Translations under genes and position numbers: made by a program
In this document: positions 1-64,000 of the stretch, one piece after another
How positions within the stretch are numbered: the stretch's first letter is position 1
Layout: the number at the start of each line of letters is the position of its first letter
Source of the DNA: Bradyrhizobium sp. CB82
Lineage (GTDB): Bacteria; Pseudomonadota; Alphaproteobacteria; Rhizobiales; Xanthobacteraceae
Length of the DNA: 64,000 bases
Direction: 5' to 3'
NCBI RefSeq assembly: GCF_029714405.1
Contig: NZ_CP121650.1
Coordinates: forward strand, 2,485,001-2,549,000
The notes under the pieces: generated by a model
Databases searched by the model: none
What the model was told of the DNA's origin: nothing
What the model saw: only the letters and a program-made list of their open reading frames with translations

Positions 1-1
1 C

Positions 2-448
2 AGCCGCGACCAGACCCGCACCGAGAAGGCGATCGCCTCGCTCGAAGAGGTGGTGCGCAAATATCCGAACTCCGAATATGCGACCAGCGCCAAGGCCAAG
101 ATCGAGGGCGCGCGCGACCAGCTCGCCGGCAAGGAGATGTCCATCGGCCGCTATTACGCGCAGAAGCGCGACTTCACGGCCGCGATCAACCGCTACAAAA
201 CGGTGGTCACACAGTACCAGACCACGCGCCATGTCGAGGAGGCGCTCTACCGCCTGACCGAGGCCTATATGGCGATCGGCATCGTCGGCGAGGCGCAGAC
301 CGCGGCTGCCGTGCTCGGGCACAATTTTCCTGACAGCCGCTGGTACAAGGACGCCTATAATCTTGTAAAATCCGGCGGTCTCGAGCCGAGCGAGAATCAG
401 GGGTCCTGGATCAGCCGGACCTTCAAGAAGATGGGCCTCGGCGGCTAG
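2..448 (+). CDS. bamD: BamD outer-membrane assembly lipoprotein, 3' part
   Basis: The reading frame is open from the window edge, so the N-terminus with its lipobox is missing. The visible 148 codons are tetratricopeptide-like helical repeats: RTEKAIASLEEVVRKYPNSE, then a module with GRYYAQKRDFTAAINRYKTV, then a module with EEALYRLTEAYMAIG and HNFPDSRWY. These are hallmarks of BamD (ComL/YfiO), the periplasmic lipoprotein that works with BamA in inserting beta-barrel proteins. The gene ends with TAG 16 bp before recN, the usual bamD-recN order in alphaproteobacteria, so the two are probably co-transcribed. An internal GTG at 50 could be mistaken for a start but lies mid-repeat. Confidence 0.9.
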   Translation, partial: SRDQTRTEKAIASLEEVVRKYPNSEYATSAKAKIEGARDQLAGKEMSIGRYYAQKRDFTAAINRYKTVVTQYQTTRHVEEALYRLTEAYMAIGIVGEAQTAAAVLGHNFPDSRWYKDAYNLVKSGGLEPSENQGSWISRTFKKMGLGG

Positions 449-464
449 GAAATTTTGGGGTTCC

Positions 465-2153
465 ATGCTGGCGCGTCTGTCGATCCGTGACATCGTCCTG
501 ATCGAACGGCTCGATATCGAATTCGCGACCGGCCTTGCGGTTTTGACCGGCGAGACCGGCGCGGGAAAATCCATCCTGCTCGATGCCTTTGCGCTGGCGC
601 TCGGCGGCCGCGGCGATGCCGGCCTCGTGCGCCACGGCGCGGAGCAGGGGCAGGTCACGGCCGTGTTCGACGTGCCGACGGCCCATCCCGCGACCAAGAT
701 TCTCGCCGAGAACGGGCTCGAGGACGCCAGTTTTGCAGATTCCTGCGAGATGATCCTGCGTCGCGTGCAGTTCGCCGACGGCCGCACCCGTGCCTTCATC
801 AACGACCAGTCGATCAGCGTGCAGACGCTCAAGGCGGTCGGCGCTGCGCTGGTCGAGATCCATGGCCAGCATGACGAGCGCGCGCTGGTCGATGCCTCCA
901 CCCATCGCCGCCTGCTCGATGCCTTCGCCGGCCTCGAGAACGACGTCACCGCCGTCGAAGCGCTGTGGGATGCGCGCCGCACCGCCAACACCGCGCTCGA
1001 GGAGCATCGCGCCGGCATGGAGCGCGCGGCGCGCGAGGCAGATTATCTGCGCCATGCCTCGGACGAACTGAAGCAGCTTGCGCCCAAGGACGGGGAGGAG
1101 ACTTCGCTCGCCTCCCGCCGTACCACCATGATGCAGGGCGAGAAGATCGCCTCCGACCTGCGAGAGGCGCAGGAAATCGTCGGCGGTCACAATTCGCCGG
1201 TCGCGGCTCTTTCGGCGGCGGTGCGAAGGCTGGAGCGCCGTGGCGTCAATTCGCCGGCGCTGGTCGAGCCCGCGGTGAAGGCGATCGACGCCGCGATCAA
1301 TTCGTTGGAGGAGGCCGACCAGCATCTTTCCGCGGCGCTCGCCGCAACCGATTTCGACCCCTTGGAGCTCGAGCGCATCGAGGAGCGGCTGTTCGCGCTG
1401 CGCGCCGCCTCGCGCAAATACTCGACGCCGGTCGATGGCCTGGCAGCGCTTGCCGCGAAATACGCGGCCGATGTCAGGCTGATCGACGCCGGCGCCGAAC
1501 AGTTGAAGAAGCTCGAGCAGGCCGCGATCGAGGCCGATGCGCGCTATGCTGCTGCTGCCAAGAAGCTCTCGGCTGCACGCCAGAAATCGGCAGACAAGCT
1601 CAACAAGGCCGTCAACGCCGAACTCGCCCCGCTCAAGCTCGAACGCGCGAAATTCATGACCCAGGTCGAGACGGATGAGCGTGCGCCGGGACCGCAGGGA
1701 TTCGACCGCGTCGAGTTCTGGGTGCAGACCAATCCGGGCACCAAGCCGGGGCCGATGATGAAGGTCGCCTCCGGCGGCGAGTTGTCGCGCTTCTTGCTGG
1801 CGCTGAAGGTCGTGCTGTCCGACCGCGGCTCGGCGCCGACCCTGGTGTTCGACGAAATCGACACCGGTGTCGGCGGCGCGGTGGCCGATGCCATCGGCGC
1901 GCGGCTCGCGCGGCTTGCCGGCCAGGTGCAGGTGATGGCCGTGACCCACGCCCCGCAGGTCGCCGCCCGCGCCGACCTGCATCTGCTGATTTCCAAGGAT
2001 GCCCTCGACAAGGGCAAGCGCGTCGCCACCCGCGTCAACGCGCTGGCCGCCGACCACCGCCGCGAGGAGATCGCGCGGATGCTGGCGGGAGCGGAGATCA
2101 CGGCGGAGGCGAGGGCGGCTGCGGAACGCCTGCTCAGGGCCGCAACGGCTTAG
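465..2153 (+). CDS. recN: DNA repair protein RecN
   Basis: A 562-residue SMC-like ATPase for double-strand-break repair. Walker A GETGAGKS is at residues 29-36, the ABC signature ASGGELSRF near 435-443, and Walker B TLVFDEID with the catalytic Asp-Glu at 463-464. Between them lies a long charged helical region (about 150-390) typical of the RecN coiled coil. Length matches the family (about 550-560). The ATG at 465 follows bamD by 16 bp with an AGGA motif at the bamD stop. The protein clusters broken DNA ends and promotes RecA-dependent repair in the cytoplasm. Confidence 0.96.
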   Translation: MLARLSIRDIVLIERLDIEFATGLAVLTGETGAGKSILLDAFALALGGRGDAGLVRHGAEQGQVTAVFDVPTAHPATKILAENGLEDASFADSCEMILRRVQFADGRTRAFINDQSISVQTLKAVGAALVEIHGQHDERALVDASTHRRLLDAFAGLENDVTAVEALWDARRTANTALEEHRAGMERAAREADYLRHASDELKQLAPKDGEETSLASRRTTMMQGEKIASDLREAQEIVGGHNSPVAALSAAVRRLERRGVNSPALVEPAVKAIDAAINSLEEADQHLSAALAATDFDPLELERIEERLFALRAASRKYSTPVDGLAALAAKYAADVRLIDAGAEQLKKLEQAAIEADARYAAAAKKLSAARQKSADKLNKAVNAELAPLKLERAKFMTQVETDERAPGPQGFDRVEFWVQTNPGTKPGPMMKVASGGELSRFLLALKVVLSDRGSAPTLVFDEIDTGVGGAVADAIGARLARLAGQVQVMAVTHAPQVAARADLHLLISKDALDKGKRVATRVNALAADHRREEIARMLAGAEITAEARAAAERLLRAATA

Positions 2154-2160
2154 TCTTGCG

Positions 2161-2256
2161 CCGTCATTCCGGGGCGCGCGGAAGCGCGAACCCGGAATCC
2201 AGATGTTGTGGCACGAGATTCCGGGCTCCGCCCCGCGGACCGTCACGGAATGACGG
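2161..2256. repeat. Palindromic intergenic repeat, family A copy 1
   Basis: A 96-bp element that begins CCGTCATTCC and ends GGAATGACGG as inverted ends, with an internal inverted pair around CCCGGAATC/GATTCCGGG. It lies 7 bp after the recN stop and could form a terminator-like stem. Related copies are at 2568-2650 and, inside a gene, at 26918-27019. Confidence 0.85.
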
Positions 2257-2258
2257 CT

Positions 2259-4821
<2,563 letters not shown>

Positions 4822-4850
4822 GGTTCTGGCGCTCGCGCCTCTCATTCCGC

Positions 4851-4952
4851 TGTCATTCCCCGCGAAGGCGGGGAATCCGGTATTCCAGAAGCAGTAGTTG
4901 GATACGGAGAAGTCGCGGCGTACTGGATCACCCGCCTGCACGGGGGATGACA
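4851..4952. repeat. Palindromic repeat, family B copy 1
   Basis: A 102-bp element that begins TGTCATTCCCCGCGAAGGCG (internal stem CCCCGC/GCGGGG) and ends with CCCGCCTGCACGGGGGATGACA. It follows ligA. An inverted copy at 5244-5346 brackets a transporter remnant. Confidence 0.85.
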
Positions 4953-4996
4953 TCGAGATCGTTGCAGTGACTGTCGGCCAGGGCGACAGCGTCACA

Positions 4997-5236
4997 TCAT
5001 CCCGCTCTCTTCAGCGTCAGCGCGACGCCGACGGCGATTGCGAGCGCGCCTCCTGTTACGGCGTAGAAGATCGCGCGCCAGCCGAAGGCGGTCTCGATCA
5101 GGCCGCCGGTCAGGGGCGAGAGCATCTGCGCGATCATCATGACGGCAATGACGAGGCTGATCATCGCGCCGACGCGTTCGCGATCGTAGAGATCGCGGAT
5201 GATGGCGCGGCTCACCATGCCGGTGGCCCCGCCCAA
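4997..5236 (-). pseudogene. Fragment of Bcr/CflA-type MFS drug transporter
   Basis: About 79 codons resemble the middle of a Bcr/CflA-family 12-TM efflux carrier: GGATGMVSRAIIRDLYDRER is the loop after TM4, followed by the TM5/TM6 hairpin with LSPLTGGLIETAFGWRAIF and a hydrophobic IFYAVTGGALAIAVGVAL. A complete carrier has about 400 residues, so both ends are lost. There is no plausible start; the frame opens only at a TTG. The fragment lies precisely between two inverted family B repeats. It is probably non-functional. Confidence 0.75.
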
Positions 5237-5243
5237 TGGGAGG

Positions 5244-5346
5244 TGTCATCGCCCGGCTTGACCGGGCGATCCAGTACGCCGCGGCGTCTCCGTATGCGAC
5301 TGCTGTCTCTGGAATACTGGATTCCCCGCTTTCGCGGGGAATGACA
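5244..5346. repeat. Palindromic repeat, family B copy 2 (inverted)
   Basis: A 103-bp element that begins TGTCATCGCCCGGCTTGACC and ends GGGGAATGACA, with the internal stem CCCCGCTTTCGCGGGG. Orientation is opposite to the copy at 4851-4952. Confidence 0.85.
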
Positions 5347-5395
5347 GCGGAGGTTGGGACGAGAATTGCGCCGAACGCGACAGAGCTATGCAGCG

Positions 5396-7222
5396 CTATT
5401 TCAGCTCCGTCGTCGCCTCATCGAGCCACACCTTGGTCGCCTCATCGAGCGCGGGCCGCACTTCCGCCCTGACGCGGGCGTGGTAGGCGTTCAGCCAGTC
5501 GCGCTCGTCCCGGCTCAGCATCGCTACCTCAATCAGCCGGCGGTCGATCGGCGCCAGCGTCAGCGTCTCGAAGGCGTTCATCGGCTTCTCGGCGCCGGCG
5601 ATGTCGGTGGCAACCACCAGCTCGAGATTCTCGATCCGGATGCCGAAGCCGTCGGTCTTGTAGTAGCCGGGCTCGTTGGAAAGGATCATGCCGCGCTTGA
5701 GCGGCGTGGTGCCGAGTTTCGAAATGCGGGCAGGCCCCTCATGCACGGAGAGATAGCTACCGACGCCGTGGCCGGTGCCATGCTCGAAATCGACACCGGC
5801 GGCCCAGAGATATTGCCGGGCCAGCGTATCGAGCTGCGCGCCGGTGGTGCCGTCAGGAAACACCGCGCGCGCGATCGCGATATGGCCACGCAGCACGCGG
5901 GTAAAGCGGTCGCGCATCTCCGCGGTCGGCTCGCCGACGGCCATGGTGCGCGTGACGTCGGTGGTGCCGTCTTCATACTGCGCGCCGGAATCGATCAGGA
6001 GAAGATCGCCGCGTGCGATCCGGCGGTTGCTCTTGCGGGTGACGCGGTAATGTACGATGGCGCCGTTCGGGCCCGTTCCGGAAATGGTCGGGAACGACAC
6101 ATCCCTCAAGGCGCCGGTGTCGCGCCGGAAGGTTTCCAGCACCTCCACGGCGTCGATCTCGGTGAGCTTGCCCGAGGGCGCCTCGCGATCGATGAAGGCG
6201 AGGAAACGCGCCAGCGCCACCGCGTCGCGCCGGTGCGCGGTCTTCGTGCCTGCGATCTCAGTGCTGTTCTTGACCGCCTTCAGCAGCGTCACCGGATCGG
6301 CGCCGCGCAACGGCTTGCCGCCGCTGCTCGCGATCAGCCGGCTGAGCGCGTCGGCGGCTGTTGCATTGTCCAGCGCGATCGCCGCGCCGCTCGTGGCGAG
6401 CGCCATCAGTGTCGGCGTCAGTGCATCCGGCTCGCGCACGTCGGCGGACTGTTCGAGATGGTCGCGTGTCAGGTTGGAGAGTTTGCGGTGGTCGATGAAC
6501 ACGGTCGGCCGGCCGTCCTTCGGCACCAAGGCGTAGGACAGCGGCAAGGGTGTGTGCGCGACGTCACCGCCGCGGATGTTGAAGCTCCACGCCACCGCAT
6601 GGCTGTCGGACAGCACCAGCGCATCGGCGCCGAGCTTGCCGATCTCGCCGCGGATCTGGGAGAGTTTCTCCGCCTCCGCGACCCCTGCATGTTGCAGGGC
6701 GTGAACCACGACCGGCGCGATCGGCGCGGGCGGCCGGTCCTGCCAGACGGCGTCAACCGGATTCGAGTCGACCGCCACCAGCTCGGCGCCGGCCTTGGCG
6801 CAGGCGGCGGACAGGCGCTCGGCTGCCGCAAAAGTGTGCAGCCACGGGTCAAATCCTAGGCGGTCGCCGGACTTCAGATGTGCGGACAGCCAGCTTTCCG
6901 GCGGCGGTTCGATCAGCGACTCGACCGCCCAGGCCTTTGCATCGACCTGCTTGGCCGCTTGCAGCGTATAGCGGCCGTCGACGAACACCGCCGCCTCTTG
7001 CGGCAGCACGACCGCCAGTCCCGCCGAGCCGGTGAAGCCGGTGAGCCAGGCCAGCCGCTCCTCCGACGGTGCCACATATTCATTCTGCTGCTGGTCGGCG
7101 CGCGGAACGACGAAGCCGGTGAGCTTGCGGCGGGCGAGTTCTTCGCGAAATGCCGCAAGCCGCGCGCTCAATGCGACGCCGGCCTCCGGCTCCTCGAATG
7201 TCTGGAAGTGAGCTTCGAACAT
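5396..7222 (-). CDS. pepP: Xaa-Pro aminopeptidase (M24B, aminopeptidase P)
   Basis: A 608-residue cytoplasmic metallopeptidase that removes N-terminal residues preceding proline. Two creatinase-like N-terminal domains (from LSARLAAFREELARR to about residue 300) precede a pita-bread catalytic domain. All five dinuclear metal ligands are present: D411 (LLIDSGAQY), D422 (GTTDVTRT), H485 (HGTGHGVGSY), E517 (SNEPGYY) and E531 (RIENL). Length fits the long, three-domain form like eukaryotic XPNPEP1 rather than E. coli PepP (441 residues). It is monocistronic. The 3' end is 49 bp from a family B repeat. Confidence 0.94.
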   Translation of the reverse strand: MFEAHFQTFEEPEAGVALSARLAAFREELARRKLTGFVVPRADQQQNEYVAPSEERLAWLTGFTGSAGLAVVLPQEAAVFVDGRYTLQAAKQVDAKAWAVESLIEPPPESWLSAHLKSGDRLGFDPWLHTFAAAERLSAACAKAGAELVAVDSNPVDAVWQDRPPAPIAPVVVHALQHAGVAEAEKLSQIRGEIGKLGADALVLSDSHAVAWSFNIRGGDVAHTPLPLSYALVPKDGRPTVFIDHRKLSNLTRDHLEQSADVREPDALTPTLMALATSGAAIALDNATAADALSRLIASSGGKPLRGADPVTLLKAVKNSTEIAGTKTAHRRDAVALARFLAFIDREAPSGKLTEIDAVEVLETFRRDTGALRDVSFPTISGTGPNGAIVHYRVTRKSNRRIARGDLLLIDSGAQYEDGTTDVTRTMAVGEPTAEMRDRFTRVLRGHIAIARAVFPDGTTGAQLDTLARQYLWAAGVDFEHGTGHGVGSYLSVHEGPARISKLGTTPLKRGMILSNEPGYYKTDGFGIRIENLELVVATDIAGAEKPMNAFETLTLAPIDRRLIEVAMLSRDERDWLNAYHARVRAEVRPALDEATKVWLDEATTELK

Positions 7223-7408
7223 GCTGTGACTATCTTAGGGTGACGGGGATTGCTCCGCAATGTGGACGCAATCGCCGTGCATTGGCATAGGCTGTGCTTG
7301 CGAAGTTCCATTCGCGTCGAGTGGAGTAAAGGATGCGGCTTCCGCGCTTCGTCCGGTTGACAGGGCAAAATGAGCAAGTGGTTCATCTCAACGGCGAGGG
7401 GACACACG

Positions 7409-7591
7409 ATGCCTGCGTTTTCGTTTGAAAAGATCTCACCTCCGGTCCGCCGCGGACCGTCATCCTCTGAGCCAGAGAAGCCGCGCGGCGTCCTCTACCA
7501 GCTGATCGATCGCTTCGCCGAGCGCCGCGCCAAGCGGATCTTGCGCGAGGAGCGCGCGCCCATCCGCCGCGACGACAAGCCGGCGGAATAG
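7409..7591 (+). CDS. Small conserved basic protein, function unknown
   Basis: A 60-residue protein that begins MPAFSFEKISPPVRRG and ends in a strongly charged helix with FAERRAKRILREERAPIRRD. I chose ATG 7409 because GAGGGG at 7395-7400 lies 8 bp upstream. A start at 7370 in the same frame lacks a ribosome site. No domain is recognised. The amphipathic basic tail suggests a nucleic-acid or membrane-surface contact, but this is only inference. It is followed by a stem-loop repeat with a T-run that could end its transcript. Confidence 0.55.
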   Translation: MPAFSFEKISPPVRRGPSSSEPEKPRGVLYQLIDRFAERRAKRILREERAPIRRDDKPAE

Positions 7592-7610
7592 CGAGCGACG
7601 CATCGACGTA

Positions 7611-7694
7611 CGTGGGCAAAGGCGCGAAGCGCCGTGCCCACCATTTTTCCCCGACCTCGGCAGAATTGGGGGGCACGCTTCGCTTTGCCCGCCC
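7611..7694. repeat. Stem-loop repeat, family E
   Basis: The stem GTGGGCAAAGGCGC/GCGCCGTGCCCAC is followed by CATTTTT, then a second arm with GGGGGGCACGCTTCGCTTTGCCCGCCC. It lies between the small gene at 7409 and prmA on the other strand, and may act as a terminator for the former. The same motif recurs in many Bradyrhizobium intergenic regions (from memory, not checked). Confidence 0.65.
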
Positions 7695-8590
7695 TACAAG
7701 CTACACTTCCGCAGCAGCAGGCTGCTCCAGCCCTCGATCCGCAAGTGCCGCACCGGCACGAGGCCGCGCGCGCGGTAGGCGGCGATGACGGCGGGGGCCT
7801 GGGGCGTCAGGAGCCCGGACAGGATGACGTGTGCGCGAGGTGCAAGGTGCCGCGCCATCGGGCCCGCCAATTGCCGCAGGGGATTGGCGAGGATGTTGGC
7901 CAGCACCAGGTCGAACGGGGCCCACTTGGCAAAATCGGGCGCGGCAAAGCCGGTAGCACGAATCGCATGCACGTGGTGACCGGCCTCGTTCAGACCTGCG
8001 TTCTCGCGAGCCACGCGCACCGAGGGCGGGTCGATGTCGCTCGCCAGCACCGCGCGATGCAGCGCCTTGGCCGCCGCGATCGCCAGCACGCCGGTCCCTG
8101 TGCCGAGGTCGAGCATGCGCTTCGGCCGGGAACCTTTCAAAACGTGGTCAAGCAACAGTAAACAGCCGCGCGTCGTGCCGTGATGGCCGGTGCCGAAGGC
8201 CAGGGCCGCCTCAATCTCGATGGCAAGCTTGTTCGGCGGCACGCGGTCGCGGTCGTGGCCGCCATGGACGACGAAGCGTCCGGCCGGAACGGGCACCAGA
8301 TCCGAAAGGCTTGCTTTGACCCAATCCTTGGCCTCGACGCTGTCGAACACCAGCGTGTCCGCAATCCCGGGGCCGGCCGTTTCAGTGATGATCCCCTTAA
8401 GGAACTCCTGATCCGGCGCATCCGCGAAGTGCAGCGTGACGTCCCAGCGCCCGTCCGGCTGCTCGAATGCCGCGACCGCCGCGTCGCCATCGAAAAAGAT
8501 CTCGGTCAGGACGTCGACGACGCGCTTGGCGGCAGCCTCGTCGCCGATCGCAAGGCTCGCCCGGTGAGTTGGGGTGGGGGTGGGGGACAT
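7694..8590 (-). CDS. prmA: Ribosomal protein L11 methyltransferase PrmA
   Basis: A 298-residue SAM-dependent enzyme that trimethylates ribosomal protein L11. The N-terminal part resembles the L11-recognition domain. The catalytic Rossmann domain has FGTGHHGTTRGCLLLL, SAM motif I LDLGTGTGVLAIAA, ASDIDPPSV and the family signature LANILANPL. I chose ATG 8590 (MSPTPTPTHRAS) over an upstream start at 8623, which adds 11 residues without an obvious ribosome site. The gene stands alone and convergent with the small gene at 7409. Confidence 0.93.
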   Translation of the reverse strand: MSPTPTPTHRASLAIGDEAAAKRVVDVLTEIFFDGDAAVAAFEQPDGRWDVTLHFADAPDQEFLKGIITETAGPGIADTLVFDSVEAKDWVKASLSDLVPVPAGRFVVHGGHDRDRVPPNKLAIEIEAALAFGTGHHGTTRGCLLLLDHVLKGSRPKRMLDLGTGTGVLAIAAAKALHRAVLASDIDPPSVRVARENAGLNEAGHHVHAIRATGFAAPDFAKWAPFDLVLANILANPLRQLAGPMARHLAPRAHVILSGLLTPQAPAVIAAYRARGLVPVRHLRIEGWSSLLLRKCSL

Positions 8591-8750
8591 TGGCTTCAGA
8601 TCTACTCGCTTAATTCGGTCCAATTTGACACGTTTTCGTCGCGCTTCATCTCAAAACTTGTGATGGCTGCGTTTATTCAACTTTAGGTTCTGCTCCGTAG
8701 ATTGCCGGATGTTGGGTGCAGCCAACGCAATTGGAAATTGGAGGCAAATC

Positions 8751-8915
8751 TTGAAGCGCATGGTTCAAAAGTTCTGGTCCGATGAGTCCGGCGCCACCGC
8801 GATCGAATACGGTCTGATCGCAGCCGGCATTGCCCTGGCGATCATTACCGTGGTCAACGGCCTGGGCACCAGCATCAATGACAAGTTCGGTTCAGTAAGC
8901 AGCTCCTTGAAGTAA
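8751..8915 (+). CDS. flp: Flp/Fap-type prepilin
   Basis: A 54-residue type IVb prepilin. The short basic leader MKRMVQKFWSDESG is followed by the cleavage site G^ATAIEY (Glu at +5) and the hydrophobic stretch GLIAAGIALAIITVVNGLG, all diagnostic of Flp subunits processed by TadV-type peptidase. The start is decided by GGAGG at 8740-8744, which is optimally spaced (6 nt) to a TTG at 8751. The ATG at 8760 is too far, and a longer frame from 8709 only adds a non-leader sequence. No tad/cpa genes adjoin it, so this pilin is an orphan here. An intrinsic terminator follows. Confidence 0.93.
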   Translation: MKRMVQKFWSDESGATAIEYGLIAAGIALAIITVVNGLGTSINDKFGSVSSSLK

Positions 8916-8920
8916 TTTCC

Positions 8921-8949
8921 GCCTCCGTTTTCCGAGCGGGGGCTTTTTT
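8921..8949 (+). terminator. Intrinsic terminator after flp
   Basis: Stem GCCTCCG/CGGGGGC (one G-T pair) with a 9-nt loop, then six T residues. It begins 6 bp after the flp stop codon. Confidence 0.85.
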
Positions 8950-9062
8950 CATTCAAGACAGCGGCCGACGCCCGCGGGGAATGCCCCTTGCGGGCGAAGT
9001 CGTTTTTGGCGGCGGCAGTGTCTCGGTCCGACGCTTCGCTCACGGCCGCTGGCGGAGTTCCT

Positions 9063-9623
9063 TCAGTCATGGCCGATCGAACGAATGACCCGGGCCGGAT
9101 TTCCGGCGACAAGGGTATTCGGAGGAATGTCCCTGGTGACGACCGCCCCCGCGGCCACAACCGAGTTTTCGCCGACTGTCACCCCGCCGATGACAGTTGC
9201 TCCTGCCGCGATCCAGACGTTTCTCTCGATCACGATGGGCTTTCCGATCGTAGCGGCGCGGCGCTGCGTAGGATCGAGGGGATGGCCCGTCGTGATGATG
9301 CTCACGTTCGGCCCGATCATCACATCGTCCGCGATGTCGAGGCCGCCAAGGTCGTAGAACGTGCAGTTCTGATTGACGAAGACATTTCGCCCGACGCGGA
9401 TTTCGTCCCCGCCGGCGGTATAGAATGGTGGGATCAACAAGAAGCCGTCGTCCACCTTCCTGCCGGTGAGTTCACTGAACAGGGCCCGGACTTCGTCTGC
9501 GTCGTTGAACGTCAAACGGTTGAGCCTGGCGGTGATCGCCATCGCGCGTTTGATGTTTGCCGACATGGCCGCTGATTCCGGCGTCCGCCGATAAACGATC
9601 CTGGTGCCGTCGTCATGCGCCAT
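9063..9623 (-). CDS. Maltose/galactoside-type O-acetyltransferase (hexapeptide repeat)
   Basis: A 186-residue left-handed beta-helix acetyltransferase using acetyl-CoA. The N-terminal maltose-acetyltransferase cap (about residues 5-60) is followed by hexapeptide turns: IRVGRNVFVNQNCTF, IADDVMIGPNVSI with the catalytic His in ITTGHPLDP, then IVIERNVWIAAGATVIGGVT and VAGNPARVIRSI. Size and motifs match Maa/LacA enzymes (180-200 residues). The true acceptor cannot be told; in rhizobia such enzymes include NodL-like sugar O-acetyltransferases, but no nod genes are nearby. Confidence 0.9.
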   Translation of the reverse strand: MAHDDGTRIVYRRTPESAAMSANIKRAMAITARLNRLTFNDADEVRALFSELTGRKVDDGFLLIPPFYTAGGDEIRVGRNVFVNQNCTFYDLGGLDIADDVMIGPNVSIITTGHPLDPTQRRAATIGKPIVIERNVWIAAGATVIGGVTVGENSVVAAGAVVTRDIPPNTLVAGNPARVIRSIGHD

Positions 9624-9825
9624 GCGTTGTTTCCCCCGGTCTACAGTCGAGCATGCCCATAGGATTCCCTGTCTCGATCCACGGTTTGTCCACCGATTGG
9701 TCCACAGGGATATCCCGAATTTGCCCTCAGATTATCCCCGGCTTGGTCCTCAGGGCTTTTGCGACCCTCGCGCTACTTTTCCCCGCATGCCGGACAGGCC
9801 TGTGCACAGGCTATCCACACGCCTA

Positions 9826-11433
9826 TCAACGGCTTGGGAACAGCGAGCGGTGATCTCTCAGGATCACCCGCGCAGCATTGTGGCCGGGGGCGCCGGTCAC
9901 GCCGCCGCCGGGATGGGCGCCGGAGCCGCAGTGATAAAGGCCCTTCAGCGGCCCGCGGTAGTCGGCATGTCCCAGCATCGGGCGGGCCGAGAACAACTGG
10001 TTCAGCGTCAGCGCGCCGTGGAAGATGTCGCCGCCGAGCAGGCCGAATTGCCGCTCGAGGTCGAGCGGGGAGAGGATCTGGCGGCCGAGGACGCTCGCCG
10101 CAAAGCCCGGCGCGTATTTGTCGACCGTCGCGATCATGAGGTCGGCGACCTCCTCGCGGTGGTCGTCCCAGGACCTGCCGTTGGGGAGTTCCGGTGCGAC
10201 GTGCTGGCAGAACAGGCTGGCGACGTGTTTTCCCTCAGGCGCGAGCGTGTCGTCGAGCGTCGAGGGGATCAGCATCTCCACGATGGGCGAGCTGCTCCAG
10301 CCCTGCGCACGCGCATCCAGATAAGCGCGATCCATATAGGCGAGACTCGGCGCGATGATGATGCCGGAGGTCAGATGATCGCCCTCGCCGGGGAGTGCCG
10401 TGAACGACGGCAGGCGGTCGAGCGCCACGTTCATGCGGAAGGTGCCGGAGCCGTTCTTCCAGTGCCGGATGCGGGCGAGGAAGTCGGCAGGCAGGGCGTC
10501 CGCCGCGACAAGGCGCGTGTAGAGCAGCTTTGGATTGACGTTCGACGCAACGTACTTCGCGCGGATGCTCTCGCCGTTCTCGAGCACGACGCCCGCGGCG
10601 CGGTCGCGCTCGACGATCACCTCGCGCACGCCGGCATCCGTTTGGATCGCGACGCCCCGGTCGCGTGCCGCGCGCGCCATGGCCTGCGTGATCGCGCCCA
10701 TGCCGCCGATGGCGTGACCCCAGACGCCTTTCTTGCCGTTCACCTCGCCGAAGGCGTGGTGCAACATCACGTAGGCCGAGCCGGCCGCATAAGGGCTTGC
10801 GTAGTTGCCGACGATGGCGTCGAAGCCGAACAGCGCCTTGACGAGATCGTGTTCGAAACGCTCGTCCAGCATCTCGCCGGCTGACCGCGTGAACAGGTCG
10901 AGCAGGCTGCGGCTCTGCTCCAGGCTCAAGCGGCGCAGGATGTTGGCGCTTTGCAGCGCGTTGACGCTCTCGCGGATCGCGCCCGGACCGAAGCCGTCGA
11001 GCAGATTCGGCGGCGCGCGCAGCACGAACTGGCGCAGCACGTCGGCGATGGTCTCGAGCTCGCGCGAAAAGCCGTCAAGCGCCTCGGCATCATGCGCACT
11101 GAGCCGCGCCACGGAATCCTTCGTTCGGCCCTCGCCGGTGAGGAGATGGCTGCCATCGGCCGCGGGCAGAAAATTCTGCGCTCGCCGTTCGACGATGCGC
11201 AGGCCCTGTTCGGCGAGCTTGAGATCGCTGATGACCTGCGGATTGAGCAGGCTCACCGTATAGGCCGCAACCGAATTCCTGAAACCGGGGTGGAACTCCT
11301 CGGTCACCGCCGCACCGCCCACCACCTTGCGCTGCTCGACAACTGCCACCCGTAGCCCCGCCATCGCGAGATAGGCCGCGCAGGTGAGGCCGTTATGGCC
11401 AGCGCCGATGATGACGACGTCGGTTTCGGTCAT
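9826..11433 (-). CDS. Phytoene-desaturase-like FAD oxidoreductase (PYROXD2-like)
   Basis: A 535-residue flavoprotein. The N-terminal dinucleotide-binding motif VVIIGAGHNGLTCAAYLA is followed by VVEQRKVVGGAA. The C-terminal FAD signature GAHPGGGVTGAPGHNAA is typical of the crtI/PYROXD2 group. The central region carries AIGGMGAITQAMARAARDRG, also family-typical. Bacterial members are annotated as phytoene desaturases, but no crtB, crtE or other carotenoid gene lies here, so the substrate is unknown. I start at ATG 11433 (MTETDVVI); a GTG seven codons upstream is possible. Confidence 0.85.
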   Translation of the reverse strand: MTETDVVIIGAGHNGLTCAAYLAMAGLRVAVVEQRKVVGGAAVTEEFHPGFRNSVAAYTVSLLNPQVISDLKLAEQGLRIVERRAQNFLPAADGSHLLTGEGRTKDSVARLSAHDAEALDGFSRELETIADVLRQFVLRAPPNLLDGFGPGAIRESVNALQSANILRRLSLEQSRSLLDLFTRSAGEMLDERFEHDLVKALFGFDAIVGNYASPYAAGSAYVMLHHAFGEVNGKKGVWGHAIGGMGAITQAMARAARDRGVAIQTDAGVREVIVERDRAAGVVLENGESIRAKYVASNVNPKLLYTRLVAADALPADFLARIRHWKNGSGTFRMNVALDRLPSFTALPGEGDHLTSGIIIAPSLAYMDRAYLDARAQGWSSSPIVEMLIPSTLDDTLAPEGKHVASLFCQHVAPELPNGRSWDDHREEVADLMIATVDKYAPGFAASVLGRQILSPLDLERQFGLLGGDIFHGALTLNQLFSARPMLGHADYRGPLKGLYHCGSGAHPGGGVTGAPGHNAARVILRDHRSLFPSR

Positions 11434-11597
11434 GAAAGCTTCAACATTGTCCACTGTCGCCGCGGATGCGGTCCAGGAAATGACGCCTGTATATCAGGCA
11501 TTCCCTGTCGCGACAGTCCCAGCATTTATTGCCCGTTCATGCGCCTTGTGCTCCATTGCGCGCCTCCGGCGCCCGCCGGAGCTTTGCCGGAGCTTTC

Positions 11598-13877
11598 ATG
11601 GATTCGATCGTGCCATCCGCCGTCACCGAGCAGCCGTCCGCCTCGCGCAGCCGGCTGGTGCTGACGGTCTACACCGCCGCGATCTTCGTCAGCGCGCTGC
11701 TGCTGTTCTCGGTGCAGCCGCTGTTCACGAAAATGGTGCTGCCGCGGCTCGGCGGCTCGCCTGCGGTGTGGTCGGTGGCGATGGTGTTCTTCCAGTCGCT
11801 GCTGCTCGCGGGCTACGCCTATGCGCATTTCCTGATGCAGATCAGGAACCGCGCGATTCCGGTCGCCATCCATCTCGTGCTGCTGGCGGTGGCGCTGCTG
11901 ACGCTGCCGCTCGGGATCGCGCATTCGTTCGGCGAGCCGCCGACCTCGGGCTATGCGTTCTGGCTGCTCGGCTTGTTCGCTGTGTCGATCGGGCTGCCGT
12001 TCTTCGCGCTCGCAGCCAACAATCCGCTCTTGCAGGCCTGGTTCGTCCGCACCGGCCACCCTGATGGCCCCGATCCCTATTTCCTCTATTCGGCCTCCAA
12101 CATCGGCAGCTTCCTGGCTCTGTTGTCCTATCCGGTGCTGCTGGAGCCGATGTTCACGCTGCGCATCCAGAATTGGCTCTGGACCGGTGGCTATGGTCTC
12201 TTGATCCTGCTGATCGCGGGCTGCGGCGTGCTGCTGTTGCGCTCGCCGGCGCTGGCCGCGGCCGATGCGCGAACCGAGGACACAAGTTCGCCGGCGCCAA
12301 GCTGGTCCGTTCGCGCGCGCTGGATCTTCCTTGCCGCGGTGCCTTCCGGCCTGCTGATCGCGGTGACCGCGCATATCTCGACCGACGTCGCCGCCGCACC
12401 GCTTCTCTGGGTGGTGCCGCTATCGCTTTACCTCTTGACCTGGGTGCTGGTGTTCCAGTCGCGGCCGCTGTTGCCGCACAAATGGATGTTGATGCTCCAG
12501 CCGCTGGCGATTGCCGGCGCCGTGATGCTGCTGGCCTTCGGCGGCGAGCAGAACCTGTTGCTGACGCTCGGCGGCCACCAACTCTGCTTCTTCCTCATCG
12601 CGATGGCCTGTCATGGCGAGCTGGCGCGCACCCGGCCTGCCGCAAAATATCTCACCGGATTCTATGTTGCGCTGTCGTTCGGCGGCATGATCGGCGGCCT
12701 GTTCGCAGGTCTCGTTGCGCCCTTCACCTTCTCCTGGGTCGCCGAATATCCGATCCTGATCGCGCTCGCCGCTCTATGCCGGCCATCGGCTGGCGAGCGG
12801 CTTGCTCCGGTCATGAAGTGGTACTGGCTCGTGCTCGCCGCGGCCGCGCTCGCGCTGGTGGCGCCGTCCTATTCAACCGGCGAGGTCACGACCTGGTTCG
12901 AGGATCACCGCGTCTGGATCGCCGGCGGCGTCGGCCTACTCGCAGCGCTTCTGGCGCTCGCGCTCAATGCCAACCGCTGGAAGATCTTTGCGACGATCGT
13001 GCTCGCGCTGGCGCTGACCCGCGTCTATCCCGCTGATGAAGGCCGCGTCGAGACCGTGCGCAGCTTCTTCGGCGTGCACAAGATCGTGGTAACGCCCGGC
13101 GGCTATTTCCACGTGCTGATGCATGGCACCACGATCCATGGTGCCGAGCGCTTCCGCAACAATGACGGCACGCCGGTCGAGGGGCGGCCCGAGCCGATCA
13201 CCTACTACCACAATGACGGCGGCATCGGTCAGGCCATCACCGCTCTACGCGAGCGCAAGGGCGCGCCGCTGAAGGTCGCCGCGATCGGCGTCGGCTCCGG
13301 CACGCTCGCCTGTGCCGCCGAGCCGGGCGAAAGCTGGAAGTTCTTCGAGATCGACCAGACCATGGTCGATACCGCGAGCGATCCCAAATATTTTCGCTAC
13401 ATCTCGAGCTGCGCGCCGGGCCTGAAGCCGGTGATCGGCGATGCGCGGCTGACCTTCGCCAGGGAGCCCGACGGCCTCTACGACCTCATCATCGTCGACG
13501 CCTACTCCTCGGACGCGATCCCGATCCATCTTGCGACCGAAGAAGCGATGAAGATCTACAAGGACAAGCTCGCCCCGCACGGCGCGGTCGTGATGCACAT
13601 CTCCAACCGTCATCTCGATCTCGAGCCGGTGGTGGTCGGCATTGCCGATGCCAACGATCTCAAGAGCTGGGTCTACAACGAGGACTCCGGGCGCGACGCC
13701 GATTACATCTTCTCGACCGACGTCGTCATCTCCGCGCGCGAGGAGGCCGATGTCGGCAAGCTGGCCTCCTCCAAACAATGGGAGGAGACCGACGCCGACG
13801 AGAAGGTGCGGGTCTGGACCGATGACTACTCCAACATCATCGGCGCGCTGTATCGGCGTCTGCGGGATGGAGAATAG
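11598..13877 (+). CDS. Membrane-bound spermidine-synthase-like protein
   Basis: A 759-residue two-part protein. The first about 490 residues hold many hydrophobic helices (AAIFVSALLLFSVQPLFTKM, SLLLAGYAYAHFLMQIR, ISTDVAAAPLLWVVPLSLYL). The last about 260 form a Rossmann methyltransferase-like fold like spermidine synthase: VAAIGVGSGTLACAA, FFEIDQTMVDTA, VIGDARLTFA and LIIVDAYSSDAIPIHLATEE. Known members combine MFS-like helices with a polyamine synthase fold, and most lack demonstrated activity. Start ATG 11598 (MDSIVPSAV) is preferred over a longer upstream frame that lacks a ribosome site. It is divergent from the oxidoreductase at 9826-11433. Confidence 0.85.
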   Translation: MDSIVPSAVTEQPSASRSRLVLTVYTAAIFVSALLLFSVQPLFTKMVLPRLGGSPAVWSVAMVFFQSLLLAGYAYAHFLMQIRNRAIPVAIHLVLLAVALLTLPLGIAHSFGEPPTSGYAFWLLGLFAVSIGLPFFALAANNPLLQAWFVRTGHPDGPDPYFLYSASNIGSFLALLSYPVLLEPMFTLRIQNWLWTGGYGLLILLIAGCGVLLLRSPALAAADARTEDTSSPAPSWSVRARWIFLAAVPSGLLIAVTAHISTDVAAAPLLWVVPLSLYLLTWVLVFQSRPLLPHKWMLMLQPLAIAGAVMLLAFGGEQNLLLTLGGHQLCFFLIAMACHGELARTRPAAKYLTGFYVALSFGGMIGGLFAGLVAPFTFSWVAEYPILIALAALCRPSAGERLAPVMKWYWLVLAAAALALVAPSYSTGEVTTWFEDHRVWIAGGVGLLAALLALALNANRWKIFATIVLALALTRVYPADEGRVETVRSFFGVHKIVVTPGGYFHVLMHGTTIHGAERFRNNDGTPVEGRPEPITYYHNDGGIGQAITALRERKGAPLKVAAIGVGSGTLACAAEPGESWKFFEIDQTMVDTASDPKYFRYISSCAPGLKPVIGDARLTFAREPDGLYDLIIVDAYSSDAIPIHLATEEAMKIYKDKLAPHGAVVMHISNRHLDLEPVVVGIADANDLKSWVYNEDSGRDADYIFSTDVVISAREEADVGKLASSKQWEETDADEKVRVWTDDYSNIIGALYRRLRDGE

Positions 13878-13889
13878 CGCGGCCGCAAG

Positions 13890-14003
13890 ACTCGTGCCCC
13901 GAACGCAATGCAGCGCCATAAGCGCGTTCACGCGCGCTACGACGCACTATGGCTCCGCGTCGCGTCATTTCATGACGCGGCGCGTCCGGGACGCGAGTTC
14001 ATG
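13890..14003. repeat. Dyad-rich intergenic segment between convergent genes
   Basis: This stretch holds a perfect 8-bp stem CGCGTCAT/ATGACGCG with a 3-nt loop (13961-13979) and other GC-rich partial palindromes. It separates two converging genes. There is no T-run, so a terminator role is uncertain. Confidence 0.45.
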
Positions 14004-14008
14004 CGAAC

Positions 14009-15004
14009 TTACGGACTAACCGGCGTCCCTGCGGGCAGCGCGATGCCTTTTTCGCCGGCGACTCGCCGCAACAGGTCGGGGCGATCGGAGATGATGCCGT
14101 CGACGCCGATCTCGATCATCCGCGCCATGTCGTCCGCCTTGTTGACGGTCCAGACCACGACGCGCAAGCCGAGCTTGTGAGCTTCTGCCACTTGCCCCGC
14201 GTTCACGTCGCCGAAATAGGGTGACCAGACCGCGCCGCCGGCCGCCTTGATCGTGCGCGGCAGCGAACCGCCGTGATCGGCCGGATTGAAGCCCGCCGTC
14301 CAGTCGGTGGCCCTGTCGAGCGCATGGGTCGGCGCCGAGCCGCGCTGCAGCGTCAGATAGACCGTCGGAATTTTCGGCGCCTGCTTTTGGACCAGAAGCA
14401 GCGTCCGCCAGTCGAAGGACTGGATCATGACGCGGCCCGAAAACCCCGCGGCGTCGATAACGCCGAGGAGCCGCGTGACAAAGGCCTGTGGATCGGGCGA
14501 CTCGTCCGGATGGTTCGGATCGATCTTGGTCTCGATGTTGAAGCGCACGCGCGTGTTGCCGGATTTTTCGACAAGCGCGAACACCTCTTTCAGGATCGGA
14601 ATCCGCGTCCCCTGCACCGCGCGCTGCTCGGGGAACTGCTTGGCATAGGCGCTGTCGGGGCGGATCTGGCCGACGTCATACGTCCTGACCTCGTCGAGCC
14701 GCAGCTTGACGAACGGCGTGCCGGGCGCGGCGATGTAGCCGCCTTGAGCGTCGCGCGCGAGATCCGGATTGAGGCCGCGCTCATGCGACACGACGACCTC
14801 GCCGTCCGCTGTGATGCCGACGTCGAGCTCCAGCGTGTCGACGCCCATCGACAGCGCGTTGGCGAAGGCGGGCAGGGTGTTTTCCGGCAGCAGCGCGCGC
14901 CCGCCGCGATGCGCTTCGAGATCGAAGGTCGAATCGAGTGCCATGGCCCGTCCAGCGATGAGAGCACAAAAAGCCGTCAGGATCGTCAGAGCAGGGGATG
15001 CCAT
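14009..15004 (-). CDS. glpQ: Secreted glycerophosphodiester phosphodiesterase
   Basis: A 331-residue periplasmic GDPD that hydrolyses glycerophosphodiesters to glycerol-3-phosphate and an alcohol. A signal peptide (MASPALTILTAFCALIAGRA) precedes the catalytic TIM barrel: EAHRGGRALLPENTLPAF carries the HR and EN pair, LELDVGITADGEVVVSHE gives E/D metal ligands and the catalytic His, and FNIETKIDP gives the third acidic ligand. The C-terminal VVWTVNKADDMARMIEIGVD and GIISDRPDLL are GDPD hallmarks. The ATG at 15004 gives a clean signal peptide; an ATG 14 codons upstream (15046) would add a basic leader. Confidence 0.92.
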   Translation of the reverse strand: MASPALTILTAFCALIAGRAMALDSTFDLEAHRGGRALLPENTLPAFANALSMGVDTLELDVGITADGEVVVSHERGLNPDLARDAQGGYIAAPGTPFVKLRLDEVRTYDVGQIRPDSAYAKQFPEQRAVQGTRIPILKEVFALVEKSGNTRVRFNIETKIDPNHPDESPDPQAFVTRLLGVIDAAGFSGRVMIQSFDWRTLLLVQKQAPKIPTVYLTLQRGSAPTHALDRATDWTAGFNPADHGGSLPRTIKAAGGAVWSPYFGDVNAGQVAEAHKLGLRVVVWTVNKADDMARMIEIGVDGIISDRPDLLRRVAGEKGIALPAGTPVSP

Positions 15005-15083
15005 CGGGGCACGCAGGGCAAGGGGGAAACGGAACGTTTGAACCACCTTTCGGCAGGCGGGACCAGTACAGGATTTCGCGAGC

Positions 15084-15291
15084 TTACGCGGCCGTGCGCT
15101 TGCCGGCCAGATAGCGTGTTACCGCGAAGCGGCTGGTGGCAATCGCACTTCCCACGCGCCGCGAGGACGACGTCGCTGCGACCGGCCCCGAGATCCTCGA
15201 GCCGGTCGCGCGCCTTTGCGGACAGGTTGCGCAGGATGATCGCGCGCGGCGAAGGCGCGTTCAGGTAGCGGCCCGCCGCCTCGGCCGTCAG
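15084..15291 (-). pseudogene. Possible frameshifted gene remnant
   Basis: Just after the transpeptidase gene, one frame reads LTAEAAGRYLNAPSPRAIIL through LEDLGAGRSDVVLAAR. After what looks like a one-base insertion near 15140, another frame reads SAIATSRFAVTRYLAGKRTA to a stop at 15084-15086. The two parts join smoothly if one base is removed. There is no start codon, because the 5' end runs into the transpeptidase coding region. I do not recognise a family. GC-rich DNA often gives such open frames by chance. Confidence 0.25.
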
Positions 15292-16067
15292 TTCTGATAA
15301 TAGTAGGTGCGCGGCTGATAATACTGGCGGGGCTGCTGATAATAGTAGCCCTGCTGGCCGTAGCTTGGATCGTAGGTCTGGTACTGTTGCTGCGGCTGAT
15401 AGACCTGCGCACCATAGACCTGGCGCGAGCCGCGCGGCGCCGGATAGCGCGCGCCGGTGTCGCTACCATCGGCCGGATAGATATAGCCGTCGTCCTGCAG
15501 CATGACGCGGCGGCCAGGCTGCGCCTGCGGCGTCAGGTCGACGGGCTCGCCGACCGCGCTGTACTGGTCGCCGTTCGGCAGCGCCGCGCGCGCCACCGTA
15601 TCGGTGCCCCGGCCGTGCGGGTTGCGCATCAAGGCCACCTGCGCCGAGCCGGTCAGCGTCACCGTAGTGTTGAGCACGCCCTGCTCCTGCACCAACGCGT
15701 AGAGCGTCGAGGCGTTCTCGCGCGACAGCCGCACGCAGCCATGGGACGCCGGCGTGCCGAGCCGACCGACCGAGTCGGTGCCGTGGATCGCATGCCCGAT
15801 CTTGGTGAAGAAGATCGAGTGCGGCATCGGCGCGTCGTCGAACTCCTTGGAGTAGTGATCCTCTTCCATGCGGAAGGCGCGAAAACTGCCGCTCGGCGTC
15901 TCGCGGGAGGGAATGCCGGTGGAGACCGGCCAGTGATAGCGCGTGACGCCGTCGACCGCGACGGTCATCCGCTGATTGTCCTTGTCGATGGTGATGTCGA
16001 CCTTGGCCTGCGCGATGCTCGCGCTGAAAAGCATCAATGAGGTGATTGCAATAAACAAGGTACGCAT
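15288..16067 (-). CDS. L,D-transpeptidase (YkuD domain)
   Basis: A 259-residue periplasmic enzyme that forms 3-3 peptidoglycan cross-links or anchors proteins. The signal peptide MRTLFIAITSLMLFSASIAQA is followed by the YkuD domain (about 22-160). Its catalytic motif is complete: H95 (HAIHGTDSVG), then SHGCVRL with H109, nucleophile C111 and R113. The C-terminal third is unusual, low-complexity and rich in Tyr and Gln (QQQYQTYDPSYGQQGYYYQQ). Start ATG 16067 has GGAGG 12-16 bp upstream; a longer frame up to 16313 is non-coding in character. Confidence 0.93.
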   Translation of the reverse strand: MRTLFIAITSLMLFSASIAQAKVDITIDKDNQRMTVAVDGVTRYHWPVSTGIPSRETPSGSFRAFRMEEDHYSKEFDDAPMPHSIFFTKIGHAIHGTDSVGRLGTPASHGCVRLSRENASTLYALVQEQGVLNTTVTLTGSAQVALMRNPHGRGTDTVARAALPNGDQYSAVGEPVDLTPQAQPGRRVMLQDDGYIYPADGSDTGARYPAPRGSRQVYGAQVYQPQQQYQTYDPSYGQQGYYYQQPRQYYQPRTYYYQN

Positions 16068-16364
16068 TCTACTTCTGGCCTCCGGCCTGTTCGCGCAAGC
16101 GCCGCGGCTCTCCGTCCCCCGGCATGTACTATGCCCGCAATCAGGTTTTGGTTCCAGTGGCCTGCCCGAGCGATCGTTAACGCGGCGCCGGGCGTAAGCA
16201 AGGCTGCGGCATGACAAATCCGCGCCGCCGGCGCTGACATTTTCGCGAGCCGGTCGCGGCAGGCGCGCCTCGTCCGCCGTCGGCGCCAACCAATCAAGAT
16301 GAACAAGGTTCACATCAACGCGACCGCGTTTACCTTCCGGCTCCAGCCTTCGAGGCTCTTCGGG

Positions 16365-17122
16365 TCAATTCTTCAGCCGATAGCCGGTGCGGAAGATCCA
16401 GCCGATCATGACCAGGCAGATTACCAGGAAGGCGGCAGTCATGCCGATGCTCAAGGCGACGCTGACATCGGCGATCTCGTAAAAACTCCAGCGGAAGCCG
16501 GAGATCAGATAGACCACCGGATTGAGCAGCGCGACCGTGCGCCAACCCGACGGCAGCATGTTGACCGAATAAAAGCTGCCGCCGAGGAAGGTGAGCGGGG
16601 TCACCACCAGCATCGGAATCATCTGGAGCTTTTCGAAGCCGTCGGCCCAGATGCCGATGATGAAACCGAACAGGCTGAAGGTCACCGCGGTCAGCACAAG
16701 GAAGGTCAGCATCCAGATCGGATGGTGGATATGCAGCGGTACGAAAAGCCCGGCGGTTGCGAGAATGATCAGGCCGAGGATGATCGACTTGGTCGCGGCC
16801 GCCCCGACATAGCCGAGTACGATCTCGAAATAGGAGATCGGCGCGGAGAGGATCTCGTAGATCGTGCCGACGAATTTCGGGAAGTAGATGCCGAAGGAGG
16901 CGTTGGCGATGCTCTGGGTCAAGACCGACAGCATCACGAGGCCCGGCACGATGAACGTGCCGTAGCTCACGCCCTCGACATGGTCGATGCGCGAGCCGAT
17001 CGCAGCACCGAATACCACGAAGTAGAGCGAGGTCGAGACCACTGGCGAGACGATGCTTTGCAGCAGCGTGCGCCAGGTGCGCGCCATTTCGAACAGATAG
17101 ATGGCGCGAACGGCGTGCAAAT

Positions 17123-17126
<4 letters not shown>
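16365..17126 (-). CDS. ABC-2 type transporter permease
   Basis: A 253-residue inner-membrane permease with six predicted helices, including [58 protein letters not shown] and [20 protein letters not shown]. The family motif [18 protein letters not shown] and [12 protein letters not shown] are typical of the YadH/NodJ group. Its ATG overlaps the ATPase stop codon (ATGA, 17123-17126), which indicates translational coupling. Substrate is unknown: YadH-type exporters, drug exporters and NodIJ share this architecture. Confidence 0.93.
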
Positions 17127-18046
<920 letters not shown>

Positions 18047-18196
18047 GATTGCCGGAGGGCTGGGGGAGGGGGGAGCTGGAACCCGCCCCTGGAGGGCTGG
18101 TCAGCGGAGCTCTGAAATAAGAACGCCCTTGCCCGGCCGCAATTCCCCTTGGAAAAATGGTCCCAAAACAGCCCCTTCAGTGGCAGGTTTCGGGCA

Positions 18197-18212
18197 ACTG
18201 TTGCGCAACAGT
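18197..18212. promoter_or_regulatory. 16-bp perfect palindrome, candidate operator
   Basis: ACTGTTGCGCAACAGT is a perfect palindrome about 110 bp upstream of the secreted hydrolase at 18325 and 150 bp upstream of the divergent ABC ATPase gene. It may be a dimer binding site, but no cognate regulator is adjacent. Confidence 0.4.
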
Positions 18213-18324
18213 CACGGACTGCGGTTAAGATGATCGCTCACGCGGCTCTTTGTTGCGTCTGCGAGCAGGCCATGGCTACGATTCCGGCCGATTGCGAAGC
18301 GTATTGTTCCCAGGGAAGAAATCG

Positions 18325-19044
18325 ATGAGACCGAACGGCCGTTACGCAGCCGGCGTCAGCCAGTTGTCCGCCATCCGTGTGTGGGCGACGTGCCTGCTCC
18401 TGCTGTCAGCTGTTGCCATGAGCCCGACGAGCGTCAAGGCAGCGCCGAGCCAGGCAGCCGCGACCACACATGTCTATCTGCTGCGCGGCGTGCTCAACAT
18501 CTTCTCGCTCGGTCTCGACACCATCGGCGCGCGGCTCGAGGCGCAGGGCATCCCGGTGACGGTTGCGAACTTCGTCTCCTGGTCCTCGCTCGCGGATGAG
18601 GCCGCCACTGCCTACAAGGCCGGCCGGCTGAGGACCATCATCCTGGTCGGTCATTCCTCAGGCGCCACCGCGCTGCCCGACATGATCGCCAAGCTCAATC
18701 ATCTCGGCGTGCCCGTGAAGCTCGCGATCGGCCTCGATTCCGTGTTCAAGACCAAGCTCTCGACCGGCGCCGAGCGCTACATCAACCTCTATATCGGCGA
18801 TGGTCCCGGCGAGCCGGTGCGCGCAGCGGATGGCTTCCGCGGCAAGCTCGACAATGTCGACGTGCGCGGCTCCGGCGCAGGCCACATCACGATCGACAAG
18901 AACGAGATGATCCAGCGCCGCGTGATCGCCGAGATCGACGCCGTGGTGATGCGCTCGCGTGCGCCCGCGGCCCCGACGGCACAGCCGGGTATGTCAAAGC
19001 CGGTCGCGCGTTCGGCCGCGGCCACCGCGCCGGCGCGGAACTAG
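18325..19044 (+). CDS. Secreted alpha/beta hydrolase-like protein
   Basis: A 239-residue protein. The N-terminal signal sequence (about residues 15-40, with WATCLLLLSAVAMSPTSVKA) precedes a lipase-like core. It shows THVYLLRGVLNIFSLGLDTI, a Ser nucleophile elbow GHSSG at 109-113 (Ser111), a possible Asp in AIGLDSVF and a His in GAGHITID. A Pro/Ala-rich tail follows. It is a paralogue of the protein at 20501, with the same opening motif and ERYINLYI. Start ATG 18325 follows AGGGAAG at 18312-18318. Substrate is unknown. Confidence 0.8.
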   Translation: MRPNGRYAAGVSQLSAIRVWATCLLLLSAVAMSPTSVKAAPSQAAATTHVYLLRGVLNIFSLGLDTIGARLEAQGIPVTVANFVSWSSLADEAATAYKAGRLRTIILVGHSSGATALPDMIAKLNHLGVPVKLAIGLDSVFKTKLSTGAERYINLYIGDGPGEPVRAADGFRGKLDNVDVRGSGAGHITIDKNEMIQRRVIAEIDAVVMRSRAPAAPTAQPGMSKPVARSAAATAPARN

Positions 19045-19082
19045 GCGAGCCCCGCGGGGCGTCTCGCTCCGCTGCCTCGGCG

Positions 19083-20210
19083 CTAGCCGAGGATCTCGGT
19101 GATCAGCGACGCCGCCTTGATCCCGGTCCCCGTGATGACGACGACGGTGCGCTCGTTCGGACGAATGGCGCCGCGCTGCGCAAGCTCGTCGAGCGCTGCG
19201 GCGGCGCTTGCCGATGTTGGCTCGGGAAACAGGCCCGTGATGGCGAGCTTCTTCAGCCCCGCGATGATGCCCTCTTCGGGGACGGCCACCGTGCCGCCGC
19301 CCGTTGCCTTCAGTGCCGCCACCATCTGACGCAGCCGCAGCGGGCTCTTGATCGCGGTGCCCTCGGCGATGGTCTTGCGGACCTCGCGCGCCACCGGCGT
19401 ATCGACACCCGCCGTGAAGCTCGCATCGAGAGGTGAGCAGTTCAGCGGCTGCGAGGCGAACAGTTTTGGCATCCGTGCGATCTGCCCTGCCGCGAGCAGC
19501 TCCTTGAAGCCGAGATAGCAGCCGAGCAGGCTGCTGCCGGCGCCGACGGGGACGACGACGTTGTCGGGGGGCGAATAGCCGAAATCCTCCCACATCTCGT
19601 AGGCGAGAGATTTGGTGCCTTCGAGGAAGAAGGGTTGCCAATTGTGGCTGGAATAGAACGTCTCGGTGGATTGGCGGATGGCCTCCGCCTCCGACTCCTC
19701 GCGCGGCCCTTCCACGAGCTGGATGTTCGCTCCGTAAGCGCGCACCTGTGCGATCTTCATCGGTGAGGTCGACGCGGGCGCCAGGATCTTGATCTTCAGT
19801 CCGCCGGCCGCGCCATAGGCCGCCACGGACGCGCCGCCATTGCCCGAACTGTCCTCGAGGACTGCATTCACGCCGAGCTGGCGGATGAAGGACAGCATCA
19901 CCGTGGTGCCGCGATCCTTGAAGCTGGCGGTCGGGTTGAACCATTCGAGCTTGAAGTAGGGCCTCAACTCGCCCCACTCCTTCTGGACCATGGGCGTGCA
20001 GCCTTCGCCCATGGAAATCGGGCTCGCGATATCGACCGGCAGCGCCGCGCGATAGCGCCACAGCGAGCGCACGCTGCGATCGATCTCGTCACGCGAGATG
20101 CCGCGCAGCGGCGTCACCATCAGCGGCTTGCGGTCGTCGGAGCACCAGCGCGGCTGGTCCAGCGGATAGAGCGTGCCGCTGAGCGGTTCGATGTAGGATG
20201 GCTTTGTCAT
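19083..20210 (-). CDS. thrC: Threonine synthase-like PLP enzyme
   Basis: A 375-residue fold-type II PLP enzyme. The Schiff-base lysine is K98 in NPTASFKDRGTT. The phosphate-binding loop is likely VPVGAGSSLLG and the substrate loop EDSSGNGGASVAAY. These features match threonine synthases (O-phosphohomoserine to threonine), in particular the shorter plant/archaeal type. A catabolic or diaminopropionate-ammonia-lyase-like role cannot be ruled out, because a second, longer ThrC is common in these genomes. It is monocistronic between the two paralogous secreted hydrolases. Confidence 0.8.
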   Translation of the reverse strand: MTKPSYIEPLSGTLYPLDQPRWCSDDRKPLMVTPLRGISRDEIDRSVRSLWRYRAALPVDIASPISMGEGCTPMVQKEWGELRPYFKLEWFNPTASFKDRGTTVMLSFIRQLGVNAVLEDSSGNGGASVAAYGAAGGLKIKILAPASTSPMKIAQVRAYGANIQLVEGPREESEAEAIRQSTETFYSSHNWQPFFLEGTKSLAYEMWEDFGYSPPDNVVVPVGAGSSLLGCYLGFKELLAAGQIARMPKLFASQPLNCSPLDASFTAGVDTPVAREVRKTIAEGTAIKSPLRLRQMVAALKATGGGTVAVPEEGIIAGLKKLAITGLFPEPTSASAAAALDELAQRGAIRPNERTVVVITGTGIKAASLITEILG

Positions 20211-20500
20211 ATGTGGCCTCGTGCGCGAGCTTGATGGCGCTGATCGCGTGGTCAGATCATCGGGTGCGACCCGTGATGGCCGCTCGATTGAATGATTCTA
20301 GGTGCCGAAACCGGATATCGCTGTCAATTTGCGGGAAGGCGCGTCTGGATGGCTGCTCCAGGCGGGACGTCGGCCTCGATAGCGAGCCGAACCCGGCGCG
20401 CAATTGGGCAAGCTTTGTGCCCCAAATTCTGCCAAATCGGCGGTCAGTAAGGCCGGAATAGGGAAGGCGTCCGCCTTTCCGCGGTGGGGTTGCAGGACGA

Positions 20501-21463
20501 ATGGTTGTTTTGAAGCGAGTGGTCCTGCTGGCGGCCGGCGTGTTGCTCGCCGTCTCGACAGCCATGGCGGTCGCTTCGCCGGCCAAGCCGAAGAAGGCGG
20601 CCGCGATCGTGGCACCGTCACTGCCGCAGCCGCCGCCGCTGCCGACTGAAGCCGAGCCGGTACCGCCGCGCGTCTATCTCTTCCGAGGCGCGCTGGGGCC
20701 GATCTTCTCGACCGGCATGGACCGCCTCGCGGAGCGGCTGACGGAAGCCGGCTTCAAGGCCGACGTCTACGAATTCACGATCTGCCGCCTGGTGGCCCAG
20801 CGTGCGATTTCCACCTACCGCGAAGAGCCTGCGCCGGTCGTGCTGATCGGGCATTCCATGGGCGGGCTGTGCTCGATCATCTTTGCCGAGATGTTTGCCG
20901 AGGAGAAGATTCCGGTCAGCCTCGTGATCACCATCGATCCCGCGCATGCGACCGGAAACGTGCCGCTCAACGTCGAGCGCTTCATCAACATCTATCTGTC
21001 CGACAGCGTGCTCGGCGGCGGCGACGTGGTCGCGGAGCCCGGCTATCGCGGCCATTATGCGAGCTTCGACCTGAAGCAGAACAAGCGCGTCACGCACATC
21101 AACATCGAGAAGTCTGAAGACATCCACCGCCAGATCGTCGACATGGTCGCGCAATTGCCGCGCGTGCCCGCGCAGGCACAGGGCGATCCCGTGCCACTGC
21201 GCTATCTCGTTCCCGGCGACTCGCTGGTTGAGTTGTGGGACTCGGGCGTGAAGCTGCCCATGCGGGCCGGGGACACGCTCGAGCGGATCGCCACGCAATA
21301 TCACGTGCCGGTGTGGTCGATCGCACAGGCCAACGGGTTGTACGAAAGCACGCCGCTTGCCGCCGCTCAGGACGTCATCATCCCGCGCCATCTGCTGCCG
21401 GCCATGCCGGCGCAGGCCGCCGCCACCCCGCCCAAGTCAGTCCCGCCCAAGTCAGTACGTTGA
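20501..21463 (+). CDS. Secreted alpha/beta hydrolase with C-terminal LysM
   Basis: A 320-residue protein. The signal peptide MVVLKRVVLLAAGVLLAVST is followed by a Pro-rich linker, a lipase-like domain with PRVYLFRGALGPIFSTGMDR and the nucleophile elbow IGHSMGG (Ser119), and a likely acid in ITIDPAHA. A LysM-like module at about 252-297 (MRAGDTLERIATQYHVPVWS) suggests peptidoglycan binding. The last residues PPKSVPPKSVR are a short duplication that runs into the 14-bp tandem array holding the stop codon. It is a paralogue of the 18325 protein, which lacks LysM. Confidence 0.82.
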   Translation: MVVLKRVVLLAAGVLLAVSTAMAVASPAKPKKAAAIVAPSLPQPPPLPTEAEPVPPRVYLFRGALGPIFSTGMDRLAERLTEAGFKADVYEFTICRLVAQRAISTYREEPAPVVLIGHSMGGLCSIIFAEMFAEEKIPVSLVITIDPAHATGNVPLNVERFINIYLSDSVLGGGDVVAEPGYRGHYASFDLKQNKRVTHINIEKSEDIHRQIVDMVAQLPRVPAQAQGDPVPLRYLVPGDSLVELWDSGVKLPMRAGDTLERIATQYHVPVWSIAQANGLYESTPLAAAQDVIIPRHLLPAMPAQAAATPPKSVPPKSVR

Positions 21464-21536
21464 GCTCAGTACGTTGAGCTCAGTACGTTGAGCTCAGTAC
21501 GTTGAGCTCAGTACGTTGAGCTCAATACGCTGAGCC
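21453..21536. repeat. 14-bp tandem repeat array (6 units)
   Basis: Unit CAGTACGTTGAGCT occurs five times exactly (21453-21522), plus a degenerate sixth copy CAATACGCTGAGCC. The first unit supplies the last codon and the TGA stop of the hydrolase-LysM gene. Each unit holds the palindrome TGAGCTCA across its junction. Confidence 0.97.
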
Positions 21537-21566
21537 AGTAAGCTGACGCTCGCGAAAAGGCTGCAG

Positions 21567-21594
21567 AAAAAAAGGGGCCCGGTCCGCGGCCCTT
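21567..21594 (-). terminator. Intrinsic terminator on the minus strand
   Basis: On the minus strand, stem GGGCC(G)/(C)GGCCC is followed by a run of seven T residues (AAAAAAA at 21567-21573 on the plus strand). It would end transcripts of the methyltransferase gene at 21701-22327. Confidence 0.7.
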
Positions 21595-21700
21595 CTCGTC
21601 AGTCGTTGTCGTGATGGATGACGGTATCTCGCGACTGCCGTCCTCGTTGTGCTTCGTTCCGTCGGAACCGAATGTCGGGCGGCCGGCCGGCGCGCAGATG

Positions 21701-22327
21701 TTACCGCGGCGACAGGAACGGAATGATCATCGGGACGCGGCGGCAATAGGCGCCGTAGGCGTCTTCGCCGAGCTCCTTCGACAGGAAGACTTCTTCCATC
21801 CGGCCCTTCTGCCACATGCCGAGCGAGATCAGGATGGCGCCGAGGATCGCCGTCACCGTGCCGACCGCGATACCGGTCGCGAGCATGCCGGCGATCAGGC
21901 CGGTGTAGATCGGATGACGCACGATGCCATACGGGCCGGTGTCGATGACGCGGTGGTCTTCCTTGTGGGTAATCGTGTTCGACCAGAACTTGCCGAGATG
22001 AAGACGTCCCCACCAGGTGAAGGAAATTCCGCCGAGCACGACGAGCGCTGCGATGTAGACGCCGGTGTCGCCGAACACCCACAGCGGTTTCTCGTTCAGC
22101 ACTTCCGCGGTCCACGGCGTGAACAGGATGCCGCCGATCAGGATCGGCAGGCGATAGCGTTGCGAGTCCAGCGTCATCACCTGCTTCTTGGTGCGGCCCT
22201 GCCAGAACGATGCTCCCACCCAGCTCGCAAGCCAGGCGAGCCAGATCAGCGCCAGCAGTTTGGTCGGCCAGGTCGTGGTCCAGCCACCCCAGGCGAAAGA
22301 GAGAAGCTTGCTGAAATCAAAGGACAT
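21701..22327 (-). CDS. Isoprenylcysteine carboxyl methyltransferase-family membrane protein
   Basis: A 208-residue inner-membrane protein with about four to five hydrophobic segments (KLLALIWLAWLASWVGASFW, LPILIGGILFTPW, GVYIAALVVLGGISFTWW, LIAGMLATGIAVGTVTAILG). The SAM-binding signature of the ICMT/PEMT superfamily is present: VIDTGPYGIVRHPIYTG, followed by EEVFLSKELGEDAYGAYCRRVP. Bacterial members methylate lipids or unknown substrates; true protein prenylation is not expected. It lies 30 bp downstream of the SDR gene on the same strand and is probably co-transcribed with it. Confidence 0.85.
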   Translation of the reverse strand: MSFDFSKLLSFAWGGWTTTWPTKLLALIWLAWLASWVGASFWQGRTKKQVMTLDSQRYRLPILIGGILFTPWTAEVLNEKPLWVFGDTGVYIAALVVLGGISFTWWGRLHLGKFWSNTITHKEDHRVIDTGPYGIVRHPIYTGLIAGMLATGIAVGTVTAILGAILISLGMWQKGRMEEVFLSKELGEDAYGAYCRRVPMIIPFLSPR

Positions 22328-22357
22328 GCGGAAAGGTTCTTGCTTCTGGGCTTGGGC

Positions 22358-23389
22358 TCAGCTCGCGCGCGAGCTGAGCGCGTGACGCTCGATGCCGGCC
22401 GGCGTTTGCAGGCCGCCGCGTGCGAGCAGATGGGTGATGGTTTCGCGCAGCACCGGCTCGATCGGGCGCGGCGCATAGCCGAGCTCGGTGCGCGCCTTGT
22501 CGATCGAGAGGTCGCTGGCGGCAAGTGCGATGCGCACGCCCTCGCCCGTGCCGTTGGGCGGCCGGTGTGTGACGTGGTCGGAGATGTATTCCAGCATGAT
22601 CGCCGAAAGCTCGGCGAGCCTGCCGGGTACCGCGATGGGGTACTGCTTGCGGCCGCTGATCACCGACATCATGCGCAGGATCTGCCCGAGCCGGACGCAG
22701 TCGCCGCCGAGAATATAGCGCTGCCCGATGCGGCCGCGCTCCATCGCGAGCACGAGGCCCATGGCGACGTCGCGCACATCGACCAGGTTGACGAGGAAGT
22801 TGATGTGCGGCTGCACTTTCTTTTGCAGGAAGTACCACAGCATCGCGGTCGGTGGCGTGAGATCGTGATCGACCGGCCCGATCGGCATTGTCGGCGTTCC
22901 GATGACGAGCGGGAAGCCCGCCGCCGCGGCCTTTGCCGCGCAATGCTCGGCAAGCGACTTCGACCGCGTATAGGCGCCCGGCATCGCGTCGGCCGGCTGC
23001 AGCGCCTCCTCGGCAGGAACGCCCGCGAGCTGCGAGTAGGGGAACAGGATCGATTCCGTCGAGCAGTGCAGGAAGCGCGATACGCCGCGCAGTTGCGCGG
23101 CCGTCAGCACGACCTCGGTGCCGCGGCAATTGACCTCGTGGAAATCCTGCTTGTTGGCGACCCACATGCCAGGCAGGCCGGCGAGGTGATAGACCTGATC
23201 GACGCCCGCGAGCGCGCGATCGACCGCGTCGCCGTCGAGCACCGAGCCCGCGACGTAGTCGACGTCAGCACACGGCGTGGCCGGCGGCCGCACATCGAGA
23301 ACGCGCACCCGCTGCCCCCTGCCGCGGAGCGCTTCTACAAGATGATGTCCGATGAAGCCGCTGCCACCGGTAACCAGTACGAGAGTCAT
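22358..23389 (-). CDS. NAD-dependent epimerase/dehydratase (extended SDR)
   Basis: A 343-residue Rossmann enzyme. The NAD(P)-binding motif VTGGSGFIGHHL is at 6-17, followed by VYHLAGLPGMW, LHCSTESILFPYS and the catalytic YTRSK with Tyr and Lys. The layout resembles dihydroflavonol reductase, 3beta-HSD and the hopanoid-associated HpnA group. The ICMT-type methyltransferase 30 bp downstream suggests a shared lipid or isoprenoid pathway, which is inference. The Mpo1-like gene lies 32 bp upstream on the same strand. Confidence 0.87.
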   Translation of the reverse strand: MTLVLVTGGSGFIGHHLVEALRGRGQRVRVLDVRPPATPCADVDYVAGSVLDGDAVDRALAGVDQVYHLAGLPGMWVANKQDFHEVNCRGTEVVLTAAQLRGVSRFLHCSTESILFPYSQLAGVPAEEALQPADAMPGAYTRSKSLAEHCAAKAAAAGFPLVIGTPTMPIGPVDHDLTPPTAMLWYFLQKKVQPHINFLVNLVDVRDVAMGLVLAMERGRIGQRYILGGDCVRLGQILRMMSVISGRKQYPIAVPGRLAELSAIMLEYISDHVTHRPPNGTGEGVRIALAASDLSIDKARTELGYAPRPIEPVLRETITHLLARGGLQTPAGIERHALSSRAS

Positions 23390-23421
23390 GAAGAAGGTTG
23401 CTGCTGTTCCGCTCTGGAATC

Positions 23422-23940
23422 TTATCGGGTTGAAAGGGAGTTGGCCGGAAGAGGCGCGAGAATCGCGGCGAGGTCACGACGAAAACCCAACGCAATGAAC
23501 AATTTTGCCATTACAAACATCGGTCCGAGCAAAAGATGAGACGGAAAGGTGAACAGCGAGGCCTCGCGCCCCTCGAAAACCTTGTGGCCGATGGCCTGCG
23601 CGGCGAAGCCGAGCGCCACCAGCGTGGCGAATATCGCCCACATCGTCAGTGTGCTGACTTGCGCCGCAATGGTCGTCGCGATTGAAAACAGCACGATGGA
23701 CGCGGCCAGAATGCCTGTGCCGAGCGCCACATCCAGCAGCAGCCAATAAATGAGGACCGGCAACGCCAGGATCACCGCAAGGCTGAGGTCGAATCCGAAC
23801 AGCGGGACCTTCACCAGCGTCAGCGGCATCACGGCACCCGTGAACAGCAGGAGGATACCGATCACATGCATCGCCGTGTTCCGGGGATCGCGATGGTACT
23901 CGACATAAACGGCAAGTTGGCGCTGAAAAAAGCCACCCAT
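23422..23940 (-). CDS. Mpo1-like/DUF962 membrane protein
   Basis: A 172-residue integral membrane protein of the YGL010w/Mpo1 family. Conserved His-containing motifs are present: VEYHRDPRNTAMHVIGI near the N-terminus and AIGHKVFEGREASL past the middle, separated by hydrophobic helices. Yeast Mpo1 is an Fe(II)-dependent dioxygenase in alpha-oxidation of 2-hydroxy fatty acids; whether bacterial homologues share this is not known to me. Start ATG 23940 (MGGFFQRQLAVY) matches the family N-terminus. It heads a three-gene minus-strand run with the SDR and ICMT genes. Confidence 0.85.
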   Translation of the reverse strand: MGGFFQRQLAVYVEYHRDPRNTAMHVIGILLLFTGAVMPLTLVKVPLFGFDLSLAVILALPVLIYWLLLDVALGTGILAASIVLFSIATTIAAQVSTLTMWAIFATLVALGFAAQAIGHKVFEGREASLFTFPSHLLLGPMFVMAKLFIALGFRRDLAAILAPLPANSLSTR

Positions 23941-24110
23941 CTTGGTCTCACTGAGGATGCAGGTCGGAGGAAGCGACAAGCCTATAGCATCTGCTTGTCC
24001 CCTGTACAAACCGGCCCATTTGTCGCGCAGAGCAGGCATTCGAGGCGGCGAGTGCGCGTAAAAACAGTCAGGGGTTCAAGGGGTTCCGAGCATGCCCCAG
24101 ACGCGATCGA

Positions 24111-24773
24111 TTAGCGCTTTTTGGCCGGCTTCTTGGCCGGTGCCGCAGGTTTGGGCACCGCAGGCTCGTCGGGGAGTTTTGCAAGCGTCAGGATCTGCAT
24201 CTGCCCGTTTGCGGCCGAGGTCGGGCGCGCGCGGTCGAGGAATTGCTCCTCGCCAAGGCCGATCGACTGGATGCGCTTGGCGGAAATCTTGAACGTGTTG
24301 ACCAGCACGTCGCGGATCGCATCCGCACGGCGCTGGCTCAGGATCGCATTGGCTTCCCGCGTCTTCGAATTGGATTCGACATGGCCGACGATCAGGAAGG
24401 TGTAGGGCAGCAGCGAGGCGTGAACCAGCGCATCCGCGATACGGCCGACCGTCTGGTAGGACGAGGGCTGGATGATCGGCGTGTCGTCGTCGAACTGGAT
24501 TGGCGTATTGAAAGCGGGCAGGCTCGCAAGGTCAGGCGCGATCAGCGGACGATTCACCGGGCCCGGATCGTTCTTGATCCGCGTCTTGGCCCTCTCCATC
24601 ACCTGCGGCTTCAGCGCCGCGAGGTCGAGATCGGGGGCAGTTTCGAAATGGTTGAGCTTGGCGACGATGTCGTCGCGGGTCGGCGGCGCCGTCTGCGCGC
24701 CCACGGGGACTGCCGCGAGCGCCAGGGCGAGCGCGAAGCCGATCGATTGCAGGGTGAGCCCGGCCGCGCGCAT
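24111..24773 (-). CDS. OmpA-family periplasmic/outer-membrane protein
   Basis: A 220-residue exported protein. The signal peptide runs to about AVPVGAQ (residue 27). An OmpA-like peptidoglycan-binding domain covers about 95-205: PIQFDDDTPIIQPSS, FLIVGHVESNSKTREANAIL, LSQRRADAIRDVLV and RIQSIGLGEEQFLD. A Lys/Ala/Pro-rich tail follows (PAAPAKKPAKKR). Its ATG overlaps the stop of the upstream Cys-rich gene (TGATG at 24771-24775), which indicates translational coupling. The NxxLSxxRA motif expected for OmpA is present as NAILSQRRA. Confidence 0.9.
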   Translation of the reverse strand: MRAAGLTLQSIGFALALALAAVPVGAQTAPPTRDDIVAKLNHFETAPDLDLAALKPQVMERAKTRIKNDPGPVNRPLIAPDLASLPAFNTPIQFDDDTPIIQPSSYQTVGRIADALVHASLLPYTFLIVGHVESNSKTREANAILSQRRADAIRDVLVNTFKISAKRIQSIGLGEEQFLDRARPTSAANGQMQILTLAKLPDEPAVPKPAAPAKKPAKKR

Positions 24774-25219
24774 CAGCGATACCCCGCGTCGTCCACCGCC
24801 TTCAGGCAGTTGTTGCTGACCCCCTTGGGCGTCGAGATCAGGCAGGGAATCGACTTGCTGGTCTCCTTGGTCGAGCCGCCGCACACCTTGACGATCTCGC
24901 GCTGGCACGCATTCGCCACGGTCACGCGGGCGGCGACCCGCTTCTGGATGGCGTCGAAGGCCGCGAGATAATCGGTCTGGCACTGCGGCGACAGCACATC
25001 CCGGTTGCGCGACAGGCATTCCTTCAGCCGCGTCGAATCCGGGTTCACGCCGCGGCAATTGGCCACGATCTCCGCACCGCAGCTTTTGGCCAGCATGCCG
25101 ATCGCATCGCCAAAGCTCATCGTCTCCGCCGTCGCCAGCGACGGCATGCCAAATCCAAGTACGGCGAGTGTAATGAAGCCCCGGGCCATGGCCGCATCTG
25201 ATACGGGGAAGTTCGCCAT
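24773..25219 (-). CDS. Exported cysteine-rich repeat protein
   Basis: A 148-residue exported protein with a signal sequence (MARGFITLAVLGFGMPSLATA from residue 11). The mature part holds about nine Cys in two modules like the GLG1/Cys-rich FGFR repeat: LAKSCGAEIVANC, KECLSRNRDVLSPQC, ANACQREIVKVCGG and NNCLKAVDDAGY. Bacterial members are uncharacterised and probably form periplasmic disulfides. It is coupled to the OmpA-family gene by a TGATG overlap, so the two likely act together at the cell envelope. Two starts, 25219 and 25189, are plausible. Confidence 0.8.
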   Translation of the reverse strand: MANFPVSDAAMARGFITLAVLGFGMPSLATAETMSFGDAIGMLAKSCGAEIVANCRGVNPDSTRLKECLSRNRDVLSPQCQTDYLAAFDAIQKRVAARVTVANACQREIVKVCGGSTKETSKSIPCLISTPKGVSNNCLKAVDDAGYR

Positions 25220-25280
25220 GGTCAAGGGGCGTGGAGCAAGGAAAGCCGGCGGCGTAACGCCGCCGCAACAGGGCGCGGCC

Positions 25281-27854
25281 TCACGCCCGCTGCACGAAAC
25301 TGTCCACGACCTTCTTCTCGCCGGCCTTGTCGAAAGCGATGGTGAGCTTGTTGCCGTCGATCTTGGCAACCCGGCCGTAGCCGAATTTCTCGTGGAAGAC
25401 GCGGTCGCCAATCGAGAATTCGGACGTCGTGCCGGTGGATTTTGCCACCAGCTCGCCCTCGATCGTCATCGGGCCGCGGCGGCGCGACGAAAAACTGCCG
25501 CCGAAATCGGGCGCGGAGGAAAACGGCGAGGGCTCTTCCTCGAAGCCGCCGCGACCGCCGCCGTTGCGGCCGCCCTGGCCACGGTCGCGATGAGCTTGGG
25601 CGCGCTGCCAGCCCGGCGTCGAATAGCTCGAGCCAAACGCTTCCATGTCGTCGAACCGCGAGGCGCCGTAACCGCCGGTGCCGCCCCAGGCCGATCCGCC
25701 CTTGGATTCCGTGATCTCGACATTGGCCGCCGGCAATTCGTCGAGGAAACGTGAGGGGATCGTGGTCGACCAGGTGCCGTGGATCCGGCGGTTGGTCGCA
25801 AAATAGAGTTTTGCGCGGCGGCGGGCGCGGGTCAGGCCGACATGGCCGAGCCGGCGCTCTTCCTCCAGGCCGGCGCGGCCCTGTTCGTCGAGGGTGCGCT
25901 GGCTCGGGAACAGGCCTTCCTCCCAGCCCGGCAGGAACACGTTGTCGAATTCGAGCCCCTTGGCCGAATGCAGAGTCATCAGCGACACCGCGTCTTCCTC
26001 GGTGCCGCCGTCGCGATCCATTACCAGCGAGATGTGCTCGAGGAATCCTTGCAGGTTCTCGAACTCCTCCATCGAGCGCACGAGCTCCTTGAGGTTTTCG
26101 AGCCGGCCCGCGGCGTCCGCCGAGCGGTCCTTCTGCCACATCTCGGTATAGCCGCTCTCGTCGAGCACGATCTGGGCGAGATCGGTGTGTGTGGTCACCT
26201 CGCGCTGGGCGCGCCAGCGGTCGAATTGCGTGACGAGATCGCGCAAGGAGCCGCGTGCCTTCGGCTTCAGCTCGTCGGTCTCGACCACGGCGCGCGCCGC
26301 CTCGAACAGCGGAATGCGGCGCTTGCGGGCGTGGTCATGCAGCATCTGCACGGTGGCATCGCCTAGCCCGCGCTTCGGCGTGTTGACGATGCGCTCGAAG
26401 GCGAGATCGTCGGCCGGCGAATTGATCACGCGCAAGTAGGCGAGCGCATCGCGGATTTCGGCGCGCTCATAGAAGCGCGGGCCGCCGATCACGCGATAGG
26501 GCAGGCCGAGCGTGACGAAACGATCTTCGAACTCGCGCATCTGGTAGGATGCGCGGACCAGGATCGCGATCTCGTTGAGCTTCTCGCCCTGGCGCTGGAG
26601 CTGCTCGATCTCCTCGCCGATGCCGCGGGCCTCCTCTTCCGAATCCCAGGCGCCGGTGACGGTGACCTTCTCGCCGTCCTCATCCTCGGTGCGCAGCGTC
26701 TTGCCGAGCCGGCCTTCGTTGTGCGCAATCAGATGCGAGGCGGCGGCAAGGATGTGGCCGGTCGAGCGGTAATTGCGCTCGAGGCGGATGACCTTGGCGC
26801 CAGGAAAATCGTGCTCGAAGCGTAGGATGTTGTCGACCTCCGCGCCGCGCCAGCCATAGATCGACTGGTCGTCGTCGCCGACACAGCAGATGTTTTTGGT
26901 GGGCGCCGCCGCCGCCACCGTCATTCCGGTGCGATGCGGAGCATCGAATCCGGAATCTCGATCGGTGGACTCATTTCCAGATTCCGGGTTCAGGCCTTCG
27001 GCCTGCCCCGGAATGACGGCTTGTGGGGATGGCTTCGCCGCCGGCGCCTGCGACAACAGCCGCAGCCACAGATACTGCGCGACGTTGGTGTCCTGGTATT
27101 CGTCGACCAGGATGTATTTGAAACGCTGCTGGTACTGCCGGAGGATATCCGGGTGCTCACGGAAGATGCGGATGTTCTCCAGCAGCAGATCGCCGAAATC
27201 GGCAGCGTTCAGGATCTTCAGCCGCTCCTGATAGCTCGCATAGAGCTTGCCGCCCTTGCCGTTGGCGAACATCGCGGCTTCGCCCGACGGCACCTGCGTC
27301 GGGTTCAGCCCGCGGTTCTTCCAGCCGTCGATCAGGCCGGCCAGCATGCGCGCCGGCCAGCGCTTGTCGTCGATGTTTTCGGCTTGCAGGAGCTGCTTCA
27401 ACAGCCGCACCTGATCGTCGACATCGAGCACGGTGAAATTCGACTTGAGCTGCGCGAGCTCGGCGTGTGTCCGCAGGATCCGGCCGCCGATCGAGTGGAA
27501 GGTGCCGAGCCACGGCATGCCTTCGACCGCCTGTCCCAGCATCTGGCCGAGGCGGTGCTTCATCTCGCGCGCGGCCTTGTTGGTGAAGGTCACCGACAGG
27601 ATCTCGCCGGGGCGCGCGCGGCCCTGGCTCAGGATATGGGCGATGCGCGTGGTAAGCACGCGCGTCTTGCCGGTGCCGGCGCCGGCGAGCACCAGCACGG
27701 GGCCGTCCAGCGTCTCCACGGCGTCGCGCTGCTCGGGATTGAGGCCGCTCAGATATTTCGGGCCTACCGAGGCACGGGCGCGCGCGGCAATGCCGCCGGC
27801 CGCGGGCTGGTGGTCGGGAACGCCGTGAGAGGTGATTTTGCTCGGCTCGGTCAT
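25281..27854 (-). CDS. pcrA: UvrD/PcrA-type superfamily 1 DNA helicase
   Basis: An 857-residue 3'-5' helicase. Motif I AGAGTGKT is at 57-64, followed by SVTFTNKAAREM, motif II LVDEYQDTN, motif III GDDDQSIYGWRGA, motif IV RLERNYRST, and motifs V-VI with LMTLHSAKGLEFDNVFLPG and EEERRLGHVGLTRARRR. The C-terminal tail holds a Gly-rich linker (ARDRGQGGRNGGGRGG-like) and a Tudor-like RNA-polymerase-binding end (GDRVFHEKFGYGRVAKI). A family A palindromic repeat (26918-27019) is inserted in frame between motifs II and III, adding about 34 residues. Start ATG 27854; a longer frame upstream is repeat-like. Confidence 0.94.
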   Translation of the reverse strand: MTEPSKITSHGVPDHQPAAGGIAARARASVGPKYLSGLNPEQRDAVETLDGPVLVLAGAGTGKTRVLTTRIAHILSQGRARPGEILSVTFTNKAAREMKHRLGQMLGQAVEGMPWLGTFHSIGGRILRTHAELAQLKSNFTVLDVDDQVRLLKQLLQAENIDDKRWPARMLAGLIDGWKNRGLNPTQVPSGEAAMFANGKGGKLYASYQERLKILNAADFGDLLLENIRIFREHPDILRQYQQRFKYILVDEYQDTNVAQYLWLRLLSQAPAAKPSPQAVIPGQAEGLNPESGNESTDRDSGFDAPHRTGMTVAAAAPTKNICCVGDDDQSIYGWRGAEVDNILRFEHDFPGAKVIRLERNYRSTGHILAAASHLIAHNEGRLGKTLRTEDEDGEKVTVTGAWDSEEEARGIGEEIEQLQRQGEKLNEIAILVRASYQMREFEDRFVTLGLPYRVIGGPRFYERAEIRDALAYLRVINSPADDLAFERIVNTPKRGLGDATVQMLHDHARKRRIPLFEAARAVVETDELKPKARGSLRDLVTQFDRWRAQREVTTHTDLAQIVLDESGYTEMWQKDRSADAAGRLENLKELVRSMEEFENLQGFLEHISLVMDRDGGTEEDAVSLMTLHSAKGLEFDNVFLPGWEEGLFPSQRTLDEQGRAGLEEERRLGHVGLTRARRRAKLYFATNRRIHGTWSTTIPSRFLDELPAANVEITESKGGSAWGGTGGYGASRFDDMEAFGSSYSTPGWQRAQAHRDRGQGGRNGGGRGGFEEEPSPFSSAPDFGGSFSSRRRGPMTIEGELVAKSTGTTSEFSIGDRVFHEKFGYGRVAKIDGNKLTIAFDKAGEKKVVDSFVQRA
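26918..27019. repeat. Family A palindromic repeat inside a helicase gene
   Basis: A 102-bp copy with perfect 12-bp inverted ends CCGTCATTCCGG/CCGGAATGACGG. It lies within the UvrD/PcrA coding sequence. Its length is a multiple of three, and it translates without stop as about 34 residues, including AVIPGQAEGLNPESGN. Confidence 0.92.
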
Positions 27855-28108
27855 GCGAATCAGTGGCCCCACGATGGCACCGCGGGGTGGCGGAAGGGAG
27901 CCTTCATAACAGGGATTAGCCCCAATATGGGGCGGCGGCGAGGGGTTTTCCACGTGCGCCAAGGGCCGATTTGTTCCTGCCCTCCGGGCGAATTTCCGCC
28001 CCCTCAGCCAGGAACCTTCGTTTCGCGCCCGAGATTGTCTGTCCAAACGAGGCGTGGCGCGAGGCCCGCGCCGGATCGCGGACAAACATCGAGACGGAGG
28101 TTTTGACC

Positions 28109-28282
28109 ATGCTTGGCTGGGTTGTGACGTTTTTGGTTATCGCACTGATCGCCGGTATCCTGGGCTTCGGTGGCATCGCCGGCGCTTCGATCGAAATCGC
28201 CAAGGTCATCTTCTTCATTGCGGTCGTGCTGTTCCTGATCTCGGCCGTGTTCGGATTGGCCCGCGGCCGCACCAGGGTCTAG
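28109..28282 (+). CDS. DUF1328 small membrane protein (YtjA family)
   Basis: A 57-residue protein with two hydrophobic helices: MLGWVVTFLVIALIAGILGF and IAKVIFFIAVVLFLISAVFG. The motif FGGIAGASIEIAK is characteristic of UPF0391/DUF1328. A strong GGAGG at 28096-28100 decides the ATG at 28109. These proteins are often induced by envelope or general stress; no regulatory site is visible here. It is followed at 28303 by a family C repeat. Confidence 0.93.
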   Translation: MLGWVVTFLVIALIAGILGFGGIAGASIEIAKVIFFIAVVLFLISAVFGLARGRTRV

Positions 28283-28302
28283 GTGGCTTTATCGCGTCAT
28301 AA

Positions 28303-28404
28303 GCCCCTCATGGTGAGGCGCGCGAAGCGCGTCTCGAACCATGAGGCCCGAACCCTGGCCTACATCCTTCGAGACGCCCGCTTCGCGGGCTCCCAGGATG
28401 AGGA
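28303..28404. repeat. Palindromic repeat, family C copy 1
   Basis: The element runs from CCTCATGGTGAGG through stem GCGCGCGAAGCGCG, AACCATGAGG, CATCCTTCGAGACGCCCG and CAGGATGAGGAG. Other copies lie at 30584-30709 and 43743-43848. Confidence 0.85.
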
Positions 28405-28435
28405 GTTAGAGTATGAGGCAGTAGGTGCCGCGCGC

Positions 28436-28942
28436 TTACCGTTTCGAGGGCATCGCGACGTTTCTGCCGATGCCCTCGGGCCGCGGCACCGCGCTGTGGT
28501 CCTTGACCACGGAGGCGATGCGTTGGCGAATGTCGGCCGGGAAGGGCGCCACCTTTCGTGACGCCATGTCGATGTGTAGCGACATGTTCTCGGACGTGGC
28601 GGAAACCCAGCCCTCGGTGGCATGGCGCAGCTCCTCGAAGGTATGCAGCCGCTTGTCGTCGGCGTCCAGCAGCCATACCGCGATCTGCACGGGATCGCCG
28701 AGGTGGATTTCACGCAAGTAGCGCACATGGCACTCGGCGGTGAAGGTCGAGCCGTGACGCTCCTTCATATAGGTCGGCCCGATCCCGAGCTTCAGCCAGA
28801 GCTGGTCGATCGCCCGGTCGAACATCACGTTGTAATAGGCCATGTTGAGGTGGCCGTTATAGTCAATCCATTGCGGCTCGATCTGCATGATCGAGGAACG
28901 GAACGGCTCGATCTTGGGCGCGTGAGCGACAGGCTTTGTCAT
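28436..28942 (-). CDS. Hotdog-fold acyl-CoA thioesterase
   Basis: A 168-residue protein of the 4-hydroxybenzoyl-CoA thioesterase/YbgC class. The catalytic-helix motif DYNGHLNMAYYNVMFDRAID has the Asp where the class nucleophile is expected, and HVRYLREIHLGDPVQIAVWL is the central strand. It would hydrolyse acyl-CoA thioesters in the cytoplasm. I chose ATG 28942, preceded by AGGAAGGACAG. A start 15 codons upstream (28987) also has an AAAGGA, and the longer frame runs into the family D repeat. Confidence 0.87.
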   Translation of the reverse strand: MTKPVAHAPKIEPFRSSIMQIEPQWIDYNGHLNMAYYNVMFDRAIDQLWLKLGIGPTYMKERHGSTFTAECHVRYLREIHLGDPVQIAVWLLDADDKRLHTFEELRHATEGWVSATSENMSLHIDMASRKVAPFPADIRQRIASVVKDHSAVPRPEGIGRNVAMPSKR

Positions 28943-29009
28943 CTGTCCTTCCTGCCATGCATCCGGTCGCTTGACTTGACCGGTCATATGTCCTTTGCCA
29001 CGGTCCTTG

Positions 29010-29138
29010 GAGCATGATCCGGAAAAGTGTGCAGCGGTTTTCCCTCGCGACAAACGCGGAACGCGTTTGCGCGGAGATCATGCTCAAACAATAACCGAAA
29101 GCGCGATGACGATTCATCCTGATTTCATCGCGCTTTAG
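29010..29138. repeat. 129-bp composite stem repeat, family D copy 1
   Basis: Three stems can form: outer GAGCATGATC/GATCATGCTC, inner CAAACGCG/CGCGTTTG, and a separate GCGCGATGA/TCATCGCGC. The element fills the whole space between the divergent thioesterase and GlcD genes and ends 13 bp before the latter. Copies: 59526-59646 and 61229-61357. Confidence 0.93.
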
Positions 29139-29151
29139 TTAGTCGGGAGGA

Positions 29152-30576
29152 ATGTCCGTGGGTACGACCATCACCAATAATCCGCCGCGGCCTGAGCCGA
29201 AAGCCCTGGCCGGCGCGCTGGAAGCGCTCACCGCGCGCTTCGGCAATCGCTTCATCACCTCGCAGGCCGTGCGCGAGCAGCACGGTCACACCACGACCTG
29301 GCTCGCCAACCAGCCGCCGGATGGCGTGGTGATGGCGCAGGAGACCAAAGACATCCAGGACGTGGTGCGGATCTGCGCCAAGAACGGCGTGCCCGTGATC
29401 GCGTTCGGCACCGGCACCTCGCTCGAGGGCCAGGTCAACGCGCCGGCGGGCGGCATCTGCATCGACCTGCGCGACATGAACAAGGTGCTTGCGGTGCATG
29501 CCGAGGACCTCGACTGCGTGATCGAGCCCGGTGTGACGCGCAAGGCGCTGAACGAGCATCTGCGCGACCAGGGCCTGTTCTTCCCGATCGATCCTGGCGC
29601 GGATGCCTCGCTCGGCGGCATGGCCTCGACGCGCGCCTCCGGCACCAATGCGGTCCGCTACGGGACCATTCGTGAGAGTGTGCTGGCGCTGAAAGTCGTG
29701 CGCGGCGACGGCGAGATCATCACGACAGGCACGCGCGCGAAGAAATCCTCCGCAGGCTACGACCTGACGCATCTCTTCATCGGTGCCGAAGGCACGCTCG
29801 GCATCATCTCGGAGCTCACCATCCGCCTGCGCGGCATCCCCGAGATGATCGCGGCCGGCGCCGTCTCCTTCGAAACCGTGCATGGCGCCTGCCAGGCGGT
29901 GATCCTCGCGATCCAGACCGGCATTCCCGTGGCGCGCATCGAGCTGCTCAACGCCGCGCAGGTGAAGGCGTGCAACGCCTATTCGAAGCTGACGCTGCCG
30001 GAGACGCCGCTCTTGCTGCTCGAATTCCACGGCAGCGAGATCGAGGTTGCCGAGCAGTCGAAAGCCTTCGGCGAGATCGCCAAGGATTGCGGCGGCGGCG
30101 AATTCTCCTGGACCACCAAGCCCGAGGATCGCACCAAGCTGTGGCAGGCGCGGCACGATGCCTATTGGTCGGTGAAAGCGCTGCGCCCCGGCGCCGGCGT
30201 GGTCGCGACCGACGTCTGCGTGCCGATCTCGCGACTTGCGGATTGCGTCACCGAGACCGAGGAGGATTTGAAGCGGCTCAACCTCTTGTCGCCGATCGTC
30301 GGCCATGTCGGTGACGGCAATTTCCACTGCTCGCTGCTCTGCGACGTCGACAATGCCGACGAGATGGCGCGCGGCGAGGAGTTCATGCACCGCCTGATCG
30401 AGCGTGCGCAAGCGATGGGCGGCACCTGCACCGGCGAGCACGGCATCGGGCAGGGCAAGCAGAAATACCTCAAGGCCGAGCTCGGTCCCGAAGCGCTCGA
30501 CGCGATGCGCGCGCTGAAGAAGGCGCTCGATCCGCAGAACATCTTCAATCCCGGCAAGATCGTGCCGGCGGCGTAA
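29152..30576 (+). CDS. FAD-linked oxidase (GlcD/D-lactate dehydrogenase type)
   Basis: A 474-residue flavoprotein of the PCMH family that oxidises D-2-hydroxyacids, probably passing electrons to the respiratory chain. The FAD domain has VPVIAFGTGTSLEGQVNAP, PGADASLGGMASTRASGTNA and FIGAEGTLGIISELTIRL. The C-terminal oxidase domain shows VGHVGDGNFHCSLL and GEHGIGQGKQKYL. It resembles D-lactate dehydrogenase (cytochrome) and GlcD, but glcE/glcF are absent. GGGAGG at 29145-29150 lies too close to ATG 29152; GTG 29158 (7-nt spacing) may be the real start. Confidence 0.91.
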   Translation: MSVGTTITNNPPRPEPKALAGALEALTARFGNRFITSQAVREQHGHTTTWLANQPPDGVVMAQETKDIQDVVRICAKNGVPVIAFGTGTSLEGQVNAPAGGICIDLRDMNKVLAVHAEDLDCVIEPGVTRKALNEHLRDQGLFFPIDPGADASLGGMASTRASGTNAVRYGTIRESVLALKVVRGDGEIITTGTRAKKSSAGYDLTHLFIGAEGTLGIISELTIRLRGIPEMIAAGAVSFETVHGACQAVILAIQTGIPVARIELLNAAQVKACNAYSKLTLPETPLLLLEFHGSEIEVAEQSKAFGEIAKDCGGGEFSWTTKPEDRTKLWQARHDAYWSVKALRPGAGVVATDVCVPISRLADCVTETEEDLKRLNLLSPIVGHVGDGNFHCSLLCDVDNADEMARGEEFMHRLIERAQAMGGTCTGEHGIGQGKQKYLKAELGPEALDAMRALKKALDPQNIFNPGKIVPAA

Positions 30577-30583
30577 CTCTATG

Positions 30584-30709
30584 CCTGAGGAGCCCGCTGC
30601 AAGCGGGGGTCTCGAAGGATGGCCGCGGGTGAGATCCGGGCCTCATGGTTCGCCCGGCGATGCGAAGCACCGTCCGGAGATGCGCGTTCCGCGCTCCTCA
30701 CCATGAGGG
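30584..30709. repeat. Palindromic repeat, family C copy 2
   Basis: Begins CCTGAGGAGCCCGCTGCAAGCGGG and ends CTCCTCACCATGAGG, opposite in orientation to the copy at 28303. It lies directly after the GlcD-type gene. Confidence 0.8.
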
Positions 30710-30837
30710 TCTTGCGACTCCGCAGGCCTAGGAAAGGGCATGCTCCGCCGGCGTTCGGGAACTTTCGGCAAGCCGGTCGGTTCCAATTCCCGACAAGTTC
30801 CGATGCCTCAATGGCGCGGCACTCTCGGGAGGATGCG

Positions 30838-32235
30838 ATGTTGCGACCGGTCATTGGAATTTCCGCGATGGCCCTTGCCTGCATGCTGGCGGGCGCGTCT
30901 CTGGCCAAGGGCGGCGGTCACGGCGGCGGCGGTGGAGGGCACGGCGGCGGCCACGGTGGCGGCGCTCGCTTTGGCGGCCACGGCGGCGGTGGTCACTTTG
31001 GCGGCCACGGCGGCGGTGGTCACTTTGGTGGCCACGGCGGCGGTGGTCACTTCGGTGGCCACGGGTTCGGTCATGTCCATGTTGGCGGCGGGCATCACGG
31101 CGGCGGCGCAAGGTTCGCATCTCATTCGTTCACGCGCGCAGGCGTCCCGCATGGCGCCGGCAATTTTGGCCATATCCGTAACGCAGCGGTGCATCCTGGA
31201 AGCTTCCGCAACGCGCTGAACGTCCACTCCAGCGCCTTCCGCAACGGCCGGCTGATCAGCAATCCGGCGGCGCGGGCCCAGATCGCGGCCGCGGCCGCGC
31301 TTGCCGGCTGGCATGGCGCAAGCAGCGGATGGTGGCAGCATCCAGGTGGCTTCTATGGCTGGGTCGGACCGCTGTTCTGGCCGTTCGCCTATTACGATCT
31401 CTACGACTATACGATCTGGGGCGATGGCCTCGGCTTCTGGGGTTACGGCTACCCGGACATCTATGCCGGCATCTTCGGCCCCTACGGCTATGACGGCCTC
31501 GCGACCTATTTACCGCAGCGTCCGTATGGACGGCGGCAGGCGCGGGGCGTTCCGCTCGATCAGCTCTGCGGCAGCGACCGCCGCGAGATCGTCGGTCTGC
31601 CGGTCGACCAGATCGCAGATGCGGTGCAGCCGACGGACGCGCAAGGCGCCGATCTCGATGCTCTCGGCAATGCCTCGATCCAGGCGGCCGAGTTGATCCG
31701 CGCGTCCTGTCCAACGCAGGTCGCGGCGACGGCGCCGGGCCGGCTGGCGGCCATGCAGCAGCGCGTCGAGGCGATGACGAAGGCCGTCGAGCTGGTGCAA
31801 CCGGCGCTCGACAAATTCTATGGTTCGCTCACCGACGAGCAGAAGGCACGTTTCAATGCGCTGGCCGAGGACCAACGCCGCACAGCGGCGTCCAGCAACG
31901 CCAATGCGTCGCTCGTGCAGAATTGTGGTACGCCCGTTGGGCTCGATTGGCCAGGCGCCGAAATCGAGGCGAGGCTTCATCCCGACGACACCCAGCGCGC
32001 TGCGCTGCAAGTGCTCCAGGATACCAGCGCCAAGGTCAGCGCGTCGCTCAAGGCGGCCTGCGAGCCCAGCGACGTGATGACGCCGCCGGCGCGGATGGCT
32101 GCGATCCGCAAACGGCTCGACGTGATGCTCGACGGCGTCAAGTCGGTGCGCGCCGCGCTTGAGGATTTCTATGCGACGCTGAACGATGAACAGAAGGCGC
32201 AATTCGAGGCGATCGGCCCGCGCCGGACGTCCTGA
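30838..32235 (+). CDS. Exported His/Gly-rich protein with two Spy-like modules
   Basis: A 465-residue exported protein. The signal peptide MLRPVIGISAMALACMLAGA precedes about 70 residues of Gly/His repeats (units of GGHGGGGHF, coded by 27-bp near-perfect tandem repeats at 30973-31060) and a Trp/Tyr-rich segment (FYGWVGPLFWPFAYYDLYDY). Then two Spy/CpxP-like helical modules follow, each with an LTXXQ-type motif (SLTDEQKARF, TLNDEQKAQF). Each module also has conserved Cys (LCGSDRREI, NCGTPVGLDW). The His tract suggests metal binding, and the Spy modules a periplasmic chaperone-like role; both are inference. GGGAGGA at 30827-30833 decides the start. Confidence 0.85.
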   Translation: MLRPVIGISAMALACMLAGASLAKGGGHGGGGGGHGGGHGGGARFGGHGGGGHFGGHGGGGHFGGHGGGGHFGGHGFGHVHVGGGHHGGGARFASHSFTRAGVPHGAGNFGHIRNAAVHPGSFRNALNVHSSAFRNGRLISNPAARAQIAAAAALAGWHGASSGWWQHPGGFYGWVGPLFWPFAYYDLYDYTIWGDGLGFWGYGYPDIYAGIFGPYGYDGLATYLPQRPYGRRQARGVPLDQLCGSDRREIVGLPVDQIADAVQPTDAQGADLDALGNASIQAAELIRASCPTQVAATAPGRLAAMQQRVEAMTKAVELVQPALDKFYGSLTDEQKARFNALAEDQRRTAASSNANASLVQNCGTPVGLDWPGAEIEARLHPDDTQRAALQVLQDTSAKVSASLKAACEPSDVMTPPARMAAIRKRLDVMLDGVKSVRAALEDFYATLNDEQKAQFEAIGPRRTS

Positions 32236-32358
32236 GCGCGGCGCAGGCCGCAGACTGTGGCGGGAAAAACCGCCTCGCCGGGCGCGATTGGGTTCTCTAT
32301 GCTGGGCGTAGCTGAAGCTCGACGATGCGGTGGACGGAAGACCACGGGTGGCGGGGCG

Positions 32359-32763
32359 ATGAAGTGGTTCGCAAGGCAAAAGCTGTCCGACGTCTGGGAT
32401 GAGCCGATCCAGTGGCCGATCGGCGACATCGAGGCTGCCGATCGCATCCGCGACATCTGCCAGTCCGCATCCGCGAGCGCCGAATGGGGCGGCGGCGTTG
32501 CCGCGCGCGCCGACCACGGTAGAACATCGGCCGAGAAGCAGCGCAAGCATGAAAGCGAGCGCTATGAGCGCGCGGCGCGCGCCGCGATGGAAATCGCGAT
32601 GAAGATCTCGGACGATCTGATGCGCGATGACGCCGTCCGTCGCATCGTCGATCTCTGCATGAAGGCGGGCGACATGAAGACGGCGCAGATTCTCTATCGC
32701 GCGATCCAGGCGAACTGGATTCGGGAGGCCGTGCAAAAGGACTATCCGGCGCTCGTGCAGTAA
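32359..32763 (+). CDS. Conserved hypothetical protein
   Basis: A 134-residue soluble protein that begins MKWFARQKLSDVWDEPIQWP. It is rich in charged helices, with EKQRKHESERYERAARAAME and MKTAQILYRAIQANWIRE. No family is recognised. ATG 32359 is preceded by GGCGGGG. The last 22 codons and about 118 bp downstream recur as a 186-bp direct repeat at 36373-36558, so this gene's 3' end is the left junction of an accessory segment. Confidence 0.7.
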   Translation: MKWFARQKLSDVWDEPIQWPIGDIEAADRIRDICQSASASAEWGGGVAARADHGRTSAEKQRKHESERYERAARAAMEIAMKISDDLMRDDAVRRIVDLCMKAGDMKTAQILYRAIQANWIREAVQKDYPALVQ

Positions 32764-32881
32764 TACCGACTTGCCTTGGGGTTTGTATTCTTAAATCCGG
32801 CTTCCGGACGTGCCGGAATTGCGTCCGCTTCACTCCGGAAGCGACCCGTTGCTGCGCACGAGTGAAAGACGCGAAGGGCCA
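32696..32881. repeat. 186-bp direct repeat, left copy
   Basis: It covers the last 22 codons of the hypothetical gene at 32359-32763 plus downstream DNA, ending AGACGCGAAGGGCCA. The right copy at 36373-36558 has the same length and orientation with four visible base differences. Confidence 0.97.
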
Positions 32882-32924
32882 TTTCCGGACTCGCGCATTG
32901 ATGCGCCCCGTCGGCATAGGCGGT

Positions 32925-34694
32925 TTACTCAGGCAAACCCGCTTTTCGAAGGCCCTCAATCATCAGCTTCGAGTTCGATTGCCCTCCGCGAGCAATCCAC
33001 GCGGAAATCGTAAAGGAGGGATCGACCTGAAGCAGACGCGCCGCTGCCTCACGCGCCTCATCGTCACGTCCGACATGGGCGAAAGCGGACGCGAGACAAC
33101 GGTAAGCTGCCGAATAGGAGGGGTTCTGACGAAGGGCTTTCTTTCCCGCGATGATGGCATCCTCAAAGCGACGAAGCTCAATAAAGGCAAACCCCATCCC
33201 AGTGAACGTTATGTGAAGCCGCGGGTCTACTGGGCTCATGCGCACGGCACGTTCAAAGCTTCGGACCGCTTCCTCTGGTAGGCCCGCAGTTTGATAGACC
33301 CAACCTCGCGCGCGCCATGCGTTAAATGAGTTTGGGTTGAGCGCGACCGCCCGGTCTGCCATTTCGATTTCACTTTCAGAATCGCCGACCATGAACGCCG
33401 AGATTATGGCAGCAAATGCTAATGTTTCCGGATCACCATCATCGACGCTCAATGCCAAGCGAAGAAGCCGAATTGCTTCCTGTCTGTCTAACTGAGGATC
33501 GATGGCATAACCCAAAGTGACATTGTTCATGTGACAGAGACCTGCCAGAGCAGCCACAAAGCCGAACCGAGGGTCCAGCTCCAGTGCACGATAGGCTAAC
33601 CGAGCCGCTTCGGCCATCGCGTCGCGAGTCAACAGGTTATACTGCTGTATTGCTCGGAGATACAAATCATACACGGTGAGGTTTTCTGGTCGTCGTCTCG
33701 CCGCCATTACAATTTCTGTTTTAAGCAACGTTGGCTGGATCGCAGAGACGACAGCGGCCGTCACTTCGTCCTGAAGAGCAAAAACGTCCGTCAAGTCCCG
33801 CTCGAACCTGTCCGCCCAGATGTGCGCGCCAGTAGCCGCATCAATTAATTGTGCGGTGATGCGGACTTTCCCCGACGCCTTGCGCACCGATCCCTCAAGG
33901 ACATAGCGTACGCCAAGCCGACGCCCGACTTCCTTGATATCGACGGCTGGGCCTTTGAAGGTGAAGCTCGAATTGCGAGCGATGACGAACAACCACTTGA
34001 ACCGCGAAAGCGCGGTGATAATGTCCTCCACCATCCCGTCCGCGAAATATTCCTGCTCCGGATCGCCGCTCATGTTCTGGAACGGCAGCACGGCGATCGA
34101 GGGCTTGTCCGGGAGTGGTAGGGCTTTGGTCCCATCCGGAGACGACCTCGGGCTGGCCGCCGACTGTGCAGCCGAGCGCACCGCGTAAAGGCGGACCGGC
34201 CGCTCTATATTCTTCAGTGATCTCTCGCCGAGATCATCAAACGAGAAGCTGGTCTTGCCTCTGACCTGCTCGAAGGCATTGGCGGACAAGCAAACTCCAC
34301 CCGGCTCGCACTCGTTCTCGACCCGCGCTGCGACGTTGACGCCGTCGCCAAAGATGTCATCGCTGTCAATGATGATGTCGCCAACGTTTATTCCGACGCG
34401 AAACAGGATGCGCGGCCCAGCTCCACTGGCCGCTCGCTCTGCCATTTTCTCCTGAACCTCAACCGCGCAGGTCACTGCATCGACAGCACTTGCGAACTCG
34501 ACCAGCATGCCGTCGCCCGTCGTCTTGACGATGCGGCCGTTATGGGCAGCGATGGCTGGATCGACGACCTCGCGGCGGTGCATTTTCAGGGCGGCTAGCG
34601 TGCCGACCTCGTCAACGCCCATGAGGCGCGAGTAGCTGGCCACATCAGCCGCCAGCACCGCCGCGAGCCGCCGCTCTATATGCTCGCCTGCCAA
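32925..34694 (-). CDS. Class III adenylate/guanylate cyclase with TolB-like and TPR domains
   Basis: A 589-residue protein. The cyclase domain (about 7-170) has the metal-binding Asp D17 (AVLAADVASYSRL) and D61 (TTGDGMLVEF), then FRVGINVGDIIIDSDDIFGD. A FlgO/TolB-like region (about 200-320; SIAVLPFQNMSGDPEQEYFA, VLEGSVRKASGKVRITAQL) and TPR repeats (about 345-580; LEEA-type pairs such as AVALNPNSFNAWRARGWVYQ) follow. This architecture is greatly expanded in Bradyrhizobium. It may make cAMP in response to an unknown signal; there is no membrane segment. Base composition is somewhat less GC-rich than its neighbours, and it lies inside the 186-bp flanked segment. Confidence 0.92.
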   Translation of the reverse strand: MAGEHIERRLAAVLAADVASYSRLMGVDEVGTLAALKMHRREVVDPAIAAHNGRIVKTTGDGMLVEFASAVDAVTCAVEVQEKMAERAASGAGPRILFRVGINVGDIIIDSDDIFGDGVNVAARVENECEPGGVCLSANAFEQVRGKTSFSFDDLGERSLKNIERPVRLYAVRSAAQSAASPRSSPDGTKALPLPDKPSIAVLPFQNMSGDPEQEYFADGMVEDIITALSRFKWLFVIARNSSFTFKGPAVDIKEVGRRLGVRYVLEGSVRKASGKVRITAQLIDAATGAHIWADRFERDLTDVFALQDEVTAAVVSAIQPTLLKTEIVMAARRRPENLTVYDLYLRAIQQYNLLTRDAMAEAARLAYRALELDPRFGFVAALAGLCHMNNVTLGYAIDPQLDRQEAIRLLRLALSVDDGDPETLAFAAIISAFMVGDSESEIEMADRAVALNPNSFNAWRARGWVYQTAGLPEEAVRSFERAVRMSPVDPRLHITFTGMGFAFIELRRFEDAIIAGKKALRQNPSYSAAYRCLASAFAHVGRDDEAREAAARLLQVDPSFTISAWIARGGQSNSKLMIEGLRKAGLPE

Positions 34695-34864
34695 CGAAGC
34701 CTCCGATCGATCGATCTCAGCTCAGGCTATCAAAGCATGGGAACTGGTTCTCAGCCAGCGTGGCGGAGCGGATTTCCGGCATGTCTCAGAATGGGATGGA
34801 CCGGCCGTGCTCCCGCCCAACCAGCGAGCATGCTTGTGGGGTAGTCAGGAGAAGGAGCCACGCC

Positions 34865-35916
34865 ATGCCGCGCAAGTTTGCCACCGCAGTCGTTACCATT
34901 GGTATCGATCCGGGCAAGAACATACTGCACCTAGTTGGCCTCGATGCCCGAGGAGAAATTGTGCTGCGCGAGAATGTGGCGCGCGCCAAAATTGTGTCGC
35001 GGCTGGCGAATATGCCGCCATGCTTGATCGGGATAGAGGCAGGCATGGGAACGCACTATGTGACCCGCGATCTGCTCGCCCTCGACCACGACGTGAGGCA
35101 AGTGCCGCCGGTCTACGCCAAGCCTTTCCGGCAGACCCACAAGAATGATTTTCGAGATGCGCATGCGGTCGCTGAAGCCGTGCAACGCCCCACGACGCGG
35201 TGCGTACCGCCGAAAACCGATGAGCAGCTCGATCTGCAGGCGTTGCATCGCGTGCGCTATCGCCTGGTGGGCAACGGACCGCGATCATCAATCAGATCCG
35301 CTGCTTTCTCCTGGAGCACGGCATCACGGTGAGGCAGCGGCTCCACTGGTTGCGCCACGCATTGCCGGACATCCTCGCCCAACGCACAGATGTCCTGTCA
35401 CCGCGGATGGTTCGCATCCTAGAGGATCTGGCTCAAGACTGGCGCCGCCTCGACGATCGCATCGAGGCTGTAACTGACGAAATCGATGTGCTCTCCAAGA
35501 ACACGGAACCCTGTCGGCACTTGATGACAATACCGGGCATAGGCCCGATCATCTCGAGCGCCATCGTCGCTGCGATCGCTGAAGGAGCTGCCTTCACACG
35601 CGGCCGAGATTTTGCTGCTTGGCTGGATTTGGTCCCCAAGCAGATCTCCACAGGTGATCGAACGATTCTCGGACGCATCACCAAACGCGGCAATCGCTAC
35701 CTTCGCATGCTCTTCCTGCAGGCCGCCCGCGTCGTTCTGCTTCGGCCAAGGAATTGGATGCAGCACAGCTTTGGACCTTGGCTTGCTGCCGCGGCTCAAC
35801 GGTTGCACCATAACGTGCTGGCTACAGCTCTAGCTAACAAGCTGGCCCGCATCGCATGGAGCGTGCTTGTAGAACATCGTGTATACGAGACGCGTCTCAG
35901 CGCGGCAGCGGTATGA
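34865..35916 (+). pseudogene. IS110-family transposase, frameshifted
   Basis: The N-terminal DEDD/RuvC-like domain is clear: D15 (TIGIDPGKN), E58 (IGIEAGMG), D95 and D98 (THKNDFRDAHAVAEAV). Near 35269-35271 one G seems to be missing from a G run, and reading moves one frame back. From there the protein continues QRTAIINQIRCFLLEHGITV to the C-terminal Tnp20 domain with MTIPGIGPIISSAIVAAIAE, then PKQISTGDRTILGRITKRGN, which contains the likely catalytic Ser of this family. Repaired length would be about 350 residues, normal for IS110. Start ATG 34865 follows AAGGAG. Element ends are not resolved, since IS110 elements lack clear terminal repeats. Confidence 0.9.
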
Positions 35917-36372
35917 TGTGAGCGGTATAAGCTTGCTCTGGTTCACCAAAGGGATGACCGCCACCCTTCTCCGCCCCCGTCGCTCGCCGATTAAGGCGAG
36001 CGAGCGACGGCGACTCCGAAGGGATGGCTTCAGCCAATCGTTGAGCCGCTTGGTAGTACCCGCCGAGGTCTGCGAGTTAAATTTGAGGAAGATGGAGGAA
36101 CGGTCTAGCCGTCGCGTTATCTGGTGACCCAACTGGCCTTTGAGGGCCTATCCGAGAATGAGATCGGACGCGCGCGGATATCCATGATGGCCAGGAGCGA
36201 TCTGCTCCACGCGAGGGCCGGATACAGAAGCGCAAGACCAGTCACCGCCACTTCTGCAGATTTAGCTTGCAACGCACGGCCGGGGTCACAAGCCGTAATA
36301 CTTGCGGCGAGCAAATCAAGTCGGCTCTGCCTCTCATAGGACACCTCAACGAGACCCGCGGGATTTGTCGCG
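35917..36372. other. Non-coding stretch right of IS110 transposase
   Basis: No supported gene here. A strong hairpin (CGTCGCTCGCC at 35978-35988 with GGCGAGCGAGCGACG at 35995-36009, six-base loop) could belong to the IS110 right end or to a non-coding RNA. Open frames on both strands (such as minus 36117-36413) look like chance and partly read the direct repeat. Confidence 0.4.
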
Positions 36373-36558
36373 ATCGCGCGATCCAGGCGAGCTGGATTCG
36401 GGAGGCCGTGCAAAAGGACTATGCGGCGCTCGTGCAGTAATACCGACTTGCCTTGGGGTTTGTATTCATAAATCCGGCTTCCGGACGTGCCTGAATTGCG
36501 TCCGCTTCACTCCGGAAGCGACCCGTTGCTGCGCACGAGTGAAAGACGCGAAGGGCCA
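36373..36558. repeat. 186-bp direct repeat, right copy
   Basis: Same orientation and length as 32696-32881. It contains a headless copy of the last 22 codons of the hypothetical gene, with two amino-acid changes (N to S and P to A) and the same stop codon. Confidence 0.97.
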
Positions 36559-36801
36559 AGAGCCGACAACTCGTCGGTGGCGGGTGGCATTGATGGAGTC
36601 AATTCCAGTCAACAAAATCCTGAGACTTGGTACCCGCCGATTGCGGCCCGTCTCGACCCAAAGCGGCCCTTTGCCGCAATGGGGCCCGCGCCGGACAAGT
36701 TGCGTATCGGCTTTCGGGGGCGCAGACTTAGCAGCGTATGGTCGAGTTCGGGGATGGCGACCAGTCCACCAACCGGGGGAGGAACTCAGGGGAGGCGGAC
36801 T

Positions 36802-37773
36802 ATGAATGCGATCCTCGTGGGATTGGGGCTTGGCCTAGCTCTGTCCGCCGCGCCGCTCACAACGTGGGCGCAAGCTGATGATGCGCCGCCCGCTTGGGCG
36901 TATCCGGTAAACCCGCCGGATTTCAAAGTGCATCCCGACGATGGGGCGCCGCGGCATGTTCCCGACAGCACTGCCGCGTTCACGCTCACGCAGGCACGAG
37001 ATCTATTCTTCGCCCTCGATTGGCATCCTTCGGACCACCCGCCGCTGCCGGATATCGTCGCTCATGGCCGCAAGCCGGACGTAATGGCGTGCGGCGTGTG
37101 TCACCGGGCGGATGGGCCGGGCGGGCCGGAAAATAGCGGCATTGCCGGCCTTTCCGCGCAGTACATCGTTCAGCAGATGGCCGACTTCAAAAGCGGCGAG
37201 CGGACGACCTCCGTCCCGCAACGAATCCCGCCGCAGCTGATGATCAAGACTGCAAGGGGCATTACCGATACGGAAATCGAACAGGCAGCGGCCTATTTCT
37301 CCGGGTTGAAGCCGCGGGCAGTGATCAAGGTGGTGGAGACCGCCACCGTACCGAAGACCCGTGTCGCCGGGTGGTTTCTCGCGGCCTTACCGGGCGGGGA
37401 GATGGAGCCGATCGCCGGTCGCATCATCGAGGTTCCGGAGGATCTGGAGCGCTTCGAGATGCGCGACGCGCGATCGCCCTTCATCGCCTACGTGCCGCCT
37501 GGGAGCGTCGAACAGGGCCGACAACTCGCTACCACCGGCGGCAACGGAAAGAGCGCGCCATGCACGATCTGCCATGGGCCCGAACTGAGCGGAGTGGGAC
37601 CGATCCCCGGCCTCGCTGGACGCTCGCCGAGCTACCTCGTGCGGCAACTCTACGATTTTCAGCACGGCACGCGGGCCGGTCCATGGAGCCCGCTGATGGC
37701 GACCAATGTGAGCAAGCTGACGCTCGACGACATGGTGGCGCTAGCCGCCTACGCGGCGTCCCTTCAGCCCTGA
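36802..37773 (+). CDS. Diheme cytochrome c, periplasmic
   Basis: A 323-residue exported cytochrome. The signal peptide MNAILVGLGLGLALSAAPLT is followed by two heme-attachment motifs, CGVCH at 97-101 and CTICH at 254-258. Each is followed by a cytochrome-c4/c553-like helical pattern (ENSGIAGLSAQYIVQQMADF and VGPIPGLAGRSPSYLVRQLY). Met ligands are plausible in LMIKTARG and WSPLMATN. It would carry electrons to or from a periplasmic dehydrogenase. GGGGAGG at 36789-36795 decides the start. No dehydrogenase partner is adjacent. It stands just right of the 186-bp repeat. Confidence 0.9.
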   Translation: MNAILVGLGLGLALSAAPLTTWAQADDAPPAWAYPVNPPDFKVHPDDGAPRHVPDSTAAFTLTQARDLFFALDWHPSDHPPLPDIVAHGRKPDVMACGVCHRADGPGGPENSGIAGLSAQYIVQQMADFKSGERTTSVPQRIPPQLMIKTARGITDTEIEQAAAYFSGLKPRAVIKVVETATVPKTRVAGWFLAALPGGEMEPIAGRIIEVPEDLERFEMRDARSPFIAYVPPGSVEQGRQLATTGGNGKSAPCTICHGPELSGVGPIPGLAGRSPSYLVRQLYDFQHGTRAGPWSPLMATNVSKLTLDDMVALAAYAASLQP

Positions 37774-38201
37774 GTCGACGTGCCGATGCTGGATTACCTG
37801 CGCGAAGTCGCCAAGGCGAAAGCCGAGCTGGCCGTGGTCGACCTAAAGGGCGGCTCACCGCCCACGCGAGCCGACCTGTGAACCGGGTACAAAGTGATCT
37901 TCTGCGCGCGCTTGAGGTCGCGTGGGAGCCAACATCCGTTTAGGGTCAATCTCGACATTCTTGCAGTTGGCCAGCCACGTCCGATCTACCCAAACTTCAG
38001 ACATACCGCTGCACTGCGCCAACTGAAGCGATCAGCCATCAGCCCACTTGGCAGCGTGAATTTGTGATGCCCGCTATTCCGGCTGTCGCGACCACGCCGG
38101 TATTTTGCTGTCGGTTGACGAGTGAACGCCCCAATACACCGATTGCAATGGCGCTCGCGGCCTCTTAGCCTTGTCGAGAAAACAACCGGGGAGGATAGAC
38201 C
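37774..38201. other. Intergenic stretch with a 31-codon open frame
   Basis: No confident gene. A short frame at 37786-37881 (+) reads MLDYLREVAKAKAELAVVDL and ends after PTRADL. It looks like coding sequence by codon use and begins 12 bp after the cytochrome stop, so it could be a remnant or a small peptide. The rest has lower GC and no visible signal except the ribosome site of the next gene at about 38190. Confidence 0.35.
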
Positions 38202-39179
38202 ATGGAAATCCAGGCCTTCGGTTATCTCGGCGTCGGCGCGTCGAACCTCGATGATTGGGCCGCGTTCGCCACATCAAACGTTGGCATGCAGGCCGTGGAC
38301 CGCGCCAGCTCGATGCGTGCCTTCCGTATGGACGACCGCAAACAGCGCCTGTTCATCGACCGGGCCATTGAGCCGGGCGCTCGGGTCTTCGGCTGGGAAG
38401 TCGCCAATGCCGCGGCTCTCGACTCGCTCGCTGCCCGCCTTGAAGCCGCCGGCGTCGCCGTGAAGCACGAACCCGCAGCGCTGGCCGATCAGCGCTGTGT
38501 GACGGACCTGATCTCCTTCGCTGATCCCGCCGGCAATCGTTTGGAAGCCTTCCACGGCGCCCAGGTAGCTGACACTGTCTTTAAGCCTGGCCGCGACGTC
38601 TCCGGCTTCCGTACCGGCCCACAAGGCATGGGCCACACCCTTCTAACATTCCCCGACATCGATGCCGCCCTGGCCTTCTACAAGGACCTGCTGGGGTTTC
38701 GCATCAGCGACTTCATGGTTGCCCCGCTGAAGGCCTACTTCATGCATGTCAACGCACGCCACCACAGCGTGGCTCTCGTGGCCGCGCCGGTGCGCAGCAT
38801 GCATCACCTGCTCGTCGAGTACTATCAGCTCGACGATGTCGGCCAGGGCTACGATCTGCTGCAGAGCACCCCGGAGCAAATCGTCGCCACACTCGGCCGC
38901 CATCCCAACGACCTCATGACGTCGTATTACATGCGCACCCCGTCGGATATCTACGTGGAATGCGGCTGGGGTGGCAGGGAGGTCGACGACGTAACGCCAC
39001 CCGTGGAGATGACCAACCTTGGCAGCTTCTGGGGCCACAAGGGCCTGTTCGAGGACATCGGCGCGCCCACCCCACGTGCTGAGACGCGCCGCGCCACTGT
39101 TCAGGTGATGGAAGGCAACTACGAACGCATGGCTGGCACCTGTCCGTGGTGGGATGCGATGCGCGGCAAGACCCGCTAA
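38202..39179 (+). CDS. Type I extradiol dioxygenase-like VOC protein (BphC-like)
   Basis: A 325-residue two-domain vicinal-oxygen-chelate protein. The N-terminal domain (about 1-130) lacks metal ligands as in BphC. The C-terminal domain has the Fe/Mn triad H145 (QGMGHTLLTF), H202 (SMHHLLVEY) and E253 (DIYVECGWGG), with a second-shell His at 187/188 (ARHHSVAL). Such enzymes cleave catechol-type rings next to the hydroxyls. No ring-hydroxylating or hydrolase partner is nearby, so the substrate is unknown. GGGGAGGA at 38189-38196 and ATG 38202 fit. Codon use is a little different from the backbone, which suggests transfer. Confidence 0.9.
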   Translation: MEIQAFGYLGVGASNLDDWAAFATSNVGMQAVDRASSMRAFRMDDRKQRLFIDRAIEPGARVFGWEVANAAALDSLAARLEAAGVAVKHEPAALADQRCVTDLISFADPAGNRLEAFHGAQVADTVFKPGRDVSGFRTGPQGMGHTLLTFPDIDAALAFYKDLLGFRISDFMVAPLKAYFMHVNARHHSVALVAAPVRSMHHLLVEYYQLDDVGQGYDLLQSTPEQIVATLGRHPNDLMTSYYMRTPSDIYVECGWGGREVDDVTPPVEMTNLGSFWGHKGLFEDIGAPTPRAETRRATVQVMEGNYERMAGTCPWWDAMRGKTR

Positions 39180-40080
39180 CGCCGTGTTCGGCGCTGAAAG
39201 CATTGCCCGGACCTCGATGTCTCAGTCGGTCACGAGCGTCGCCATCTGCAACACTCGGCTGTCCGTCGACTTCCGCTACGCCCCGTTCGCGACCGAGGTC
39301 TGGTGGCGGTGCAAACGTCGCGAAGGCACAGAAGCGGAAGTCGCCGTAATCAGATCAGTGGAATTGATAATTGAGCGTTAGCGTCACGGATTGATTGGTG
39401 ACCCGCTCTTGGGCGTTCAAGACAGCAGACCCAGAGGTCGACAACGTCCCATTCTGGTTGAATACAGTGACCGTGTCGGAGATGGTGAAGCTCGTGGAAC
39501 GCGCATAGGTGTAGGCAAAATCTAAGAACCAGCCGCTGGCAAAGGAATAGGTAGTACCAATTTGCGCCGCGCCGCCCCACACCCAATTCTGATTAAATAC
39601 GGTGATCGGCAGGCTGGTGGGGAACGTTCCTCTCAACGACTGGGTGGCAAAGGGAATCCCATTGATAAAATTGGACTCCACGCCGAACAGGGCCGGACCG
39701 CCACCGGCGTATAGCGTAAAATTGCCGAATGCCCGGCCGATGGTGCCGATAAGCGAAAACTGATGCTTGAGATTGATTTCCGCTGGGCTGATCGCCAAGA
39801 ACCCAGTGATAGGTCCAGAGGTTCCGGCGTTCGGTCCGCTTACTACGGTGCCGGTCCCATTCTGCGGAATGCTCACGTTCTGCTTCGAGTCGACGTTTGC
39901 GTATTTATAATTGAACTTGAGCCCAGCCAGCCAGTCGCCCCCGGCAAACGGATGCATATAGCCGAACTGAACATCGGGGGCGAAACCGGATTTGTTTCGA
40001 TTGTAGTCGAAAAAGGGACCACCCTCTTGCCCTTGGGCGGTTAGCACCCCCGCATCAAATACACTGATGAGGCCGGATAC

Positions 40081-41508
40081 GGGATGTCCCGGGTTCTGTT
40101 GAATTTCTGAAGAGGTCGGCGTTGCCCACCTTGAGCCGGTAGGCTCGGGGTGCTGATTCCACAAAGGAGAGCAACGCCATGACGAGAGATATCACACCGG
40201 CTGGTTGGCCGGCGACCGGGGCTGTGGACGAAGCGTTTGCAGAAGTGCGGGCGAGCTTCGATCGGTTCTGCCTTGCGGCAGGGATCGAGGCGCTCGGCAC
40301 GATGATGGAGGCGGATGTCACGGCGGCCTGCGGGCCGCGCCACGGTCGCGACGCGGCGCGGCGGGCGCACCGTTGGGGCCGAACGCGGGGACGGATCGGC
40401 TTCCACGGCGGCAAGATCGAGGTCGAGCGCCCGCGGGTCCGGGGCGTGGACGGCCGCGAGGTCACGATCCCGAGCTGGGAAACGGCGGCGGAGGAGGACT
40501 GGCTCGGTCGCTGGGCGATGAACCTGATGCTGATCAATGTGTCGACGCGCCGGTTCGGCCGCGCTGTCCGGCTGCCCGAGGGTGACGTGCCGGCACCGCC
40601 CGGATCGGGGGTTTCGAAGTCGGCGGCCTCGCGGAGGTTCGTAGCGCTGTCGGCGGCGCGGCTGGCCGACTTCATGGCTGCCGATCTGTCCGCGCTCGAC
40701 CTTCTGGTGGTCCAAATCGACGGGCTGCATCTCGGCGACGATCTCGTGCTGGTGGCCGCGATCGGGGTTGACGGCGAAGGCAACAAGCATCCGCTGGCGC
40801 TGGTGGAAGGGGCGACCGAGAACGCCGCAACGGTTCAGGCCCTGCTGGACAACCTGGTCTCGCGCGGGCTCGACCCGACGGTGCCAAGACTGTTCATCGC
40901 CGACGGCGCGAAGGCGTTGTCGAAGGCGATCCGCCGCACCTTCGGTTCGGCCGCTGCGATCCAGCGCTGCCAGATCCACAAGGCGCGCAACATCATGGAA
41001 CGCCTGCCGAAAGAGCATCATGCGGCCACCCGTCGGGTGCTGCGCCAGGCCTGGGAGCTCGATGACGCCGACAAGGCTGAAAAATTGATCCGCAATCTCG
41101 CGCGTCGACTCGACCAGCAATGGCCCGGCGTAGCGGCCAGCATCCTCGAAGGCCTCGACGAAATCCTGACTGTCGTCCGGTTGAAGCTGCCGAAGGAGCT
41201 TCGTCGATCGCTCGCTTGTACCAACATCGCCGAGAACATGATGGGCACCATTCGCCGCGTCACGCGCAACGTCAAACGCTGGCGGGATGCCGGCATGGCC
41301 TTGCGATGGGTCGCGGCCGGCATGATCGAGGCCAACAAGGGCTTCCGACGATTGAAGGCGCATAAGCAATTGTCGGTTTTGCGTGCGGCCCTTCAAGCTC
41401 GCCACAATCGCATGACGATCAACCCCGTTGCCCACGTCACGAGGGCCGCGTAACATTCATTCCGGCAACGTCGGCCCGACGTAGTTCAACAGCGATCGGG
41501 ACATCCCC
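40081..41508 (+). mobile_element. IS256-family insertion sequence
   Basis: A 1428-bp element. The left end begins GGGATGTCCCGGGTTCTG and the right end, on the opposite strand, begins GGGGATGTCCCGATCGCTG, giving imperfect inverted repeats that share GGGATGTCCCG and CTGTTGAA with a one-base offset. The 9-bp sequence GCCGGATAC occurs directly on both sides (40072-40080 and 41509-41517) as a target duplication. One transposase gene, complete, lies inside. Confidence 0.95.
40179..41453 (+). CDS. IS256-family (mutator-type) transposase
   Basis: A 424-residue DDE transposase, intact. The catalytic triad is D181 (VVQIDGLHLG), D242 (LFIADGAKAL) and E352 (NIAENMMG). The family signature C-x2-H (QRCQIHKARNIMERLP, C264 and H267) lies between the second Asp and the Glu. 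The N-terminal region (RRAHRWGRTRGRIGFHGGKI) is basic and probably binds the inverted repeats. GAGAG at 40166-40170 precedes ATG 40179. An intact reading frame and clean target duplication suggest the element may still be active. Confidence 0.96.
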   Translation: MTRDITPAGWPATGAVDEAFAEVRASFDRFCLAAGIEALGTMMEADVTAACGPRHGRDAARRAHRWGRTRGRIGFHGGKIEVERPRVRGVDGREVTIPSWETAAEEDWLGRWAMNLMLINVSTRRFGRAVRLPEGDVPAPPGSGVSKSAASRRFVALSAARLADFMAADLSALDLLVVQIDGLHLGDDLVLVAAIGVDGEGNKHPLALVEGATENAATVQALLDNLVSRGLDPTVPRLFIADGAKALSKAIRRTFGSAAAIQRCQIHKARNIMERLPKEHHAATRRVLRQAWELDDADKAEKLIRNLARRLDQQWPGVAASILEGLDEILTVVRLKLPKELRRSLACTNIAENMMGTIRRVTRNVKRWRDAGMALRWVAAGMIEANKGFRRLKAHKQLSVLRAALQARHNRMTINPVAHVTRAA

Positions 41509-41932
41509 GCCGGATACGCCCTGCAGCGATTGGTCGAAATGGGTCCAGTTATAGCTGCCGCCCACACCGATATAGAACCCGGACCAATCCCACTTAGCAG
41601 GCGGCGGCGCTGACGGAAGAGCTTTGACGGCCATATCAGCGGCAAAGACAGCGGCGCTTGTTGCTACGATTAAAGCGCTCCCGCAAATAATGGAAATAAG
41701 TCGGTTGCTCATTTGACCACCCCCCAACAAATTCTCATTGCCGTTCGCGGCGATTGCAATTCGGAACCTTTCCAAGAGGCGGCGCACCCCCGGATTTCCG
41801 GCCGGTGTTGCCCCGTAGCAACGTCCGCCTTGGATCACTTTCGATCGAGTCCGGATGGGTTTGCCTGTCAAACCCTTCCGCTCCACCCCACAGCGGACAT
41901 TTCCACATCGCCCGCGTCATATGAGTACAGGC

Positions 41933-43609
41933 CTAGCCGGCGAGCTTCCGGACAGCCTCGTCGACGCTGTGGAAGACGCGGTCGCTCGGTAGCGCGTCGT
42001 AAAGCCGAAAGCGTTCGAACGCGTTCTGCGCGCGGACCGACTCCAGCCGCGCGACAGCGATGGTGACGCCTTGCTGGTTACACGTCTTGAAGACCTCCAG
42101 CAGGACCTGGGCCGCGGTGAAGTCGATCTCGACCATGCCGCTTGCTTCCAGCACGATCAGCTTCGGCGTCGCGGTCTTCAAGAGATCGGCGACGTCGTTG
42201 CGGAAACCCGGCGCGTTGAGGAACGACAGCGGTGCCTGCAATCCGATTACGGCGACGCCGGGGACGCGCTCGCCCGCGATATGCGGATGCGCCGGCCACC
42301 AGATCGTGGTGCCCGGCACGCGATCGAACTCGACGAGCTCGGCGCGCGTCGTGCTCCAGATGCCGTGCAGGAGCGACAGCACGATGCCGAGGAACGCGCC
42401 CTGCTCGATCGGCAGCACGATGATCAGCGCGGCAGTGGTGAGGATCAGCAGGAACTCGCTGAAGGACTGGCGATAGATCGTGGCGATCTGCTTCACGCGG
42501 ATGATCCGGAGCGCGACGAACAGCAGGATGCCGCCGAGCGCCGCGTCCGGCACGTGCTGCAACAGCCCGGTGCCGAAGGCGAGCAGCGCCAGCACGATCA
42601 GCGCCGCGGCGAGGCCTGACAGTTGCGACTGCCCACCGGTCTCGACCACGATGCCTGTGCGCGGCGGGCTGGCATTCACAGGAAACGCGCCGAACACGCC
42701 GGCAAGCAGGCTGCCGGCGCCGGCGCCGAGGAAATCGCGGTCGACGTCGGCGGGCTTGTCGGGATCGGACGGAAACGATCGCGTGGTCGCCGCGGTCTGG
42801 ACCATCACGACGATGGTGATCACGAAGGCCAGCGGAACGAGGTGTACCCACGCCTCCGGGGCAAGCTCCGGCAAGGTCGGCATCGGCAGCGTGCCCGGGA
42901 CGGTGCCGACCACCTTCACGCCCTTGCCTTCGAGCCCGGCCCCGATCACCGCCAGCGTCGCGCCGACAAGTCCGATCAGCGCGCCGGGAATCTTGGCGCT
43001 GATCGTCTCGGCGAGGAACACGACGGCGAGCACGCCGAAGCCGATCAGGATCGTGTAGGGATTGGACCGGCCAAGCTCGCGCGCCAGCGTGCCGATGCGA
43101 TCGAGCGTCGGTCCGTTTGGCGCCTCCACGCCGAGCACGCCCGGCAGTTGCGAGACGATGATGTGGACGGAGATGCCGGCGAGAAAGCCGACCATCACCG
43201 GCACCGACAACAGATTCGCGATGCCGCCAAGGCGAAAGATGCCGCTAGCGACCAGCATCGCGCCGACCATCAGCGCGAGCGCGATCGCTAGCGATTGATA
43301 CTCCGGCGAGCCGGTCGCGGCGGCTGCCGCAAGGCCGCCGGCAAAGATCGGTGTGATGGTGGAATCGGCGCCGCAGGACAGGAAGCGGTTGCTGCCGAGC
43401 AGCGCAAAGCCGAGCGAGCCCGCCATGAAGGCGAAGAAGCCGATCTGCGGCTCGAAGCCGCCGAGCCGCGATGTCGCCATCTGCTCGGGGATGGCGATCG
43501 CCGCGAGCGTCAGGCCTGCCATCAGATCTCCCGGCAGCAGGCCAGCGCGATAGGACGAGAGCGACCGCAATAGCGGCCAGGATGGCTTGGCGTCAGCGTC
43601 TTGCGGCAT
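41933..43609 (-). CDS. SulP-family anion transporter with STAS domain
   Basis: A 558-residue inner-membrane carrier for sulfate, bicarbonate or dicarboxylates. The SLC26/SulP signature is present early (LLPGDLMAGLTLAAIAIPEQ and GSNRFLSCGADSTITPIFAG), and about 10-12 hydrophobic segments follow to about residue 410. The C-terminal STAS domain (about 435-555) has VAVIGLQAPLSFLNAPGFRN and LIVLEASGMVEIDFTAAQVL. Substrate cannot be told: no carbonic anhydrase or sulfur gene adjoins. Confidence 0.93.
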   Translation of the reverse strand: MPQDADAKPSWPLLRSLSSYRAGLLPGDLMAGLTLAAIAIPEQMATSRLGGFEPQIGFFAFMAGSLGFALLGSNRFLSCGADSTITPIFAGGLAAAAATGSPEYQSLAIALALMVGAMLVASGIFRLGGIANLLSVPVMVGFLAGISVHIIVSQLPGVLGVEAPNGPTLDRIGTLARELGRSNPYTILIGFGVLAVVFLAETISAKIPGALIGLVGATLAVIGAGLEGKGVKVVGTVPGTLPMPTLPELAPEAWVHLVPLAFVITIVVMVQTAATTRSFPSDPDKPADVDRDFLGAGAGSLLAGVFGAFPVNASPPRTGIVVETGGQSQLSGLAAALIVLALLAFGTGLLQHVPDAALGGILLFVALRIIRVKQIATIYRQSFSEFLLILTTAALIIVLPIEQGAFLGIVLSLLHGIWSTTRAELVEFDRVPGTTIWWPAHPHIAGERVPGVAVIGLQAPLSFLNAPGFRNDVADLLKTATPKLIVLEASGMVEIDFTAAQVLLEVFKTCNQQGVTIAVARLESVRAQNAFERFRLYDALPSDRVFHSVDEAVRKLAG

Positions 43610-43742
43610 CGATACGAATTCCCCGGCGACAATGGCGGGGAGCAGACTAACAGGAATCCAAAGATGTCAGGCGCTCATGAAGATGCCCGCAGGTCCCTGT
43701 GCATCTGCGGGCGCCTTCTCGATCTCAGCCTTTGTCACTAAC

Positions 43743-43848
43743 CCTCATGGTGGGGAGCGCGAAGCGCGTTTCGAACCATGAGGTCCTGCCCTGTGGCCCA
43801 CATCCTTCGAGACGCTTGCTTCGCAAGCCCCTCAGGATGAGGAGTTAG
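43743..43848. repeat. Palindromic repeat, family C copy 3
   Basis: Contains CCTCATGG, the stem GCGCGAAGCGCG, AACCATGAGG, CATCCTTCGAGACGCTTGC and CAGGATGAGGAG. Same orientation as the copy at 28303. It sits 21 bp from the caspase-like gene's 3' end. Confidence 0.88.
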
Positions 43849-43869
43849 AGCGTTTATGAAGCAGTAAGG

Positions 43870-45345
43870 CTACCTGCGATAATCGCCGTGGTTCATCTCG
43901 CCGCCGCGCCCGCCGCCCATTCCCATGCCGAGGCCAATTCCGACGCCGATGCCGATGCCTTGCATGACGGCGGCCGGTGGCGGCCCCGGGGGCGGAGCGC
44001 GCTCCACGACCACATCGTCCGGTGGAGGCCGGCGCTTCGGCGGCGTGTCGACGACCTTCCTCTTCGGCGGCGTGTCATCGACGCGCTTCTTGATGATCGG
44101 CGCCACGGTCGGATTGATCGGCGTTGCAGGAGTGGATGGCGTCGAACACGGGCAGGTCGGCGCCATCGCGACGGCAACCGGGACTGCAGCCGCCGCGGCG
44201 ACCGGGCCGTAGTTGCGGTTCTGCACGCGGAGCAGCAGCCTGCGCGCGGTCGCGGCAAGGTCGCTGCCGCCCCAGTTGGTGAGATAGGTCTCGTACGAGG
44301 CGCGGGTGTTGATCGCGACCGCTTGCTCCCACGCCATCATCTGGCGCCGGCGTTCCAGGATCATGCGCAGGCGCGCCGTGTAGGACGTTTGCGCGTATAG
44401 CTCAATATAGGCCTGATACGCAGGCACGCTGTCGTCGGCGATCACGAGATCGTAGGCGACCTTCGGCTCCTTGCCGCGCAGCTCCTGACGCCAGTCCTCG
44501 ACGCTGCGGCTTGCGCTGGCCAGCGCCGGCAAACCCGCGCCGGGAGCGGAGGGCTGCTGGGCGCTGCTCTCGCCGAAGAACTTGAAATCAGCGGTCAACG
44601 ACGAGCTTTCCCAGGGGATCTGCCGGCCGTCCGTCGACTGGGCGACGGCGACACGGATGCGCTTGAAGACTTCCTCGATCGGCAGGTTCGGCTGCTTGGC
44701 GATCGTCAGCGCCGCCGTGGTGTAGGGGCTGTCGATGCCGGAGCCGTCCTCGGCTTCCGCCCCCGGTGATGTCGAGTAGGAAATGAACGAGCCCGGTGCG
44801 CCGGCCCTGGTGTCGACGATGGCAAGCCCGTGGCCCGCGCCACTGAGCGCCGGGAACGGATTGTTGCGGCAGGCATCGAGCATGAAGATGCGCGCGCGCG
44901 TCGGCAGTGCGCCGAGCGTATTGAGCAGGTCGTTCAGCCGCACGCCCTGCAATGGAATGTCGGCCTCGCGCTTCGGATCGAGGTCGACCGGCACCAGATA
45001 GTTCTCGCCGTCGATCTGCAGGCCGTGGCCGGCATAGAACACCAGCGCGACGGTGTCGGCGCCGCTGGCGGCGACCTTGCCGGCGAAGTCGCTGATCGCC
45101 TGGCGCATCTCGTTCTGCGCGAGGTTGGGTGCGGTGGTGACGCTGAAGCCGGCGTTGCCGAGCAGTTCGGTCATGCCCTTGGCGTCGTTGGCGGCGTTGG
45201 GCAGTTCGGGCACTGCGCGATAGGCGGATTGGCCGATCACGAGCGCGAGCCGTGTTTCGGCAGAGACGTCCGTCACGGTGATGAGCTGCGAAAGAACGAG
45301 AAGGCTGGATGCAAGAAGCAGATTGCAAAGGGCCGGACGGCGCAT
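43870..45345 (-). CDS. Secreted caspase-like (peptidase C14) protein
   Basis: A 491-residue exported protein. After a signal sequence (to about residue 29, VTDVSA), a caspase p20-like domain spans about 32-260. Its catalytic dyad is present: H107 (ALVFYAGHGLQ) and C159 (FMLDACRNNPF). A linker with helical pairs (VEDWRQELRGKEPKVAYDLV, TARLRMILERRRQMMAWEQA) follows, then a Pro-rich stretch (TPPKRKVVDTPPKRRPPPDD) and a Gly/Met-rich C-terminus (GIGIGVGIGLGMGMGGGRGG). It belongs to the bacterial orthocaspases, which cut after Lys/Arg or acidic residues; the target is unknown. No second subunit or toxin gene is adjacent. Confidence 0.9.
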   Translation of the reverse strand: MRRPALCNLLLASSLLVLSQLITVTDVSAETRLALVIGQSAYRAVPELPNAANDAKGMTELLGNAGFSVTTAPNLAQNEMRQAISDFAGKVAASGADTVALVFYAGHGLQIDGENYLVPVDLDPKREADIPLQGVRLNDLLNTLGALPTRARIFMLDACRNNPFPALSGAGHGLAIVDTRAGAPGSFISYSTSPGAEAEDGSGIDSPYTTAALTIAKQPNLPIEEVFKRIRVAVAQSTDGRQIPWESSSLTADFKFFGESSAQQPSAPGAGLPALASASRSVEDWRQELRGKEPKVAYDLVIADDSVPAYQAYIELYAQTSYTARLRMILERRRQMMAWEQAVAINTRASYETYLTNWGGSDLAATARRLLLRVQNRNYGPVAAAAAVPVAVAMAPTCPCSTPSTPATPINPTVAPIIKKRVDDTPPKRKVVDTPPKRRPPPDDVVVERAPPPGPPPAAVMQGIGIGVGIGLGMGMGGGRGGEMNHGDYRR

Positions 45346-45491
45346 GGTGTCACCTCCATCGGCAATGCGCGCGAGGGTGACAGCTTTTCTAGCTGTGTGT
45401 CATGACGGAGTCTGTGCGCTAGCTCACGCTGACACGTGCGGCAAATTGGGCAGGTCTGCTGCCGGAGATGCCACCCTGGGTGGTGGCGTTG

Positions 45492-46421
45492 TCAGACCAG
45501 GCCGCGATCCCAAGGCGGCTCCGGCGAAAAGCGGGCTGCCAGGAAATCGATGAAGGCGCGGACCTTCGCCGGCGGACGCCGGTCCGGCAGATAGACCGCA
45601 TGCACCGCCGACGACTGCATCTCCGGCTGGTCGAGCGGCAGCGCCACCAGGGTCCCGGCGCGCAGATCATCGGCGACGATAAAGGTCGGCTGCCGTGCGA
45701 GGCCAAGGCCGGCGAGGCTGGCGGCGCGCAGCGCATCGCCATTGTTGGCGCGGAGGTTGCCGCTCACCTGGACGCGGATCTCGCCGTCCGCGCCGAACAG
45801 CCATTCGGCGGCGCTCGCCTGCTGCGACAGCGTGTAGCCGAGGCAATTGTGCGCGGCGAGGTCGGCGACGGTGCGCGGGGTTCCGTGTTTGGCGAGATAG
45901 GACGGCGCGGCGCACACCACGAGCCGGTTCGGTGCCAGCCGTCGCGCCACCATGCTGGAGTCGCGCAAGCGCCCGATGCGGATCGCGAGGTCCCAGCCTT
46001 CCTCAGCGAGATCGACCAGCCGGTCGTTGAGGCCGAGTTCGGTCGTGACCTTCGGATAGCGCTCGGCAAAATCGCCGAGCAGCGGCGCGATCTGCCGGGT
46101 ACCGAACACCACCGGCACGTTGACGCGGAGCAGCCCGCGCGGCTCGACCCGTTCGGCCGCGACCGTGGCATCGGCGGTCTCCATGTCGGCCAGGATACGC
46201 TCGGAGGATTCGAGGTAGCTGCGCCCGGCCTCGGTGATGGACAGCCGGCGCGTGGTGCGATGGAAGAGCTTGATGCCGAGGCGGCCTTCAAGCGACGCAA
46301 CGTGCTTGGTGACCATGGTCTGCGACAAGCCCATCGCGCGTGCGGCGCCGGACAGGCTGCCGACCGCCGCCACCTTGGCGAAGACTTCCAGGCTGGTCAG
46401 GCGGTCTAGCAATGATTTCAC
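45492..46421 (-). CDS. LysR-family transcriptional regulator
   Basis: A 309-residue regulator. The winged helix-turn-helix at about 5-65 (SLEVFAKVAAVGSLSGAARA, LSQTMVTKHVASLEGRLGIK) has the usual LysR pattern. The effector domain (about 90-300) includes GLLRVNVPVVFGTRQIAPLL and LAGLGLARQPTFIVADDLRA. It is divergent from doxX, which it probably controls from the 87-bp spacer. The class often regulates stress or aromatic-compound genes; the effector is unknown. Confidence 0.93.
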   Translation of the reverse strand: MKSLLDRLTSLEVFAKVAAVGSLSGAARAMGLSQTMVTKHVASLEGRLGIKLFHRTTRRLSITEAGRSYLESSERILADMETADATVAAERVEPRGLLRVNVPVVFGTRQIAPLLGDFAERYPKVTTELGLNDRLVDLAEEGWDLAIRIGRLRDSSMVARRLAPNRLVVCAAPSYLAKHGTPRTVADLAAHNCLGYTLSQQASAAEWLFGADGEIRVQVSGNLRANNGDALRAASLAGLGLARQPTFIVADDLRAGTLVALPLDQPEMQSSAVHAVYLPDRRPPAKVRAFIDFLAARFSPEPPWDRGLV

Positions 46422-46436
46422 TCTATTGGTGTGAAC

Positions 46437-46453
46437 TATTCTTCCAAAATAGC
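46437..46453. promoter_or_regulatory. Candidate LysR binding dyad
   Basis: CTATTCTTCCAAAATAG, arms CTATT/AATAG with a 7-bp spacer, in the AT-rich space between lysR and doxX. It is consistent with the T-N11-A type site of LysR regulators. Confidence 0.55.
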
Positions 46454-46508
46454 AGATTATCAGCGAATTGAGAATAGATCATAAGGTGAGAAATCAAAGG
46501 AGACCATT

Positions 46509-46949
46509 ATGATCGATTCCCGTACCGCGCCCTATGCGGCGCTGGTGTTGCGCGTGACGCTGGGTGTGCTGTTTCTCGCCCATGCCAGCTTGAAATTTTT
46601 CGTCTTTACCCCCGCCGGGACCGCAAAGTTCTTCGGCAGCCTGGGCTTTCCGCCCGAGCTCGCCTATCTCGTGATGACGGTTGAGGTGGCGAGCGGCATC
46701 GCCCTGATCCTCGGGGTATGGACCCGCTACGCCGCGCTCGCCGGCATTCCGATCCTGCTCGGCGCCATCTTCACCGTGCACGGCGCGGCCGGCTTCTTCT
46801 TCACCAATCCGAAGGGCGGTTGGGAATTCCCCGCGTTCTGGGCCATCGCACTGGTTGCGCAGGCGCTGATCGGCGACGGCGCCTACGCGCTGCGCCCCTC
46901 GCGCCAGGACGTCGCGGTTGGCCAGTTGAGCGGCGCGCACTCGCGCTGA
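46509..46949 (+). CDS. DoxX-family membrane protein
   Basis: A 146-residue protein with four hydrophobic helices: YAALVLRVTLGVLFLAHASL, LAYLVMTVEVASGIALILGV, YAALAGIPILLGAIFTVHGA and FPAFWAIALVAQALIGDGAY. The motif SLKFFVFTPAGTAKFFGSLG is characteristic of DoxX/DoxD-type proteins. AAAGGAGA at 46496-46503 precedes the ATG. It is divergent from the LysR regulator, and a long hairpin follows it. Confidence 0.93.
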   Translation: MIDSRTAPYAALVLRVTLGVLFLAHASLKFFVFTPAGTAKFFGSLGFPPELAYLVMTVEVASGIALILGVWTRYAALAGIPILLGAIFTVHGAAGFFFTNPKGGWEFPAFWAIALVAQALIGDGAYALRPSRQDVAVGQLSGAHSR

Positions 46950-46975
46950 CGTCCTTCGCAAGGATTAATTGAGAG

Positions 46976-47008
46976 ACAAGGCTGCGGGATCATGTCCCGC
47001 AGCCTTGT
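46976..47008 (+). terminator. Strong hairpin after doxX
   Basis: A perfect 14-bp stem ACAAGGCTGCGGGA/TCCCGCAGCCTTGT with a 5-nt loop, 27 bp after the doxX stop. There is no T-run, so it may act as an RNA 3'-end protector or a weak terminator. The rest of 47009-47259 shows no gene. Confidence 0.6.
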
Positions 47009-47259
47009 CGAGTTTCGTCGCGGGAAAAGCAGAATGACCTCTGCATTGATCCAAAGCTGAATTGGATCGATCGGCTTTGAGCCTGGCCGCGCGCGGCACC
47101 ATTCGTCGCGCGTCTCTTCGCCGAAACGTCCGCGCCTGCCGCCCTCCGTGTCGCCACGTACCGCTACCCTTGCCTGTCTTGTCGCTTTGGCCCTACAGTC
47201 GATGAAACGGCTGCGGCAACGACTGCGGCACGATAAAAAAACGCTTGGGGAGAGAGCAC

Positions 47260-48291
47260 ATGACAATCGTGCCAGTGAGCCGTCGCGCGTTCATCAAAAC
47301 CTCGACGGCGGTAGCCGCCGGCCTCGTATTCTCTCCGGCCATCATCGGCCGCGCCGAGGCCGCGACGTTGAAGCTGAAATGCTCCTCCTCGCTGCCGAAC
47401 GATCCGAAATATGCCAACGGCCGCGTCTACTACGACAATCTGGTCAAGCAGCTGAAGGCCAACGGGCTCGGTGAGCAGGTCGAGGTCGCGTTCTTCCCCG
47501 ACAATCAGCTGGGCCAGGAAATCGACGTCATCAATTCGGTGAAGCTCGGCGTCATCGACCTGATGGTATCGGGCTCGTCGATCTCGGCCAATCTGGTGCC
47601 GCTCGTCGGCACCTTCGACCTCGGCTATCTCTTTGCGAGTTTCCCGCAGCAGACCAAGGCGTTCGATGCCGGCGCCGCCAAGCCGATCGAGGATGCGCTG
47701 CTCAAGGGCGCCAACATCCGCATCATCGCCTGGGCCTACAATTTCGGCTCGCGCAGCGTGCTGGCGAAGAAGCAGGTGAAGACGCCCGAGGATCTCGCGG
47801 GCCTGAAGATCAGAACGCTGCCCAACCCCGTCATCACGGAATGCCTGCGCCTGATGGGCGCGGCCGCGACGCCGCTGGCGTTCGGCGAGATCTACACCGC
47901 GCTGCAGGCCGGCGTGCTCGACGGGCTCGAGCACGACCCACCGACCATCCTGGCGAGCAAGTTCTTCGAAACGGCCAAGTTCTATGCGCTGACGCAGCAC
48001 AACTTCTCGCCGCTTGCGATCTACTTCAGCGACATGACCTACAACCGCATGGATCCGAAGCTGCGCGACGGCTTTCTCGTTGCCGCGAAGGCGGCCGCGG
48101 CCGACACGCGTGCGCACGGCCTTGCGGTCGAGAAGGAGGCGCTTGCGGCGCTGACTGAGAAGGGCGTGACGGTGGCCGAATGCGACCGCGACGCGTTCAG
48201 GAGGCGCGTCATGCCGCAGACTGACAACTTCATCAAGACGCGGCCTGAATCCAAGCCCGTCATCGACATGATCCGCGCGACCCAGGCCTGA
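47260..48291 (+). CDS. dctP: TRAP transporter solute-binding protein DctP
   Basis: A 343-residue periplasmic binding protein. A twin-arginine signal (PVSRRAFIKTSTAVAAGLVF) is present, unusual for this class but seen in some TRAP proteins. The binding core has FFPDNQLGQEIDVINSVKLG, the conserved Arg in LAGLKIRTLPNPVITECLRL (binds carboxylates), and FGEIYTALQAGVLDGLEHDP. Start ATG 47260 follows GGGGAGAGAG. It is the first gene of the dctP-dctQM operon; 8 bp separate the stop from the next ATG. Confidence 0.95.
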   Translation: MTIVPVSRRAFIKTSTAVAAGLVFSPAIIGRAEAATLKLKCSSSLPNDPKYANGRVYYDNLVKQLKANGLGEQVEVAFFPDNQLGQEIDVINSVKLGVIDLMVSGSSISANLVPLVGTFDLGYLFASFPQQTKAFDAGAAKPIEDALLKGANIRIIAWAYNFGSRSVLAKKQVKTPEDLAGLKIRTLPNPVITECLRLMGAAATPLAFGEIYTALQAGVLDGLEHDPPTILASKFFETAKFYALTQHNFSPLAIYFSDMTYNRMDPKLRDGFLVAAKAAAADTRAHGLAVEKEALAALTEKGVTVAECDRDAFRRRVMPQTDNFIKTRPESKPVIDMIRATQA

Positions 48292-48299
48292 AGGTGACG

Positions 48300-50159
48300 A
48301 TGACAGCCGCCGCGTCCCTCTCAGGCGGCCGCCGCGGGAGCATCCCCCTTTTGCTGCGCGTGAGCGACGCGACCGCGGCGATCCTCTTGGCCGCCGATCT
48401 CGTCGTGGTGTGCATTTCGGTGCTGCTGCGCTTCCTCTTCAATGCGCCGGTCGAATGGTCTGACGACGTCGCGCGTGGGCTGATGGTCGGATCGGCCTTC
48501 TTTGGTGCGGCGAGCGCGCTCGCGCGCGGCGAGAATGTCGGCGTTTCTTTTTTCCGCGACATGCTGGCGTTGCGGCTGCGGGCGCTGGTCGATGCCGCGG
48601 GCGCGCTGCTGATCGTGCTGATCTCGGCCTACGTCGCCTACAACGCGATCAAGCTCGGCACGCTGACCGCGGGCCAGACCACGGGATCCGGGCTGCCGCT
48701 GGAGCTGACGTTCTATCCGATGGGCGTCGGCGCGCTGTTCATGACGGTGTTCGCAATCGATCAGCTCTGTGCAAGGCCGCTGTCCGAGATCGCCAAGGGT
48801 CTCGTTGCGATCGCCGTGGTGACCGGCCTCTATCTCGCCTGGGATGCGCTGCTGCCCGCTTCGGTGCCGTCGTCCGGCACGGTGATGCTGATCGGCTTCT
48901 TCGTCACGCTGTTCGGCGGCCTGCCGATCGGTTTTGCACTGGCGCTGGCGGCGCTGATATTCATCTGGGTGGAGGGCTCGCTGCCCGGCGTCATCTTCGC
49001 CCAGCAGATGGCGCGCGGCATCGACAACTTCGTGCTGCTCGCGATCCCCTTCTTCATCCTGGTCGGCTACCTCATGGAAGCCAACGGCATGTCGGTGCGG
49101 CTGATCGAACTGTTGCAGCGCGCGGTCGGCCGCATGCGCGGCGGCCTCAACGTCGTGATGGTCACCTCGATGGTGCTGTTCTCCGGCATCTCCGGCTCGA
49201 AGATGGCCGATGTCGCAGCCGTCGGCTCGGTGCTGATCCCGGCCGCGCGGCGCTCCCGTCAGAATCCGGGCGGCGCCGTGGCACTGCTCGCGGCCTCAGC
49301 GGTGATGGCGGAAACCATTCCGCCCTGCATCAACCTGATCATCCTCGGCTTCGTTGCGAACCTCTCGATCGGCGGATTGTTCATGGCGGGCCTGCTGCCG
49401 GCGGCCCTCATGGCTCTGGTGCTGATCGCCGTGTCGATCATCTTCGGCAAGCCGCCGGCCTCGGTTGAAGCCGAGGATCCCGAGCCGCAGATTCCGGTCT
49501 CTGGTCTCTGGAGCGGGGCGATCGCGTCCTTCGGCCTGATCTTCATGATCTTCACCGGCTTCAAGACCGGCTTTGCCACCGCGACCGAGATCTCCGCCTT
49601 CGCCGCAGCCTATGCCATTCTGGTCGGCAGTCTCGTGTTCCGCGAGCTCACTTTGAAAGCCGCCGCGCATAGTTTTGTGCAGGCCGCGACACGCGCCGGG
49701 CTGGTACTGTTCATCGTCGCGGCTGCGCAGTCGCTCGCCTTCACGCTGACCTTGCAGCAGGTGCCGCACGCGGTTGGCGACTTCATGCTGGCCCTGTCGA
49801 AGACCTCTGGCGTCTGGCTGTTCATGCTGCTCGCGATCCTCGTCCTGATCGTGATGGGTTCGGTACTGGAGGGCGCCGCCGCGCTGATCATCTTCGGACC
49901 GCTGCTGCTCCCCGTCGCGGTGCAGCTCGGCATCGACCCCCTGCATTTCGGCGTGGTGCTGGTCATCGCAATGGGCATCGGCCTGTTCGCGCCGCCGCTC
50001 GGGCTCGGTCTTTACGGCGCCTGCCTGATCGGCAATGTGCCGATCGAGCGGACGGTGAAGCCGATCACGGGCTATCTGGGCCTGCTGATGCTCTGCCTGC
50101 TCGTGATTGCCTTCGTGCCGTCGATCTCGACCGCGCTGCCGCGCGCATTCGGTTATTAG
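48300..50159 (+). CDS. dctQM: TRAP transporter fused small/large permease DctQM
   Basis: A 619-residue membrane protein that fuses DctQ (about 1-165, four helices, with RFLFNAPVEWSDDVARGLMV) and DctM (about 185-615, with GIDNFVLLAIPFFILVGYLM, FSGISGSKMADVAAVGSVLI and IPPCINLIILGFVANLSIGG). Na+-driven uptake of an organic acid from DctP is the usual role. AAGG at 48291-48294 suits ATG 48300; a GTG at 48294 overlaps it. A 2-hydroxyacid dehydrogenase lies downstream past a repeat, which may hint at the substrate class. Confidence 0.94.
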   Translation: MTAAASLSGGRRGSIPLLLRVSDATAAILLAADLVVVCISVLLRFLFNAPVEWSDDVARGLMVGSAFFGAASALARGENVGVSFFRDMLALRLRALVDAAGALLIVLISAYVAYNAIKLGTLTAGQTTGSGLPLELTFYPMGVGALFMTVFAIDQLCARPLSEIAKGLVAIAVVTGLYLAWDALLPASVPSSGTVMLIGFFVTLFGGLPIGFALALAALIFIWVEGSLPGVIFAQQMARGIDNFVLLAIPFFILVGYLMEANGMSVRLIELLQRAVGRMRGGLNVVMVTSMVLFSGISGSKMADVAAVGSVLIPAARRSRQNPGGAVALLAASAVMAETIPPCINLIILGFVANLSIGGLFMAGLLPAALMALVLIAVSIIFGKPPASVEAEDPEPQIPVSGLWSGAIASFGLIFMIFTGFKTGFATATEISAFAAAYAILVGSLVFRELTLKAAAHSFVQAATRAGLVLFIVAAAQSLAFTLTLQQVPHAVGDFMLALSKTSGVWLFMLLAILVLIVMGSVLEGAAALIIFGPLLLPVAVQLGIDPLHFGVVLVIAMGIGLFAPPLGLGLYGACLIGNVPIERTVKPITGYLGLLMLCLLVIAFVPSISTALPRAFGY

Positions 50160-50202
50160 ACCGTGATGGGGGGATTGTGCTTGATTACCGCGAAGGAGGT
50201 GC

Positions 50203-50327
50203 GCTCCCTCTACCGCTTGCGGGGGAGGGCTGGGGTGGGGGTGCTTCCGCGATGGAGATACTCCGAGTGCGGAGAGAACCCCCACCCGGCGCTTCGCGCC
50301 GACCTCCCCGCAAGCGGGAGAGGTTGA
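50203..50327. repeat. Inverted-arm intergenic repeat, family F
   Basis: The two arms CCTCTACCGCTTGCGGGGGAGG and CCTCCCCGCAAGCGGGAGAGG are near reverse complements, with GGGGTGGGGGTG/CACCCCCAC-type inner arms. It lies between dctQM and the hydroxyacid dehydrogenase gene. Confidence 0.8.
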
Positions 50328-50382
50328 AAGAGCCCGCGGCCCAATCGATTTCAAAATGTTCCGCTCTGAAGGAGTTTTCGCC

Positions 50383-51372
50383 GTGAAGGTTCTGCTGGCC
50401 CATACGCCGGAGATGCGCAGGAATTATTACGGCGAGCGCAGCCTCAAAGGCTTGCAGGCGCTAGCCGAGGTGATCCTGCACGAGGGCGACCAGGCGCTTG
50501 ATGCCGCCGGCCTCGTCCGCGCCGCTGAAAACGCCGACATCATCGTCGCCGATCGCATGACCGAAGGCCGCGGCGAGATCTTTGCGCAATTGCCGCGCCT
50601 CTCCGCCTTCGTTCGCTGCGCCGTCGACATCCGCAACGTCGATGTGGAGGCCGCATCAAAGGCTGGCGTGCTGGTGACGCGCGCTGGTCCCGGCTTCGTC
50701 CAGGCGGTTGCCGAGCTCGCGCTCGGCTTCATGGTCGATCTGTCGCGCGGTGTGTCGCGAACGACGGCGGATTACCAGGCGGGCCGCAAGCCTGAAGCGC
50801 GGATGGGGCGCCAGCTCGCTGGCAGCAAGCTCGGCATCATCGGCTTTGGGAGCATCGGGCGTTATCTTGCCGAGGTCGCAAAGGTGCTGCGCATGGAGGT
50901 GCTGGTCGCCGATCCCTTCGTGACCATCGACGATAGCGCGATCAGGCACGTTTCGCTCGACGAACTCCTCGCGGCATCCGACTATGTCGTCTGCCTTGCG
51001 ATTGCCAACGAGCAGACGGAGAATCTGATCGGCGCGGCGGCGCTGGCGCGCATGCAAAGGCATGCCGTCTTCATCAATCTCTCGCGCGGCAATCTCGTCG
51101 ACGAGGCGGCGCTTGCGGCCGCGCTGCGCGAGAGGCGCATCGCCGGCGCCGCGATGGATGTCGGCCGCGCGGCGGACCAGATGCCGACGCCGGAGCTGGC
51201 GCGCCTGCCCGGCGTCGTCGCCACACCGCATGTCGGCGGCCTGACGCCGCAGGCGATCGAATACCAGTCGCTGGAAACCGTGCGTCAGGTCGAGACGATC
51301 ATCAAGGGCGAGGTCCCGCCGGGCGCAGTCAATGCCGAAAGCTGGACGCGCCGTCCGCGAAGAGCCCCCTGA
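50383..51372 (+). CDS. D-2-hydroxyacid dehydrogenase-family protein
   Basis: A 329-residue NAD-dependent dehydrogenase-like protein. The Rossmann motif LGIIGFGSIGRYLAEVAK is mid-protein, the catalytic Arg is in INLSRGNLVDEAAL, and the His is in VVATPHVGGLTP. The catalytic Glu expected in DVF-x-x-EP is replaced: MDVGRAADQMPTPELA has Asp one residue later. Activity or mechanism may differ. GAAGGAG at 50368-50374 favours GTG 50383 over ATG 50356. Its place after dctQM suggests, weakly, metabolism of an imported acid. Confidence 0.85.
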   Translation: MKVLLAHTPEMRRNYYGERSLKGLQALAEVILHEGDQALDAAGLVRAAENADIIVADRMTEGRGEIFAQLPRLSAFVRCAVDIRNVDVEAASKAGVLVTRAGPGFVQAVAELALGFMVDLSRGVSRTTADYQAGRKPEARMGRQLAGSKLGIIGFGSIGRYLAEVAKVLRMEVLVADPFVTIDDSAIRHVSLDELLAASDYVVCLAIANEQTENLIGAAALARMQRHAVFINLSRGNLVDEAALAAALRERRIAGAAMDVGRAADQMPTPELARLPGVVATPHVGGLTPQAIEYQSLETVRQVETIIKGEVPPGAVNAESWTRRPRRAP

Positions 51373-51631
51373 ACCGGGGCGCCTACTCATGAGGCGCAGA
51401 CCTCAGCTTTCCGGCGATCAGGCGGAAATCTGACGATCAATCATGGGTATTTCCGCTCGTGTCCCGGAGCTGACATGAGGCGCCACCGGCGCCCTGGTCA
51501 ATCTTTGAACCAACACCAAATCCGGCCACACTACAAACCAAGTAGCGCTCATGCATGTCTGCGCCTGGCCTGCCGATCGACGAGGAGTACGGCCTGATCG
51601 TCCAATCGGGACTTGATGAACGGATGTTTGA

Positions 51632-51919
51632 ATGCAGTTCTTCTTTTATGAGATCGTCGCTCGCATCGTCGCGATCTATTTGTGCGTCGATTGCATCCGC
51701 AAGGTGCGGTGTGGCCTTGCCGAGAGAAAAATCACGTCCTTCTATCATAGCACCGGTATTCTGGACTGGCTTGTGGACGGACTTCTGGGCTGGCCGAGTC
51801 AGGTTTTTCATAGAGACACCGCGCCGGTCCGGTACTGGATGGAAATCGGGCACCAGACAGTAGCCTTTCTTGCATGCCTCGCCATTGCGATACTTGGGTG
51901 GTGGCAGCCAAACTCCTGA
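51632..51919 (+). CDS. Small membrane-associated hypothetical protein
   Basis: A 95-residue protein that begins MQFFFYEIVARIVAIYLCVD, with a second hydrophobic segment TVAFLACLAIAILGWW near the C-terminus and a conserved-looking middle (HSTGILDWLVDGLLGWPSQV, DTAPVRYWMEIGHQ). No family is recognised. It lies in a less GC-rich stretch. Ribosome site is weak, so the gene is only moderately supported. 51373-51631 upstream holds nothing that I can name. Confidence 0.5.
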   Translation: MQFFFYEIVARIVAIYLCVDCIRKVRCGLAERKITSFYHSTGILDWLVDGLLGWPSQVFHRDTAPVRYWMEIGHQTVAFLACLAIAILGWWQPNS

Positions 51920-52285
51920 GCACAACTACGGCAACGCCCAGACGCTGCACACCATCGTCGCCGAGCCGGCCAGGCGACGGTTCCTGATCGGCATCGGCGG
52001 CGATGCGCCAGCCCTCGATGAGGATATGCTGGACGTTGATTTCAAACTCTGGGTGTCGCCGGTAAGGATCTGCCGATAAAGCAGGTTGAAGGGCGGCTCG
52101 GCCTGGGTCGGCTATCGCCCCGGCGAACGAGAGCGAGGCTGTAGTGCAAGGTCCAAGCCAGTGCTCAAGCCGCCTGAGACGCATCGCCGCGCCGGGCGCA
52201 AGCGTGGCCGGGGCATGCGCGAAAAGCGCTTGACCCGGGCATCCCCCGATGATCGGAAAGATCGTCCAGGGATGAAACCGACACA
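51920..52285. other. Gene-poor interval before MFS gene
   Basis: No convincing gene. Both strands hold open frames with coding-like stretches (minus strand RRHPEFEINVQHILIEGWRI, about 52070-52010), which could be an old remnant, but no start, ribosome site or family is visible. A weak ribosome site (CCAGGGATGAAACC) lies near 52267 for the following gene. Confidence 0.35.
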
Positions 52286-53602
52286 ATGCGGCTTCCGTTC
52301 TTCTATGGCTGGGTCGTCGTCGCGGTGACCTTCGTCACCATGGCCGTGGGGGTCAATGCGCGCACCGCGTTCTCGCTGTTCTATCCGCCGATCCTCTCCG
52401 AGTTCGGCTGGGAGCGCGGCGTCACCGCGGGCGCCTTCTCATTCGGCTTCGTGGCCTCTAGCGTGGCCAGCCCGCTGATCGGCCGGCTGATGGACATCGC
52501 CGGGCCGCGCGCGGTGATGGAGGTCGGCGTCGCGCTGATGGGTGGCGGACTGCTGCTCGCGCCGCTCACCAGCCAACCCTGGCATCTCTATGTCACCATC
52601 GGCGTCATGGTCGGTGCCGGCAGCGTCTGCCTCGGCTATTCCGGCCAGTCGCTGTTCCTGCCGAACTGGTTCATCCGCAAGCGCGGCTTCGCCATCGGGA
52701 TTGCCTTTGCCGGCGTCGGCATCGGCTCGGTGACGCTGCTGCCCTGGGCGCAGCACATGATCGAGCAGAGCGGATGGCGCACCGCCTGCACCGCGCTGGG
52801 ACTTTTGGTCCTGATCGCGCTGGCACCGATCAACCTGCTGCTGCGCAGGCGACCGGAGGATCTCGGCTTGCAGGCGGATGGCGACGCTGCACCGTCGGCG
52901 AGCGCGGCAAAGCCCGTTTCCAATATCGTCGATCCCGTCTGGGCCGGCACCGACTGGACTCTGAAGCGGGCGCTCGGCACGGCGCGGTTCTGGTGGATCG
53001 CGCTCGGCTATTTCTGCGGCCTGTACATCTGGTACGCGGTGCAGGTGCATCAGACCAAATTTCTGCTCGACATCGGATTCAGCCCGAGCGTCGCGGTGTG
53101 GGCGCTCGGAATCGTCAGCCTGCTCGGCATTCCCGGGCAAATCCTGCTTGGCCATGTCTCCGACCGGATCGGCCGGGAGTTGGTCTGGGCGGCAAGCTGC
53201 GCGGGCTTTGCGATCTGCTTTGCGGCGCTGATCGCGCTGCGATACCAGCCGTCGCTGTGGCTCGTCTACGTCATGGTGTTTGCGCAAGGCGCGCTCGGCT
53301 ACGGGCTGACGTCGATCATGGGCGCGGTGGTGTTCGAGATCTTCCAGGGCAGGCACCAGGGCAGCATCTTCGGCACGATCATGCTCGCTGCGCTCGCTGG
53401 CGGGGCGGCGGGTCCCTGGGTGACCGGATTCCTCTATGATCTCGAAGGCAACTACACGCTCGCCTTTGCCATCGCGGCGGTCCTCAGCGGATTGTCGGCG
53501 CTGTCGATCTGGCAGGCCGCACCAGGCAAGGTGCGGGCCGTGGCCGGCCGGCTGCACAGGGCGCAGCGCGGGGCTGTTTCCGGCCAGCGAGTGTCATCCT
53601 AA
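52286..53602 (+). CDS. MFS transporter (OFA/monocarboxylate-like)
   Basis: A 438-residue carrier with about 12 hydrophobic segments. The N-terminal GWVVVAVTFVTMAVGVNART and LSEFGWERGVTAGAFSFGFV, and the loop NWFIRKRGFAIGIAFAGVGI, are typical of oxalate/formate and monocarboxylate-like MFS proteins. The central loop (about 195-225) is long and variable. Downstream helices include GLYIWYAVQVHQTKFLLDIG and GHVSDRIGRELVWAASCAG. Substrate is probably a small organic acid. It stands alone. Confidence 0.9.
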   Translation: MRLPFFYGWVVVAVTFVTMAVGVNARTAFSLFYPPILSEFGWERGVTAGAFSFGFVASSVASPLIGRLMDIAGPRAVMEVGVALMGGGLLLAPLTSQPWHLYVTIGVMVGAGSVCLGYSGQSLFLPNWFIRKRGFAIGIAFAGVGIGSVTLLPWAQHMIEQSGWRTACTALGLLVLIALAPINLLLRRRPEDLGLQADGDAAPSASAAKPVSNIVDPVWAGTDWTLKRALGTARFWWIALGYFCGLYIWYAVQVHQTKFLLDIGFSPSVAVWALGIVSLLGIPGQILLGHVSDRIGRELVWAASCAGFAICFAALIALRYQPSLWLVYVMVFAQGALGYGLTSIMGAVVFEIFQGRHQGSIFGTIMLAALAGGAAGPWVTGFLYDLEGNYTLAFAIAAVLSGLSALSIWQAAPGKVRAVAGRLHRAQRGAVSGQRVSS

Positions 53603-53726
53603 GCGGAGACCTCAGCTTCCGGCAGCCAAGCGGACGGCTTGTGATCAGACCGAACAATGCCGCTTGTGGTCCTGAATGCGCGCCCTGACTATGGCGTTTG
53701 TGATTTCAGGCCTCTCAGAGACCGCG

Positions 53727-54332
53727 TCAACGCGATGAAGGTCCCATCGCTCGGCGGAGATCGCCGATGGCACGCAGAAAGCTGTCGGCCGGTGTGGTGT
53801 CCGGATCGATCAGCCGGTGCAGGCGAAAACCGTCTTCCAGCGCCAGCACCACGGCCGCGGCCCAGGACGGGTCCTTGACCTTCATGCCGCCGACCTGCGC
53901 GCCCGCCACGATATCGGCGACCAGCTTGCGCCGCGCGCGCAGGCGCTTGGCGAGCTCAGGCCTGCGCTTCTCGGCGCGCGCCACATAGAGGATCATCTCC
54001 ATGTGCAGGAGCGGCGAGCGGCCGAGAGGATCCTGGCGGCTGCGGTCCATGGCCCTCAGCGCCGCAATGAAATCGTCCAGATCGGTGTGCTGCGCGAGCA
54101 GGTCGAGATTTCGCCGGACCGACTGCTCGACATGGTCCTCGAGCATCGCGATGATCAACTCGTCCTTGCTCTTGAAGTTGGAGTAGAAGGCACCGCGGGT
54201 GAAACCGGCCGCGGCGGCGATCGCTTCGATGCTGGCGGCGCCGATGCCTTCCTGCTCGAACACGCGGGCAGCCGCGTCGAACAGCTTGTCGCGCGTGTCG
54301 TCCCTGGTCGGCCTGGTCCTCAGCCTTGACAT
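53727..54332 (-). CDS. TetR-family transcriptional regulator
   Basis: A 201-residue repressor. The DNA-binding domain has TRDKLFDAAARVFEQEGIGA, AIAAAAGFTRGAFYSNFKSK, the usual TetR helix-turn-helix. The ligand domain (about 70-200) is diverse, with MEMILYVARAEKRRPELAKR. It is divergent from the P450 gene. A perfect 13-bp inverted repeat (54354-54383) lies 22 bp from its start codon and probably mediates autoregulation and P450 control. Confidence 0.94.
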   Translation of the reverse strand: MSRLRTRPTRDDTRDKLFDAAARVFEQEGIGAASIEAIAAAAGFTRGAFYSNFKSKDELIIAMLEDHVEQSVRRNLDLLAQHTDLDDFIAALRAMDRSRQDPLGRSPLLHMEMILYVARAEKRRPELAKRLRARRKLVADIVAGAQVGGMKVKDPSWAAAVVLALEDGFRLHRLIDPDTTPADSFLRAIGDLRRAMGPSSR

Positions 54333-54353
54333 CGAAGCAGATTACGGCAAAAT

Positions 54354-54383
54354 GCAACTCGATACAACAGTGTATCGAGTTGC
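54354..54383. promoter_or_regulatory. TetR operator, 13-bp inverted repeat
   Basis: GCAACTCGATACA and TGTATCGAGTTGC, a perfect inverted pair with a 4-bp ACAG spacer. It lies between the divergent tetR and P450 genes, nearest tetR, and is the only such dyad there. Confidence 0.88.
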
Positions 54384-54462
54384 TGATTTTCAGCGATGTC
54401 ACGCCGCACATTTTCCGGGCAACTGCGTTTTCGATGTCATGCGGCAACCGATTGAGGTCACC

Positions 54463-55695
54463 ATGAACGAGCATGCGCAGCCGGGAACAAGCGATCCGCT
54501 GTTCAATCCGCTGGCCCCCGATTTCATCAGGGATCCCTATCCCTATTACGATCGGCTGCGTACGGTCGATCCGATGCATGTAACCCCGTTCGGTTCCTTC
54601 CTGGCGAGCCGGCACGCCGAGGTGAGCCTCGTGATGCGCGACAAGCGCTTCGGCAAGGATTTCGTCGAACGCAGCAAGCGCCGCTACGGTCCCAAGATCA
54701 TGGAGGAGCCGGTCTTCCGCAGCATGAGCCACTGGATGCTGCACGCCGATCCCCCCGACCACACCCGCCTGCGCGGCCTGGTCGTGAAAGCTTTCACGGC
54801 GCGCCGGGTCGAGGACATGCGGCCGCGGATCCAGGCCATCGTCGACCAGACGCTCGACGAGGTGATCGATCGCGGCCACATGGACCTGATCGAGGATTTT
54901 GCCTTCCGCCTGCCGGTCACGATCATCTGCGACATGCTTGGCATCCCCGAAGATCACCGCGAGGTGTTCTACAAGGGCTCGCGCGATGGCGGCCGGCTGC
55001 TCGATCCCGTACCGCTGTCTCCGGAAGAAATCCGCCAAGGCAACGCCGGCAACCTGATGGCGCAGATGTACTTCCAGCAGCTTTTCGAGCTGCGCCGCCG
55101 CAATCCGGGCGAGGACCTCACCACCCAGCTCGTGCAGGCCGAGGAAGATGGGCACAAGCTCACCAATGAGGAATTGACCGCCAACATCATCCTGCTGTTC
55201 GGCGCCGGCCACGAGACCACCGTCAATCTCATCGGCAACGGCTTGTTGGCCCTGCATCGCAATCCGGACCAGCTGGCACTGCTCAAGGCCCGGCCGGAGC
55301 TGATCAGCAACGCGATCGAGGAGTTCTTGCGCTACGATTCGTCGGTGCAGATGACCGGGCGCGTGACGCTGGAGGACATCGACGATCTCGGCGGCAAGCG
55401 GATTCCCAAGGGCGAGACCGTGCTGTGCCTCCTGGGCTCGGCCAACCGGGATCCCGCCGTCTATCCCGACCGCCCCGACCGCCTCGACATCATCAGAGAG
55501 AACGTGAAGCCGCTGTCGTTCGGTGGCGGCATCCATTTCTGCCTGGGCGCCCAATTGGCGCGCATCGAGGCCGAGATCGCCATCAACACCCTGCTCAGGC
55601 GGCTGCCGGACTTGCGGGTCGACGATGTCGAGAACCCGGAATGGCGGCCGACTTTCGTCCTGCGCGGCCTGAAGCGGCTGCCGGCGAGCTGGTAG
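54463..55695 (+). CDS. Cytochrome P450
   Basis: A 410-residue class I soluble P450. The I-helix oxygen-binding motif GAGHETT is at 247-253, the ExxR pair at 287-290 (EFLR), and the heme-ligand loop LSFGGGIHFCLGAQLAR with C360. Substrate-contact features (MLHADPPDHTRLRGLVVKAF) are typical of the CYP107/CYP105-like group. No ferredoxin or reductase is adjacent. ATG 54463 is preceded by GAGG; an in-frame ATG at 54439 is less likely. TetR-controlled expression is probable, so the enzyme may respond to a xenobiotic or a lipid. Confidence 0.95.
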   Translation: MNEHAQPGTSDPLFNPLAPDFIRDPYPYYDRLRTVDPMHVTPFGSFLASRHAEVSLVMRDKRFGKDFVERSKRRYGPKIMEEPVFRSMSHWMLHADPPDHTRLRGLVVKAFTARRVEDMRPRIQAIVDQTLDEVIDRGHMDLIEDFAFRLPVTIICDMLGIPEDHREVFYKGSRDGGRLLDPVPLSPEEIRQGNAGNLMAQMYFQQLFELRRRNPGEDLTTQLVQAEEDGHKLTNEELTANIILLFGAGHETTVNLIGNGLLALHRNPDQLALLKARPELISNAIEEFLRYDSSVQMTGRVTLEDIDDLGGKRIPKGETVLCLLGSANRDPAVYPDRPDRLDIIRENVKPLSFGGGIHFCLGAQLARIEAEIAINTLLRRLPDLRVDDVENPEWRPTFVLRGLKRLPASW

Positions 55696-55828
55696 CGTTA
55701 ACCTCCGTGCGCAACAGTCGCTGTGACTTCGCCACACTTGCTCCTATATAAGGGGCAGTTCCGGCGCGGCTTAGGCTTCGATTTGGCTTGGGTTTGGCTC
55801 GGGTGCCGGTTTGGCCGAGGGGAGACCC

Positions 55829-58800
55829 GTGCAGACGACGCTGCTCGGATTGGCGATTGCCTTCATCATTGCGCTGCTGGCCGCGCTGATCGGGCCTTAC
55901 TTCATCGACTGGAGCCGGTTCCGGCCCCAGTTCGAGGCGGAGGCGACCCGGATCATCGGCGTCCCGGTGCGGGTTGCCGGCCAGCTCGATGCGCGGCTGT
56001 TGCCGGCGCCGACGCTGCGGCTGCGCTCGGTCACCTTCGGCGGCAACAACGACCTGGGCAAACTGCGCGCCGACAAGCTCGACGTCGAGTTCAGCCTCTC
56101 TTCGCTGATGCGCGGCGAATGGCGCGCCACCGAGTTGACGGTCAGCGGCATGGCGGCCGAGCTCGGCCTCGATGCCAAGGGCCGGGTCGACCTGCCGTCG
56201 ACGGCGAGCGGCAGCTTCAACCTCGCCTCGCTCGCGATCGAGCGGCTGAACCTCACCGGCCGCATCGCGCTTCATGATGCCGCCAGCCGCACGACGCTGG
56301 AACTGAGCGACATCGCGTTCGCCGGTGACGTCCGCTCGCTCGCGGGCTCGGTGCGGGGCGACGGCAACGTCACCGTCTCCGGCACGCGCTATCCGTTCCG
56401 CGTTTCCTCCGGCCCGAGCCCCGACGGCAGCGCCACCCGTCTCCACATCAATATCGATCCCGGCGAGCGCGCGATCCTGGCCGATCTCGAAGGCGTGCTC
56501 GCCTTTGACGGCCGGTTGCCGAAATTCGACGGCGCGCTCACGCTCGCCGTGCCTCCACCCAAGGACACGTCAAAGGACAAGCCGACAGCCGCTTCACCGA
56601 CGCCCTGGAAGCTCACCACGAAGCTGAAGGCGGATCCGTCGCTTGCGAAGTTCGACCAGATCGAGGCGAGCTTTGGACCTGAAGACACCGCGCTGAAGGT
56701 CGCCGGCGTCGGCGACCTCAAATTCGGCGCCGCGCCCCTGCTGCGTGCGAATCTGTCGGCGCGGCAGCTCGATGCCGACAAGCTTGCGGCCAAGGACAAC
56801 ACCGAGCCGCTGCGCATCCTGCCGGCGCTGCGCGCGGGGCTCGCCGCCATTCCGCAGGCTCCGATCCCGGCGCAGATCTCGTTCAGCTCCGAGCAGATCA
56901 TGCTCGGCGGCCGGCCGCTGCAAAACATTGCCGCGGAGTTGCAGACCGACGGCAGGTCCTGGACGTTCCAGCGGCTCGATCTGCGCGCGCCGGGCATGAC
57001 CCAGGTCGCGCTCAATGGCGCCAGCCCCGGCTTCGACAGCTTCAGCGGCCGGCTCAGCATCGAATCCAGCGATCCCGATACGCTGGTGGGCTGGCTCCAG
57101 GGCCGCAGCGAGATCAATCGCCGCAGCACCAAGCCGCTGCGCCTGAGCGGCGACGTGACGGTCGCCGCCAATCATCTGGCGATCGACAAGCTGAAGGCCG
57201 AGATCGAGGGCGGCGCGGTCGAGGGCCGCATCGCCTTCGTGCAGACTGCCGCGAACACGGGCTCGCGGATCGATGCCGAGCTGAAGGCCGACCGGCTCGA
57301 CCTCGATGCGGCCGCAAGCTTCGTGCGCGGCCTCGCCGGGCCGCAAGGCGAGTGGCCGGACGAGGCAAAACTGTCGCTCGACGTCGGCCGCGCGGTCTCG
57401 GCCGGGCAGGAGCTGCGGCCGTTCGCCGCCAAATTCGGCTATAGTCCGACCACGTTGTCGCTGGAGCAGCTGCAGTTCGGCCAGGCGAGCGGCGTGACGA
57501 CGGAGGCGAGCGGCAGTTTCGATCGTATGCATGCGACCGGCAAGCTGACGCTTAAGTCCGCGGCCAATTCCCTGTCTCAGCTCACAGCCCTGATCAACCC
57601 GGTCGCGCCGGCGTTCAGTGCACGTTTCGATCGCCTCGACGCGCTGCAGGGGCCAACGCGCCTGAACCTCGATCTGAGCCTGGACAAGAATGCCGAGCAT
57701 GCCGATCGCACCAACGCGCGTGCCGCGCTCGATCTCGATGCGCCGCAGTTGAAGGGAAGGGCGACGCTGTCGGCGCAAGTCTTGGCGGCGGCGATCAACG
57801 GCCTCGATCTCGACAAGCTGCGCAACAGCGACTTCACGCTGGAGTCAAAACTCTCCGCACCGCAGGCGAGCTCGCTGTTGACCCTGTTCGGCCTCGACCG
57901 CGTGGTCGCGGCAGGCGAGGGGGCTTCGCAAGCCGAAGCCAAAGTGAGCGGCGCCTGGGGCCGGCCGCTTCAGCTCAATGCGAAAATCGCGGGCGGTGGA
58001 CTGGATGCAGACGCGCAGGGCAGCTTCGAATTGCCCTCGCCCGATCCGAAAGCCAGCGTGAACTTGCGCGTCCGCAACGCCAACCTCGCGCCGCTGTTCG
58101 GGATCGGTGCGGGCGAGAAGTCGGCACAAACCGTCAACCTGTCCTCGCGCCTGACCTTGTCCGGCAACAGGCTGACCTTCGATGATCTCGACAGCACCGC
58201 ATCTAGCTCGCACCTGCGCGGCCGTCTTGTGATGACGCTGGACCCGGAGAAGAGCATCGAGGGCGAGGTCGGGCTCGATACGCTCGATGTGGTTCCGGCG
58301 CTCAGCGTCGCCATCGGCGCGGCCGGACGCGATAGAGATCAGCCTCTCGCGGCAGGGCTTCTGGGCGGCTGGCGCGGCCGCATCACCTTCCAGGCCCTGC
58401 GCGGCGGATTGCCCGGTGGCATCGAGATGCGGCCCTTCAGCGGCATGATCCGCAATGACGGCCAGTCGCTGGCACTGGATTCGCTGAAGGGCGGCATCGG
58501 CGGCGGCGAGATGACCGCTAGCATCGACGCGCGCGAAGGCCCCAACGGCCTGTCGCTGAACGCACGCATCCAGCTTGCCAATGTCGATGCGACGGTGCTG
58601 CGCTATCGCAATCTCGCCGTCCCCAAGGGCCGCGCGTCGGTGCAGATGGCGCTGTCGGCCCAGGGCCGCAGCATTGCGGCGCTGACCGGCGCGCTCGCCG
58701 GCAACGGCACCGTGACGTTGGACCAGGCCGAGCTCACCGGGCTCGATCCGCGCGCTTTCGAGGTCGCGATCCGGGCCAGCGATGGCGGCCAGGTCGCCGA

Positions 58801-59512
58801 CGACACAAGGCTCAGGCAGCTCGTCGAGCCGGCGCTGTCGGCGGGCCGCTTGGCAATCGGCTCGGCGCAGATCCCGTTCACGATCCGCGACGGCCGCCTG
58901 CGCGTCGGCGCGACCACGCTGGAAGCAAAGAACGCCCGCGCCATCGTCTCCGGCGGCTACGACATTCCCGCCGACCAGGCCGACATCCGCGCCAGCCTGA
59001 CGCCGATCATGACCGGCCTCTCCGGCGCGCCTCCCGAAATCCAGCTCTTCGCGGCAGGCCCGCCCGACAAGCTCAACCGCACCGTCGATCTCACGCCGCT
59101 GTCCTCGTGGCTGGCGGTACGGACGATCGACCGCGAGACGCGGCGGCTCGATGCCATCGAACGCGGCGAGCCGCCGCCGGCGACTGCGGCATTGCCCCGG
59201 CTCGTGTCACCTGACGCCGCGCCCGAGCTACCGCCGCTGGTCGACGTACCGATGCCCGGCCGCGATCCCCGCCGCGCCCAGCCCAAGGTGAAGGTCGAGC
59301 CCAAAGCCGCTCCGACACCGCGGCCGCCGCTGGCTGCACCGGCCGCACCGAGTCCTTCGGTCTCGAGTCCGTCGATTTCAAGCCCGCCGATCGCGAGCCA
59401 GCAGGTGGCACCGCTTCCGCCGCCGATCGAGGTCAGGCCCGCGCCCGGTCCTCCACCGGCAAGGCCCAAGCCGAAAGCGCCGATGGTCCTGGTGCCGCAG
59501 TCCAATCCCTAA
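55829..59512 (+). CDS. AsmA-family large envelope protein
   Basis: A 1227-residue protein with an N-terminal membrane anchor (LLGLAIAFIIALLAALIGPY) and a long periplasmic part. The AsmA N-terminal motif (TRIIGVPVRVAGQLDARLLP, TLRLRSVTFGG) and the C-terminal AsmA_2-like region (LNARIQLANVDATVLRYRNL, GALAGNGTVTLDQAELTGLD) are present. The extended beta-strand-rich body fits the lipid-bridge model for AsmA-like proteins (TamB, YhdP), which transport phospholipid between membranes; this is established for relatives, not shown here. The last about 110 residues are Pro/Ala-rich and low-complexity. GTG 55829 is preceded by GAGGGGAGA. Confidence 0.9.
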   Translation: MQTTLLGLAIAFIIALLAALIGPYFIDWSRFRPQFEAEATRIIGVPVRVAGQLDARLLPAPTLRLRSVTFGGNNDLGKLRADKLDVEFSLSSLMRGEWRATELTVSGMAAELGLDAKGRVDLPSTASGSFNLASLAIERLNLTGRIALHDAASRTTLELSDIAFAGDVRSLAGSVRGDGNVTVSGTRYPFRVSSGPSPDGSATRLHINIDPGERAILADLEGVLAFDGRLPKFDGALTLAVPPPKDTSKDKPTAASPTPWKLTTKLKADPSLAKFDQIEASFGPEDTALKVAGVGDLKFGAAPLLRANLSARQLDADKLAAKDNTEPLRILPALRAGLAAIPQAPIPAQISFSSEQIMLGGRPLQNIAAELQTDGRSWTFQRLDLRAPGMTQVALNGASPGFDSFSGRLSIESSDPDTLVGWLQGRSEINRRSTKPLRLSGDVTVAANHLAIDKLKAEIEGGAVEGRIAFVQTAANTGSRIDAELKADRLDLDAAASFVRGLAGPQGEWPDEAKLSLDVGRAVSAGQELRPFAAKFGYSPTTLSLEQLQFGQASGVTTEASGSFDRMHATGKLTLKSAANSLSQLTALINPVAPAFSARFDRLDALQGPTRLNLDLSLDKNAEHADRTNARAALDLDAPQLKGRATLSAQVLAAAINGLDLDKLRNSDFTLESKLSAPQASSLLTLFGLDRVVAAGEGASQAEAKVSGAWGRPLQLNAKIAGGGLDADAQGSFELPSPDPKASVNLRVRNANLAPLFGIGAGEKSAQTVNLSSRLTLSGNRLTFDDLDSTASSSHLRGRLVMTLDPEKSIEGEVGLDTLDVVPALSVAIGAAGRDRDQPLAAGLLGGWRGRITFQALRGGLPGGIEMRPFSGMIRNDGQSLALDSLKGGIGGGEMTASIDAREGPNGLSLNARIQLANVDATVLRYRNLAVPKGRASVQMALSAQGRSIAALTGALAGNGTVTLDQAELTGLDPRAFEVAIRASDGGQVADDTRLRQLVEPALSAGRLAIGSAQIPFTIRDGRLRVGATTLEAKNARAIVSGGYDIPADQADIRASLTPIMTGLSGAPPEIQLFAAGPPDKLNRTVDLTPLSSWLAVRTIDRETRRLDAIERGEPPPATAALPRLVSPDAAPELPPLVDVPMPGRDPRRAQPKVKVEPKAAPTPRPPLAAPAAPSPSVSSPSISSPPIASQQVAPLPPPIEVRPAPGPPPARPKPKAPMVLVPQSNP

Positions 59513-59525
59513 AGCCCGCATGCGG

Positions 59526-59646
59526 GAGCATAATCGGGAAAAGTGCGAAGCGGTTTTCCCTCGCGACAAACGCGGAACGTTTGCGCGGAGATCATGGGCA
59601 AACAATCACCCGAAGCGCGATGACACTCATCTCAATCGTATCGCGC
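59526..59646. repeat. Composite stem repeat, family D copy 2
   Basis: A diverged copy of the 129-bp element: GAGCATAATC, CGGTTTTCCCTCGCGACAAA, GCGGAGATCATG and the tail GCGCGATGA...ATCGTATCGCGC. It begins 14 bp after the AsmA-type gene. The rest of 59647-59831 has no gene; its AT content is higher, which suits a promoter for the next gene. Confidence 0.88.
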
Positions 59647-59831
59647 GTTGGGCGCGAGGCCCTTGCGTGGGCGTAAAGATATCAGCGCAAATTTTAGGGA
59701 ATTTTGCTCGGAAAAACTGCTTTGCCGATTTTACCGAATTCTCGCGTTTGACGGCTAGCGTGGTTCGGAAGAGGAATTCGGCGTCCTGCCAAGCGGACAG
59801 GGCGGCCCGCCAAGAACTGGGGACATTCGCC

Positions 59832-60956
59832 ATGAACGAAGCGAAATCGCTTCTGCAGGATTTGGATGACGCGATTGCGCGCGGCACCAACGAAAGCCGT
59901 GCACGTGCGTTGTGGCACGCGACCGACCTGTTGATCACCGGCCGCTACCGCGACGACGAAATCAGCATGTTCGGCGAGGTGATCGGCAAGCTCGCGGACG
60001 AGATCGAGGTCGTGGCGCGGGCGCAGCTCTCGGAGCTGATGGTCGCCTGCGACCACGCCCCGCTCAACGTGCTGCATCAGCTCGCCTTCGACGACGAGAT
60101 CGCGGTCGCCGGCCCCGTGCTGCGCGAGTCCGACCGGCTCGACGAGAAGATGCTTGTCGAGAACGCCCTGACCAAGGGACAAGACCACCTGCTCGCGATC
60201 TCGCAGCGCAAGTCGATCGGCGAAGCCGTGACGGATGTACTGGTCAAGCGCGGCAACCAGGAGGTCGTGACTTCGGTCGCGAAGAACGAGGGCGCGCGCT
60301 TCTCGGGCTCGAGCCTGTTGCACATGGTCCGGCGCGCCGAGGGCGATTCGATCCTCGCCGAGCAGCTCGGCCTGCGCAAGGACGTGCCCCGGCACGTCTT
60401 CCAGCAGCTCATCGCCAAGGCGTCGGAGGACGTCCGCCGCCGGCTCGAGAGCGAACGGCCGGAGATGATGTCGCAGATCCAGAGCTCGGTGACTGACGTT
60501 ACCGGCGACCTGCAGTCGAAATTCGGGCCTTCGTCGCGCAGTTATTTCGTCGCCAAGCGCGTAGTGACGACGCAGCATCGCCAGGGCAACCTCAACCAGG
60601 ATTCGATCTCGAACTATGCGCGCCAGCATCGTTTCGACGAGGTGCAGATCGGCCTATCGCTGCTCTCGGCGCTGCCGGTCGACGTGATCGAGCGCGCGCT
60701 GATGGACCGCAATCGCGAGATGCTGCTGGTGCTGTGCAAGGCGCTGGATTTCGCGTGGGACACGACGATGTCGCTCCTGTTCCTCGGCGCCAAGGATCAT
60801 CTCATCACCGCGCGCGAGCTCAAGGACAGCGAGCGCGAGTTCGGCAGGCTCAAGATCGAGACCTCGCGCAGCATCCTGAAATTCTACCAGTCGCGCAAGA
60901 ACAGCACTGCTGCCGATCCCGCGGCCGGCCGTCAGGCCGAGCTGCACATGCACTGA
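59832..60956 (+). CDS. DUF2336 domain protein
   Basis: A 374-residue helical protein of the DUF2336 family, common in alphaproteobacteria. Signatures are MNEAKSLLQDLDDAIARGTN, LWHATDLLITGRYRDDEISM, the repeat-like SELMVACDHAPLNVLHQLAF and VLVKRGNQEVVTSVAKNEGA. The latter resemble leucine-rich variant or HEAT-like repeats. Function is unproven; such proteins occur beside two-component or cell-cycle genes. ATG 59832 is chosen because the family begins here; a longer frame to 59520 reads through the family D repeat. It is followed 34 bp later by a small gene, probably co-transcribed. Confidence 0.85.
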   Translation: MNEAKSLLQDLDDAIARGTNESRARALWHATDLLITGRYRDDEISMFGEVIGKLADEIEVVARAQLSELMVACDHAPLNVLHQLAFDDEIAVAGPVLRESDRLDEKMLVENALTKGQDHLLAISQRKSIGEAVTDVLVKRGNQEVVTSVAKNEGARFSGSSLLHMVRRAEGDSILAEQLGLRKDVPRHVFQQLIAKASEDVRRRLESERPEMMSQIQSSVTDVTGDLQSKFGPSSRSYFVAKRVVTTQHRQGNLNQDSISNYARQHRFDEVQIGLSLLSALPVDVIERALMDRNREMLLVLCKALDFAWDTTMSLLFLGAKDHLITARELKDSEREFGRLKIETSRSILKFYQSRKNSTAADPAAGRQAELHMH

Positions 60957-60990
60957 GCGCTATCCGGGAAACCGCAGGGGAGTATTTGCC

Positions 60991-61230
60991 ATGTTGCCTC
61001 AATTCGGCACCGCAGCCCGCAAGAAACTCAACAAGCCGCTCAACGCCGACCTCGGTAGCGCGAAGCCGGACAAGGCCTCGGTCGACGCGGCCTGGCTCGT
61101 GCTCGAAGCCGCCAACGATCTCGGCGACCACGCCGCCGTGGAAGCCTGCCGCCGCGTGATCGACGCCGAGCTCAACGGCACCGCTGCCGGCCGCCCGGAC
61201 CTCGACCTTGTGCTGGATTATTTCCGCTAG
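60991..61230 (+). CDS. Small conserved hypothetical protein
   Basis: A 79-residue acidic-helical protein that begins MLPQFGTAARKKLNKPLNAD and contains VDAAWLVLEAANDLGDHAAV and RRVIDAELNGTAAGRPDLDL. AGGGGAG at 60976-60982 precedes ATG 60991. It follows the DUF2336 gene by 34 bp. No family is recognised. Its stop codon TAG overlaps the start of a family D repeat. Confidence 0.7.
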   Translation: MLPQFGTAARKKLNKPLNADLGSAKPDKASVDAAWLVLEAANDLGDHAAVEACRRVIDAELNGTAAGRPDLDLVLDYFR

Positions 61231-61357
61231 AGCATGATCCGGAAAGTGTGAAGCGGTTTTCCCTCGCGACAAACGCGGACCGCGTTTGCGCGGAGATCAT
61301 GCTCAAACAATAACCTAAAGCGCGATGATGATTCATCCTAATCTCATCGCGCTTTAG
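61229..61357. repeat. Composite stem repeat, family D copy 3
   Basis: Near-identical to the copy at 29010-29138: AGAGCATGATCCGGAAAG, CAAACGCGGACCGCGTTTG (9-bp stem, one-base loop), GATCATGCTC and AAAGCGCGATGA/TCATCGCGCTTT. It begins inside the stop codon of the small gene at 60991 and ends 1 bp before the minus-strand gene at 61359. Confidence 0.95.
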
Positions 61358-61358
61358 A

Positions 61359-63024
61359 CTAGCGGGCGTGCTGAACGCGCGGCTTCAAGTCTATCAAGCC
61401 CCGATTCACGAGCGTGCGGTGGAATCGACGTTTCCGTTCGGAAGCCGATGCAAAGTAGGTGTTTCCGCAATCGTCCAGTAAGCTCGCACGCGTGGCGAAT
61501 ATCGGATCAAGCGGGAGGCCCGCTCGTTGCAAAGCGACGGTTCCAAGAAAAGCGATGTCAAGGTCCGCGCCCGGTCCGGGGGCAAGGTGGGGGATATTGA
61601 AAGCCTCGATCGCATAGAATGTGCGAAACGGACGCCGGCTATCGACCGAGCCCTCGAGGTGCCGATCGATCCGTCTCGTCAATACGGGTTGGTGGTCCCC
61701 ATAGTGCATGACGAGAACGGGGCGCCCCGCAATACTGCTTGCCAGCCTCTCTTTCAGCTTTTGCCAGGTCGAGGCGGTCTCCACGAGTCGCGCGTAATAT
61801 TCGGCATATCCGGCATCGGGAAGGTTCGCCATGGCAAAGGCGCGCTCCCTTTCAAACTGCCCGGACGGCACCAGCCGCCGATCATGCGGACCGTGATTGA
61901 AGTTGGTCAGCACATAGAGAAATTGAGGTGACGGGTCGTTGGCAATCCTCTTGGCATGAGCATCGATCACCGCTTCGAGGAACATTGCATCCGAATTTGT
62001 CGCCTCGAATCGTCTGATATCAAAAGGCGGCGGAAAATCGTCGATGAAGATGCGTTCGTCGATGCCGATCGAGCCGTAGAATTCATCGTAGTCGAGAAAG
62101 TTGCGACGACAGCTCGATGTGAGTGTCGTCCTGTAGCCGAGCGATGCCAACGAGCGCGGGAGGCTGCTGTGGAATCGGCCGGCGCCTTTCTTGAAGAGGT
62201 AGTAGGCACTCGAACCGAAGCTTGCACTCGAAAGACCGGTCAGCAGGCTGAATTCCGACTGCCACGAGCCGCCACCGAAGATGTCCACGTTGAGCCGACC
62301 AAATTCCCCGTCTGCCGGAGACAGGAACGCTTCGACGATTGGCTCGATCGGCAGGCCAAAAATGCGCGGGTCGAAGATCGACTCGTGCTGGATGACGATA
62401 ATGTCCGGACGTTCGCTGGAGCGCGCAGGCATCGCCTCCTTCAGCGGCAGCGGTTCGTTCGCGATATCGCTCAGAGCCAGCCCATTGAACTGCCGCCAGG
62501 ATGCAGGGTCGATGAGCGAGGCCATGAAGGTGGAATAGAAGCACCGTCCTTGCGTCAGCGTCAGCCGCAAGGACGTGGCGCCCCTTATCGGCGGAAGCCT
62601 TCGCGAAGCCGATGAGTGCAAGGCAGAGCAAGGGAATTCGGACGGCAACGGAAATCGGAGATCCGGCGGCGTAGACCAGAACGGCGATCGAAGCGAAAGT
62701 GAGCAAGATGCCCGCGACGAGAACACCCAGCATCATGCGCGGGTATTGCAACACGAAGAACGGGACTGTGCCTGCAAACGCAAGCGGCACATCGGAAACG
62801 ATCAATTTGAGTGCGCTGTGTCTGAATTTTACGATTGATACACCGGCGATTGCGACTGCCAGCATGCCGGACAGCAGGATCGCTCTCTCGAAATCGGCAA
62901 CAAAGACCAGCAGCAGAGCTGCATTGAGGAAGAGCGCCGCGATCGCAAACAGCAGGTGTTCGATGCTGCGCTCTGTCAGCGCAACGGCGCAGATGGTCGT
63001 CACGAGTGCCAAGGTCAAAGCCAT
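61359..63024 (-). pseudogene. LTA-synthase/phosphoglycerol-transferase-like protein, frameshifted
   Basis: The N-terminal part (63024 to about 62590) encodes a membrane domain with about five helices (LLFAIAALFLNAALLLVFVA, MMLGVLVAGILLTFASIAVL). It runs on to FAKASADKG, then the frame breaks at a GGGG run (CCCC at 62581-62584). Removing one G joins it to GATSLRLTLTQGRCFYSTFM and the sulfatase-fold catalytic domain: IIVIQHESIFDPRIFGL, FGGGSWQSEFSLLTGLS (position of the metal/nucleophile motif) and HYGDHQPV. Repaired length would be about 554 residues. It could be a sequencing error or a true null allele. Confidence 0.8.
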
Positions 63025-63249
63025 GGAAGCAGGATGCCCTGAGCATTCGATTTCTTCAATTCGGCTCTTGGGCAGGGATCACCGGCTCTTCGCGGGCTGC
63101 CACCGGCCACGGCGAAATTCGTGCAGCGCAGCAAAGGCCGCAGCCCAAGGTGAGGATGCCCGTCCTCGATTTGCCGGACGTGTCAAATGGTCTTGCAGAC
63201 CACGCCGGGCATCATGCGGGCAAGCCGCGCTCCGATCCGGGCCGGCGTC

Positions 63250-63999
63250 CTAGACCGGGCCGTGCGAACCCGGCGGGACCATGTAGAGCGTCATCGCGAA
63301 GATCGCGTAGATGCAGAGCAGGAGCGCGCCGATGAACCAGGCCGATCGTCCGCCATTGGTGATGAAGCACGTCACCACCGTGGCGATCATGACCATGGTC
63401 ACTGCTCCCGGCCAGAATTGGAGGTCCATGGGCTGCGGCCCGACAACGTAGCTGAGGAGCACAAGAACGGGTGCGACGAACAAGGCGATCTGCGCCGCGC
63501 TCCCCAGCGCGATACTCACGCTCAAATCGAGCCTGTTCCGGCGTGCCGCAGCAAATGCCACAGCCATCTCGGCTGCAGCGCCGACCAGGGCAACGACGAT
63601 GAATCCGACGAACGCCGGGCTCATGCCGAGCGTTTCGGCCGCCTTCTGCACCGACTCGACGAAAATCTCGCTCACGAGCGCAACCAGCACGGTAACGACC
63701 CCCAGCGTCGGAACGGCGACCCCGACCGGCAGCGTCGGGCCGGCTGCCTCGCCATGGTCGCTGCTCGCGAACAGCTCCTTGTGCGTCTTCAGCGAGAACA
63801 GCAGGCTGAGGCCGTAGGCTGCAATCAGCAGGACCGCCAAGGCGGCACTCAGGCGCTGCACCGTCGCCTGGCTTCCGGGAAAGTTGAGATCGGCAACGGC
63901 GGAGGGCGACAACAGGGCAATCGTGGCCATCAGGAGCAGCGCGGAATAGAGCCTGCCGCCCGCTCGGTTGTATTCCTGCACGCGGTGCCTCAGCCCGCC
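63250..63999 (-). CDS. Ca2+/H+ antiporter of the CaCA family, C-terminal part
   Basis: The reading frame is open to the window edge, so the gene's 5' end is missing. A GTG at 63981 lies within the frame, but upstream codons read GGLRHRVQEYNRAGGRL, as in complete CaxA-type exchangers. About 250 residues with six to seven hydrophobic segments remain. The alpha-2 repeat is recognisable (VGFIVVALVGAAAEMAVAFA then LDLSVSIALGSAAQIALFVA), with Ala and Met in place of the Asn and His of GNAAEH. I recall this variant from other Bradyrhizobium sequences. It probably exports Ca2+ using the proton gradient. 63025-63249 shows no gene. Confidence 0.85.
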   Translation of the reverse strand, partial: GGLRHRVQEYNRAGGRLYSALLLMATIALLSPSAVADLNFPGSQATVQRLSAALAVLLIAAYGLSLLFSLKTHKELFASSDHGEAAGPTLPVGVAVPTLGVVTVLVALVSEIFVESVQKAAETLGMSPAFVGFIVVALVGAAAEMAVAFAAARRNRLDLSVSIALGSAAQIALFVAPVLVLLSYVVGPQPMDLQFWPGAVTMVMIATVVTCFITNGGRSAWFIGALLLCIYAIFAMTLYMVPPGSHGPV

Positions 64000-64000
64000 C

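Follow-up and report, generated by a model that had tools for sequence, protein, structure and literature searches.

The helicase gene and its palindromic insert

The window (the whole stretch of 64,000 nucleotides analysed, from Bradyrhizobium sp. CB82) contains a pcrA/uvrD helicase gene on the minus strand at 25281..27854, encoding 857 amino acids from an ATG codon, with a longer form starting at a TTG codon from 28085. UvrD and PcrA chains rank first for this protein in Foldseek, and its top NCBIfam match is PcrA with 765 bits, the curated cut-off of that model being higher (911). In the alignment with E. coli UvrD (3lfu), residues 35-268 correspond to residues 7-237 and residues 317-713 to residues 238-642; since the alignment jumps from A237 to G238, the 48 extra residues of the window helicase (269-316, at 26907..27050 on the minus strand) all lie together at a single position between motifs II and III. 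We take motif II to be DEYQDTN (residues 251-257, 27084..27104, minus strand) and motif III to be GDDDQSIYGWRGA (residues 326-338, 26841..26879, minus strand).

The main part of this extra linker is a palindromic insert at 26918..27019 (minus strand), which encodes about 34 residues (VIPGQAEGLNPESG...). The first-pass annotation of the window had described it as a 102-bp element of exactly 34 codons, with perfect 12-bp inverted ends, placed in frame between motifs II and III of a UvrD/PcrA gene and lengthening the protein by about 34 residues. The length (102 = 34 x 3), the inverted ends and the reading frame, open across the element, were all borne out on the sequence, the alignment to 3lfu confirmed the place, and the gain of residues can now be expressed as 34 repeat-derived residues among the 48 that E. 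coli UvrD lacks.

In structure, the insert is a head-to-head dimer of CGTC-type REPs, hereafter type A (the letters A, A2, B, C, E and G are labels of this analysis). The first unit in gene direction, at 26984..27018 (minus strand; pattern match G000:C1:2511984-2512018), has the CGTC tag and the stem ATTCCGGG/CCCGGAAT, and the second, in opposite orientation at 26919..26953 (plus strand; G000:C1:2511919-2511953), the CGTC tag and the stem ATTCCGG/CCGGAAT. Both units start with CGTCATT, so that the unpaired tag stands at one end of each. According to the part of the description by Di Nocera et al. (2013, PMC3733652) that was available, CGTC REPs have a stem of 8-9 bp starting A-T, a loop of 4-5 and a CCA-like tail, and the CGTC-1 REPs of Bradyrhizobium have differing loops. 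The window units, as read from the sequence, have stems of 7-8 bp starting ATT, long structured loops and the tails CTC and CTG.

A further property of such repeats, the presence of many dispersed copies, was also found. With the 102-bp element as query, the 10.14-Mb genome gave 83 matches at E<=10, some places being counted on both strands, and 28 at E<=0.001, while the CGTC-REP pattern occurred 28+43 times against 1+2 for the reversed control (71 vs 3). A chance resemblance of the pcrA insert to the repeat was therefore rejected. The best other full-length copy has 78% identity (E 5.6e-16). At the protein level, the strongest match of the insert peptide in the genome is pcrA itself (E 3.4e-19), followed by 19 weak ones (E no better than 5e-4), several of which fall in frames of 174-552 aa. 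The two intergenic copies with the same motifs that had been reported near 2161 and 2568 are both real: the one at 2161..2256 (plus strand) is a type A REP dimer with 72% identity (E 1.1e-5), and the one at about 2568 (2553..2659), recognised by matches to the insert and by the CGTC-REP pattern, is weaker. Between these two repeats there is a GIY-YIG nuclease-like frame, apparently shortened, at 2300-2547 on the minus strand. Such a nuclease was considered as the mobiliser of type A repeats and rejected, given that the frame was found at 2 of 41 repeat loci, both representing one place, and at 0 of 80 controls.

Other repeat families are present in the window as well. A type C copy lies at 50188..50341, type C rows being among the best matches there, and in many other species it is this family that occupies the pcrA loop; one or more type E copies lie at 28304..28421. 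In fact, when pcrA inserts of other types from other species are compared with the window, their matches outside pcrA fall mainly at 50188-50341, 28304-28421, 30584-30638 and 43779-43849 (E<=1e-4). The last three stretches carry the dispersed type E repeat (CCTTCGAGACGC...CCTCAGGATGAGG), which occupies the pcrA loop in other genera.

No near-identical second helicase copy was found in the window genome at E<=1e-10. The sole other match at that threshold is a UvrD-like protein encoded in a 711-aa frame, with 34-37% identity; its two matched pieces are only 15 bp apart, so it is without a long linker. A second copy freeing pcrA from constraint was thus rejected.

Occupation of the loop among relatives

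The site was surveyed with a natural helicase stretch devoid of insert (Ancylobacter, L050). All 147 Bradyrhizobium genomes were matched, 146 of them in two or more pieces, and the listed matches break at the insert point, this break being seen among the matches listed (10 genomes had no listed place). The genome with a single match, G031, nonetheless carries 66 extra residues when its linker is read. Linkers were read at 129 of the 130 fetched loci and contain 35-76 extra residues (median 53), counted against the 35-residue stretch from DEYQDTN to SIY in relatives without insert; no empty allele was found among these 129. The 17 genomes outside the fetched set comprise the 10 without a listed place, 6 listed ones and G092, whose two helicase pieces lie at contig ends (C220, C10), as expected from an assembly broken at a repeat. 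The one locus left unread, L226 in G026 (a genome of one contig), has a type C linker that is out of frame, owing either to a true break or to a sequencing error.

In the same bacterial family, 111 of 154 matching genomes were matched in two pieces, a few of these pieces being at contig ends, and 43 in one piece, while 4 more genomes gave no match. By genus, 30 of 41 were wholly two-piece, 10 wholly one-piece and 1 mixed. From two-piece genomes with listed places 60 regions were fetched and 57 read (L271 reaches a contig end, L286 has a stop and L317 contains N bases); these interrupted loci have 19-226 extra residues, only 19-29 in 13 of the 57. The longest linker, in L287 (G467), holds two tandem type B palindromes together with other repeat pieces, in frame over 226 extra residues.

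Outside the family, 268 of the 271 matching genomes in the order sample were judged uninterrupted by E-value, among the matches listed, and the 29 loci read out of 30 fetched (L255 was not) have 0-4 extra residues. Among the loci fetched by name, 79 of 80 were read (L106 was not) and 31 have at least 20 extra residues, including some of Mesorhizobium, Aurantimonas and Tianweitania, which means that the loop is filled outside the family as well. Two Mesorhizobium inserts, L071 and L104, have a common GPRG.APAPSGAE unit, partly doubled in L071; here the loop holds a repeat of another kind. In most of the more distant relatives sampled, motifs II and III of pcrA are joined by a short linker. The insert is, therefore, variable among relatives and absent in most of the distant ones sampled; the first-pass annotation had reckoned with a chance match should all relatives carry the same residues with unrelated codon sequence, and relatives differ both in residues and in repeats.

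Since single-linkage clustering merged the A, B and C inserts, types were set by peptide patterns: VIPG..NPES for type A, the kind found in the window, SPRLRGEV..PHPDPLP for type C and LPGLTRQS..SPGLDASRRPGDD for type B. On this basis the 129 Bradyrhizobium inserts comprise 66 of type A, 30 of type C, 15 of type B, 9 A-C mosaics and 9 others, L138 being counted under the latter though it resembles type C. The CGTC tag is common to types A and B, which are both REPs, and is lacking in types C and E; type B inserts, with a stem of 9, a loop of 5 and the tail CCA, agree with the published CGTC form. The 57 loci from the rest of the family include 10 of type E, 9 of type B, 7 of type C, 4 of type G, 3 of type A and 3 of type A2, types E, G and A2 thus being seen at the loop in other genera, and 21 linkers fit none of the defined types. 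In 12 genomes searched at E<=0.001, dispersed copies amounted to 18-55 matches for type A, 41-77 for type C and 0-39 for type B, on a scoring of 40 candidates in each genome, in which a palindrome could count once per strand; type B matches were mostly partial, and two genomes had none. The notable point is, consequently, that several repeat families occupy one loop across the genus and related genera, and not that one family has entered one gene.

Turnover, constraint and supply

The type of insert changes rapidly between relatives. On a gene tree from 630 bp of flank, 39 or more changes are needed for the 120 labelled genus rows (those of the 129 bearing a type used in the counts), against a mean of 48.7 and a minimum of 42 in 200 shuffles of the labels, so that there is some inheritance of insert type, but little. 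At 84% flank identity, 0.29 of pairs agree in type, a share which grows to 0.58 at 98%; when nearest neighbours with at least 95% flank identity are grouped into 27 disjoint pairs, the two partners bear different types in 13 of them (2 as A vs A-C). A tree of 1700 columns, for the 28 of 30 long loci with sufficient flank, places loci of different type as sisters with high support: L126 (B) and L129 (C) with 100/99, L125 (B) and L131 (C) with 100/98, and the window's type A locus and L127 (C) with 99/96. Within each of types A, B and C in Bradyrhizobium, the distance between inserts shows a weak yet significant correlation with that between flanks (Spearman 0.28-0.39, Mantel p 0.002-0.018), so vertical descent explains part of the pattern; the correlation was not significant for the A-C mosaics. 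In these nine alleles a type A remnant (IPG) directly precedes a type C repeat, an arrangement which suggests replacement inside the loop.

As to the origin of the individual inserts, the window insert finds its best match in the 12-genome search in the pcrA loop of a different species (G084, 85% over 100 bp), followed by a copy outside pcrA in G016 (82%) and then by the best other copy of its own genome (78%). The earlier claim that this family moves, or is copied, into genes stands insofar as a copy of a dispersed family lies within a gene, whereas recent movement in this genome does not follow, the G084 insert being closer than any copy at home. A single recent jump of the type A family into the window pcrA is unsupported on the same grounds. 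With a type B query, two other pcrA inserts match the full 91 bp at 91-93%, and copies elsewhere cover at most 60 positions; with a type C query, other pcrA inserts reach 83-87% identity, compared with 80% at most for copies of nearly full length elsewhere. That each species received one insertion from copies in its own genome is thus unsupported for the three queries tried, and types A, B and C seem to have a common ancestry at the site rather than being freshly copied in each species.

Exchange between species was also considered. The inserts of L125 and L172 are 98% identical and their flanks 91.7%, with 0 mismatches over 30 bp upstream and 62 bp downstream, as would be expected if a short tract had been exchanged. 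Nevertheless, raised identity adjoining the insert was not found in same-type pairs, so that a common tract is seen in only this one pair, and block exchange as a general rule is not supported. In L189, a type B insert has a 3' tail resembling that of its A-bearing clade. Both new insertion and exchange probably act.

Regarding constraint, 26 disjoint same-type pairs gave a dN/dS of 0.55 (0.46-0.66) in the insert against 0.033 in the flanks; as pairs with inserts at least 85% identical were selected, the insert ratio may be lowered. Type A inserts are seldom open in a second forward frame: of the 66, only 5 are open in one of the two alternative frames and 8 in the other. Moreover, the inserts fold far better than their shuffles, with z medians of -4.5 to -6.7 for the 54 inserts sampled and -0.07 to -0.46 for flank controls. 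The insert evolves loosely, yet stays hairpin-forming. The AlphaFold model of the window helicase is weak (mean pLDDT 67, pTM 0.46, 29 sequences). It places residues 274-317, without structure and with pLDDT <50, between a helix (258-268) and a strand (321-327), giving mild support to a disordered loop; since 249 of 857 residues have pLDDT <50, including the conserved stretches 330-339 and 360-392, the model is too weak to show disorder of that segment.

The repeat content of the genomes was compared as well. CGTC-REP pattern hits have a median of 32 in 15 genomes with insert and 6.5 in 12 without (Mann-Whitney p 0.002, for hand-picked family genomes and ignoring relatedness and genome size), a difference which supports a combination of repeat supply and tolerance. 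Exceptions exist in both directions: in G447 (81 hits) and G450 (32) the helicase match is unbroken and no insert is present, while G578 (6), G454 (8) and G561 (8) carry an insert, of only 23 residues in G454 and 19 in G561.

A proposed tolerant loop, its rivals and known systems

The reading we favour, and hold to be rather more probable than its negation, is that of a tolerant loop in PcrA/UvrD, filled by the palindromic repeats of the genome itself, the repeats being filtered by reading frame and renewed through replacement and exchange. Insertions and replacements would fall genome-wide, and those keeping the frame and free of stops may survive here since no conserved motif extends into the loop and the chain there is probably disordered; the remaining ones would be removed by purifying selection on the other parts of the enzyme. 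A resident repeat could be swapped through recombination between repeat copies or between the alleles of different species, or by insertion beside or into the old repeat, and the sequence of the resulting peptide would matter little for function. Selection may weakly favour length of the linker in itself, because none of the Bradyrhizobium alleles read is back in the short state. If the loop were purely neutral, empty alleles would be expected now and then, and the 129 read include none, which makes a weak need for a long linker a serious rival. In its full form, in which a long linker is functionally required, be it for spacing, partner binding or hairpin-aided co-translational folding, and repeats are simply the raw material, we regard this as rather unlikely. 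The absence of genus linkers with fewer than 35 extra residues in spite of rapid turnover speaks for it, as do six loci devoid of a clear repeat which keep 35-37 extra residues (L119, L141, L191, L193, L196 and L239) and an insert dN/dS below 1, a ratio possibly lowered by the choice of pairs; nevertheless, 43 of 154 relatives of the same family were matched in one piece, E. coli UvrD is devoid of the extra linker, and the inserts vary widely in sequence and length. We give still less credence to an obligate hypervariable cassette site, where the lineage would depend on some long palindrome-derived linker of any family and cassettes would be exchanged between species; in a bolder form, palindromic elements might persist better where they occupy the helicase loop, by altering how the helicase handles hairpins.

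An account compatible with the tolerant loop, which we consider a real though less than even possibility, reduces new insertion to a minimum: a few original insertions, about one lineage each for A, B and C, would have spread and been swapped between species by short-tract homologous recombination of the helicase gene. The closeness of the three queries to same-type pcrA inserts of other species points this way, together with the L125/L172 pair, while the tail of L189, the mosaics with a new family beside an A remnant, the lack of raised identity beside same-type inserts and the further families of other genera argue against it. Di Nocera and co-authors speculated, in the accessible part of their article, that REPs in repair genes have a mutator effect, many REP-decorated genes there being repair or replication genes (PMC3733652). 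An adaptive tuning of this kind, with UvrD repeats weakening or modifying nucleotide-excision repair to give mutator lineages, seems to us very improbable at this site, since mutators should be sporadic and the insert is found genus-wide and in most related genera sampled, the flanks are under strong purifying selection and the loop lies outside the helicase motifs. We give hardly any weight to an insert left untranslated through ribosome bypass of the hairpin, or to a decaying or misassembled gene. Bypassed palindromic inserts exist in yeast mitochondria (PMC6649704, from the text at hand), and the out-of-frame linker of L226, the stop in L286 (a draft with 9% contamination), the N bases in L317 and the contigs ending at the site in G092 could be taken as signs of decay or misassembly; however, 129 of 130 genus loci are in frame and contain no stop, and dN/dS stays below 1, features for which an insert that is bypassed or dead would have no need, and a good number of genomes are in one or few contigs.

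Repeats in repair genes were reported from 2000 to 2013, in the sources as seen, with no clear means of telling chance from function. In this context, one site read in more than 100 species (129 genus and 57 family loci), with the family changing between sisters, represents a natural experiment, and the many inserts in one loop make the choice between tolerated junk and required spacer directly testable. The pattern suggests a way in which a conserved enzyme is continually supplied with new protein sequence by selfish palindromes.

The comparison with known systems is drawn from the parts of each source available. The Br-REP1 and Br-REP2 repeats of B. japonicum USDA 110, which resemble the window element in motif (CCGGAATCTCGAGATTCCGG; CGAGATTCCGGGTTCGG...CCCCGGAATGA) and arrangement, are described as widespread in the genera Bradyrhizobium and Rhodopseudomonas and were reported from 3' UTRs and intergenic regions, with no mention of pcrA in the text consulted (PMC5082802). 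The palindromic elements of Rickettsia (RPE; Ogata 2000, via PMC2229807 and PMC3733652) are in-frame palindromes of about 105-146 bp tolerated in conserved proteins, as is the window insert, and the likeness proposed in the first-pass annotation holds for this manner of in-frame insertion; they belong, however, to another genus and occur in 19 reading frames, in contrast to the many families at one site of one gene described here. RPE-4 and RPE-6 were equated with CGTC REPs by Di Nocera et al. (PMC3733652). In the mitochondria of Nematomorpha, long palindromes in coding genes are gained and lost between species, as here, but they are perfect inverted repeats scattered over mitochondrial genes and, in the text consulted, not described as copies of dispersed families (PMC6649704). 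The closest system is that of the CGTC REPs, with the same tag and head-to-head arrangement as types A and B, for which insertion in genes, UvrD/Rep helicase included, is already published, as are REPs at about the same recB site in two Xanthomonas species (Di Nocera et al. 2013, PMC3733652); the portion of that article covered describes no site occupied genus-wide, no multi-family site and no turnover between sister species. A literature search, with most subscription papers and the figure and supplement of the 2013 article outside its range, found no single helicase site common to many repeat families across species. In-gene REPs are thus already known in themselves and, as far as the literature searched extends, it is the cross-species pattern at the helicase loop which is new here.
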